From Muribaculaceae bacterium Isolate-104 (HZI) (GTDB taxonomy: Bacteria; Bacteroidota; Bacteroidia; Bacteroidales; Muribaculaceae), in the NCBI GenBank assembly GCA_003762715.1, contig RIBJ01000064.1, positions 1 through 42,927 of the forward strand: DNA of 42,927 nt. Direction: 5' to 3'. This document shows, piece after piece, positions 1-42,927 of the stretch. Under the pieces are notes generated by a model. It was not told where the DNA came from, did no database searches, and was given only the letters and a program-made list of their open reading frames with translations. Every line of letters begins with the position of its first letter. The stretch's first letter is position 1. A program made the translations under genes and the position numbers.

Positions 1-89
1 ATTTTGCATCGTGAGAATCGGATATTTTGGAAAAATCCTCAAAAATCAGTTGCCTGAAAAATATCATAATCTCAAAGCACTAAAAAAGA

Positions 90-135
90 GAGGCTGCGCC
101 GTAAACCTTAATTACGACACAGCCTCATTTTTTTT
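90..135. terminator. Bidirectional intrinsic terminator downstream of purT
   Basis: GAGGCTG at 90-96 pairs with CAGCCTC at 120-126, and an inner CGTAA/TTACG pairing extends the stem. Eight T follow on the plus strand (128-135). On the minus strand the hairpin is followed by a T-rich tract (the A run at 82-87). It can end purT transcripts and anything entering from the left. Bases 1-89 hold nothing I recognise. Confidence 0.75.
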
Positions 136-157
136 ACGGTAGTGAGAAAGCCGAGTG

Positions 158-1348
158 TTATCGCGGCAATATGTTTACTTTCAGCTTGCTGTAGGCTCTG
201 TCTGCCTTGGCGCGGGCTTCATCAAGAGTATCTGCTGTCGCAAGGATGACTCCCATACGGCGGTGTCCTTTGACTTCAGGTTTTCCGAATATGCGCATTT
301 GAACGCCCGGCTCTTCAAGTACTTTTTCAAGACAGTCCATTTCAATTTTATCAGTGTCGCCTTCAACAACCACAGCTCTTGAAGCGGACGGGCCATAAAA
401 TCGAATTTCAGGAACCGGAAGTCCGAGCAGCGCACGCGCATGGAGTCCGAATTCGCTCAGGTCCTGCGAAATCATTGTCACCATGCCGGTGTCGTGAGGA
501 CGTGGTGATACTTCGCTGAATATAACTTCGTCGCCTTTGATGAAGAGTTCCACTCCGAAAATTCCATAGCCTCCGAGAGCGTCGGTGATTTTGCGTGCTA
601 TCTCTTTTGCGCTGTCAATAGCTTTCTGTGACATAGGCTGAGGCTGCCAGGAGTATCTGTAGTCGCCATCTACCTGAATGTGACCTACCGGTTCGCAGTA
701 GCAAGTGCCGCTACAGCTGCGCACGGTAAGGAGTGTTATCTCATAGTCGAAATCTACGAAGCCTTCAACAATTACTCGTCCGGCTCCGGCGCGACCGCCT
801 TCCTGGGCATTTTTCCAGGCGGAGTCTATGTCTTCATCTTTCTTTATTGTGCTCTGTCCGTGTCCGCTTGAGCTCATTATCGGTTTTACAACGCAAGGTA
901 TGCCTATTGTGTCGACAGCGTCTTTGAACTCTTCGTATGTGGATGCAAATCGGTATGGCGAGGTTTTGATGCCGAGCGTTTCGGCGGCAAGGCGGCGTAT
1001 GCCCTCGCGGTTCATAGTAAGCCAGGCGGCGTTTGCCGTGGGGGTTACATTGTATCCTTCCGCTTCAAGTTCTTTCAGCACGGGAGTGGCTATAGCTTCC
1101 ACTTCCGGAACTATATGGTCGGGCTTTTCAAGTTCTATTACGCGGCGTAGTTCATCGGCGTCAAGCATGTTGAACACATGGTGGCGGTGTGCGACCTGCA
1201 TTGCCGGAGCGCCGGGATATCTGTCGCATGCAATCACCTCGACGCCATAGCGCTGAAGCTCTATCGCAACTTCTTTACCAAGTTCTCCGCTGCCAAGTAG
1301 AAGAGCTTTGCGCCCTACGGGAGTACAAACTGAACCAATTTTAGTCAT
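158..1348 (-). CDS. purT: Formate-dependent phosphoribosylglycinamide formyltransferase (PurT, GAR transformylase 2)
   Basis: PurT catalyses formate + ATP + GAR to formyl-GAR, the third step of purine synthesis, in the cytosol and without folate. The 396-residue product matches the family length (about 390). It starts with a Rossmann-like pre-ATP-grasp fold ([11 protein letters not shown] near residues 17-26). The ATP-grasp phosphate loop [12 protein letters not shown] lies at 155-166. The metal and substrate motif [14 protein letters not shown] lies toward the C-terminus. I chose ATG 1348 over a TTG at 1363 because it gives the expected N-terminus and sits about 20 bases after the predicted transcription start. 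The gene has its own promoter in the gap to lon and is followed by the terminator at 90-135. No other purine gene is adjacent. Confidence 0.95.
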
Positions 1349-1376
1349 ACGGTTATTTATCAATGTGGTTATTTTG

Positions 1377-1408
1377 CAAAGGTAGGCAAAAGGTGTTTAA
1401 TAATCAAG
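1377..1408 (-). promoter_or_regulatory. purT promoter
   Basis: On the minus strand a perfect Bacteroidota -7 box TACCTTTG covers 1384-1377, with CTTG at 1408-1405, 20 bases upstream, as a weak -33 element. The predicted start near 1370 gives a leader of about 20 bases to the ATG at 1348. It shows purT can be transcribed apart from lon, which ends just upstream. Confidence 0.6.
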
Positions 1409-1411
1409 AGG

Positions 1412-3808
1412 CTAATGTTCCAAAGCCAGTTCGAACACCTCGTTGATATTGCTGACGTAGTGGATGGATAGTCCGGCAAGGTACCGTTCGGGGATATCAA
1501 GCACGTCTTTGCGGTTGGATTCCGGCAGAAGCACGGTGGTGATTCCAGCCCGTTTTGCCGCGAGAATCTTTTCTTTAACGCCACCGATAGGCAGCACTTT
1601 ACCTCTGAGCGTGAGTTCGCCTGTCATTGCAATGCGTTCCGTGACCTTGCGTCCGCTGAAAGAGGACATTATTGAGGTTGCCATGGTAATGCCTGCCGAG
1701 GGACCGTCTTTAGGAATAGCTCCTTCTGGTACATGGATGTGTATCGTGCAGTTTTCGAATTTTGAGTGGTCGATGCCGAAATCTTCCGCATGGGAGCGTA
1801 CATGCTGGAGTGCGATAGAGGCTGATTCCTTCATGACGTCGCCAAGATTTCCGGTAAGTACAAGTTTTTCGCCTTTGGACGGGGTGCGTGAAGTTTCTAC
1901 ACATAGGGTGCAGCCTCCTGCCGCTGTCCATGCAAGCCCTGTTACAACTCCGGGAATATCGTTGCCCTCATAGTGCTCTTTTATATAAGGTGCAGAACCG
2001 AGCAGCTCTGTAAGGTGTGACGGTTTTAGTTTTTTATGCCATGTTTTTCCGGAGACTTTGGCAAGTACGGTTTTGCGTACTATAGCCGCGAGTTTCTTTT
2101 CAAGCTGTCGTACTCCGCTTTCAGAGGTATATTCTTCGATAACAGCAAGAATGGTGTCAGGCTCTATTTTCAACTCGCTTTTTTTGAGACCTGCCTCTTT
2201 GAACAGTCGTGGAATAAGGTGTCGCACAGCAATTTCTATTTTTTCTTCGGGCAGGTATCCGGAGATGTCTATTATTTCCATTCGGTCTATCAGTGGACCG
2301 GGGATGGAAGACAGGCTGTTGGCTGTTGCAATGAACAAGACTTTGGACAAATCGAAGTCAACGTCCACATAGTTGTCATGGAAGTGGCAGTTCTGTTCAG
2401 GGTCAAGAACCTCAAGCAGAGCGGCAGAGGGGTCGCCTCTGAAATCTGAACCGACTTTGTCTATTTCGTCAAGAAGCATTACGGGGTTGGAAATTCCGGC
2501 TCGACGAATGGCATCTATGATTCTGCCGGGCATAGCTCCTATGTATGTGCGTCTGTGTCCGCGGATTTCCGCTTCGTCATGCAAGCCGCCCAACGCCACC
2601 CGCCGGTATTGTCTGCCGAGGGCTTTTGCAATAGACTGTCCCAGAGATGTTTTTCCTACACCCGGCGCGCCAACAAGGCAGATTATGGGAGCATGAGATG
2701 CGGGGGCGTTTATAAGCATGGCTATCTGCTCAAGCACTCTTTCTTTAACTTTTTCAAGCCCGTAGTGGTCTGCGTCAAGAACATCCGCAGCGTGGTCTAT
2801 GTCATCGGTTGTAGGGTCAGTCTTGCCCCAGGGCAGTTCAACCAGCAATTCAAGGTAGGACAGAAGCACAGAATAGTCAGGACTCTGCGGCGCAAGCCTT
2901 GCGAGTTTGGCGCATTCTCTGTCAAATACCTTGCGCACATCCTCCGGCAGCGGAGTCGATTCGGCTTTTTCGTTGAGTCGATCAATATCTGCTTCCGGTC
3001 CATCCTCTCCGAACAGCTCTTTGCGCAGGGCTTCGTACTGCTGGTGAAGAAACGCGTTTCTTTGCTGTTCTGAAAGAGCCGAACGGGTTCGCTCGCCGAT
3101 CTCCTGAACAATTTTCAGCATCTCTTCGTGCTTTCTGAGTTCTTGCAGCAGCAAAATGGCACGCTCTTTTATGTTTTTGCACTCAAGCATTTCCTGGCGT
3201 TTTTCTGCCTGCACTGGTGCATGAGTAGCGCAAACATTGATGGCGAGCAAAGGATTGTCAATGTTCTCGATGCTGACACTTATCTCCTTGGGCATGTCGG
3301 TGCCATGCTTCAAAAGGTGCAGTAGCGAATCTTTTATTTGCTGTGCAAGAGCTACCAGTTCGGTATCTTCCGGGTCGCATTTTGGCTCTCTTACCAATGA
3401 AGCCTCAACATAGAATACATACGGATGAATGATGTGAGATGCTATTGCCGGAGCTTTCTTGGTAAATCGTCCGCGCGCGTGTAATATAGCTGTAGGTGTC
3501 GCACCGGGAATTTCGATAACGTTTATGACATCGGCAATGACTCCAACGGAGTATATGTCATTGTAGCTGGGATTCTCAATGGAAGCGTCTGTCTGACAAA
3601 CCACGCCGATTGGAAACCGGGAGCTTTGGGCTTCTCTTGCCAGAGCCAATGACTGTTCTCTTCCAAGCTGGACAGGGAATGTGACGCCCGGAAACAGTAC
3701 AAAATCTCGTGTGGCAAGTATGGGTAAAGCTGCTAAGTCGGGCTTTTTGTCAAATTTTTTAGGGTCAATATCTATCTGACCAAGTGTGACTATATGTGGG
3801 TCGCTCAT
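1412..3808 (-). CDS. lon: ATP-dependent Lon protease
   Basis: Lon is the cytosolic hexameric AAA+ serine protease that degrades misfolded and regulatory proteins. The 798-residue product has the full family layout. An N-terminal substrate-binding LON domain covers roughly residues 25-230, followed by a coiled-coil linker. The AAA+ module has Walker A GAPGVGKTS and Walker B VMLLDEIDK. The C-terminal Lon protease domain carries the Ser-Lys dyad: Ser about 704 in KDGPSAGITM and Lys about 747, the second Lys of GGVKEK. All catalytic features are intact. It is transcribed divergently from the EF-G-like gene and has its own -7 box at 3837-3844. There is no sign of truncation. Similarity to canonical LonA is clear throughout. 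Confidence 0.97.
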   Translation of the reverse strand: MSDPHIVTLGQIDIDPKKFDKKPDLAALPILATRDFVLFPGVTFPVQLGREQSLALAREAQSSRFPIGVVCQTDASIENPSYNDIYSVGVIADVINVIEIPGATPTAILHARGRFTKKAPAIASHIIHPYVFYVEASLVREPKCDPEDTELVALAQQIKDSLLHLLKHGTDMPKEISVSIENIDNPLLAINVCATHAPVQAEKRQEMLECKNIKERAILLLQELRKHEEMLKIVQEIGERTRSALSEQQRNAFLHQQYEALRKELFGEDGPEADIDRLNEKAESTPLPEDVRKVFDRECAKLARLAPQSPDYSVLLSYLELLVELPWGKTDPTTDDIDHAADVLDADHYGLEKVKERVLEQIAMLINAPASHAPIICLVGAPGVGKTSLGQSIAKALGRQYRRVALGGLHDEAEIRGHRRTYIGAMPGRIIDAIRRAGISNPVMLLDEIDKVGSDFRGDPSAALLEVLDPEQNCHFHDNYVDVDFDLSKVLFIATANSLSSIPGPLIDRMEIIDISGYLPEEKIEIAVRHLIPRLFKEAGLKKSELKIEPDTILAVIEEYTSESGVRQLEKKLAAIVRKTVLAKVSGKTWHKKLKPSHLTELLGSAPYIKEHYEGNDIPGVVTGLAWTAAGGCTLCVETSRTPSKGEKLVLTGNLGDVMKESASIALQHVRSHAEDFGIDHSKFENCTIHIHVPEGAIPKDGPSAGITMATSIMSSFSGRKVTERIAMTGELTLRGKVLPIGGVKEKILAAKRAGITTVLLPESNRKDVLDIPERYLAGLSIHYVSNINEVFELALEH

Positions 3809-3836
3809 TTATATAATTGATTTTCCAAATAATATG

Positions 3837-3844
3837 CAAAAATA
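3837..3844 (-). promoter_or_regulatory. lon promoter -7 box
   Basis: TATTTTTG on the minus strand matches the Bacteroidota -7 consensus TAnnTTTG and lies 29 bases upstream of the lon ATG. I see no good -33 element at 19-21 bases, so the promoter call rests on the -7 box and its position. Confidence 0.5.
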
Positions 3845-3913
3845 GTGCCAAAAGTTCAAAGAACGCGATTAAAATACTTAAAAAACGGATTAAAGGTTGT
3901 TATTGTACAAAAA

Positions 3914-3929
3914 TATGTTGTGAAACATA
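3914..3929. promoter_or_regulatory. Perfect dyad upstream of fusA2, candidate activator site
   Basis: TATGTT at 3914-3919 and AACATA at 3924-3929 form a perfect inverted repeat around GTGA. Its centre is about 54 bases upstream of the start predicted from the -7-like box at 3963-3969, where a CRP-family activator would bind. In Bacteroides thetaiotaomicron fusA2 is strongly activated by the carbon regulator Cur (BT4338), a CRP-like protein. Assigning this dyad to Cur is inference from position and symmetry. Confidence 0.4.
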
Positions 3930-3941
3930 ATAGCGGCATGA

Positions 3942-3969
3942 TTGGATATAAATATTTTTTTCTAATTTG
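3942..3969 (+). promoter_or_regulatory. Possible fusA2 promoter
   Basis: TAATTTG at 3963-3969 is one base shorter than the TAnnTTTG consensus. TTGG at 3942-3945 lies 17 bases upstream as a poor -33 element. An imperfect core fits a promoter that needs an activator at the dyad just upstream, but the start site is uncertain. The leader to the ATG at 4029 would be about 50 bases. Confidence 0.35.
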
Positions 3970-4028
3970 CGCCCGATAAGCAGAAACATCTCTGTCAAAT
4001 CAGAAGTATAATATTTAATTCTAATAAC

Positions 4029-6185
4029 ATGAAGGTTTATCAGACTAACGAAATCAAAAACATTGCGCTTCTTGGCAGCAAGGGCTCCGGAAAAACCACA
4101 CTTGCAGAGGCTATGCTCTACGAGTGTGGAGTTATAAAACGCAGAGGCAGCGTTGAGGCAAAGAATACTGTCAGCGATTACTTTCCGGTTGAAAAGGAGT
4201 ATGGTTATTCAGTTTTCTCAACAATATTCTATGCTGAGTTCCTGGGCAAGAAGCTGAATGTGATAGATTGCCCGGGAGCGGATGACTTTGTGGGCAATGC
4301 CATAACCGCCCTGAATGTTACCGATACCGGTGTAATACTTATCGACTCACAGTACGGGGTCGAAGTCGGCACTCAGAATATTTTCAGAACTTGTGCTTCG
4401 TTGAAAAAGCCGGTGATATTCGCTCTAAACCAGCTTGATGGCGAAAAGGCTGATTATGAGAATGTGATAGAGCAGATGCGCGAGATTTTCGGTAACAAAG
4501 TAATAACAATCCAGTATCCTCTGAATGCCGGTCCCGGGTTCAATGCCATGATTGACGTGCTTCTGATGAAAAAGTATTCATGGGGACCGGATGGTGGAGT
4601 GCCTGTAATAGAAGATATACCGGAAGAGGAAAAAGAGAAGGCTCTCGCACTTCATCAGCAGTTGGTAGAGGCTGCCGCCGAGAATGACGAGACTCTTATG
4701 GAAAAATTCTTCGACCAGGGTCATCTGACAGAGGATGAAATGCGTGAAGGTATAAGAAAAGGTCTTGTAGACAGGTCGGTATTCCCGGTGTTCTGCGTAA
4801 GCGCGCTCAAGGACATGGGTGTGCGTCGCATGATGGAATTTTTGGGAAATGTTGTGCCGTTTGTTGAAGACATGCCGGCTCCGGTCAATACAGAAGGAGA
4901 GGAGGTTAAGCCGGACAGCAACGGACCTTTGAGCCTGTATATGTTCAAGACAACAGTAGAACCGCATATAGGCGAGGTGAGCTATTTTAAAGTAATGAGC
5001 GGAACTCTCACTCCGGGCGTGGATCTGGATAACATAAACCGAGGGACAAAAGAGAGAATCGCTCAGATATATTGTGTGTGCGGTCAGATTAAGAACGCCG
5101 TGGACAAACTGTGTGCAGGCGATATAGGCGCCACAGTCAAGCTCAAGGACGCGCGCACCGGAAATACTCTCGATGCCAAAGGCTGTGAATATGCTTTTGA
5201 TTTTATAAAGTTCCCGGCACCCAAGTACCAGCGGGCAATACGTCCTGTTACGGAAAGTGATGCGGAAAAGCTGAGTGCCATATTGACAAGAATGCACGAA
5301 GAGGATCCCACATGGGAAGTAGAATTGTCCAAAGAGTTGAAGCAGACCATTCTTTCAGGTCAGGGCGAATTTCATTTGCGCACACTGAAATGGAGGGTGG
5401 AGAACAATGACAAACTTCCTATAATATTTGAGGAACCCAAAATTCCGTACCGCGAAACCATTACCAAAGCTTCGCGAGCCGACTACCGGCATAAAAAGCA
5501 GAGCGGCGGCGCCGGTCAGTTTGGCGAGGTGCATTTGATAGTGGAGCCATATACAGAAGGAATGCCGGCACCTGATACATACCGTTTCGGCAATCAAGAG
5601 TTCAAAATGAATGTAAGGGACACCCAGGAAATTCCTCTTGAATGGGGCGGCAAGATTGTCGTGTGCAACTGTATTGTGGGCGGAGCCATTGATGCGCGTT
5701 TTATCCCGGCAATCATCAAGGGTCTCATGGACCGTATGGAGCAGGGTCCACTGACCGGGTCATACGCCCGTGATGTTAGAGTGTGCATATACGACGGAAA
5801 GATGCATCCGGTGGATTCAAATGAAATATCATTCCGCCTTGCCGGCAGAAACGCATTCAGTGAGGCATTCCGCAATGCAGGTCCTAAAATTCTCGAGCCT
5901 GTCTACGATGTAGAGGTTATGGTGCCAGGCGATGTTATGGGAGATGTAATGAGCGACCTTCAGGGGCGCAGAGCTATAATTATGGGTATGTCAAGCGAAA
6001 ACGGTTTCGAGAAAATCCTTGCCAAAGTGCCTCTCAAAGAGATGTCAAGCTACTCTACGGCATTAAGCTCCATTACCGGCGGCAGGTCGTCGTTTACAAT
6101 GAAATTTGCATCTTACGAACTTGTACCCGGCGAGGTTCAGGACAAGCTGCTTAAGGAGTATGCGGCGACACAGAACGAAGAATAA
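4029..6185 (+). CDS. fusA2: EF-G paralogue (EF-G2 type) lacking the GTPase histidine
   Basis: This translation factor has the EF-G domain order: G domain, domain II and C-terminal domains III-V, 718 residues. It is not the canonical EF-G. The P-loop is GSKGSGKTT (residues 16-24) in place of AHIDAGKTT. Switch I lacks the RGIT motif (YGYSVFST near 58-65). The G3 motif is DCPGADDF, with Ala84 where GTPase-active EF-G has its catalytic His. G4 is NQLD (134-137) in place of NKxD. These changes match Bacteroides EF-G2 (BT2167 in B. thetaiotaomicron), reported to support elongation without GTP hydrolysis during carbon starvation and gut colonisation. The gene stands alone, divergent from lon, with a dyad in the promoter region and a terminator behind it. 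Another possibility is a ribosomal-protection protein, but the full-length EF-G architecture and starvation-type promoter favour EF-G2. Confidence 0.9.
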   Translation: MKVYQTNEIKNIALLGSKGSGKTTLAEAMLYECGVIKRRGSVEAKNTVSDYFPVEKEYGYSVFSTIFYAEFLGKKLNVIDCPGADDFVGNAITALNVTDTGVILIDSQYGVEVGTQNIFRTCASLKKPVIFALNQLDGEKADYENVIEQMREIFGNKVITIQYPLNAGPGFNAMIDVLLMKKYSWGPDGGVPVIEDIPEEEKEKALALHQQLVEAAAENDETLMEKFFDQGHLTEDEMREGIRKGLVDRSVFPVFCVSALKDMGVRRMMEFLGNVVPFVEDMPAPVNTEGEEVKPDSNGPLSLYMFKTTVEPHIGEVSYFKVMSGTLTPGVDLDNINRGTKERIAQIYCVCGQIKNAVDKLCAGDIGATVKLKDARTGNTLDAKGCEYAFDFIKFPAPKYQRAIRPVTESDAEKLSAILTRMHEEDPTWEVELSKELKQTILSGQGEFHLRTLKWRVENNDKLPIIFEEPKIPYRETITKASRADYRHKKQSGGAGQFGEVHLIVEPYTEGMPAPDTYRFGNQEFKMNVRDTQEIPLEWGGKIVVCNCIVGGAIDARFIPAIIKGLMDRMEQGPLTGSYARDVRVCIYDGKMHPVDSNEISFRLAGRNAFSEAFRNAGPKILEPVYDVEVMVPGDVMGDVMSDLQGRRAIIMGMSSENGFEKILAKVPLKEMSSYSTALSSITGGRSSFTMKFASYELVPGEVQDKLLKEYAATQNEE

Positions 6186-6215
6186 ACCTTGATTTGCATA
6201 TATTTGTTGAAAAGT

Positions 6216-6249
6216 AGCCCGAAGTCAGAAAAGGCTTCGGGTTGCTTTT
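6216..6249 (+). terminator. Intrinsic terminator after fusA2
   Basis: CCCGAAG at 6218-6224 pairs with CTTCGGG at 6235-6241 around a 10-base loop, followed by TTGCTTTT. It lies 31 bases past the fusA2 stop and just before the downstream lipoprotein gene. Confidence 0.7.
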
Positions 6250-6269
6250 AATTACATTTGTGAAAGACA

Positions 6270-6722
6270 ATGAACACCATAAGAACAGCGGCATCATGTG
6301 TGGTAACGGCTTTGCTGATATTGTCGGCATGTACGCCGAAGTATGATGTGGACAAGTCGACAGAACTGGCAGAGCTTGCAGCTGGAGACTCAACACTTAC
6401 GCAGGAGACATACTCGCGGATGATAACGATGCTTGACAACGGCTACTCCTATATGCGTGCCAGAATAGCGAAAGCCGCTTTTGAGAGCAACCCGACAGCA
6501 GCCATAAACGATGTAATAGATTTTATGGGCGATTCGACACTGGTGGCTGTGCACCGACATTCGGCAGTTCTGATAACGGCGTTGGAAAAGGCAGAACTTA
6601 GTTCTGAAAACGAACGCCGTTTTCAGAAAGTAATGAAGAAGTATGACGAACTTGAATCATCGCTGACAAATGATACAACCGCGATAGATACTACTTTCGG
6701 GCGCTCGACTCGTGAGTTATGA
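6270..6722 (+). CDS. Small lipoprotein of unknown function
   Basis: The 150-residue product has a lipoprotein signal peptide: charged N-terminus, hydrophobic stretch ending LLILSAC, with Cys21 as the likely lipidation site. The mature part is helical and polar, with no motif I recognise. The gene begins just after the fusA2 terminator, so it probably has its own promoter. TATATTTG at 6199-6206, before the terminator hairpin, is a possible -7 box, but the terminator would then lie in the leader. Its last 32 bases overlap the 3' end of the convergent mlaF gene. Confidence 0.75.
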   Translation: MNTIRTAASCVVTALLILSACTPKYDVDKSTELAELAAGDSTLTQETYSRMITMLDNGYSYMRARIAKAAFESNPTAAINDVIDFMGDSTLVAVHRHSAVLITALEKAELSSENERRFQKVMKKYDELESSLTNDTTAIDTTFGRSTREL

Positions 6723-7470
6723 CATATTGCTTTACTTTCTGGAACAGGTCTGTCGCAAACACAAAATTATTGAGGGCTTCGTTTGAGGTGCGGTATATCT
6801 CGTTCATGTCGCCGACCCATTCCCGGTAGCCGTTTTTGATGAAAATGATGTTTTCACCTATGCCGAGCACCGAGTTCATGTCGTGGGTGTTTATGATTGT
6901 GGTGATGTTGTACTCGTGAGTGATGTCGCGTAGCAGTTCGTCAATGAGTATCGAGGTTCTTGGGTCAAGCCCGGAGTTCGGCTCGTCACAAAAGAGGTAT
7001 TTTGGATTCAATGCGATGGCTCTTGCAATCGCGACTCTTTTCTGCATTCCGCCTGAAATCTCAGACGGATACTTTTTATCGGCACCTTTCAGATTTACAC
7101 GTTCGAGACAGAATTGAGCCCTGTCTTTTATCTCGCCGCTGCTCATTGAGGTGAACATGGTGAGCGGAAACATGACGTTTCCAAGCACGGTTTCCGAATC
7201 AAACAGCGCCGAACCCTGAAATAGCATGCCAATTTCCTCGCGCAGGCTTTTGGTCTGGTTAGAGTCCATTTTCAAGAGGTCTCTGCCGTCAAACAGTATC
7301 TCACCTTCTTCCGGTTTTACAAGTCCTACAATGGATTTCATCAGAACCGTCTTTCCAGAACCGCTCTGACCTATGATGAGGTTTGTCTTGCCGGTTTCGA
7401 ATGTCGCCGACACATTGTGCAGTATCGTCTTGTCGTCAAACGACTTTGTTATGTTCTTTACTTCAATCAT
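6691..7470 (-). CDS. mlaF: MlaF-type ABC transporter ATP-binding protein
   Basis: This is the ATPase of an Mla-type phospholipid transporter, which moves lipids between inner and outer membranes with MlaE and an MCE protein such as MlaD. The 259-residue product has Walker A GQSGSGKT (34-41), the signature ISGGMQKR (138-145) and Walker B YLFCDEPNSGLDP (158-170). The SGGMQKR form of the signature is typical of MlaF/Ttg2A. It overlaps mlaE by 4 bases, indicating translational coupling. No MCE-domain gene is beside the pair here, so MlaD must be elsewhere. Its 3' end overlaps the convergent lipoprotein gene by 32 bases. Confidence 0.88.
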   Translation of the reverse strand: MIEVKNITKSFDDKTILHNVSATFETGKTNLIIGQSGSGKTVLMKSIVGLVKPEEGEILFDGRDLLKMDSNQTKSLREEIGMLFQGSALFDSETVLGNVMFPLTMFTSMSSGEIKDRAQFCLERVNLKGADKKYPSEISGGMQKRVAIARAIALNPKYLFCDEPNSGLDPRTSILIDELLRDITHEYNITTIINTHDMNSVLGIGENIIFIKNGYREWVGDMNEIYRTSNEALNNFVFATDLFQKVKQYVITHESSARK

Positions 7471-8216
7471 TGCAGGAGTAGTTTTGTAAGTACAACGTCA
7501 AGGAGCAATATCAGTATACTGCTTGACACTACAGCATTGGTACTCGCTTTGCCGACTTCGAGGGCTCCGCCGCGCACATAATAGCCCCAGTATGATGAAA
7601 CAGAGGAAATTATAAAAGCGAAAAATATGGATTTGATGAAACCATACCATACGTACCATTCCTGAAACAGTGCCTGAAGTCCGTAGACGTATCTTGACAC
7701 GGTGATGATGTCGGTGAACACAGCAACCGCAAATCCGCCGAATAGAGATGTGGCTATGCAGAAGGCCACCAGCACCGGCATAAACAATACAAAACCTACA
7801 ACTTTAGGCAAAACAAGGTAATTGCATGAGTTTACGCCCATTATTTCAAGTGCGTCAATCTGTTCAGTGACTCTCATGGTGCCGATTTCCGATGCGATGT
7901 TTGACCCTACCTTTCCGGCGAGTATAAGGCACAGTATGGAATTTGAAAATTCAAGCAGCACGATGTCTCTCGTCGCGAGACCGACCGAGTATGCCGGAAT
8001 CAGCGGTGAAGATATGTTCAGCTGCATCTGAATGGCAATTACGGCACCTATGAATATTGAAATAATCATGACAAGAGGAATCGAGTCTACCCCGAGTTTG
8101 TTTATTTCAAATATAGTGCGGTTGAAAAAGACTTTCCATTTGTCGGGCACTGTGAAAACTCTGCGCATAAACAGGCAGTAGCGTCCGAAGGAAGTCAGTG
8201 AATTGGATATTACCAT
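7467..8216 (-). CDS. mlaE: MlaE-type lipid transporter permease
   Basis: This is the inner-membrane permease of the Mla-type ABC transporter and partner of the following MlaF. The 249-residue product has the MlaE pattern: an amphipathic N-terminal helix, five or so membrane segments, and the conserved region around GKVGSNIASEIGTMRVTEQI, which contacts the ATPase. I chose ATG 8216 over an upstream in-frame ATG at 8264. A perfect -7 box at 8252-8259 would place the transcription start near 8245, inside the longer reading frame, and the extra 16 residues do not look like MlaE. Expression as an mlaE-mlaF pair is likely. Confidence 0.88.
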   Translation of the reverse strand: MVISNSLTSFGRYCLFMRRVFTVPDKWKVFFNRTIFEINKLGVDSIPLVMIISIFIGAVIAIQMQLNISSPLIPAYSVGLATRDIVLLEFSNSILCLILAGKVGSNIASEIGTMRVTEQIDALEIMGVNSCNYLVLPKVVGFVLFMPVLVAFCIATSLFGGFAVAVFTDIITVSRYVYGLQALFQEWYVWYGFIKSIFFAFIISSVSSYWGYYVRGGALEVGKASTNAVVSSSILILLLDVVLTKLLLQ

Positions 8217-8251
8217 GTACAAACAAGTGTTACGGGTGGATAAAGCGGCTG

Positions 8252-8259
8252 CAAATATA
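8252..8259 (-). promoter_or_regulatory. mlaE-mlaF promoter -7 box
   Basis: TATATTTG on the minus strand is a perfect TAnnTTTG match 35 bases before the chosen mlaE start. A -33 element is not evident. It separates mlaEF from the upstream ABC-2 exporter genes. Confidence 0.5.
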
Positions 8260-8264
8260 GTCAA

Positions 8265-9575
8265 TTATTTATAACGCGCCCATTTCACAAGGTCTTTAAT
8301 AGTGGGCTTTTTGCCATACATGAATATGCCCACTCGGTAAATTTTGGCGGCAACCCACACAAGGGCGAGAAATGACGCGTACAATATGACAAGTGAAAGG
8401 GCTATCTGCCAGCCGGGAATGCCGGACGGCACGCGAGCCATCATTACCATAGGCGATGTGAACGGAATGAATGATGTCCATACGGCAAGGCTGGATGTGG
8501 GGTCATTTGCCGCTGTCATGCCAAACACGATACCTATGATAATCGGGAATATTACAAATGACTGCAACTGACCTGCGTCCTGAATGTTGTCGACGGAAGA
8601 CCCGATGGCTGCGAATATGGCTGAATACAGCAGGAATCCTCCGACAAGAAAGAGTATCAGCATTCCGAACAATTGTATTATGTAGCCGACATTGCCCATC
8701 AGAGACATTGCCTGAAGGATGTCCATGTCGGTGGTTGCAGAGGCAACATCGAGTGAACCGGAATTAAACGCGTTCAGTTCACCGGAGATTTCTGCCGGAA
8801 CAAGCGCAGGGAGCAGGAATGCCGACATTGATGCAATCAGCACTCCCCAGATGACAATCTGTGTGACGGCGACAAGACCTATGCCGCAGATTTTGCCGAG
8901 CATAAGCTGTGTCGGTTTGACGGATGACACCACTATTTCAAGCACTCGGTTGTTTTTCTCTTCGATAATACTTGTCATAACCATCTGACCGTAAAGCAGA
9001 AGACACATGTACAGCAGAAATGTAAGCACAATGCCTAGTATATAGCTAAGTATGGCTGATGACTGATTGGAGCCTTCTTCTTTGTCATTGCGCACAGACT
9101 GGAGCCTGACATTGCTGTGTATCTTGTCCATAATCCGGTCAAGATTTTCGATGTTGTAGGATTTGAGACGGTGGCTTTCGATGATTTTGTCAATATTGTC
9201 GGTTATGTCGCTTTCAAGAGACATTGAAGAGGCTCCGTTTGTGTATAGTTTCACAGAACCGGACTCTGAGTCCACGTCAGCCGGAATGAACAGCACACCG
9301 AAAACATCAGTACGGGCTATCGCGGAGTCAAGCTCCATGTTTACCGCAGTGTATTTTGTCGATTCTGTGTTTCGTAGCTCTGGAGCTATGATGCCGCTTT
9401 GGTCTACAACCAGAATATTGCGCTCGTCACTGCCTGACATTGTCATTATCAGAGCCGGAGCCACCATCATCAGGAGCATGAACACCGGCATGAGGAGTGT
9501 TGTGACTATGAAACTTTTTTTGTGGACACGTTCCATAAACTCGCGTCCTATGACTATTCCTATTTTAGATTTCAT
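8265..9575 (-). CDS. ABC-2 type exporter permease (NatB-like)
   Basis: The 436-residue membrane protein has the NatB/ABC-2 layout. One N-terminal membrane helix follows a short cytoplasmic start (residues about 20-47). A large extracytoplasmic domain covers about 50-175. Five or six helices fill the C-terminal half, including the conserved stretch near EEKNNRVLEIVVSS. It would form an exporter with the ATPase encoded 15 bases upstream. NatAB of Bacillus exports sodium, but this family has varied or unknown substrates, so the cargo cannot be read from sequence. It is the last gene of the minus-strand run that starts with the giant secreted protein. Confidence 0.85.
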   Translation of the reverse strand: MKSKIGIVIGREFMERVHKKSFIVTTLLMPVFMLLMMVAPALIMTMSGSDERNILVVDQSGIIAPELRNTESTKYTAVNMELDSAIARTDVFGVLFIPADVDSESGSVKLYTNGASSMSLESDITDNIDKIIESHRLKSYNIENLDRIMDKIHSNVRLQSVRNDKEEGSNQSSAILSYILGIVLTFLLYMCLLLYGQMVMTSIIEEKNNRVLEIVVSSVKPTQLMLGKICGIGLVAVTQIVIWGVLIASMSAFLLPALVPAEISGELNAFNSGSLDVASATTDMDILQAMSLMGNVGYIIQLFGMLILFLVGGFLLYSAIFAAIGSSVDNIQDAGQLQSFVIFPIIIGIVFGMTAANDPTSSLAVWTSFIPFTSPMVMMARVPSGIPGWQIALSLVILYASFLALVWVAAKIYRVGIFMYGKKPTIKDLVKWARYK

Positions 9576-9590
9576 AATAATGTAGATGAG

Positions 9591-10520
9591 TTAGTTTTCA
9601 GCATCACTGGAGCCTACGGTGCTGATAAAAATGTCATTCATGGAAGCCATTACTTCGTTGATGCCGGCAATCTCTACAGCCGGGTTGGCTTTTGCTATTA
9701 TGTCGCTGAGCGTACAGCCGGGGTTGATGAGCATTCTAAGCGAGTGCCTTTCACGAGGCGCGTCCGTTAGTTCAAAACCTGTTGCCAGCGGCGATAGCTC
9801 GTTCATAAGAGTTACGGGGTTGCCGGAAAACAGTATGTCGTAACGTCCGTCGGAATACCGGTGGCGTATGTCATCAACATTGCCGGAAAGAATGTTTTTA
9901 CCTTTGTTTATAAGAGTGATGTTGGCGCATAGCTCTTCAACCGAAGACATGTTGTGGGTCGAGAATATGACCGTAGAGCCTTCGTCGCGCAGTCGCAGAA
10001 TCTCTTCTTTGAGAAGGTTGGCGTTTATAGGGTCGAATCCTGAAAACGGTTCATCGAAAATAAGCAGTTTGGGGCGGTGGAGTACAGTGACTATAAACTG
10101 AACTTTCTGAGCCATGCCTTTTGACAGCTCCTCTACCTTGCGTTCCCACCAGGAGCTTATGTCAAACCGTTCGAACCATTCCTTGAGCTGTCTTGTGGCA
10201 TCGGCTTTGGACATGCCTTTAAGCCGGGCAAAGAACAGCGCCTGCTCTCCGACTTTCATTTTTTTGTAAAGACCGCGTTCTTCCGGCAGGTAGCCGATAT
10301 GTTCAACATCGGCAGCGGTAAGCGGATTTCCGTCAAAAGTTACAAGCCCCGAATCGGGGGCGGTTATGTGGTTTATTATGCGGATAAGGGTGGTTTTTCC
10401 GGCGCCGTTCGGACCGAGCAGTCCGTAGACACTTCCCTGCGGCACCTCGAGACTTATGTTGTCCAGCGCCATGTGTCCGGTGTATGTCTTGGACACATTT
10501 TCAACCGTTAGCAGATTCAT
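9591..10520 (-). CDS. ABC transporter ATP-binding protein (NatA-like)
   Basis: This is the ATPase partner of the ABC-2 permease encoded next. The 309-residue product has Walker A GPNGAGKT (36-43), Walker B LLIFDEPFSGFDP (152-164) and a C-terminal extension of the DUF4162 kind common in NatA/CcmA-like ATPases. The signature is LSKGM (132-136) rather than LSGGQ, a variant common in this subfamily. Its start lies 20 bases inside the end of the preceding symporter gene, suggesting translational coupling. The transported substrate is unknown. Confidence 0.87.
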   Translation of the reverse strand: MNLLTVENVSKTYTGHMALDNISLEVPQGSVYGLLGPNGAGKTTLIRIINHITAPDSGLVTFDGNPLTAADVEHIGYLPEERGLYKKMKVGEQALFFARLKGMSKADATRQLKEWFERFDISSWWERKVEELSKGMAQKVQFIVTVLHRPKLLIFDEPFSGFDPINANLLKEEILRLRDEGSTVIFSTHNMSSVEELCANITLINKGKNILSGNVDDIRHRYSDGRYDILFSGNPVTLMNELSPLATGFELTDAPRERHSLRMLINPGCTLSDIIAKANPAVEIAGINEVMASMNDIFISTVGSSDAEN

Positions 10521-11709
10521 TACTTATAATAGAGTTTTTATTTATATTCTTTCCGAAAAAGCGGTTTATTATGACTGCGAGAGCTCCGTCGCCTGTCACG
10601 TTGCAGGCGGTGCCGAAACTGTCCATTGCAATATAAAGGGCAATCATCAGCGCGTTCTGGGCATCTGAAAATCCCAAAATGCCGCTGAGAAGCCCCAGAG
10701 ATGCCATTATGGCTCCGCCCGGTATTCCCGGGGCGGCAACAATTGTCACTCCGAGCATGGCTATGAAATTGGCAAACATTGCGGCATCGTACGGCAGTCC
10801 CTGCAACAGCATTATAGCAAGGGCGCACGCAACAATTTTCAACGTGCTGCCGCTCATGTGTATAGTGGCACAAAGAGGCACAACAAATCCAGCGACATCC
10901 TCACTGACACCCATTCTGACTGTTTGCCGCAGTGTTACAGGAATAGTGGCTGCGGATGACTGTGTGCCGAGCGCCGTAAAATACGCCGGCATCATGGTCC
11001 ACAGCATACGAAGCGGATTTTTCCCGTTGAAAAGTGATGCTACTGCAAACTGGAAAAGCAAAATGAATATGTGTAGACAGAAAATAACCGCTATGACTTT
11101 GACAAAGGCAACCAATATTGTAGCAACTGTTCCGGACACGGTCATATTCATAAAAATACCGAAGATATAGAACGGCAGCAGGGGTATCACCGCCTTGCTG
11201 ATGCTTTTTGCTATGATTGAACGAAATTCGTCCGCTCCATTTTTAAGCACACAGCCGTCGGTGAAGGCTATGCCCAGACCCAGAAGAAATGCAAGTACGA
11301 GAGCCGTCATTACAGGCAATGCCGGGGGCATCGGCATTGTAAACCAGGGTGCAATCTGCGCAGATTCCTGTTTAACAGAGAGCAGAGCAGGGTCGGCTGT
11401 AATTATGGAAGGGAAAATCATATTACAGGTGAAGTATGACGTGAATCCCGCAAACAGGGTTGCCACATAGGCAAGCAACGCGGTAGCCACAAGCATTTTC
11501 CCTGCCGATTTGCCTATGTCTCCTATTGCAGGAGTTACAAATCCGAGAATTATAAGCGGTATCAGAAAGTTTAAAAACTGTCCGAACACCTCATTGAAGG
11601 TCGCGCACAGGCGGCTCAGCCAGTCGGGTGCGACCAGCCCGATGCCGATTCCTGCGGCTATTGCTATAGCTATGCGCGGCAGCAGACTCAGTTTCAATGC
11701 CTTTTTCAT
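10501..11709 (-). CDS. Dicarboxylate/amino acid:cation symporter (DAACS family)
   Basis: This is a glutamate/dicarboxylate-type secondary transporter of the inner membrane, 402 residues. It shows the serine-containing re-entrant hairpin TALGTQSSAATIP and the C-terminal motif FGTACNVTGDGALAVII, which in this family contribute to substrate and cation binding. About eight membrane segments plus hairpins fit the GltP fold. The Asn and Asp of NVTGD match the family. The exact substrate (C4-dicarboxylate, glutamate, aspartate or serine) cannot be told. It overlaps the giant secreted protein gene by 4 bases upstream and the ATPase gene by 20 bases downstream, so all three are likely on one transcript. 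Confidence 0.88.
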   Translation of the reverse strand: MKKALKLSLLPRIAIAIAAGIGIGLVAPDWLSRLCATFNEVFGQFLNFLIPLIILGFVTPAIGDIGKSAGKMLVATALLAYVATLFAGFTSYFTCNMIFPSIITADPALLSVKQESAQIAPWFTMPMPPALPVMTALVLAFLLGLGIAFTDGCVLKNGADEFRSIIAKSISKAVIPLLPFYIFGIFMNMTVSGTVATILVAFVKVIAVIFCLHIFILLFQFAVASLFNGKNPLRMLWTMMPAYFTALGTQSSAATIPVTLRQTVRMGVSEDVAGFVVPLCATIHMSGSTLKIVACALAIMLLQGLPYDAAMFANFIAMLGVTIVAAPGIPGGAIMASLGLLSGILGFSDAQNALMIALYIAMDSFGTACNVTGDGALAVIINRFFGKNINKNSIISNESANG

Positions 11710-14700
11710 TTTATAAGAATCTTTTCCGAGCGGTTGCCTTTGCGGCGGATGTAGATGCCGGGACGGAGATTGGTGCCGTCTACCCTCACACCACGCAGGT
11801 CATAATATTCTTCAGCTACCCCGTTGTCAATGTCGCTCGCCGGAACATCTGTGATTGCCGATGTGTTCTCAGTGCCCGAGAACGAGCCGGAGAGTCTTGC
11901 GTTCTGTTCAACCCAGAGCATGTCCAGCTCGATGTTGAAGTTGTTGCTTCTGTCGGAGAAGCCGTGAAGAGTTATGTCGAGAGTAACACCCGGCTTGACC
12001 TGAGAGCCGATTACAGCGCCGTCATAGGCCTTGAGTCCGTTGCCTACTGATGTAACACTGACACTTGGCACAGATATTGAGTTGCCCGCCATTGCCGCTC
12101 TGCCGGCTGCAGCGAAATCAATGCCTTCTATGCGGATGTCAACCCTGTTGCCATAGCCCGGAGTGATGAACACAGTTACCGAATGTTCGGTCTCGTTGCC
12201 GTCTGACTGTGTCTTGAGAATACCCGAATATGCGGTTTTTACCGGCTCGACGGGCGTATCTGCCATATTTGTGAATTTTACCAGGATAGGCACTCTTTTG
12301 CCGTCTTCCATAATCCAGACTACATCGACATTTACCCTTACGTTGTTGTCAGATGTTATTGTGCCGTCCACTTTGATGTCGGCAACAATCTCGCCGTCGG
12401 CGAGGCTCATGCCTTCGATGCGTCCGGTATAACGGTCATATCCGTTGCAAGGGGTCATGGTCACATTGTCGATTCTGATGTCGCCGAGTTTTGCAGGCTC
12501 GCTTGCCGCGTCAAGCGCAAGGCTGAAATCGGGCAGCAGGAATGTGTACAGACCGTCATCTCCGGTTTTTGCAATGCGTATTGTCGCGTCTGAGCCGCCC
12601 TCTGTTATATCATAACCCTCCATGGCTATAGTCAGCTTGCCGGCAACTGTCATCCACTCTATTTCATTGCGTTTGCCGTTGAACACAACGTTGATAGGTA
12701 TGTCGTCACCATCCTGTTTCCACAGCACCTGTATTGTCATCACGGCATTGCCCGAAGCGTCCACTGAGCCGTCAAGGTTGATGTCGGCAATGATTTCGCC
12801 TTCAAGGAATGCCATGCCGGCAACAAAACCTTTGTAGGTTGTCAAGCCGTTTTGTTCAGATACCTCAACTCCGTTGACCTCTATGTCGCCGAGATTGAGC
12901 AAAGAACCGTCAAGGTCAAGACTGAAATCAGGCAGTTTGAAATCGCATTTGCCGTCAACCGGCTCTGTTATCAGCACAGTGGCGGGCTGACCCTCCGCTA
13001 TGTAAGAACCCATCATCTCGATAGACAGTGTTCCGTCAAACTCGCTCCACTCACCCTCAGCCGGGGGGGCAGGGGGGAGGATTGTCGAAGTACACTCGCC
13101 GTTGAACTCCACGTCGATTGCGATGCCTTCCCAGAGTACGGCTATTGTCATGCTGGCGTTGCCGTCTGCATCGGTTGTGCCGGTTAGTGTCACATCGGCA
13201 ACTATCGCGCCGTCGGCAAGCTCAAGTCCGTTGACAACACCGCTGTATGTGTAACCGCCCTTGCCGTCAGGAGTCATTGCCACATTCTCTACCTTTATGT
13301 CGCCGAGCGGGGCGGGACCGTCGCCGAGGTCGAGGCTGAAATCGGGTAGCAGGAATGTGCAAATGCCGTCACTTTCCTCAGTTATCTCGACTTTCGCAGC
13401 CTGACCGCCGCCGGTTATATCCTCGCCCATCATCATTATTGTCAAAGTTCCTTCGTACACCGAAGTAACACCGCCGGGCGACGGAGTTTCCGCCGGTTTT
13501 TTAAAGCGCAGCACATATTTGTGCTGGTTAAGACCGTCAATGTCGGCTCCTTCAGCAGAAACAACAATTGTCACTTCGGCATTGTCTCTGTCGTAGCTTA
13601 CTGTTGCCGTAGCGGCATCTCCGCCAAGGGTGTATGACACCGCGCCGTCTTCGGGCATCTCCGACGACTCTATATTATATATATAGGTGTCCGGAGCAAA
13701 ACCGGCAAGGGGTGTGCCGTTTATGATTATTGACGCGAGCCTGGAATTTACCGGCTTGTCGAAATGAAGGGTATACACATGGGTGTCTTTTCCGTCCAGG
13801 TCGGTGCCTGAGATATTTGTTACCGACACAGTCACCAGACCTTGCTCGACATCAATGCTCACCTGAGCCGAGGCGTTGCCGCTGCATGGCATGACGGTTG
13901 CCTCGATTTCATTTCGCGCGGGAGCCACTCCGGCAATGGTGTACTCAAAGCGGTTCTTGTCAAAGCCCTCTATTTCCGCTCCGCGTATTTTAAGCGATGA
14001 CAGGCGGCTGAAATATGGCAGGTCAAAATGAAGAGTGTAGGTGGTAGACGATATGTAGTTGCCGCTGCCGTCTCCGCTGTTAGTGACGGTGACTGTAATG
14101 GTAGCCGTCTCCACGTCTGAGCTTATTTCATGAGAGCAGATTCCGCTTCCGGGGGCATAGACAACCGCCACGGCATCTGTAGACGGCATCGGCCCGCCGA
14201 CAGTATACTCTGTTGTGCCGCTGCTGAACCCGTTCACAGCCACGCCGTCAATGGTGATGGATTCGGCGGCGCTGCTGTACGGCGGCTCGAACTGCACCAG
14301 ATATATGTGTACGGCGGCTCCGTCCGGATCTTTTTCTCCGCTGTTGGTTACTTTAAGCGTAGCAATACCGTTGGCTCTGTCAAAGGCATATTCGATTGTG
14401 GGAGTGCCGGAGCATTCTCTGAATGTGGCGGCAAAAAGCGCTTTTGCGGCTTCATCGTCGGCAGGCAGCTGCATAGCCACTGCCATTGGGGTAGCTCCGT
14501 CCTGCGGCACATCGGCTATAATTGTTCCGCCTACTTTCAGCGACTCGATGCGGCTGAAATAAGGCAACGAGTACTGCACGGTGTAAGTGTGGGTGCTGAG
14601 TCCGTCCACATCAGGTTCGGAATTGCTCACCACAACGGTAATTTTTGCTGCTTCGGCATCTATTGTCTGATTTGCTATCTTGTAATCGCCAAGGTTGTTG

Positions 14701-17624
14701 CTGTTTTGTATAAATTGGTACAACACTTCGGCATTGGCGCCTCCGGGCATCTGTCCGTCAACAATATAGTCGAATTTGTTGCGGTCAAATCCCTCTATTT
14801 CGGTGCCGTTGACCATAATCGACTGCAGGCGGGAATAGTAGGGTCTGTCGTATGTAAGTATGTAGGTATGGGTGCTGAGTCCGTCGGCGTCCGGCTTTTC
14901 ATTGCTCACAGTTACTGTGGCGGTTGCCTCGTCCGCGTCTGCCGTAACAGTGTGAACAGTTGTGCCGGCGGTAGGATTCATGAACACCAGCGATGCGTCT
15001 ATATCGCGCTCGGTGTCGGGCAGTTTGGGTATCTGCCACAAAAGGCGCATCGGCACTTTACCGTCCGTAGCGACAAGCCCGAGAGTGTTGACCGAAGACC
15101 CGTCGGGAGCTGTAACCGCAGCGAGGCGTGAGTAATAGGGCAGGAACTGCAGGGTATATGTGCGCTCCGACTGTCCGCTGCTGTTGGCAATATCGTTTTT
15201 CACAAGGAGGGTTATCACTGCCTTGTTTTCGTCTCTGGTCACAGTCACAGTGGTACCGTCGCTGCTGTTGAACTCATCCTCGAAAATTTCCCATGAAATA
15301 TCGCTTTCATTCACAACGGGAGTGGCTATATTGTAGTTTAGCACCGATTTGTCAAAGTTCTCCAGCGGCGTGCCGGCTATTCTGATTTCGCTCAGGTGGT
15401 TTGATCGGAAATCATCGGTCATTTTGTTGAACGAAAGGGTGTAAGTGTGAGATGTCTCGCCGTCGAAATCCTTGCCGCCGTCGGTGCCGGTAAATTTAAG
15501 TCTTATCTGGGGTGTCTCGGAATAAGCGTCGCCTATGCGTTCGGCGCTTACCGTCAGCGCCGAGCCAAACCATTCGTACTCGAAAGCATTGTCGGCGGGC
15601 ATAAAGCTCCTTAGCTTGTACTCATAGTGCTTGGAGTCGAACTCCGGACTCCATTCAACCATATTGCCTTCGGTGTTACGCAGAGATATGTTGCGCGGTC
15701 GAGAAACGCTCACAGGTGCGAGCTTAAGAGTGTAGGTGTGCGATGATAGTTTGTCGTAGTCTTTATCGGCCTGAGAGTTTGTTACAGTGATGCTGCCTGT
15801 GGAATTTTCAGTATCTATGGATATTTCCGATGACTGGTAGTCGTCGGGCAGTATATATACAGGCTCTATGGCATTTATGTCGGGCAGCGGCATAAGCGAA
15901 GTCAGGTCAATGGTATTGTCTTCCGTGTTGACCGGATATGTGGTGCCTCCGATAACCACTCCTGATATGCGAGATGACACAGGTGGGTTATAGACCACTG
16001 TGTAAGTCCTGGAAATTTTCGGGTCAGCGTCGTCATTGACTACTGTAATCTCGATTTTTGGAGCGATATCCACATCTTTAACCTCGCTACAAGTGTATGT
16101 AGGGTTGCCGCTCGATTTTTTCAGTGTCACATTCTTGACACCGCCGGCAACGCTATATCGCTGCCCCACTGCAATCTCCCCGTTTTCATTCGGTGACAAA
16201 CTGTTGCCTCTTTCCATATCGACATGTTCTATTTCTGCTATATAGGGCAGAAACTCCAGTGTGTATGAGGTTTTTACCGAGTTGTCTTCCGGATGTGTCA
16301 CCGTCATTGTTCTTGTCGGTCTGTCGTTAGAACCCTCTCTGTCGCCGAGTGTCGGGGGTGTTTCAATGTTGCCTGACAGCACTGCGACAATCTCGCCGGT
16401 AAATGGTTGTTTAGTAGATATTGTAGATGTAGGTTCCCACGGTCCCGAAATCTTTTCATTGTTGACAATCAGCGACAGCAGGTCTATTTTGAGAGTTCTT
16501 TTGAACGTGATGCTATATGTGTGAGACGTTTTACCGTCAATGTCCTCAAATCCGGCACTGCTGCCGTTTTTGTTTGTAACAGTTATAGTGGCTACAGCCT
16601 CGGAGGCGCTGCGGTTTGCAACCGCTATATTTGCCACTCCGGAGCCGCTGTTGCCCATAAAAGTTACCGAAATATCAGCGGCGGTAGGCAGCTCGTCCAC
16701 ATTCAGCGAGTATTCATACTTGTTTGAGTCAAACCCATCAACATCCAGTCCTTTAACCTTAAGTGATGCAAGCCTTGAGTAATACACCAGCTTAACATCA
16801 TCGATATCAAGGTAATTTCCTTCTCCGACAACTGAGGAACCGCCAAAATAGTCCCCCGCTGCAAAAATGACATTAAATTTAGTAGGAACACTATTACTTT
16901 TATATTCAAATTCTGTGTATGAATTAATCCAATCATCACTATTGTCTGTAATGGTCAGATTGATTAATGAAATCAATTCAGCATCTGAACTTTTCGTAAC
17001 ACTCCCTCCGAGACATCCGTCAAGAGAATATCCAATAACATTCCTTTCTCGATCTATCATTGTGATTGTTTTTGGACTTCCAAACGCCTTTATCTCAGAA
17101 GGCACAGATGCTTGTTGCCATTCTCCCTTCCATGCATACGCAACTATGGTTGTTATTTCATCTGGCTTATGAGTTCCACGTCCTCTTTTGTAATAAAAAG
17201 ACATAGCATCTGGTCGATGTGAAAAAACTGTACCACCATAAGAGCCTCCATCATTTTTTTTACCCATCACAGAAGTAGACCATGTTGTTCCCAATGTTAT
17301 ATATCCGGGAACTTTTTGCGATGACATAGTTGAATTAGGACTGTTGATTACTCTAACACCATTACTCGAATTATGTCCGCTAATTTGTTGACCGACCTCG
17401 GTAGCTCCGGTTCCACCGATGCCAATAACATGTGATATTGTCCAAGAAGTTGGCGTTTTACCTTTAGTTTTTGTGTTGCCACTACTTGTCCAAGGGACGC
17501 AGTCTACCCACCCCTCTTCAAATCCGTTGTTTGGCAGCTGCTGGGCTGTCGCGGTAAACGGGTTGCCGACAAGCATTGCAGCGGCGCTCAATGCGGTGGA
17601 GAGAAATATTTTTATTCGTTTCAT
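11706..17624 (-). CDS. Giant secreted modular protein: PCMD, about 12 beta-sandwich repeats, 4 calycin-like domains, sorting tail
   Basis: The 1,972-residue product has a signal peptide (first about 28 residues, ending TATAQQ) and an N-terminal PCMD-like domain (about 30-275, starting NGFEEGWVDCVPW). About 12 tandem units of 85-100 residues follow (281-1383), each opening with SRL-S-I-VNG-IEGF and closing with DGLSTHTYTL-F. They resemble cadherin-like beta-sandwich repeats. Three clear and one diverged calycin-like domains follow (about 1386-1918, marked by LPDFSLDL and LGDI-V). The tail YYDLRGVRVDG...GIYI...KILIK resembles a type A sorting signal of the type IX system. It is probably displayed or released outside the cell; any glycan binding or lipocalin-like role is inference. 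I chose ATG 17624 over TTG 17633. It overlaps the symporter gene by 4 bases. The PCMD part is visibly more AT-rich than the repeats. Confidence 0.85.
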   Translation of the reverse strand: MKRIKIFLSTALSAAAMLVGNPFTATAQQLPNNGFEEGWVDCVPWTSSGNTKTKGKTPTSWTISHVIGIGGTGATEVGQQISGHNSSNGVRVINSPNSTMSSQKVPGYITLGTTWSTSVMGKKNDGGSYGGTVFSHRPDAMSFYYKRGRGTHKPDEITTIVAYAWKGEWQQASVPSEIKAFGSPKTITMIDRERNVIGYSLDGCLGGSVTKSSDAELISLINLTITDNSDDWINSYTEFEYKSNSVPTKFNVIFAAGDYFGGSSVVGEGNYLDIDDVKLVYYSRLASLKVKGLDVDGFDSNKYEYSLNVDELPTAADISVTFMGNSGSGVANIAVANRSASEAVATITVTNKNGSSAGFEDIDGKTSHTYSITFKRTLKIDLLSLIVNNEKISGPWEPTSTISTKQPFTGEIVAVLSGNIETPPTLGDREGSNDRPTRTMTVTHPEDNSVKTSYTLEFLPYIAEIEHVDMERGNSLSPNENGEIAVGQRYSVAGGVKNVTLKKSSGNPTYTCSEVKDVDIAPKIEITVVNDDADPKISRTYTVVYNPPVSSRISGVVIGGTTYPVNTEDNTIDLTSLMPLPDINAIEPVYILPDDYQSSEISIDTENSTGSITVTNSQADKDYDKLSSHTYTLKLAPVSVSRPRNISLRNTEGNMVEWSPEFDSKHYEYKLRSFMPADNAFEYEWFGSALTVSAERIGDAYSETPQIRLKFTGTDGGKDFDGETSHTYTLSFNKMTDDFRSNHLSEIRIAGTPLENFDKSVLNYNIATPVVNESDISWEIFEDEFNSSDGTTVTVTRDENKAVITLLVKNDIANSSGQSERTYTLQFLPYYSRLAAVTAPDGSSVNTLGLVATDGKVPMRLLWQIPKLPDTERDIDASLVFMNPTAGTTVHTVTADADEATATVTVSNEKPDADGLSTHTYILTYDRPYYSRLQSIMVNGTEIEGFDRNKFDYIVDGQMPGGANAEVLYQFIQNSNNLGDYKIANQTIDAEAAKITVVVSNSEPDVDGLSTHTYTVQYSLPYFSRIESLKVGGTIIADVPQDGATPMAVAMQLPADDEAAKALFAATFRECSGTPTIEYAFDRANGIATLKVTNSGEKDPDGAAVHIYLVQFEPPYSSAAESITIDGVAVNGFSSGTTEYTVGGPMPSTDAVAVVYAPGSGICSHEISSDVETATITVTVTNSGDGSGNYISSTTYTLHFDLPYFSRLSSLKIRGAEIEGFDKNRFEYTIAGVAPARNEIEATVMPCSGNASAQVSIDVEQGLVTVSVTNISGTDLDGKDTHVYTLHFDKPVNSRLASIIINGTPLAGFAPDTYIYNIESSEMPEDGAVSYTLGGDAATATVSYDRDNAEVTIVVSAEGADIDGLNQHKYVLRFKKPAETPSPGGVTSVYEGTLTIMMMGEDITGGGQAAKVEITEESDGICTFLLPDFSLDLGDGPAPLGDIKVENVAMTPDGKGGYTYSGVVNGLELADGAIVADVTLTGTTDADGNASMTIAVLWEGIAIDVEFNGECTSTILPPAPPAEGEWSEFDGTLSIEMMGSYIAEGQPATVLITEPVDGKCDFKLPDFSLDLDGSLLNLGDIEVNGVEVSEQNGLTTYKGFVAGMAFLEGEIIADINLDGSVDASGNAVMTIQVLWKQDGDDIPINVVFNGKRNEIEWMTVAGKLTIAMEGYDITEGGSDATIRIAKTGDDGLYTFLLPDFSLALDAASEPAKLGDIRIDNVTMTPCNGYDRYTGRIEGMSLADGEIVADIKVDGTITSDNNVRVNVDVVWIMEDGKRVPILVKFTNMADTPVEPVKTAYSGILKTQSDGNETEHSVTVFITPGYGNRVDIRIEGIDFAAAGRAAMAGNSISVPSVSVTSVGNGLKAYDGAVIGSQVKPGVTLDITLHGFSDRSNNFNIELDMLWVEQNARLSGSFSGTENTSAITDVPASDIDNGVAEEYYDLRGVRVDGTNLRPGIYIRRKGNRSEKILIK
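11870..13467 (-). repeat. Four tandem calycin-like domain repeats
   Basis: Units of about 125 codons begin near 13467, 13050, 12650 and 12245. The first three share the segments LPDFSLDL, LGDI-V and ADG-IVADI; the fourth is diverged. At DNA level a 26-base segment at 12521-12546 recurs at 13334-13359 with one mismatch, so recombination between units is plausible. Confidence 0.75.
13063..13077. repeat. Paired poly-G tracts (G7 and G6) inside the giant gene
   Basis: G7 at 13063-13069 and G6 at 13072-13077 (C runs on the coding strand) encode a Pro-rich linker between the first two calycin-like domains. Such tracts can slip. A one-base change would remove three calycin-like domains and the sorting tail. 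Confidence 0.6.
13480..16780 (-). repeat. About 12 tandem beta-sandwich repeat units
   Basis: Repeats of 85-100 codons share the opening SR(L/I)-S-I/L-V-G and the closing HTYTL-F. The N-terminal units (2-6) are diverged and the later ones (8, 10, 11, 12) are closer to each other. They resemble cadherin-like beta-sandwich domains; the assignment is by pattern only. Confidence 0.7.
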
Positions 17625-17647
17625 ACCTATCAAACGATTGGTTTTAG

Positions 17648-17655
17648 CAAAATTA
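17648..17655 (-). promoter_or_regulatory. -7 box for the giant secreted protein operon
   Basis: TAATTTTG on the minus strand matches the -7 consensus, 24 bases before the chosen ATG at 17624. The leader would be about 17 bases. No convincing -33 box is seen. It would serve the giant protein, symporter and ABC-2 genes. Confidence 0.5.
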
Positions 17656-17839
17656 CAAGCACACTAATTGCTCACATTGCTTACGCGTGAGCGCTCGTGC
17701 GCGTATATATCAAGATGCAAAAATAGCTCAAATATTCCGAACGGCAAAACACGCCCCCAACACCGGGGCGCTTTAAGCTCTTTTACCGCAACAAATGGCG
17801 TGCGGTGCGATTTGGTCGGTAAGATGTCAAAAAAATTAT

Positions 17840-17847
17840 TAACTTTG
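17840..17847 (+). promoter_or_regulatory. -7 box for the dxs-trkA-trkH cluster
   Basis: TAACTTTG is a perfect -7 match. TTTG at 17811-17814 lies 25 bases upstream, longer than the usual 19-21. The predicted start falls within the hairpin sequence that begins 3 bases later. Confidence 0.5.
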
Positions 17848-17849
17848 CA

Positions 17850-17872
17850 TGCCCGCAACTGTATTGCGGGCA
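17850..17872 (+). promoter_or_regulatory. Perfect 9-bp hairpin at the 5' end of the dxs transcript
   Basis: TGCCCGCAA (17850-17858) and TTGCGGGCA (17864-17872) form a perfect inverted repeat with a 5-base loop, starting 3 bases after the -7 box. It could be an operator or, if mostly transcribed, a 5' stabilising or regulatory hairpin. It has no T run, so it is not a terminator. Confidence 0.55.
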
Positions 17873-17887
17873 GAAAAGTTGTGTAAC

Positions 17888-18094
17888 ATGAAACTTAAAG
17901 GGCAACACATTTTCAGGCTTGTGTGCATAACGCTGCTGTGGCTGGCGCTGTGCTATATTGTCATTGTGTCGCAGCCGTTTAACCTGCGTGTGGCTTTTAT
18001 TCTTGTTGCCTCCGCAATAATTGTGTTTGTGCCTTTGTATAAGAAGTATGTGCGCTGTAAAGACAACAACGACGACTCTCAAAGTACCCGCTGA
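17888..18094 (+). CDS. Small two-helix membrane protein upstream of dxs
   Basis: The 68-residue product has two hydrophobic helices (about 9-28 and 32-48) and a basic then acidic polar tail. I do not recognise a family. ATG 17888 is about 35 bases after the predicted transcription start; a longer in-frame start at 17849 would lie in the promoter region. Its last 47 bases overlap the chosen dxs start in another frame, so the two genes are probably translationally coupled. Confidence 0.6.
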   Translation: MKLKGQHIFRLVCITLLWLALCYIVIVSQPFNLRVAFILVASAIIVFVPLYKKYVRCKDNNDDSQSTR

Positions 18095-20030
18095 CGAGAG
18101 CATACATAAACCGGACCCCGAAGTGTATCCGCTTCTGAGTTCCATAAATTCGCCTGACGACCTCAGGCGGCTGCCGCAGGATTCTCTTCCGGCGGTGTGT
18201 GCCGACATAAGGCATTTTCTGATAGACAGCCTTTCGACCAACCCGGGTCATTTTGCCTCAAGCATGGGCGCGGTTGAGCTGACTGTGGCGCTTCACTATG
18301 TGTTCAACACTCCCTACGACCGGATTGTGTGGGATGTCGGTCATCAGGCTTACGGGCATAAACTGCTCACAGGCAGGGCAGGGCGCTTTCATACCAACAG
18401 AAAGCTCGGCGGCATAAGCGGCTTTCCCAATCCGGATGAAAGCGAGTATGACACATTTACCGCTGGTCATGCCTCCAACTCAATATCGGCGGCGCTCGGA
18501 ATGGCTGCCGCAGGCGCTTTGAAAAAAGAAACACCCCGCCGTAATGTGGTGGCAGTCATAGGAGACGCGTCAATAAGCGGAGGTCTTGCTTTCGAGGGGC
18601 TCAACAATGCGGCAAACGCCAACAGCAACCTGCTCATTGTGCTTAATGACAATGACATGTCGATTGACCGCAATGTCGGCTCCCTAAACTCGTATCTTGC
18701 CCACCTCGCAGCTTCAAAAGGCTATAACAGTTTTCGCAACAAGCTGTCGCGTGTAGCACGCCGTCTTGGACTTGTGACTGACAGCGGCAAATGGCGCATA
18801 CTCCGGTTCAACAACAGCATAAAATCGCTCATCAGTAAAGAGCAGAATATATTCGAAGGACTGAACATCAGGTATTTCGGTCCCTTTGACGGGCATGACC
18901 TGCCGCGCATTGTCAAGGTGCTTAACGACATAAAGGATATTCCCGGTCCCCGTCTGCTGCATCTTCGCACAATAAAGGGTAAGGGCTATGCTCCGGCAGA
19001 GAACGACCCCGCTCCATGGCATGCTCCGGGGTGTTTTGACCCCGGCAGCGGAAAGCGGCTGGGCGAGGGTGATGACAGGCATCGCCCCAAGTTTCAGACT
19101 GTTTTCGGAGAGACACTCAAAACCCTTGCCGCCTCAAACAGCCGTATTGTGGGCATAACGGCGGCAATGTCGTCGGGTACCTCTATGAACATTCTTCAGG
19201 AGAGTATGCCGGCAAGAGTGTTTGACGTAGGCATCTCCGAGGGTCATGCAGTGACTTTTGCCGGCGGTCTTGCCAAAGAGGGTATGTTGCCTTATGTGGC
19301 TATATACTCCGCGTTTTTACAACGCGCTTATGACAATATAATCCATGATGTGGCTGTGCAGGGACTGCCTGTGACATTCTGTATAGACCGTGCCGGACTT
19401 GTAGGCGAGGATGGTGTGACGCACCACGGAGTGCTTGACCTTACTTACATGCGTGCCATTCCGGGCATAACAGTGGCTGCGCCACGCAATGCAGACATTT
19501 TGCGCAACCTGCTTTATACTTCTCAGCTGCCCGACCGTCAGGGACCATGGGCAATACGCTATCCGCGCGGACGCGGCTACTGTGCCGACCCTGACGCACC
19601 CATGCAGAAAGTCGAGATTGGCAAAGGTGAGCTGTTAAGAGCCGGAAGCGATGTTACAGTGCTTAGCCTCGGAGCGATAGCATCAGAAGTGTCCGAGGCT
19701 ATAGACAAGGCGGAGAGCCGTAGGGTGAGCGCCGCGCATTATGACATGGCTTTTCTCAAACCACTGGATGAGGATATACTCGCAGAGGTGGTCAGAGCCG
19801 GTAAACCGGTGGTGACTGTCGAGGACGGCACTGTGGAGGGCGGTCTTGGCGGAGCCGTGCTCGAATGGATGAGCGCTAACGGACACTCGCTGCTGGTTAC
19901 AAGAATCGGTGTACCTGACTCTTTTGTGCCTCAGGGCAAGGTGCCGCAGCTGTTCAAACTGTGTGGCATGGATGCCGATGCCATCGCTGAAACCATTGTG
20001 CGGGCGGGCAGGGGGACCGCGCAGTCATGA
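18048..20030 (+). CDS. dxs: 1-deoxy-D-xylulose-5-phosphate synthase
   Basis: Dxs condenses pyruvate and glyceraldehyde 3-phosphate using thiamine diphosphate, the first step of the MEP isoprenoid pathway; it is cytosolic. The 660-residue product has the N-terminal thiamine-binding domain (VGHQAYGHKLLTGR; GDASISGG...NDNDMSI), the transketolase-like pyrimidine-binding domain (VGISEGHAVTFAGGLA) and the C-terminal domain (VTVEDGTVEGGLG). Length and order are normal. The start is uncertain: ATG 18048 is the nearest in-frame ATG before the conserved YPLLSSINSP segment, and it leaves a Thr-rich lead of about 20 residues. An ATG at 18021 is also in frame. It overlaps the small membrane protein upstream and trkA downstream (4 bases). 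Confidence 0.95.
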   Translation: MCAVKTTTTTLKVPADESIHKPDPEVYPLLSSINSPDDLRRLPQDSLPAVCADIRHFLIDSLSTNPGHFASSMGAVELTVALHYVFNTPYDRIVWDVGHQAYGHKLLTGRAGRFHTNRKLGGISGFPNPDESEYDTFTAGHASNSISAALGMAAAGALKKETPRRNVVAVIGDASISGGLAFEGLNNAANANSNLLIVLNDNDMSIDRNVGSLNSYLAHLAASKGYNSFRNKLSRVARRLGLVTDSGKWRILRFNNSIKSLISKEQNIFEGLNIRYFGPFDGHDLPRIVKVLNDIKDIPGPRLLHLRTIKGKGYAPAENDPAPWHAPGCFDPGSGKRLGEGDDRHRPKFQTVFGETLKTLAASNSRIVGITAAMSSGTSMNILQESMPARVFDVGISEGHAVTFAGGLAKEGMLPYVAIYSAFLQRAYDNIIHDVAVQGLPVTFCIDRAGLVGEDGVTHHGVLDLTYMRAIPGITVAAPRNADILRNLLYTSQLPDRQGPWAIRYPRGRGYCADPDAPMQKVEIGKGELLRAGSDVTVLSLGAIASEVSEAIDKAESRRVSAAHYDMAFLKPLDEDILAEVVRAGKPVVTVEDGTVEGGLGGAVLEWMSANGHSLLVTRIGVPDSFVPQGKVPQLFKLCGMDADAIAETIVRAGRGTAQS

Positions 20031-21364
20031 AAATAGTAATAGCCGGAGCCGGAGAGGTGGGGTCTCACCTCGCAAAACTATTGTCGCGCGAGGCGCAGGA
20101 TATCATTCTCATAGACCAGGATGCCGACAAGCTCGCTGTCATTGACGCCAACTATAACCTCATGACTCTGAGAGGGTCGCCAATGTCTTTCCATGTGCTG
20201 AAAGAGGCAGGCGTGGAGCGTTGTGACCTTTTCATAGCCGTGACCCCTTTTGAAACAAACAATGTCATAGCCGCATCTGTGGCAAAGAGCCTCGGCGCAC
20301 GCAAAACAGTTGCCCGCATTGACAATTATGAGTTTATGGAGCGCTCTCATGCGGAATTTTTTTCGCGCATGGGTGTGAACAAGCTCATTTACCCCGAGTA
20401 TCTCGCCGCCCAGGAAATAATGACATCGCTCGAACGTACCTGGGTCAGAACCTGGTTTGAAATCCATAACGGCGAGCTAATAGTGGTGGGCGTCAAAATC
20501 AGAGATGCCAACGCCACCTTGTGCGGCATGCAGCTGAAACAGCTCGCCATGCAGCAGCATTTCTTCCATGTGGCGGCGATTCGCCGCTCCCACGAAACCA
20601 TCATACCGCGTGGCGATGACCGCATAAGGCTCAACGACATAGTCTATTTCACGACAACGCGAAACCACATAGACTCTATCCGCGAGATGTGCGGCAAGCG
20701 GCAGGAGGACATTCGCAAAGTTCTGATAATGGGCGGCAGCCGCATAGCAGTCAGGCTCATAGCCATGGCATCAAACAAATACAAATTCAAAATCATAGAC
20801 ATAGACCGCAGCAGGTGCGAGAAACTGTGCGAAAAATGTGCCGATGTGAGAATTGTGCACGGTGATGCGAGAGATGTCGAGACCCTTGTTGAAGAGGGCA
20901 TAGACGACATGGATGCGTTTATCGCGCTCACAGACAGCTCGGAAACCAATATCCTTGCCTCGCTGTCGGCGAAGGAGCACGGCGTTTACAAGACAATAGC
21001 CGAGGTGGAGGATCTGCAATTCATTTCGGAGGCAGAAAACCTCAATATCGGAACAATAATAAACAAAAAGCTTCTTGCGTCAAGCAATATCTTCCAGCTG
21101 CTGCTTGACACAGACTCCTCGACCTCAAAATTCATGGCGCTCGCCGATGCCGATGTGGCGGAAATCGAGGTCAAGCCGAAATCAAAGATTACAAAGGCTC
21201 CTGTCAAGGATTTGAGTCTAAGCCGCGACATGACAATTGCAGGGCTTATACGCGACGGCAAGGGCATGCTGGTGAGCGGTAACACGCACATTCAGCCGGG
21301 CGACAGGGTTGTGGTGTTCTGTCTTGCGGGAGCCATACATAAGATTGAACGTATTTTCAGCTGA
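20027..21364 (+). CDS. trkA: Trk potassium uptake regulatory protein TrkA
   Basis: TrkA is the cytoplasmic NAD(H)/nucleotide-binding gating subunit of the Trk K+ channel. The 445-residue product has two RCK modules. The first Rossmann fold starts at residue 1 (IAGAGEVGSHLAKLL) and the second about residue 230 (VLIMGGSRIAVRLI), each followed by a TrkA-C domain. This tandem layout is that of TrkA rather than single-domain KtrA. It overlaps dxs by 4 bases (ATGA) and trkH by one base, so translation is likely coupled. Its partner is the next gene. Confidence 0.94.
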   Translation: MKIVIAGAGEVGSHLAKLLSREAQDIILIDQDADKLAVIDANYNLMTLRGSPMSFHVLKEAGVERCDLFIAVTPFETNNVIAASVAKSLGARKTVARIDNYEFMERSHAEFFSRMGVNKLIYPEYLAAQEIMTSLERTWVRTWFEIHNGELIVVGVKIRDANATLCGMQLKQLAMQQHFFHVAAIRRSHETIIPRGDDRIRLNDIVYFTTTRNHIDSIREMCGKRQEDIRKVLIMGGSRIAVRLIAMASNKYKFKIIDIDRSRCEKLCEKCADVRIVHGDARDVETLVEEGIDDMDAFIALTDSSETNILASLSAKEHGVYKTIAEVEDLQFISEAENLNIGTIINKKLLASSNIFQLLLDTDSSTSKFMALADADVAEIEVKPKSKITKAPVKDLSLSRDMTIAGLIRDGKGMLVSGNTHIQPGDRVVVFCLAGAIHKIERIFS

Positions 21365-22839
21365 TGGCTTCGCGACGGTTTGACATCAATTACCCCATGC
21401 TGCTCAGGGTCATAGGCTGGCTTCTTATGATAGAGGCAGGCTTTTTGCTTGTACCGCTTGCAACCTGCGCTGTGTACGGCGAGCTCCACGACCTTGAGGC
21501 TTTCGGCATAAGCGCCGCAGTCACGGCGGCTGCCGGAATGGCGATGACTTTCGGCATACGCCCCCGCCGCCCGGACATGGCAAAGCGCGAGGGATTTCTT
21601 CTGACAGCGAGTGTATGGCTCTTTTTTACAATTTTCGGAATGCTGCCCTTTATGCTCTGCTCGACTCCAATGAGTCTCAGCGATGCCTTTTTTGAAGCGA
21701 TGAGCGGATTCACAACCACCGGCGCGAGTGTGGTGGTGTCGGTTGAGGAGCTGTCGCACGGTGTGCTGATGTGGCGATGCCTGATGCAGTGGATTGGAGG
21801 AATGGGTATCATACTTTTTACCCTTGCTGTAATACCCATGCTCAACTACAGCGGCGGCATGCAGATGTTTAACGCCGAGGTTACCGGTATAACGCACGAC
21901 AAAATCCGGCCGCGCATATCGCAGACCGCAAAGTGGCTGTGGGGCGTGTACTTCGCTCTTACCGCGTTGCTCACTATACTGCTGTGGATAGGGCCGATGG
22001 ACTTTTTTGACAGTCTGTGCCACGCCTTTTCTTCAATATCCACAGGCGGATACTCGACACGCGATGACAGCGTTGGTGCCTGGGACTCGCCCTATGTAAC
22101 AGCTGTAATCACTGTGTTCATGTTTTTGGGCGGTGTGAACTTCGCGCTGATATTCAAGGCTGCGCAAGGCAATGTCCGTTCGCTGTGGCGCAACGATGTT
22201 TTCCGCGCCTACATTCACATAATCATAATAGCGTACATATTCTTTCTTGTGGCTATAGTGCGTCGCGGACTCGCTACCGATATAGCTTCGGTGACTCTTG
22301 ACCCGCTGTTTCAGATAATCTCCACAATAACATCTACCGGATTGACTGTCAGTAATTTTGAGGAATGGGGAACCTTTGTGCTCGCTTTGTTGTTCATGCT
22401 TATGTTTTTTGGAGCGTGCGCAGGCTCTACAAGCGGCGGTGCCAAGATCGACCGCCTGATATACCTTTTTAAGAACACCCGAAACGAGCTGTACCGCTGC
22501 CTGCACCCGTCTGCGATAATGAGCGTAAGAGTCAACGGCAAAGTGGTTCCGACCGATATTGTGAATAAAGTAATAGCCTTCCTTTGCCTTTATGTGATGA
22601 TAATAATGATTGGCGGAATAGTGCTGACCGCGTTTCAGATACCGTTAGTCGATGCCTTCTTTTCATCATTTTCCTGTATAAGCAACACCGGGCTCGGTTC
22701 CGGTGTCACAGGCTATGGCGAAAACTATGTAGCCATTCCGGATGTCGGCAAATGGGTGCTGTCGCTGCTTATGCTTATCGGCCGCCTTGAGTTGTTTACG
22801 GTGCTGATTCTGTTCACTCCAGGCTTCTGGCGCAAATAG
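21364..22839 (+). CDS. trkH: Trk potassium uptake channel subunit TrkH
   Basis: TrkH is the membrane-embedded K+ translocating subunit, 491 residues, a normal length. The four pore-loop repeats are visible through their selectivity-filter segments TTTGAS, STGGYS, TSTGLT and SNTGLG, each with the family's central Gly, set among about ten hydrophobic helices. It starts at the last base of the trkA stop codon. Nothing suggests truncation. A weak hairpin (AAGC/GCTT) followed by T8 near 22866-22888 may end the transcript. Confidence 0.94.
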   Translation: MASRRFDINYPMLLRVIGWLLMIEAGFLLVPLATCAVYGELHDLEAFGISAAVTAAAGMAMTFGIRPRRPDMAKREGFLLTASVWLFFTIFGMLPFMLCSTPMSLSDAFFEAMSGFTTTGASVVVSVEELSHGVLMWRCLMQWIGGMGIILFTLAVIPMLNYSGGMQMFNAEVTGITHDKIRPRISQTAKWLWGVYFALTALLTILLWIGPMDFFDSLCHAFSSISTGGYSTRDDSVGAWDSPYVTAVITVFMFLGGVNFALIFKAAQGNVRSLWRNDVFRAYIHIIIIAYIFFLVAIVRRGLATDIASVTLDPLFQIISTITSTGLTVSNFEEWGTFVLALLFMLMFFGACAGSTSGGAKIDRLIYLFKNTRNELYRCLHPSAIMSVRVNGKVVPTDIVNKVIAFLCLYVMIIMIGGIVLTAFQIPLVDAFFSSFSCISNTGLGSGVTGYGENYVAIPDVGKWVLSLLMLIGRLELFTVLILFTPGFWRK

Positions 22840-22910
22840 CCGCTTCTGTGCATAGTCTGCCAATTAAGCCGTGTTAGCTTTTTTTTAAGAAATAAAATTA
22901 TAGCTTTTTG

Positions 22911-22918
22911 TACCTTTG
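22911..22918 (+). promoter_or_regulatory. uvrA promoter -7 box directly before the start codon
   Basis: TACCTTTG is a perfect -7 match ending 6 bases before the uvrA ATG at 22925. With the usual distance the transcript would start at or within a few bases of the ATG, giving a leaderless or nearly leaderless mRNA. There is no clear -33 box. Confidence 0.55.
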
Positions 22919-22924
22919 CAGACT

Positions 22925-25780
22925 ATGGCAAAAAAAAATACAGTCAAATCAAAAAATATATCTGTTACATCCGGCAATATCAGCGCCAAGGGTGTAAGAG
23001 TCAACAATCTCAAAGGTGTAGACATTGAAATAGAGCGCGGCAAAATGACAGTTGTCACCGGAGTGAGTGGCAGTGGAAAGTCAAGTCTTGCATTTGACAC
23101 CCTTTACGCGGAAGGGCAACGCCGCTATGTTGAAAGCCTTAGCTCCTACGCCCGACAGTTTCTCGGGCGTATGCCCAAGCCGGAAGCGGAGTGGATAAAA
23201 GGGTTGCCGCCGGCGGTAGCCATAGAGCAGAAGGTCACCACCAGAAATCCAAGGAGTACAGTCGGTACCGCTACCGAGATATACGACTATCTCCGCCTGT
23301 TGTACGGGCGCGTAGGCAGAACTTTCTCTCCTGTATTTGGCGAAGAGGTTAAAAAGCATACCTCTGAAGATGTTGTCGACGCGCTGTTCTCTCTTGAAGA
23401 GGGTACAAGGTATGCAATTACCGCACCGGTAATTTTGCCCGAAAACCGTAAACTGAAATCTCAGCTTGAGGTTTATTCAAAAGCCGGTTACAGCCGAATT
23501 TTCAGAAACGGAGAGTTTGTAGACATACCGGACATTGCAAGCGAAAACCTCTCCGACCCCTCCGGTCTGGAGCTGGTTGTGGATCGCAGCATGGTAAAGT
23601 ATGACGCGGACGAGCGCAGTCGCGCGGCGGAAAGTGTTGAAACAGCCTTTTTTGAAGGAGCAGGGCAGCTGCGTCTGTGGATATGGAAGCCCGGAGAGCG
23701 TGTGCCTGTAGCGATGGATTTTTCCAGACGGTTTGAGGCAGACGGCATTACATTTGTCGAGCCGACAGAAATGATGTTCAATTTCAACAATCCTTATGGA
23801 GCCTGCCCAGTGTGTGAAGGACTCGGACTGGTAGAGGGAATTGACGAACGGAAAGTTGTGCCTGACACATCGCTGAGCATTTATGAAGGTGCTGTAGCGC
23901 CGTGGCGTGGAGAAAAACTCGGCTTGTGGCGACAGGAACTCATAAACACTGCTGAATCAGTCGGTTTTCCGATTCATCGTCCGTATATGGAGCTGACTCA
24001 GGAACAAAAAGACTTTCTGTGGCACGGAGGCAACGGCTTCGGCGGCATCGACGGATTTTTCGAAATGGTGGATGCGAACAGGCACAAGGTGCAGTACAGT
24101 GTAATCAAGGCGCGCTACAGAGGGCGCACCGTGTGCAAGACCTGTCACGGCAGCCGTTTGCGCAAGGACACGGAATATGTCAAAATCGGCGGTAAAACAA
24201 TAGCGCAGTTGTGTGCAATGCCGATAGACAGGCTTGCCGGATTTTTCGCCAACCTTGAACTTGACGGTCATGACCGGAAAATTGCGACCCGTATAACTAC
24301 TGAAATCAAAGCTAGGCTGGAATACCTTATGGATGTAGGACTCAGCTATCTTACCCTTGACCGCCGGGCGTCATCACTGTCAGGTGGTGAAAGCCAACGC
24401 ATAAATCTTGCAACATCTCTGGGCAGCCCGCTCATGGGTTCGATGTACATACTTGACGAGCCAAGCATAGGGCTTCATCCCAGAGACACAATGCGGCTTG
24501 TAAATGTGATGCACAAGCTGCGCGATGCCGGAAATACGGTTATTGTTGTCGAGCATGACGAAGATATTATGCGCTCGGCAGACAACCTTGTGGATGTCGG
24601 CCCTGATGCCGGCAGCCTCGGCGGAGAAATTGTGTTGGCGGGAGCTGTATGCGATATAAATGAAAGCACCCCCGGTCACACCGCAGAATTTCTTACAGGG
24701 CGTGATTCCATACCGGTTCCGGCTTCAAGACGCAAATGGCGAGATTCTATAATAATAAAAGGCGCACGCGAAAACAACCTTAAAAATATTGATGTGAGAT
24801 TTCCACTCGGAGTGCTGACCGCTGTTACAGGAGTGAGCGGCAGCGGAAAATCCACACTTGTGCGGTCTATATTGTACCCCGCTCTGCTTGCCCACCTTGA
24901 CATATCATCGTCGGCGGCAGACTCACGGACAACCGGAGCATTCTCATCTTTGCAAGGAGACCTGTCTCGTATTACAGGAGTGGAGCTTGTTGACCAGAAT
25001 CCCATAGGGCGCTCTTCAAGGTCTAATCCCGCGACATATATAAAAGCCTATGATGAGATACGCAAGCTGTTTGCCGAACAGCAAATGTCTAAACAAATGG
25101 GATTCAAACCAGGATACTTCAGCTTTAATGCCGAAGGCGGTCGATGCGAGGAGTGCAAAGGCGAAGGCACTCTGACTATTGAGATGCAGTTTATGGCGGA
25201 TATAACCATGGTGTGTCCGGAATGCGGGGGGAAACGATTCAAAAAAGAGGTTCTGGAGGTGTTGTACAGAGAAAAAAGCATTGCCGACATTCTTGAAATG
25301 ACTGTAAATGAGTCTATCGAATTTTTCAGCAACGCACCCGGAGCCTCTGTTACTGAAAAGAAAATAGCACGGTTGTTGCAGCCGCTCGCCGATGTCGGAC
25401 TCGGCTATGTCAAGTTAGGGCAGAGCACATCCACTCTGTCCGGAGGAGAGAGCCAGCGGCTTAAACTGGCAGGATACTTCGCCTCGGAAAAACTGCAGCC
25501 TACAGTATTCATTCTTGACGAACCGACAACCGGATTGCATGCGGCAGATATATCCCGCCTAATGAAATCTCTTAACGCGCTGGTTGACAGAGGGCACACC
25601 GTCATAGTCATCGAGCACAACCTGGATGTTATTAAATCGGCCGACTATATTATCGACATGGGACCCGACGGAGGAGATGCCGGAGGACAACTTGTTGCCT
25701 GTGGCACTCCGGAGGAGGTTGCCGCCTCAAAAACTCTTACAGCCGGCTATCTTGCCGCAAAACTAAAAAACACGAATTAA
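22925..25780 (+). CDS. uvrA: Excinuclease ABC subunit UvrA
   Basis: UvrA is the damage-recognition ATPase of nucleotide excision repair; it loads UvrB on DNA. The 951-residue product has two ABC modules: Walker A GVSGSGKSS and GVSGSGKST, signatures LSGGESQR (twice), and Walker B segments YILDEPSIGLH and FILDEPTTGLH. Zinc-binding cysteine pairs CPVC...CKTC and CEEC...CPEC are intact. I chose ATG 22925 over an in-frame TTG at 22916, which lies inside the -7 box. Many Bacteroidota carry more than one UvrA, and this is a standard full-length form. It is followed closely by the NADH dehydrogenase gene. Confidence 0.97.
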   Translation: MAKKNTVKSKNISVTSGNISAKGVRVNNLKGVDIEIERGKMTVVTGVSGSGKSSLAFDTLYAEGQRRYVESLSSYARQFLGRMPKPEAEWIKGLPPAVAIEQKVTTRNPRSTVGTATEIYDYLRLLYGRVGRTFSPVFGEEVKKHTSEDVVDALFSLEEGTRYAITAPVILPENRKLKSQLEVYSKAGYSRIFRNGEFVDIPDIASENLSDPSGLELVVDRSMVKYDADERSRAAESVETAFFEGAGQLRLWIWKPGERVPVAMDFSRRFEADGITFVEPTEMMFNFNNPYGACPVCEGLGLVEGIDERKVVPDTSLSIYEGAVAPWRGEKLGLWRQELINTAESVGFPIHRPYMELTQEQKDFLWHGGNGFGGIDGFFEMVDANRHKVQYSVIKARYRGRTVCKTCHGSRLRKDTEYVKIGGKTIAQLCAMPIDRLAGFFANLELDGHDRKIATRITTEIKARLEYLMDVGLSYLTLDRRASSLSGGESQRINLATSLGSPLMGSMYILDEPSIGLHPRDTMRLVNVMHKLRDAGNTVIVVEHDEDIMRSADNLVDVGPDAGSLGGEIVLAGAVCDINESTPGHTAEFLTGRDSIPVPASRRKWRDSIIIKGARENNLKNIDVRFPLGVLTAVTGVSGSGKSTLVRSILYPALLAHLDISSSAADSRTTGAFSSLQGDLSRITGVELVDQNPIGRSSRSNPATYIKAYDEIRKLFAEQQMSKQMGFKPGYFSFNAEGGRCEECKGEGTLTIEMQFMADITMVCPECGGKRFKKEVLEVLYREKSIADILEMTVNESIEFFSNAPGASVTEKKIARLLQPLADVGLGYVKLGQSTSTLSGGESQRLKLAGYFASEKLQPTVFILDEPTTGLHAADISRLMKSLNALVDRGHTVIVIEHNLDVIKSADYIIDMGPDGGDAGGQLVACGTPEEVAASKTLTAGYLAAKLKNTN

Positions 25781-25812
25781 CGTTTTGAGTATATACACGT
25801 CAGAGCAACCAT

Positions 25813-27108
25813 ATGGACATAACTGAAGCAAAAACACCACACCGCCCCCGTATCGTGGTAGTAGGGGGGGGCTTCGCAGGTTTGAACCTTGTGAAAAAAC
25901 TAAATAAGAAGTATTTCGAGGTAATATTGGTGGATTCCAACAACTACCATTCATTCCCGCCACTTTTCTATCAGATAGCGAGCAGCGGGCTTGACCCCTC
26001 CAGTATCTCATTCCCTTTCAGACGTGAAATGCGAAAAGGCTCTGTCAAGGGGGTAAAATATCAGATGGGAGAGGTTAGCGCTATCGATTTTTCCAGAAAA
26101 GAGGTTACTACCCAATACGAAACTCTCAGTTATGACAAACTGGTAATAGCGGCAGGAACAACCAATAATTTTTTTGGCAATGATGAATTGATAAAATCGG
26201 TATACACCATAAAATCAGTGCCTGAAGCCATACGTTGTCGCGATGAAATACTTGAACGAATGGAACGGGCGACACTCACTTCCGATAAAGCACTGAGAAA
26301 GAAATTGCTGAGTTTCACGGTTATAGGCGGTGGTCCCACCGGAGTGGAGATTGCTGGCGCATTAGGGGAGATGAAACGCTACATTCTGCCCCGTGAATAC
26401 CCCACCATATCTCCTGACGAGGTGAGCATAACACTGATAGAAGGCTCTGACAAACTTTTGGGTGCCATGAGTGCAAAATCATCGGCAAAGGCTCTTGAGT
26501 ATTTGAAAACGCTTATGGTGGATGTGCGTCTTAAGCAGATAATGACTTCTTATGAAAACGAGACAGTTGAACTCGGAGACGGCACGACAATGGAAGCGGG
26601 TATGGTTATATGGACAGCCGGTGTTACTGCAAGAAAATTTGATTTCGCCGGCAACACACCGCAACTTGACAAGTCTTCGCGGTTTGTGGTAGACACCTCT
26701 TGCAGAGTATCGGGGCTGGATGATGTCTATGCGCTGGGCGACATCTCATTCATGCCGACAGACTCAAATCCCAAAGGTTATCCACAGCTTGCACAGGTCG
26801 CAATTCAGCAGGCTGTACATCTGGCTGGCGAACTTAACACAGGAAAGTTTACAGAATTCCGTTACAAGGATAAAGGAGCTATGGCAACTGTCGGAAGAAA
26901 TCTTGCTGTGGCCGATTTGCCGCATGTCAGTCTTTCGGGATTTATAGCATGGCTCACATGGATGTTTATTCACCTCATTTCTATTCTTGGAATGAGAAAC
27001 AAACTCACCGTACTCATTACATGGATATGGGCATACTGCTCTTATCCGACATCCTTGAGGCTGATAATAAGACCATCCAGATACCCTTTGAAGTCAAAAC
27101 ATTTGTGA
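25813..27108 (+). CDS. ndh: Type II NADH:quinone oxidoreductase (NDH-2)
   Basis: This is a single-subunit flavoprotein that passes electrons from NADH to menaquinone without pumping protons, at the inner face of the cytoplasmic membrane. The 431-residue product has an N-terminal FAD-binding fold (VVVGGGFAGLNL, about 14-25), an NADH-binding fold (TVIGGGPTGVEIAG, about 171-184), the second FAD motif VYALGDIS and a C-terminal hydrophobic anchor (about residues 375-415, SGFIAWLTWMF onward). It lies 32 bases after uvrA and may be read through from it. The FAD glycine motif is encoded across an unbroken G8 run. Confidence 0.9.
   Translation: MDITEAKTPHRPRIVVVGGGFAGLNLVKKLNKKYFEVILVDSNNYHSFPPLFYQIASSGLDPSSISFPFRREMRKGSVKGVKYQMGEVSAIDFSRKEVTTQYETLSYDKLVIAAGTTNNFFGNDELIKSVYTIKSVPEAIRCRDEILERMERATLTSDKALRKKLLSFTVIGGGPTGVEIAGALGEMKRYILPREYPTISPDEVSITLIEGSDKLLGAMSAKSSAKALEYLKTLMVDVRLKQIMTSYENETVELGDGTTMEAGMVIWTAGVTARKFDFAGNTPQLDKSSRFVVDTSCRVSGLDDVYALGDISFMPTDSNPKGYPQLAQVAIQQAVHLAGELNTGKFTEFRYKDKGAMATVGRNLAVADLPHVSLSGFIAWLTWMFIHLISILGMRNKLTVLITWIWAYCSYPTSLRLIIRPSRYPLKSKHL
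25864..25871. repeat. G8 homopolymer near the 5' end of ndh
   Basis: Eight G encode the Gly-Gly-Gly of the FAD-binding motif at codons about 18-20. A one-base slip would abolish the protein. It may just reflect codon choice for a required glycine triplet. Confidence 0.6.
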
Positions 27109-27123
27109 TACTTGCGCCGGCGC

Positions 27124-27154
27124 TTTGTCACAACGGCATTATTTACTAATTTTG
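27124..27154 (+). promoter_or_regulatory. rnpB promoter
   Basis: TTTG at 27124-27127 (-33) and TAATTTTG at 27147-27154 (-7) are separated by 19 bases, a full match to the Bacteroidota consensus. The start would fall near 27161, at the 5' end of the RNase P RNA. Confidence 0.8.
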
Positions 27155-27160
27155 TGCGCT

Positions 27161-27550
27161 ATAAAGGGTAGCCGGGCGTTTCGTCGCTCACCGATGAACA
27201 AGCGGTGTGAGGAAAGTCCGGGCAACACAGAGCGCCACACTTCTTAACGGGAAGCTGTCGGAAACGGCAGAGTAATGTGACAGAAAACAACCGCCGCTAC
27301 ATGCGGTAAGGGTGAAAAGGCGGGGTAAGAGCCCACCGGGTTCCATGGTGACATGGAATGCCGCACATCTTTGGGTTGCAAGACCATGTATACCGGCATT
27401 TAAGGGTTGCTCGCCCATTGTCGGGGGGTAGGTCGCTACAGCTGTGCGGCAACGTACAGCGCAGATAAATGACGAAACGCAGCGTCAAGCCGCTTTATGC
27501 GGAACTGTCGGCTGCGACATAACCCGGCTTATAGCCCGGCTCCCTTTTTT
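27161..27550 (+). ncRNA. rnpB: RNase P RNA, bacterial type A
   Basis: This is the catalytic RNA that trims tRNA 5' ends together with RnpA protein. The conserved segment GAGGAAAGTCCGGGC (near 27210-27224) and the 3' core ACAGCGCAGATAAATGACG (near 27457-27475) are present. The ends pair as P1: AGCCGGGC at 27170-27177 with GCCCGGCT at 27534-27541, extended by AAAGGG (27163-27168) with CCCTTT (27542-27547). The T run that starts at 27545 then acts as a terminator. Length is about 385 bases, normal for type A. It has its own promoter and faces the convergent ugd gene, which ends at 27559. Confidence 0.97.
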
Positions 27551-27558
27551 ATTTTGTC

Positions 27559-28872
27559 TTACGGTTTTCCTATACAATGGTATTGAAGCCCTTCGCTATT
27601 GACTTCCGAAGCTGTATAGATGTTTCGCCCGTCAATGACAACATTTCCTTTCATGACCTTTTTTATTGCACTCCATGACGGAATCCGGAAAGCTTTCCAT
27701 TCGGTCATAAGAGCCACAGCATCGGCATCCACTGCCGCGTCATACATGTCACTTGCATAATGCACCGCATTGCCTATGCGCCGTCGGCATTCATTCATGG
27801 CAACCGGATCGTATACACTTACAGTGGCTCCCTCTTTCAGCAGCATTTCAATGAGAGTGAGAGACGGAGCAAGCCTCATGTCGTCTGTCTCCGGCTTGAA
27901 TGCAAGTCCCCACACGCCTATTTTCTTGCCCTTTAGTGACCCGAGAGCTTTTTTTAATTTCGTCCCGACTATGGCTTTCTGGCTCTCGTTCACAGCCTCT
28001 ACAGCCTCTATCACCCTCATGCGATAGCCAAATTGCTCTCCGGTTCGCATCAGAGCCTTGACATCCTTTGGAAAACAGGAACCGCCGTAACCGCAACCGG
28101 GGTACAAGAACTTGGAACCGATACGTGCATCCGTACCGATACCCTTCCTGACCATATTGACATCGGCACCTGTGAGTTCACACAGATTGGCTATGTCGTT
28201 GATAAAGGATATTCTGGTCGCAAGCATTGCATTGGCGGCGTATTTGGTCATCTCAGCCGAGGGGATGTCCATGAATATTACTCTGAAATTCGACAGCAGA
28301 AACGGACGGTATAAACGTTCCATTACCATGCGCGAACGCTCGCCTTCCACTCCGATAACAACCCTGTCCGGAGACATGAAATCTTTTATAGCAGCTCCCT
28401 CTTTAAGAAACTCAGGATTGCTTGCTATCTCAAAATCAATGTCAGCGCCACGCAAGGCAAGTTCCTCAGACACAATATCGCGTACAATATTAGCGGTACC
28501 GACAGGAACCGTGCTTTTGGTTACGAGAACATTAAAACGGGTTATGCACTTGCCAAAAGTATGTGCCACCGACTTTACGGCAGAGAGATCTGCCCCGCCG
28601 TCATCATCCGGAGGTGTGCCTACGGCACAAAAAACAGCCTCGACATCGTTTATGCAATTCTCCAGCGATGTGGTGAACTCAAGGCGCCCGGCTGACACAT
28701 TTCTGTCAACAAGCTCCTTGAGCCCCGGCTCGTAAATGGGTATTATACCATTCTTCAGAGAATCTATTTTGGAAGAGTCAATGTCAACACACGTCACCAT
28801 CGCACCCATTTCTGCAAAACAGGCTCCGGACACAAGTCCTACATATCCGGTTCCGACGATAGCTATTCTCAT
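27559..28872 (-). CDS. ugd: UDP-glucose 6-dehydrogenase
   Basis: This enzyme oxidises UDP-glucose to UDP-glucuronate with two NAD+, supplying uronic acid for capsule or LPS polymers; it is cytosolic. The 437-residue product has the N-terminal NAD-binding fold (IVGTGYVGLVSG, 5-16), the central dimerisation domain, and the catalytic Cys266 in GYGGSCFPKD. The C-terminal UDP-binding domain is complete (WGLAFKPETDDMR). It starts 18 bases after the outer-membrane protein gene and shares its probable transcript. A UDP-ManNAc dehydrogenase is less likely given the motif set and length. Confidence 0.93.
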   Translation of the reverse strand: MRIAIVGTGYVGLVSGACFAEMGAMVTCVDIDSSKIDSLKNGIIPIYEPGLKELVDRNVSAGRLEFTTSLENCINDVEAVFCAVGTPPDDDGGADLSAVKSVAHTFGKCITRFNVLVTKSTVPVGTANIVRDIVSEELALRGADIDFEIASNPEFLKEGAAIKDFMSPDRVVIGVEGERSRMVMERLYRPFLLSNFRVIFMDIPSAEMTKYAANAMLATRISFINDIANLCELTGADVNMVRKGIGTDARIGSKFLYPGCGYGGSCFPKDVKALMRTGEQFGYRMRVIEAVEAVNESQKAIVGTKLKKALGSLKGKKIGVWGLAFKPETDDMRLAPSLTLIEMLLKEGATVSVYDPVAMNECRRRIGNAVHYASDMYDAAVDADAVALMTEWKAFRIPSWSAIKKVMKGNVVIDGRNIYTASEVNSEGLQYHCIGKP

Positions 28873-28890
28873 GCCTTCAGAATGTTGTTT

Positions 28891-29508
28891 TTAGAAAAGA
28901 TATGCTACGCGTATATTCCACTCATGGGCGCGCGCACTATAGTTGGTAAGTATTTTCGCTTTGGTGACATAGGTCATGCCCATGTTATAGGAGCATGTCA
29001 GCTGCCAGTTCTTGAAAAGTTCAGCTCCGGCACCGACTTCTATTGCCAAGTCCCCGCCCGAAAAATCAAAAGCGGGAAGTTTGCTGTTGCCGACATGAAT
29101 TCCGAATGTAGGACCGGCATATACCAGCGGGGCTATTATATCTTCAAGTCCGTTAAGCCGGGTATATTTGAACCTAAGGTGCAAGGGGAGTGCTACATAG
29201 TGTAGCCCGAGGTTTTCGGTTCCGTAATTTTGCACTGCCCAGACTTTTTTCTCTCCGAGATTAAGTTTGGCTCCGCGGCGTTCATAATACAGACCGAGGT
29301 CTATACCGAATCCGATTCCGGGAAACATCATCTCGGCAACTATACCGCCCGAATAACCAATTGTCTTGTCTACACTTATCAAATTCTGTTTGAACTTCAG
29401 GTCTGAAACCGATATACCTACCATAGGTCCGTATCTGAACTGAGCCTTTGACGCGACGGGTAGCAGAGCTGCAGCAGCGAGTGCTAATGCTATTATGGTT
29501 TTTCTCAT
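28891..29508 (-). CDS. Outer-membrane beta-barrel protein (porin family)
   Basis: The 205-residue product has a signal peptide cleaved near SKAQ (about residue 22). The mature sequence alternates short amphipathic strands with Gly/Asn turns and ends in a C-terminal strand finishing NIRVAYLF, with terminal Phe, as in outer-membrane barrels. An eight-strand barrel of the OMP_b-brl_2/PorT-like type is likely. Function is unknown. It is transcribed with ugd, 18 bases downstream, from the -7 box at 29531-29538. Confidence 0.8.
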   Translation of the reverse strand: MRKTIIALALAAAALLPVASKAQFRYGPMVGISVSDLKFKQNLISVDKTIGYSGGIVAEMMFPGIGFGIDLGLYYERRGAKLNLGEKKVWAVQNYGTENLGLHYVALPLHLRFKYTRLNGLEDIIAPLVYAGPTFGIHVGNSKLPAFDFSGGDLAIEVGAGAELFKNWQLTCSYNMGMTYVTKAKILTNYSARAHEWNIRVAYLF

Positions 29509-29530
29509 TATATGTTTTTGTTTATGATGA

Positions 29531-29538
29531 CAAAGTTA
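29531..29538 (-). promoter_or_regulatory. -7 box for the outer-membrane protein and ugd
   Basis: TAACTTTG on the minus strand is a perfect -7 match, 23 bases before the ATG at 29508. No clear -33 box. Confidence 0.5.
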
Positions 29539-29571
29539 CAAAAATATTTAAAGGGTTGCTACCCCCGAACC

Positions 29572-32028
29572 TTAACGGTTGGGGATATCAACCTCTGTTT
29601 CTCTGCCTTTGATGAGATAATCAGTGAAATAATCGACCAATCGCCAGTAGAAATATTCGTCCATATTGCCGAATGAGTGGCGCTGTGTCGGTAAATATAG
29701 GAAATCAAAACGCTTGTTTGCGTTTATAAGGGCGTTTGCCACTCGGATTGAATTGCCGGGATGCACGTTGTTGTCGATATCTCCGTGAACAAGCATGAGG
29801 TGTCCTTTGAGATTGCGTGCTATTTCAGGATTCGTCCTTATTGAATATACGAATGTGGTGTCGCCCTCGTCGCTTACAACTTCTTTAACTCCGTGGTGAG
29901 TCTCGCTCCACCAGCGGTTGTATATGCGGTTATCGTGGTTTCCGGCAGCAGATACCGCAACCTTGAAGAAATCCGGATACTGAAGTATTGCAGCGGTTGA
30001 CATGAAGCCACCGCCTGAATGACCGTGAATGCCTACTCGGTTTATGTCAATATAAGGATGTCTTTGGGCGAGAGCCTCAATTGCCGCTTTCTGATCGGCA
30101 AGTCCATAGTCGCGGAGATTGCCATAGCCATAGTTGTGGTACCATTTTGAGCGGTCAGGATGACCGCCACGGTTGCCGACTGTGATGACTATGAATCCAG
30201 CCTGGGCGAGTCGGTCAGTGCGTACAGACATTCGCGTAAACGGATAGCTGGTAGCTTCAACCTGAGGTCCCGGATATACATAGTCTATTATAGGATAGCT
30301 TTTTGTCTCATCAAAATTGAATGGCTTGTACATAACGCCGTATAGGTCGGTGACTCCATCGGCAGCTTTGACTGTGAATGTTTCGGGAAATTTATATCCG
30401 GCCTCAAAAAGACGGGAAAAATCGGAGCGTTCAAGAGCAATCAGTTTTTTCCCTGTTACGGTTGAAAACACAGCGGTTTCGGGAATTGAGTCCACTCTTG
30501 AATAGTTGTTTACAAAGTATCTGGCATTATCATCTATTACGGGGGCGTGGAAATAATCGCCGGTTGTCAGTTTCCTGACCGGACCGCCGTCGAGGCTAAC
30601 GCTGTACAGATTCTGATAGTAGGGGTTTTGTCCGGCTTCACGCCCCATGCCTGTGAAATATATGGTGCGCGACGATTCGTCTACAGCAAGTATGCGGTGG
30701 ACATGCCAAGGACCTTCAGTCAGTCGGCGTTTCAGATTGCCGTTTCCGTCATACAGGTACAGATGAGCCCAACCATCTCTTTCGCTCCACTGTACCAGTT
30801 CTTTTCCACCGGCAATAGCTGATAAAGGACGTACCTCCTGATATGTGTTCATGCGTTCCTCTATGAGAGGTACTATAGAATCGGCGCCTATTGTATATGA
30901 ACAGATGTCTATGCGGTGTAAGTCACGGCTTGAACGCGTTACATAAAAGTGGTTGTTGTCGCCAAGCCATTTGTTTGCCACATCGTATTTGAATCGGTCC
31001 GACTGTTTGCGCGGTGCGTAGGCAACCGACAGAGTCTGATCCTTGAATCGGTCTGTCTTAATCTCTTTACGGCTGTTGTCGGTCATGTCAAAGATGTAGA
31101 GGTGTTCTATCGGCGCCTCTTTTTCTCCGGGCATCTGGTACTTGTATGTCTCAAGTGTGGGGCGAGGTTCGGCGACAGAGTTTATAACCCAAAGGGGCTT
31201 AACTTTGCGGTCATCGCTGATATTGGTGACAAAATAGCGTGAATCCGGAGACCATACGCCATATACTCCCTTTCTCTTTCCATTGCACAGAGTATCGGTA
31301 TTGAGCGTGCTGTAAGGCTGTCCGTACCCGAAGTCAGGCACTCCTTCTGTTGTCAGGGCAATATCGACAACGGTAGAATCATTCTCATCTTTTTTGAGCT
31401 TTTCGTAATCCTCGCGACTCATGCGGTAAAGGTTCAGGTCTTTGGCGTAAACCACTGTTTTGCCGTCAGGCGACACCGATGCCCAGTGCAAGTATTTTGT
31501 CTCCTTTTTTTTGTCTTTAAGATGAGTGAGGGTCTTGGTCGGATAGTGGTATGAGAAATAGAAAATCTCTTTTTCTCCACGTTTGGGTTTCTTCGCGGTA
31601 GAGGTTGTGTCGGGTTTTGCCTCCTGCGAGGATACAACTTCAAATGTAAATGTTTTACCATCGCCCTGAGGCTCGAGATTGCGGATTGGCAGAGCAGAGC
31701 CTATAAAAGGATCATTGACTATCTCGGTAAGCTGTGCGGCAAGTCTGTCATGGTCAAACAACAATGATTTTGTGCCTTTTGCCGGCTCTACGATATACCA
31801 TCTGGTACCATTACCGGTTTTATAACTGTAGAAAAAAGCATCGCCTGTGGGAAGCCATTGGGGGTCTACTGCTGTGCTGAACAGCATATTGCCAAGTTTT
31901 GAGCCGGCGAAACGCTGGGCAAATGTGTAGTCACTCGCGGCAGGCTCATTTGTAGCCGCATAGGTTGTAGCCGGTGTTCCCAGCGAAAGGAAAAGAAGCA
32001 CCGTCGGTGCCAGAAATCTTTTTCTCAT
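29572..32028 (-). CDS. DPP-IV family (S9) prolyl peptidase
   Basis: This is a secreted or periplasmic serine peptidase that removes N-terminal dipeptides, often after Pro. The 818-residue product has a signal peptide (MRKRFLAPTVLLFLSLG, cleaved near TYAA), an N-terminal beta-propeller (about 100-520) and a C-terminal alpha/beta hydrolase domain. The triad is visible: Ser about 671 in GHSGGG, Asp about 752 in GDIDNNVHP, His about 784 in RHSFG. I chose ATG 32028 because it begins the signal peptide; a start at 32082 adds 18 polar residues. The leader contains a large inverted repeat (32050-32104). Paralogues are common in Bacteroidales. No neighbour suggests its substrate. Confidence 0.9.
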   Translation of the reverse strand: MRKRFLAPTVLLFLSLGTPATTYAATNEPAASDYTFAQRFAGSKLGNMLFSTAVDPQWLPTGDAFFYSYKTGNGTRWYIVEPAKGTKSLLFDHDRLAAQLTEIVNDPFIGSALPIRNLEPQGDGKTFTFEVVSSQEAKPDTTSTAKKPKRGEKEIFYFSYHYPTKTLTHLKDKKKETKYLHWASVSPDGKTVVYAKDLNLYRMSREDYEKLKKDENDSTVVDIALTTEGVPDFGYGQPYSTLNTDTLCNGKRKGVYGVWSPDSRYFVTNISDDRKVKPLWVINSVAEPRPTLETYKYQMPGEKEAPIEHLYIFDMTDNSRKEIKTDRFKDQTLSVAYAPRKQSDRFKYDVANKWLGDNNHFYVTRSSRDLHRIDICSYTIGADSIVPLIEERMNTYQEVRPLSAIAGGKELVQWSERDGWAHLYLYDGNGNLKRRLTEGPWHVHRILAVDESSRTIYFTGMGREAGQNPYYQNLYSVSLDGGPVRKLTTGDYFHAPVIDDNARYFVNNYSRVDSIPETAVFSTVTGKKLIALERSDFSRLFEAGYKFPETFTVKAADGVTDLYGVMYKPFNFDETKSYPIIDYVYPGPQVEATSYPFTRMSVRTDRLAQAGFIVITVGNRGGHPDRSKWYHNYGYGNLRDYGLADQKAAIEALAQRHPYIDINRVGIHGHSGGGFMSTAAILQYPDFFKVAVSAAGNHDNRIYNRWWSETHHGVKEVVSDEGDTTFVYSIRTNPEIARNLKGHLMLVHGDIDNNVHPGNSIRVANALINANKRFDFLYLPTQRHSFGNMDEYFYWRLVDYFTDYLIKGRETEVDIPNR

Positions 32029-32049
32029 ATCTGAAATGTGATTGTTTTT

Positions 32050-32104
32050 GCAATGTAATCTATTATAAAAGGCTGTATACACCTATTTATAATAGCCACA
32101 TTGC
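32050..32104 (-). promoter_or_regulatory. Long inverted repeat in the DPP-IV gene leader
   Basis: GCAATGT (32050-32056) pairs with ACATTGC (32098-32104), and CTATTATAA (32060-32068) with TTATAATAG (32087-32095). The arms are separated by 3- and 2-base internal loops. The outer arm touches the -7 box, so the mRNA would begin with this hairpin. It may be an operator or an RNA control element. Confidence 0.55.
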
Positions 32105-32111
32105 AAAGTTA
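32104..32111 (-). promoter_or_regulatory. -7 box of the DPP-IV gene
   Basis: TAACTTTG on the minus strand is a perfect -7 match and gives a leader of about 70 bases to ATG 32028. No convincing -33 box. Confidence 0.5.
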
Positions 32112-32152
32112 GCTCAAATTTTTTACAGCAGTTTTATTTTTAATGCTCTTTA

Positions 32153-32185
32153 TTTGTTTGGTTGTGTTATTTGTTTTTATATTTG
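32153..32185 (+). promoter_or_regulatory. Promoter of the pRiA4b ORF-3-like gene
   Basis: TTTG at 32153-32156 and TATATTTG at 32178-32185 are separated by 21 bases. The start would be near 32192, leaving a leader of about 17 bases. Confidence 0.65.
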
Positions 32186-32208
32186 CGCTATAAAACCATA
32201 CTATAATT

Positions 32209-32769
32209 ATGATTTACAGCTTTCGCATAGTTTCAGATGAAGTAGATAACTTCAAGAGAGAGATTAATATAGATGCCGATGCCACGTTTCTGGATTTCAG
32301 AAATGCCATTTGTGATTCTGTCAATTACGACAAGGGGCAAATGAATTCATTTTTCCTGTGTGACGAGGGTTGGGAGAAAGGAAAGGAGATTACTCTTGAA
32401 GACATGGGGTCTGATATATCGGACGATGTGTATCTGATGGATGAATGCATACTCGGAGATTTTCTTGAGGATGAAGGTCAGCGTCTCATATTTGTTTTTG
32501 ACTATCTTACCGACCGTTCATTTTTCATAGAATTGAAAAAAACGCAGCCCGGCAAGAATCTTAAAGACCCGATATGCACAATAGCAATGGGAAATCCGCC
32601 TCAGCAGTTCGTCGATTTGGATGATTTTGAGGCAAAGATAGACGCAAAAGCTGCAAAAACAGCCCAAAATGCGGATCTGGACGAGGATTTTTACGGCAGC
32701 GACGAATTCAATGAGGATGAATTTGATGCCGAAGGTTTTGACGAAATGACCTTCGACGACAATATGTAA
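32209..32769 (+). CDS. Plasmid pRiA4b ORF-3-like protein with acidic tail
   Basis: The 186-residue product begins with a compact alpha/beta domain (1-135: YSFRIVSDEVDNF, then SFFLCDEGWEKGKEITL, and LIFVFDYLTDRSFFIEL). This resembles the PRiA4_ORF3 family, named from plasmid and transposon passengers but widespread as a chromosomal gene in Bacteroidales. The last 45 residues are rich in Asp, Glu and Phe with no fold expected. Function is unknown. It is a single-gene unit with its own promoter and no transposase or terminal repeats nearby, so it looks like a resident gene. It converges on the flippase gene 10 bases away. Confidence 0.78.
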   Translation: MIYSFRIVSDEVDNFKREINIDADATFLDFRNAICDSVNYDKGQMNSFFLCDEGWEKGKEITLEDMGSDISDDVYLMDECILGDFLEDEGQRLIFVFDYLTDRSFFIELKKTQPGKNLKDPICTIAMGNPPQQFVDLDDFEAKIDAKAAKTAQNADLDEDFYGSDEFNEDEFDAEGFDEMTFDDNM

Positions 32770-32778
32770 GAATACTTT

Positions 32779-34263
32779 TTAATCTTTTTTTCTTTTCAGA
32801 ATCCAGTCAAATACATCTTTCTGGATTTTTGAACCGAACAAGGCATTTACCACCAGGTAAATGCCTGTTGCTGTTATACACTCTGTAACAAGAAGCAGCA
32901 GGTTGTTTTCTATCAGTTTGGAAAGCATGACTCCTGGAATGAACGCCATGATGCTTATGGCAGCGTAGGGAATGCTGTCTGAGAGAAATTCCCACCAGCG
33001 GCGCCATGAGAGTCTTGCAGCGTATACCATAGTTATAATCCAGGTAATAGCGGATGCTGCAATTTGCCCCCAAAGAAGTATCGTTATGCCTTTTGTCGGT
33101 TCCTGCGGTGTGGTGATGTCTATGTATGGCAATGTGATGAAGATGGCTATTGCGGCTGCTATATCGCGCACGAGTTCTGTCGTGACAATCAGTTTTGTAT
33201 GCCCTCTTGCTATGATGTAATTATTGTATATTGATGACATTGATGAAAAAATGCCTCTTATCAGCAGCAGCTGGAATAATATAATGGCGGGATCCCATTT
33301 AGTACCGAAGCATACATGAAACAGAGGTGTTGCAATAACAATTGCAAGCCCAAGGCACGGGAAGATAATGTAAGAGGCGAAACGGTTCATTTTCGCGGTA
33401 GCCGCCGCGTACTCTGTCTTGTTGTCCTGATAGGCGCTCAGCGCAGGAAGAAATGAGGATGTCATAGTGTTTAACAGAGTCGAGACCCCCATTGTACTCC
33501 ATTTGTCAGCCTGCCCGTAATAACTCAAGGGCAATATTCCGGCTCTGTTGCCTATTAAAAGCCCGTATATCTTTCCAAATAATACATTCAGAAATGTAGC
33601 GCCAAGCATCCCTGACCCCACTTTAAAGAAACGTTTTATATCTGCCAATGAGAAATAGCGTTTCGGGCGCCACCCTGTCGCTGCCCATAATGCCCCTGAC
33701 TTGACAGCTGCAAGTGATACAGCCTGCCATACAAGAGCCCATGCCCCGAATCCGCCAATAGCCAAAACCACTGCCACTACCGAACTTATGATTGTTGCCA
33801 AAGCGTTTGTCGCAGCAACTGTTTTTACCTCCATCAGTTTATACAGACGGCTTGTCTGAACCATTGCGGACGCGTTTATGACAAAGGTAAGAAACATTAC
33901 TCTCGCCAGAGGAATAAGGCGAACATCGTTGTCAAAAACTTTTGCGATAAGCGGAGCTGCCACATACATTATTATATATACCGCAGCGGCAATGGCTAAA
34001 TTAAACCACATTACAGAGCTGTACTCTTTGCGGGATATGCGTTTTTTCTGAATTAGTGCCGTTGCAAATCCTCCTTCCACAAATATTGCTGCAAAGGCCT
34101 GAAAGACAAGCACAGCCGCGACAAGACCGAAGTCTTCCCGCGGCAGTATATTGGCAAGGGCAATGCCTGTGACGATATTCAGAACCACGTTTACGCTCCG
34201 GTCTATCGCACACCACTTCACAGTGTGCGCAACCCGTTGTTTCATCTCTCTGCGGCTGCCCAT
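32779..34263 (-). CDS. Polysaccharide flippase (Wzx-like, MOP superfamily)
   Basis: This is an inner-membrane flippase for lipid-linked oligosaccharide, 494 residues with 12-14 hydrophobic segments. The N-terminal segment (VKWCAIDRSVNVVLNIVTGI, then LANILPREDFGLVAA) is typical of the polysaccharide synthesis/flippase group of the MOP superfamily. Its substrate cannot be read from sequence. No glycosyltransferase cluster surrounds it, though ugd is about 4 kb away on the same strand. It follows the head-GIN gene by 15 bases and is the last gene of the dusB operon. Confidence 0.85.
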   Translation of the reverse strand: MGSRREMKQRVAHTVKWCAIDRSVNVVLNIVTGIALANILPREDFGLVAAVLVFQAFAAIFVEGGFATALIQKKRISRKEYSSVMWFNLAIAAAVYIIMYVAAPLIAKVFDNDVRLIPLARVMFLTFVINASAMVQTSRLYKLMEVKTVAATNALATIISSVVAVVLAIGGFGAWALVWQAVSLAAVKSGALWAATGWRPKRYFSLADIKRFFKVGSGMLGATFLNVLFGKIYGLLIGNRAGILPLSYYGQADKWSTMGVSTLLNTMTSSFLPALSAYQDNKTEYAAATAKMNRFASYIIFPCLGLAIVIATPLFHVCFGTKWDPAIILFQLLLIRGIFSSMSSIYNNYIIARGHTKLIVTTELVRDIAAAIAIFITLPYIDITTPQEPTKGITILLWGQIAASAITWIITMVYAARLSWRRWWEFLSDSIPYAAISIMAFIPGVMLSKLIENNLLLLVTECITATGIYLVVNALFGSKIQKDVFDWILKRKKD

Positions 34264-34278
34264 TGGGTTACTGTGTTA

Positions 34279-34986
34279 TTATTCTGCTGTTATAGCCTCC
34301 ACTTTTACTGCAAGCACGCGTTTTTTGATTTTCGGTTCGCCTTTATAGTATACGGTTCCTGACCCCATGCCTGTTACGGAAAGTGTTGATGACGCGCTGC
34401 ATCCTATCGAACCTGTGCCGAGGATACGGCAGTTGACATCCTGAGCTTCAAGACCGTCTGCCTGAATATTTCCGGTACCGGTGCTGCTTAGTTTCGCATC
34501 AGTGCATGTGCCGAATATAGTCAGGCTACCTTTGCCGGTTTCGAGTGCGGCTTCAACGGTGTTGGCTTTTACATTACGAACGCTTATGCGCCCGTTGCCT
34601 ATTACTTTTGCTTTGAATTTAGGTCCGGGAGCGACACTCATCACCCTCACAAGAGAATCACCGCTGTTCTCTACATAAGTAAGATATGTGGAGTAGACCG
34701 TGACTTCAGGCACCGCACGGTTTACACGCTCTTCTTTCGGCACAAGCTGTATTTCAAGTTTTTCTTTGTTGGGTTTGAATATAATCTGTGATGCCATTTC
34801 CGGCGAGGCGTGAAACACAGCTTTTCCGGCTGAATCCGGGTTACATACATAATTGACATTAATACCGTCTGTGACCTTGAGTTCATTGAACTCTTTCACG
34901 TCAAGTTCATAACGAGTGGTATTCTGTCCGAATGACAGCACCGGCATAACGGCGCATACAAAAAGTGTGATGGATAGTTTATTCAT
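34279..34986 (-). CDS. Head-GIN domain protein (DUF2807), secreted
   Basis: The product (235 residues) has a signal peptide (MNKLSITLFVCAVMPVLSFG). A putative auto-transporter adhesin head-GIN domain follows, seen as repeated short beta-strands with Gly-rich turns (KVIGNGRISV, STGTGNIQADG, GTGSIGCSAS, GMGSGTVYY). This fold is a right-handed beta-helix. Function is unknown; it is common in Bacteroidota and often periplasmic or surface exposed. The upstream in-frame ATG at 34998 adds four residues; I prefer 34986 for the signal peptide. Either start lies inside the end of dusB, so the two genes are coupled. Confidence 0.8.
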   Translation of the reverse strand: MNKLSITLFVCAVMPVLSFGQNTTRYELDVKEFNELKVTDGINVNYVCNPDSAGKAVFHASPEMASQIIFKPNKEKLEIQLVPKEERVNRAVPEVTVYSTYLTYVENSGDSLVRVMSVAPGPKFKAKVIGNGRISVRNVKANTVEAALETGKGSLTIFGTCTDAKLSSTGTGNIQADGLEAQDVNCRILGTGSIGCSASSTLSVTGMGSGTVYYKGEPKIKKRVLAVKVEAITAE

Positions 34987-35974
34987 AGCTGTATTCATTA
35001 TTTATTCGTTTTTCTATTTTAGCAAGTACTTCGTCCAGTTCATTGAACGTTGAAGCGCGGAGCATCTCTATTCGGGTATCCCTGAAGTGAGAGATGCCCT
35101 TGAACAGGGGAGACGCCGCCAAATGACGGCGTATGTGGAGAATTCCCCGATATTCGTCTATACGGTCTATGCTTTCGCGTATCTGTCTGCGCAATATATC
35201 AAATTTCTCTTTGATACTTATGGTTTCGTTAGAGTTGCCATTAAGATAACTTTTAATCTCATGAAATATCCATGGCGCTCCTATGGAAGCCCGACCGACC
35301 ATGACTCCGTCAACGCCATATTTGTCAAACGCTTCCTTTGCAAGCTGACCGGAAGTGATGTCTCCATTGCCAATTAGCGGTATTCTGAACCGTTGGTTGT
35401 CTTTGATAGAGGCAATTACATTCCAGTCGGCATTTCCTGTGTACATCTGCGACCTTGTGCGCCCATGCACGGTCAGTGCTTCGATGCCGCAGTCCTGAAG
35501 CTGCTCTGCGAGGTCTCGTATGATAATGCTGTTGCAGTCCCACCCGATGCGAGTCTTGACCGTTACCGGAATATTTACCGCTTTTACTACGGCCGTTGTT
35601 ATTTCGAGCATTTTGGGAATGTCGCGTAACATTCCGGCACCGGCACCTTTGCCGGCAACTTTTTTAACGGGGCAACCGAAGTTTATGTCAAGGATGTCTG
35701 GACCGGCAGCTTCCACCATTTTTGCAGCTTCCACCATTGGTTCAACTTCACGTCCATAAATCTGAATGACTGTCGGACGCTCTGCCGGGTTAATGGTTAA
35801 TTTGCGGGTAGTAGCTGCAATATTACGTATGAGTGCGTCTGCCGATACGAATTCACTGTAAACCATGTCAGCTCCTTGCTCTTTGCAAATCAGGCGAAAC
35901 GATGTGTCAGTAACATCCTCCATCGGGGCAAGTACCACCGGTTTGTTTCCAAAGTCTATTTTTCCTATTTTCAT
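34979..35974 (-). CDS. dusB: tRNA-dihydrouridine synthase
   Basis: This FMN enzyme reduces uridines to dihydrouridine in tRNA. The 331-residue product has the TIM-barrel start VVLAPMEDVTDTSFR (13-27), the catalytic Cys101 in NFGCPVKKVAGKGAG, the FMN-binding VHGRTRSQMYTG and the C-terminal helical tRNA-binding domain. The NFGCPVKKV segment points to DusB rather than DusA or DusC. It leads an operon with the head-GIN protein and flippase genes. Confidence 0.92.
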   Translation of the reverse strand: MKIGKIDFGNKPVVLAPMEDVTDTSFRLICKEQGADMVYSEFVSADALIRNIAATTRKLTINPAERPTVIQIYGREVEPMVEAAKMVEAAGPDILDINFGCPVKKVAGKGAGAGMLRDIPKMLEITTAVVKAVNIPVTVKTRIGWDCNSIIIRDLAEQLQDCGIEALTVHGRTRSQMYTGNADWNVIASIKDNQRFRIPLIGNGDITSGQLAKEAFDKYGVDGVMVGRASIGAPWIFHEIKSYLNGNSNETISIKEKFDILRRQIRESIDRIDEYRGILHIRRHLAASPLFKGISHFRDTRIEMLRASTFNELDEVLAKIEKRINNEYSYE

Positions 35975-36008
35975 CAGACTGGGTTATTGTCTTTGCTCCA
36001 CTTATTTA

Positions 36009-36040
36009 CGAAATTACAATTTTTGCAATCATTATGCAAA
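36009..36040 (-). promoter_or_regulatory. dusB operon promoter
   Basis: On the minus strand TTTG (36040-36037) and TAATTTCG (36016-36009, one mismatch to the -7 consensus) are 20 bases apart. The leader to the ATG at 35974 would be about 28 bases. Confidence 0.55.
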
Positions 36041-36078
36041 AGCATTTCCAGTTTTCTCCATAAAAAACTACCTGAGGA

Positions 36079-37311
36079 TTACCTAAAAGTCAGGAAAGAC
36101 ATTTTATCCGGCAATATTTCAGATGCTGCGTAGCGAAATTGTACGATATCTATAGCCTTGATTGATTCTAAGGATTCTTCAACTGACTCTACTTTGCCGA
36201 GATACAAGGTCTGTCTACCGGTTGATATGGTTATATTCTCTGTGTTTTGTCTTGACAAAGCAAGCTGACCTATGAATTGTTTTTTCGCTCTTTCAAGTTT
36301 CAGAGGGGTAGTGGTGTCAGCCATACGCAAAATCGTAGAATCAAGCACTGCCCGGCATTTTTTTTCATCGTTATGGTCGCATCCGAAATATATTGAGAGT
36401 ATGCCGCAGTCGGAATACAAAGCGGTAGATGCTTCGACGGTGTATACCAGACCGCGCTTCTCTCTCATTTCAAAATTCAATAACGAGTTCATTCCCGGAC
36501 CGCCGATTATATTTGCTATCAGTGCGAATACGGGTTTAACCTCGCTGTGCAATCCTGGAATGCGCACTCCGGCAACAGTGTGTGACTGATGCAAGCCTTT
36601 GTATTCGGTATGGTTGAATACATCGTTCTTTTCAGGGCATAATCTGATATTGCCGGCTGAAGTATGGTTCAGAGAGCCAAAGTATCTGAGAAGAGTTGAA
36701 TATACCCGTTCCGCTCCGGCAGGTCCGCAATAGAACAGCACCATATTGTCGGGTACATAATATTGCTCAAGCCATTGCCTGCACATTTCAGAAGAGAAGA
36801 GGTCTATGTTCTTTGAAGACCCCAGTATGTTATGTGCCATCGGGCTTCCGGCAAAGATTCTTTCGTCAAAGTCGTCAAAAATAGATTCAGACGGGGAGTC
36901 AAGATACGAACTTATCTCGTCCTCCACAACTTCTCTTTCTTTTCTCAGTTCTTTCTCCGGGAATATAGATGCTGTAACGAGGTCACTCAGCAATTCTGCC
37001 GCCCGGCACAACGCTCCGCGTGGGAATATGGTGTATACAGAGGTTTCCTCTTTAGTAGTGTAGGCGTTCAATTCTCCACCGATGCTCTCCATGCGGTTGA
37101 CAATGTGCCATGACTTGCGTTTTGAGGTGCCTTTGAATATGGTGTGTTCCACAAAGTGGGCAAGTCCATGACATTCGGAAGATTCATCTCTACTGCCTAC
37201 ATTGACCACCATACCCAAATATTCCACCTCTCCGGGTTTTCGGACATGCACTGTCCGCAAGCCGTTCGGAAGGGTGGAATATGTGTATGGACTGGCTTTT
37301 GCCTGAGTCAA
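36079..37311 (-). CDS. M16 family zinc metallopeptidase
   Basis: This is a pitrilysin/processing-peptidase-like enzyme, 410 residues with two M16 halves. The inverted zinc motif HFVEH lies at 52-56 (His52, Glu55, His56), with the third ligand Glu at about 132 in VEDEIS, so the active site is complete. No signal peptide is seen, which suggests a cytosolic enzyme like the Bacillus YmxG/MlpA type. Substrate unknown. It starts 13 bases after fabD and is likely on the same transcript. Confidence 0.9.
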   Translation of the reverse strand: MTQAKASPYTYSTLPNGLRTVHVRKPGEVEYLGMVVNVGSRDESSECHGLAHFVEHTIFKGTSKRKSWHIVNRMESIGGELNAYTTKEETSVYTIFPRGALCRAAELLSDLVTASIFPEKELRKEREVVEDEISSYLDSPSESIFDDFDERIFAGSPMAHNILGSSKNIDLFSSEMCRQWLEQYYVPDNMVLFYCGPAGAERVYSTLLRYFGSLNHTSAGNIRLCPEKNDVFNHTEYKGLHQSHTVAGVRIPGLHSEVKPVFALIANIIGGPGMNSLLNFEMREKRGLVYTVEASTALYSDCGILSIYFGCDHNDEKKCRAVLDSTILRMADTTTPLKLERAKKQFIGQLALSRQNTENITISTGRQTLYLGKVESVEESLESIKAIDIVQFRYAASEILPDKMSFLTFR

Positions 37312-37324
37312 ACCGGTCGATAGT

Positions 37325-38203
37325 TTACTGAAGTCCGGAAACAGATACCGAACGGTCTATTTTGCTTACAAGACCCTGAAGCACCTTGCCCGGACCCAGT
37401 TCAACAAATTCTGTAGCCCCGTCGGCAATCATGTTCTTGACTGTCTGAGTCCAACGTACCGGAGCTGTGAGTTGCGCAACAAGCAGCGCCTTGATTTCCG
37501 CAGGGTCTGTGTGAGGGAGTGCGTCTACATTCTGATACACCGGGCATACCGGAGTGTGTATTTCTGTAGCGCTGATAGCTTCGGCGAGTTCGGCACGGGC
37601 AGGTTCCATGCAAGGGGAGTGGAAAGCGCCTCCAACTTTGAGTTTCAGGGCGCGTTTCGCTCCAGCGGCAAGCATTTTCTCACAAGCGGCGTCAATTGCG
37701 GCCTCTTCACCGGAAATAACAATCTGTCCGGGGCAGTTGTAGTTGGCACATACAACCACTCCGTCAACGCTTTCGCATATTTCTTCAACTTTTTCATCGG
37801 GAAGCGCAAGTACGGCAGCCATTGTTGAAGGCTTGAGCTCGCACGCTTTCTGCATTGCCTGGGCGCGGGCGCTGACAAGGCGGAGACCATCTTCGAAACT
37901 GAGAGCTCCGGCTGCAACCAAGGCAGAAAATTCACCGAGAGAATGACCTGCAACCATGTCCGGGTTGAAATCGTTGCCGAGAGTTTTGGCAAGAATTACG
38001 GAATGAAGAAATATTGCAGGCTGAGTTACTTTGGTCTGTTTCAAATCCTCGTCAGTGCCTTCAAACATCAAATCTGTAATGCGGAATCCCAAGATTTCAT
38101 TGGCTTTCTCAAACATTTCGCGAGCAACAGGATTGTTGTCATACAGGTCTTTTCCCATTCCTACGAACTGGGCTCCCTGACCAGGAAATACAAATGCTTT
38201 CAT
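37325..38203 (-). CDS. fabD: Malonyl-CoA:ACP transacylase
   Basis: FabD moves malonyl from CoA to acyl carrier protein to feed fatty acid elongation. The 292-residue product has the oxyanion motif GQGAQ (8-12), the nucleophile Ser88 in GHSLGE and the catalytic His near 198 (GGAFHSP). It is followed by the M16 peptidase gene. No other fab genes are nearby; in Bacteroidales fabD is often separate. Confidence 0.95.
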   Translation of the reverse strand: MKAFVFPGQGAQFVGMGKDLYDNNPVAREMFEKANEILGFRITDLMFEGTDEDLKQTKVTQPAIFLHSVILAKTLGNDFNPDMVAGHSLGEFSALVAAGALSFEDGLRLVSARAQAMQKACELKPSTMAAVLALPDEKVEEICESVDGVVVCANYNCPGQIVISGEEAAIDAACEKMLAAGAKRALKLKVGGAFHSPCMEPARAELAEAISATEIHTPVCPVYQNVDALPHTDPAEIKALLVAQLTAPVRWTQTVKNMIADGATEFVELGPGKVLQGLVSKIDRSVSVSGLQ

Positions 38204-38239
38204 TTGATTTTGCTGTTTAGGTTAAATTTTAAATTTGTG

Positions 38240-38247
38240 CAAAGTTA
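38240..38247 (-). promoter_or_regulatory. fabD promoter -7 box
   Basis: TAACTTTG on the minus strand is a perfect -7 match, 37 bases before the fabD ATG. No good -33 box is seen. Confidence 0.5.
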
Positions 38248-38355
38248 CGCTTTTTTCAGCACATCTGCTTTATAATCGATTCTATTTTGTTAACTTTACA
38301 AGTCGTATGCCTGCGGGCGTATCGCGTAATGGCTTATAATTGCATGACTTATAGT

Positions 38356-38559
38356 ATGATACCAGCATTTTTTAACTTGGGAACCGGAGAAATTATAATA
38401 ATAGTGTTTGTAATTCTTCTGCTTTTCGGCGGCAGGAAGATTCCTGAACTCATGAGAGGTCTCGGCAAAGGGGTAAAAAGCTTCAAGGAGGGCATGAATG
38501 AGATTACAGAAGAAATTAACAAGCCTGATTCCTCTGCAGGAAAAGACAACGATAAATAG
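38356..38559 (+). CDS. tatA: Twin-arginine translocase subunit TatA
   Basis: TatA forms the pore for folded proteins carrying a twin-Arg signal. The 67-residue product has one membrane helix ([16 protein letters not shown]), the hinge [13 protein letters not shown] and a basic amphipathic helix, then a polar tail. I chose ATG 38356 because it aligns with the usual short N-terminus; in-frame ATGs at 38344 and 38329 would add 4 or 9 residues. It lies 33 bases before tatC. No tatB is seen, as is usual for TatA/TatC-only systems. Confidence 0.9.
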
Positions 38560-38592
38560 TAAAAAAACGGCTTTATTGTTGTCGTTGATATT

Positions 38593-39399
38593 ATGGCGGA
38601 AAACAGTTCTGAGACATTGGCTCGGATGAGTTTCTGGGAGCATGTGAGTGCTCTGCGTGCGGTTCTGCTTAAAGCCGGGTGCGTTATAGTTTTGTTCGGT
38701 ATAGGCTTTTTTGTTGCCATGCCATGGATTTTTGACAATGTGATATTGGCTCCGTGCAATGCCGGATTTCCACTTTACAGACTATTGAATAAGCTCAGTG
38801 AAATATCCGGTACAATGCCGGATTTCTCTGTTGGCAACTTCCATGTGGAGCTTATAAATATTCAACTGGCATCGCAGTTCTTTATTCACATGTCCACTTC
38901 GTTTTGGCTTGCTTTGGTGTTTTCATTCCCGGTCATCATATATCTTTTGTGGGGGTTTGTGTCTCCGGCGCTATATGAGAACGAGCGTTCAAAAGCCGGC
39001 AGAGCGTTCCTATTTGGAAACGTAATGTTTTTTACGGGTGTTGCCGTAGGCTATTTTCTTGTATTCCCTCTGACTCTCAGATTTCTGGCAGAGTATAGAG
39101 TCAGTGATATGATTACGAATCAGATTTCTCTGGATTCGTATATGGATAATTTCTTGGTTCTGATTCTGGTAATGGGTATAATATTTGAACTGCCACTTGT
39201 TGCATGGATGCTTGGCAAAGCGGGACTCCTGTCCAAAGATTTTTTCAAGGTATACCGCCGCCACGCAATAGTGTCGCTGCTGATATTGGCTGCAGTTGTA
39301 ACGCCGACTGGCGACCCGTTTACACTTATGGCGGTGTTCCTGCCTATTTATGGTCTTTGGGAGTTTAGCGCATATTTTGTCACGGTCAGAAAGCAGTAG
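38593..39399 (+). CDS. tatC: Twin-arginine translocase subunit TatC
   Basis: TatC is the membrane receptor for twin-Arg signal peptides. The 268-residue product has six membrane segments and the family's start MSFWEHVSALRAVLL (consensus HLxELRxRL), the loop FVSPALYENERS and the motif VVTPTGDPFTLM. It forms a two-gene unit with tatA. A perfect hairpin overlaps its stop codon and separates it from the convergent TPR gene. Confidence 0.93.
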   Translation: MAENSSETLARMSFWEHVSALRAVLLKAGCVIVLFGIGFFVAMPWIFDNVILAPCNAGFPLYRLLNKLSEISGTMPDFSVGNFHVELINIQLASQFFIHMSTSFWLALVFSFPVIIYLLWGFVSPALYENERSKAGRAFLFGNVMFFTGVAVGYFLVFPLTLRFLAEYRVSDMITNQISLDSYMDNFLVLILVMGIIFELPLVAWMLGKAGLLSKDFFKVYRRHAIVSLLILAAVVTPTGDPFTLMAVFLPIYGLWEFSAYFVTVRKQ

Positions 39400-39410
39400 C
39401 AGACCGTGAC
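39379..39410. terminator. Hairpin between convergent tatC and the TPR gene
   Basis: GTCACGGTC (39379-39387) and GACCGTGAC (39402-39410) form a perfect 9-bp stem with a 14-base loop that includes the tatC stop codon. T runs are weak on both sides, so it may be a 3'-end protecting hairpin or a modest bidirectional terminator. Confidence 0.5.
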
Positions 39411-39422
39411 CGACTAAATTTA

Positions 39423-41468
39423 TCAGCGGCTCATGCGTTTCAAGAGTGAATACGAGGGTACTACTCCAAGTTCACCTGCATGCGACAGGTCTGCGCTGCC
39501 TGAACGGGCGTTGCCAAGTCTAAAATAGGCGAACCCTCTGTTGTAATAAGCTTCTCCGAATTCCGGTCTGATTTCTATCGCTTTGCTGAAAGCATTGATT
39601 GCGGATGTGTAATCGCCGTTCTCAAGCATCAGCACTCCTTTATTATAATGCGCTATAGCCATTTCCGGCGATAGTTCTATTGTTTTGTCAAAGTCGGCAA
39701 GTGCGGATTTCTTTACAATGGCAATGTTTGCATTACTGTCTTTTATTGCGGAATTACCGGAGTCGTCTATGGCTTTTGACGCTTCAAGCCCTCGCAAAGA
39801 GGCAATACCTCTCATGAGGTACGCCAAAGTAAAATCAGGGGTCGTTTCTATCGCTTTTGTGAAATCGGCTATTGCATTGGGGTAGTTGCGAAGGGTTATG
39901 AAATCCATGCCTCTCGCAAAATAGTCTATTGCACGCGGTGTGTGGGTGGACAGATACGAATTGTAGTATTCAATGGATTCGAAATGTTTTTTTATCTGCT
40001 CGGAGTCGTTAAGCATCGGCTCGCGGTTGGTAACCTGAAGGATAAACCTCAACAAGCGAGATTTATTAATGTCTTCCGCTTCGCGGAGATACTCCGAGTT
40101 GGGCCTCAGTTCTGTAGGGGAAGAATAGTATGACGCCGCAAACATCGGCTCGATGTCTACCGGAGCCACTCTGTCCTGAACTCTGCCGCGAATCTGTTTG
40201 TTATTGAACTCCTGTTCAAGAGTCGGGTTGGAGTTTACAGTGATAAGCGTAGAGAACCTTGATGCAACAGTTTCCTGAGGCTCTTCGTTTGCCAGCAGTA
40301 ATTCGTCCTCGACATCCGGTTCCGATGCCTTATCTATGTCGGTTTTTACGTTGTTGTCCAGCTCGTCAGGTGTTTTCTGTACGGAAGTGGTAGCCATTGC
40401 AATGGACTTGTCATAATCTGTCTTGTAGTTCATATCGCCCATGTCGCGTTTCACCTGAGACCGCAGGAAATACCCGGCGGCAAGTGTCGGATAACGGGAA
40501 ATAACCAGGTTCACATCTTCCATCGCTCCTTTGAAATCGCGTTTTTCCTTACGTACCAAGGCTCTGTTGTAAACGGCACGAATATCCGGACCCTTCAAGG
40601 CAATCACTCTGTCAAGGTCTGATAGCGCGTGGTCGAAATCTCTGACCTCCATATAAAGAAGCGCTCTGTTGTAGAATGCAACATAATCATCCGGAGCAAG
40701 TTGGGTTGCGTAGTCATAGTCGCTTATGGCTCCATAATAATCGTCAAGATTGCGACGTATGTAAGCGCGGTTTATAAAAAAGCCTTCATGCCTCGGTTGC
40801 AGCTTGATCGCCTCGTTCATATCATCAAGGGCGCTTTTGAAATCTTGGTCACGGGCTATAGAGATATTAGCTCTGATAAGGTAAGCGTTAACCGCATTCT
40901 TGTTTAATTTCAAAGCCTTGTCCACATCTTCTATGGCTCCAAGGGTGTCGCCTGTTTCAAGCCGGAGCCTGGATCTTCCTATGTAACCGTTGTCGAAACC
41001 GGAGTGAAGCCTGAGCAACTTGTCAAAAGTCTCTCTGGAACCCTCAAAATCTTTGATTTCCTGTAGTGCTATTGCTTTGTTAAACAGAATTCCACGGTTT
41101 GTCGGCAAAGTTTCCAGCACTTTGTCGTAGTCGGCAATAGCTCTCTTGGAATGACCGAGATTCTGATATGCTACCGCTCGAAGCTCGTATGCGTCGGTCA
41201 TGAATGGATTTTTACGGATAGCTTCGTCGGCATCGGCCCGTGCGCCGTTGAAGTCATCGAGATTAAGCTTTGCCAGCGCTCTGTAGAAATATGGCTGGGC
41301 AAGATATGGCTTCGCGGCTATGGCTTGGTTGAAATACTGTATCGAAAGCACATAGTCTTCAAAAAATAGCGCGCTCCGTCCCGATCTCAACACCTGGTCT
41401 GTGTTGATCTGAGACGAAGCCGCAAGTACCGAAAGTCCGGATATGATGAGTGTAATGAGTCGTTTCAT
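39423..41468 (-). CDS. Secreted tetratricopeptide repeat protein
   Basis: The 681-residue product has a signal peptide (first about 19 residues, ending LAASS). About ten TPR units follow (about 20-350), with the pattern A-YNRA-----D---A--D---AI. A low-complexity acidic linker (about 350-410) and a non-TPR segment (about 410-500, QEFNNKQIRGRVQDRV) come next, then about four more TPRs (510-665). It is likely a periplasmic or envelope scaffold; no partner can be named. Its promoter lies immediately upstream and it may be a one-gene unit. Confidence 0.85.
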   Translation of the reverse strand: MKRLITLIISGLSVLAASSQINTDQVLRSGRSALFFEDYVLSIQYFNQAIAAKPYLAQPYFYRALAKLNLDDFNGARADADEAIRKNPFMTDAYELRAVAYQNLGHSKRAIADYDKVLETLPTNRGILFNKAIALQEIKDFEGSRETFDKLLRLHSGFDNGYIGRSRLRLETGDTLGAIEDVDKALKLNKNAVNAYLIRANISIARDQDFKSALDDMNEAIKLQPRHEGFFINRAYIRRNLDDYYGAISDYDYATQLAPDDYVAFYNRALLYMEVRDFDHALSDLDRVIALKGPDIRAVYNRALVRKEKRDFKGAMEDVNLVISRYPTLAAGYFLRSQVKRDMGDMNYKTDYDKSIAMATTSVQKTPDELDNNVKTDIDKASEPDVEDELLLANEEPQETVASRFSTLITVNSNPTLEQEFNNKQIRGRVQDRVAPVDIEPMFAASYYSSPTELRPNSEYLREAEDINKSRLLRFILQVTNREPMLNDSEQIKKHFESIEYYNSYLSTHTPRAIDYFARGMDFITLRNYPNAIADFTKAIETTPDFTLAYLMRGIASLRGLEASKAIDDSGNSAIKDSNANIAIVKKSALADFDKTIELSPEMAIAHYNKGVLMLENGDYTSAINAFSKAIEIRPEFGEAYYNRGFAYFRLGNARSGSADLSHAGELGVVPSYSLLKRMSR

Positions 41469-41492
41469 GTGGAGATTTATATAAAATCACCA

Positions 41493-41524
41493 CAAATATA
41501 AGCCAAAAACGGCGTGTTTGCAAA
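41493..41524 (-). promoter_or_regulatory. Promoter of the TPR gene
   Basis: On the minus strand TTTG (41524-41521) and TATATTTG (41500-41493) are separated by 20 bases, a full consensus match. The leader to the ATG would be about 18 bases. Confidence 0.75.
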
Positions 41525-41527
41525 AGA

Positions 41528-42136
41528 TTAATTGGCAGCAGCGCCTTGGCGCGACATTATAAAGTGTTCTTTGCCCACCTCATACTTCATGCGCCCGTCT
41601 TTTATTTTTATGTCATCAAAATGCTTTAAATCAAGATATTTCACAGTCACAATCCGGGCAATCTGTTTCTTGACCCGTTCAACCACATCTGGTTTGAGTG
41701 TAGAAGCCACATCCTCGTCCTCGCCGTTGAGCAAGGATGTTTCGAGAACTACAGCCTGAGGGTCGATGCTTATCTCTATTGTGGTAGGGTCGATAGTCAA
41801 TGAAATCTCATCATCATCTGTTGCAACCCATGAGCCTTGTGCCGTAACCTTGGCTGCAGCGGTAAGAGATATAGGCTGTATTATAGAGCTGTCGCCCGGC
41901 AGAGCCTCGTTAAGAGAAAGCATGGTTGATACAACAACAACTCCCTCTGTAGGTGCCGTTTTTGTGAAGACGTATGAATCTACCCCGGTAATAATACCGT
42001 CAGTCTGGTTTGAAAGAGTCTTTGGAGCTCCGCTCCAGGTACCCTCTATGGCTCCGGCTAACTTTGACGGCGATTCGCAACCGCAAAACCCCAAAGTTAC
42101 AGCCGCAAATGCCAATAAGTTGAATATGATACGCAT
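41528..42136 (-). CDS. Lipoprotein of unknown function, possibly lipocalin-like
   Basis: The 202-residue product has a lipoprotein signal with lipobox LGFCGC (lipidated Cys about residue 20). The mature start AIEGTWSG resembles the opening strand of lipocalin-like lipoproteins found in Bacteroidales, followed by alternating strands with paired Ser/Thr residues. I cannot assign a family with certainty. It ends about 60 bases before the TPR gene start on the same strand and has no obvious promoter box. The gene right of it is the structured RNA, on the other strand. Confidence 0.72.
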   Translation of the reverse strand: MRIIFNLLAFAAVTLGFCGCESPSKLAGAIEGTWSGAPKTLSNQTDGIITGVDSYVFTKTAPTEGVVVVSTMLSLNEALPGDSSIIQPISLTAAAKVTAQGSWVATDDDEISLTIDPTTIEISIDPQAVVLETSLLNGEDEDVASTLKPDVVERVKKQIARIVTVKYLDLKHFDDIKIKDGRMKYEVGKEHFIMSRQGAAAN

Positions 42137-42230
42137 AATGCCTGTAATTAAGTTGATTCTTTAAAAGAAAACATTTAGTCTACGGCAAAAGTTCTTTTGA
42201 CCGACTGAAAAATGTGCTTTTGAATGGATA

Positions 42231-42262
42231 TTTGTATAGGAACTCAAAAAGTAGTAATTTTG
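42231..42262 (+). promoter_or_regulatory. Promoter of the structured RNA
   Basis: TTTG at 42231-42234 and TAATTTTG at 42255-42262 are separated by 20 bases, a full match to the Bacteroidota consensus. The transcript would begin near 42269. Confidence 0.7.
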
Positions 42263-42266
42263 CATC

Positions 42267-42545
42267 GGATGAAGTGTTGTAGGCTGTAGAGACAGCCCTC
42301 CATCCAATGATCTGACGGTAAATCCGTCAAAAGGTGTTATTGAAATTTTATCTTTACTTTCAAACTTGGCCGTTTGATATTCCAACAGAGATAAAATAGC
42401 AATGGCACCTGCATCAGTGGCTATAACCGCTTAAATCAAGCGATTTGATAGCAACGGGTGTGGGGGCTGTTGTCTTATCGTTGGAAAGGTAGGCCAAGAC
42501 CTGAAAGTAGATAAGGCATAACAACTAAACCTCACACCTTTGTTA
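42267..42545 (+). ncRNA. Unassigned structured RNA of five hairpin domains
   Basis: The 460 bases between the lipoprotein and the MBOAT fragment hold no credible gene but dense complementarity. H1: GGCTG/CAGCC (42282-42297), possibly closed by GGATG/CATCC (42267-42305). H2: TGACGG/CCGTCA (42313-42329). H3: a four-helix rod at 42333-42409, GGTG/CACC, ATTG/CAAT, ATTTTATCT/AGATAAAAT and TCAAAC/GTTTGA. H4: CGCTT/AAGCG (42428-42442). H5: a rod at 42457-42538, GGTGTGGGG/CCTCACACC (one G-U), GTTGT/ACAAC, CTTATC/GATAAG and AGGT/ACCT. A full-consensus promoter precedes it. I considered tmRNA, SRP RNA and cobalamin riboswitch and see none of their signatures. 6S RNA of Bacteroidales is possible but the multi-hairpin layout is not the usual single rod. 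It may be a free RNA or the leader of the next gene. Confidence 0.6.
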
Positions 42546-42596
42546 TATCCACCCGGCTCTTTTGAGGTTTAAAGCGCCATAAATCTATCATGTTCA

Positions 42597-42812
42597 ATGC
42601 TGTTTAATTCCTTGGCCTTTGCATTGTATCTTCCCTTGGTGTTTATTCTTTATTGGAGTGTATTTAGAAAATTAAGGTGGCAAAATATGCTGGTTATTGC
42701 AGCCAGTTATATATTTTACGGGTGGTGGGACTGGAGGTTCCTGGTTTTGATTGCAGTTACCACGGGGTGTAGCTTTTTAAGTGGAATATATATAGGCAAG
42801 TTTAGTACATGA
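42597..42812 (+). pseudogene. N-terminal fragment of an MBOAT family O-acyltransferase
   Basis: The first 71 codons match the start of AlgI-like MBOAT proteins (MLFNSLAFALYLP, then YIFYGWWDWRFLVLI), which acetylate extracellular polysaccharides in the membrane. The family is normally about 470 residues; here translation stops after IGKFST, just past the second or third membrane helix, and loses the catalytic His. The family pattern ends abruptly near 42803. An insertion that continues beyond the window is the simplest explanation; a deletion is also possible. The remainder of the gene may lie outside the window. Confidence 0.7.
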
Positions 42813-42856
42813 CAAAAATTGAAATCATGCTGTTAAACAGTTAAATTTTAGGTGAT

Positions 42857-42864
42857 TATATTTG
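42857..42864 (+). promoter_or_regulatory. -7 box near the right edge
   Basis: TATATTTG is a perfect -7 match 54 bases before an ATG at 42918. No clear -33 box. It would drive a gene that continues past the window, possibly within an element that broke the MBOAT gene. Confidence 0.4.
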
Positions 42865-42917
42865 CAAAAGTCCCTGAAAATTAGTAATTTAAAGGAAAAG
42901 TTTAGCCGCTTTTTCAC

Positions 42918-42927
42918 ATGAAAATTA
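42918..42927 (+). other. Possible start of a gene cut by the window edge
   Basis: ATGAAAATTA at the last ten bases could begin a coding region (Met-Lys-Ile). It follows a -7 box by 54 bases. Three codons are too few to identify it; a transposase is only a guess from the broken gene next door. Confidence 0.2.

What the first reader, a model, noticed from the sequence alone, without database searches (positions are those of the whole stretch)
42231..42560. Highly structured RNA of unknown class behind a consensus promoter
At least ten helices can be drawn in about 270 bases, including two long nested rods (42333-42409 and 42457-42538), directly after a full TTTG-N20-TAATTTTG promoter and with no credible reading frame. 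It carries none of the tmRNA, SRP RNA or cobalamin riboswitch landmarks. It could be a divergent Bacteroidales 6S RNA, a new free-standing RNA, or a long regulatory leader for the broken acyltransferase gene.
Basis: partly seen in the sequence, partly recalled or inferred. Interest (0 to 1): 0.72.

Follow-up and report, generated by a model that had tools for sequence, protein, structure and literature searches.

The report
Two-way folding RNA leader, Bacteroidota
This stretch is one copy of an apparently undescribed RNA that begins many bacterial messenger RNAs, often for surface proteins, and that evolution has kept able to fold in two mutually exclusive ways, probably to turn the gene behind it on or off.

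Summary
In detail: a Bacteroidota-type promoter, then a strongly structured non-coding stretch (z -5.15). It is one copy of a large family of mRNA leader RNAs; no Rfam 15 model matched it here or in the 58 related loci scanned. Found in 149 of 297 genomes of the window's family, 39 of 295 of the order, 24 of 296 of the phylum and 34 of 34 of the genus, own genome included, with up to 31 matches per genome. Copies mostly have their own promoter, a U-rich end and, typically about 50 nt on, the start codon of an unrelated gene, often for an exported protein. In the other, strand 2 pairs with 3 and the rod tips form a ~25-pair duplex; it is the predicted ground state in 155 of 158 copies, not in the window copy. 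Both folds co-vary, even among paralogues of one genome, and the tip duplex is private to nearly every copy tested. I infer a strand-exchange attenuator. Termination, trigger and transcript are untested. Here the MBOAT gene behind it is cut by a repeat, apparently an insertion sequence.

The parts
42231..42262 (+). promoter: TTTG 42231-42234, spacer 20, TAATTTTG 42255-42262
   Evidence: read; TANNTTTG within 160 nt upstream in 144 of 161 copies against 17/159 and 13/154 in control stretches
42282..42297 (+). 5' hairpin GGCTGT-AGAG-ACAGCC; similar hairpin in many relatives
   Evidence: sequence, alignment; not tested for covariation
42332..42354 (+). strand 1 (pairs with strand 2, or at the base with strand 4)
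   Evidence: 1:2 z -13.2, -6.9, -10.6; 1:4 z -7.2, +0.6, -4.3 in the same calls
42355..42387 (+). tip L1, complementary to L2; inner CTTGGCC at 42365-42371
   Evidence: L1:L2 z -37.1, -13.6, -25.6
42388..42417 (+). strand 2 (pairs with 1 or with 3)
   Evidence: 2:3 z -13.7, -5.4, -10.1
42418..42453 (+). apical segment, variable, nearly absent in the short forms
   Evidence: alignments
42454..42479 (+). strand 3 (pairs with 2 or with 4)
   Evidence: 3:4 z -15.5, -6.9, -12.3
42480..42509 (+). tip L2; inner GGCCAAG at 42492-42498 complementary to L1
42510..42538 (+). strand 4 (pairs with 3; part 42525-42534 also with strand 5)
42539..42547 (+). U-rich run TTTGTTATA, weaker than in most relatives
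   Evidence: 6 or more T in 8 near the core end in 155 of 163 copies; controls 15 of 161 and 16 of 156
42562..42571 (+). strand 5, TTGAGGTTTA, complementary to strand 4, between the U run and the start codon
   Evidence: 4:5 z -7.7 over 61 copies, control further downstream z -0.3; z -6.6 in a further set of 41
42597..42812 (+). 5' part of an MBOAT-type acyltransferase gene (71-aa frame), the gene behind the leader
   Evidence: 66% identity over residues 1-68 to the first residues of the 485-aa protein of L214, which matches Pfam MBOAT at 2.5e-29; the 71-aa piece itself matches no Pfam model
42801..42927 (.). repeat that ends the gene and the contig, probably an insertion-sequence end
   Evidence: likeness to MBOAT stops at residue 68; the repeat occurs at eight further places of the genome, at least four of them at contig ends

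Best explanation
A cis-acting mRNA leader that works as a two-state, strand-exchange switch. SHOWN by comparison: strands 1-4, two complementary rod tips (L1, L2) and a strand 5 behind the U-rich run. 1:2 and 3:4 make two rods; strand 2 can instead pair with 3 while L1 pairs with L2, giving one long rod; strand 4 also pairs with strand 5. 1:2, 2:3, 3:4, L1:L2 and 4:5 all co-vary, although 1:2 and 3:4 exclude 2:3. INFERRED: during transcription rod 1 forms first; when L2 emerges it can grip L1 and drive strand 2 from 1 to 3, which deprives strand 4 of its partner, and the gene is read. If rod 1 is held (by a protein, a ligand, the speed of polymerase, or chance), 3 pairs with 4, rod 2 stands directly before the U-rich run, and transcription stops before the gene. 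4:5 would then fix the read-through form in the finished mRNA. The trigger is unknown. Genes behind it are diverse and enriched in exported proteins (BspA-type leucine-rich repeats, lipoprotein-like; here MBOAT).
For: Leader position: promoter, RNA, U-rich run, start codon in fixed order. Covariation of the long rod: 89.1% of cells paired, 32 of 38 pairs with double changes, score 0.561 against 0.232 shuffled; of the two rods: 88.1%, 36 of 40, 0.416 against 0.262; no shuffle of 500 reached either score. 24 columns pair in both folds with different partners. Strands pair better with their partner of the same copy than with those of other copies, also among 18 and 13 paralogues of single genomes. 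Growing-prefix folds: 1:2 first (99%), then 2:3 with L1:L2 (99-100%). More G-U than A-C cells, 181 to 59 and 272 to 50, so the + strand is the RNA strand.
Against: No transcript, terminator activity or expression was tested. At equilibrium the long rod wins in 155 of 158 copies and 3:4 is formed in about 1% of full cores, so termination would need kinetics or a factor. Rod 2 was not called as a terminator by the consensus scan, which allows loops of 3-8 only. 4:5 lies behind the U run and cannot act on termination there. 1:4 is not supported outside the order. A control pairing, 1:3, was not null in one set (z -2.9, 8 of 5000), and one pairing outside the model (upstream 70 nt with strand 3, z -4.2) is unexplained. 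The window's own U run is weak and its gene is cut.
Confidence: 0.55

Rival explanations
1. The same two-state leader acts after transcription: through 4:5 and the hairpin before the start codon it controls translation or mRNA decay (for example cutting of the long rod by RNase III), and the U-rich run is mainly the partner of the A-rich run at the base of the long rod.
For: 4:5 co-varies and lies between U run and start codon; the long rod is the ground state; 1:4 co-varies within the order.
Against: 1:4 is weak within single genomes (z -2.9, -1.7) and absent outside the order, while the U run persists there in most copies; 3:4 is kept directly before the U run.
Confidence: 0.3
2. A metabolite riboswitch of a new class, with the conserved apical stems or internal loops as the binding site.
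For: Conserved unpaired or doubly used bases around the tips; strand exchange is the commonest riboswitch mechanism (PMC10907184, passages).
Against: Genes behind it share no pathway, and one genome has up to 31 matches.
Confidence: 0.08
3. A free-standing small RNA that ends at the U run and acts in trans.
For: Own promoter and U-rich end.
Against: Start codons cluster 45-60 nt behind (78 of 153; 21 of 41 in a second set); 4:5 reaches past the U run; tips are private to each copy.
Confidence: 0.04
4. A DNA-level palindrome (recombination site or spreading element), not an RNA.
For: The second half is nearly the reverse complement of the first, so the model also matches the other strand weakly; many copies per genome.
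Against: Fixed order promoter-RNA-gene, excess of G-U over A-C, and 4:5 outside the palindrome.
Confidence: 0.03

Closest known systems
strand-exchange transcriptional riboswitches and amino-acid attenuators (trp-type 1:2, 2:3, 3:4 logic, recalled; riboswitch class from passages of PMC10907184)
   Same: leader position; mutually exclusive pairings in which 3:4 stands before a U-rich run and 2:3 prevents it
   Different: both states conserved by covariation over the whole element; a ~25-pair private tip duplex; a fifth strand behind the U run; no general leader peptide (ATG frame of 8 or more codons in 51 of 157, no control); no common pathway
6S RNA, including 6S-Flavo (RF01685)
   Same: long rod of similar size
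   Different: no Rfam match; stands before start codons, many copies per genome
palindromic Bacteroidetes candidates of PMC8040213 (HMP2_4205, HMP2_1065, HMP2_1032; passages)
   Same: palindromic, some called Rho-independent terminators, Bacteroidetes, one near TonB
   Different: 80-132 bp; sequences are in supplements I could not open, so identity is open
DUF805 RNA (RF03081)
   Same: cis-regulatory element in a genome of the same order; lies right behind a member of this family in L131
   Different: 68 positions, a separate match
DonS-type RNAs of Bacteroides (passage of PMC7366714)
   Same: linked to susC homologues
   Different: cis-antisense and 78-128 nt; here sense and upstream

Membership tests
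any family of Rfam 15 (4227 models) | covariance-model score at or above gathering | tested here: not met
   window and 58 related loci: 19 at E up to 1, 19 and 20 at gathering; no match over the RNA itself. Not every member was scanned
6S RNA | match to a 6S model | tested here: not met
6S RNA | binds RNA polymerase and templates short product RNAs | not testable with these tools
   recalled feature; no experiment
transcription attenuator | leader between a promoter and a gene it controls | tested here: met
   position only; control of the gene not shown
transcription attenuator | mutually exclusive 2:3 and 3:4 pairings, 3:4 before a U-rich run | tested here: met
transcription attenuator | condition-dependent termination | not testable with these tools
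   needs end mapping or in-vitro transcription
leader-peptide attenuator | conserved short reading frame over strand 1 | tested here: inconclusive
   ATG frame of 8 or more codons in 51 of 157 leaders, without a control; no conserved frame seen
riboswitch | direct ligand binding | not testable with these tools
   genes behind it point to no single ligand

The most novel reading that the evidence does not exclude
A phylum-wide class of RNA switches in which each leader carries a private tip duplex as its own address or timer: how fast the duplex drives strand exchange against RNA polymerase sets each surface gene's own, possibly stochastic, on/off ratio (phase variation at the RNA level), with up to about 30 such leaders in one genome.
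Probability: 0.25. Interest if true: 0.95.

Novelty: new variant of a known kind. Interest (0 to 1): 0.85.

Why it matters
A leader RNA matched in every genome examined of one gut genus (34 of 34) and in sampled genomes across Bacteroidota, with no matching Rfam family in the scans made, would be a hidden layer of control over accessory and surface proteins of gut bacteria. Clear covariation for both of two exclusive folds, in dozens of paralogues with private tips, makes it a natural data set for testing co-transcriptional strand exchange.

Tried and rejected
Rejected: 6S RNA and other Rfam families; tRNA or tmRNA. Phage or plasmid origin has little support: blastn of the window stretch and of L117 against phages gave none; three patterns in viral contigs gave none, though exact patterns miss divergent copies; plasmids gave none for L125 and one for L256 (Rhizosphaericola mali, 82% over 74% of the query). 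Rejected: the two rods as the only structure. Kissing of the tips with both rods intact stays possible for the inner 6-7 pairs (apical stem 211-214:225-228 co-varies in 3 of 4 pairs); the full duplex crosses the rod stems, so I treat it as the other state.

Led nowhere: a pathway common to the genes behind. Literature: searches listed nothing that describes this RNA, in a library of open-licence papers only; one search found no paper. Passages seen: PMC2864571, PMC8040213, PMC7366714, PMC10907184; PMC8632094 held none of five terms. Supplements could not be opened, and two 2010 motifs (Bacteroides-2, GUCCY-hairpin) have no Rfam number in the table seen, so an earlier listing under another name is not excluded.

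Selections: of 214 hits, 164 distinct were kept; one search used 163; 158 were kept after dropping 6 weak, partial or antisense ones. The tests used 62 and 61 representatives, 55, 19 of 27 and 41 of 42. R2 holds L1:L2 and 2:3 but not 1:2 or 3:4 in its structure, so in sets found with R2 only the latter two are free of search bias. E-values of both models are rough; tallies include the own genome. In one search the two-rod energy was summed over three pieces folded apart, which understates that state. Signal peptides were judged by a crude hydrophobicity rule.

Full report
WHAT IS THERE. Window 42231-42262 is a promoter of Bacteroidota type (consensus recalled) and 42269-42560 folds far better than shuffles. 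Two rods are the minimum-energy fold of this copy. No Rfam family matches it.

A FAMILY. A plain blastn search gave matches in 27 of 101 genomes at E 0.01, own included, the weakest of them short. Twenty-seven full-length copies gave alignment A1 and model R1. R1 matched 149 of 297 genomes of the window's family, 26 of 30 genera; 39 of 295 of the order; and 5 of 198 of the class, namely the own genome, one with seven matches, and three weak ones. The wider model R2, built from 55 copies, matched 24 of 296 drawn from the phylum, three of them outside the class and weaker, and with laxer filters 34 of 34 of the genus with 1 to 31 matches each, 10 in the own genome. Kept cores are 157-275 nt long; the short forms lack most of the apical segment.

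A LEADER. TANNTTTG lies within 160 nt upstream in 144 of 161 copies, controls 17 of 159 and 13 of 154, and in 39 of 42 matches of a further set. A U-rich run ends the core in 155 of 163. The first same-strand ATG frame starts 45-60 nt behind the core in 78 of 153 and in 21 of 41 of the further set. By a stricter rule (100 aa or more, start within 250 nt) 109 of 148 have one, so 39 do not; 70 of these 109 score as signal-peptide-like against 180 of 645 other ORFs. Of 132 downstream proteins scanned, 23 match the BspA-type LRR, 5 TerB, 3 CsgG and the rest are scattered. In seven loci of one family outside the order (L256, L260-L263, L266, L270) the RNA lies 222-576 nt before a protein with TonB-receptor plug and CarbopepD_reg_2 domains; other loci of that family differ (L267, L279: 44 nt, other genes).

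TWO FOLDS. RNAalifold on A1 chose a nested long rod. A blind search for co-varying helices on the 55-copy alignment found helices of both folds. Counts: long rod 89.1% of cells paired, 32 of 38 pairs with double changes, covariation 0.561 against 0.232 shuffled and at most 0.122 when slid; two rods 88.1%, 36 of 40, 0.416 against 0.262 and at most 0.161 slid. Twenty-four columns are paired in both with different partners. The own-versus-cross test asks whether a strand pairs better with its partner from the same copy than from other copies: yes for 1:2, 3:4, 2:3 and L1:L2 in all three sets. Controls 2:4, L1:2 and L2:1 were not better than permuted; 1:3 was null in two sets but z -2.9 (8 of 5000) in the third. 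1:4 was supported in the order (z -7.2), weak within single genomes (z -2.9 and -1.7) and absent outside the order (z +0.6), so it may follow from the other three. Outside the model, the 70 nt upstream pair with strand 3 better than by chance (z -4.2); unexplained.

PRIVATE TIPS. The best partner of L1 is the L2 of its own copy in 24 of 24 copies of five genomes, 7 of the own genome's 10 among them, and in 18 of 18 copies of G019 (of 24 matched) and 12 of 13 of G011 (of 31 matched).

ENERGY AND ORDER. Forced, the long rod is better in 158 of 158, by 13.5 kcal/mol on average, with the bias told above; unconstrained, 155 of 158 choose it. For the window copy the forced difference is 1.4 and the unconstrained minimum is the two rods. 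Folds of growing prefixes: at the end of strand 2, 1:2 in 99%; when L2 is out, 2:3 in all and L1:L2 in 99%; at the full core 3:4 in 1%. These are equilibrium folds, not kinetics.

STRAND 5. Part of strand 4 is complementary to the loop of a hairpin between the U run and the start codon: z -7.7 over 61 copies, control -0.3; z -6.6 over 41, and -4.6 and -3.5 within genomes. This suits the finished mRNA rather than termination.

THE WINDOW COPY. It precedes the start of an acyltransferase gene at 42597, 66% identical over 68 residues to an MBOAT protein that stands behind another copy of the leader in L214. The likeness ends where a repeat begins (42801) that occurs at eight further places of the genome, at least four at contig ends; an insertion sequence is inferred. 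The weak U run and the different energy balance may reflect decay (inference).

VERDICT. Structure, family and leader position are well supported; attenuation is inferred; the trigger is unknown. It works like a strand-exchange attenuator and is not a member of any Rfam family in the scans made.

Noticed in passing
window 27168-27547 (+): RNase P RNA, class A (234 bits), the only gathering-level Rfam match of the window.
   Followed up: no
window 42801-42927: End of a repeated element that cuts the acyltransferase gene; copies at eight further places of the genome, at least four at contig ends.
   Followed up: partly
L229:3997-4194 and 4366-4558 (-): Two copies of the leader RNA in tandem before one gene.
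   Followed up: no
L131:1792-1857 (+): A DUF805 RNA (RF03081) lies between the leader core and the gene.
   Followed up: no
L256, L260-L264, L266, L269, L270: A small gene reading the other way lies upstream of many of these leaders; several look like short helix-turn-helix regulators by eye only.
   Followed up: no
L274:254-426, L285:757-925, L286:3905-4073: Leaders in three genomic places (two genomes) before genes of one similar-looking family by eye; the leader-gene pair seems kept together.
   Followed up: no
L309:3-212 (-): A cobalamin riboswitch (89.6 bits) close to a copy of the leader.
   Followed up: no
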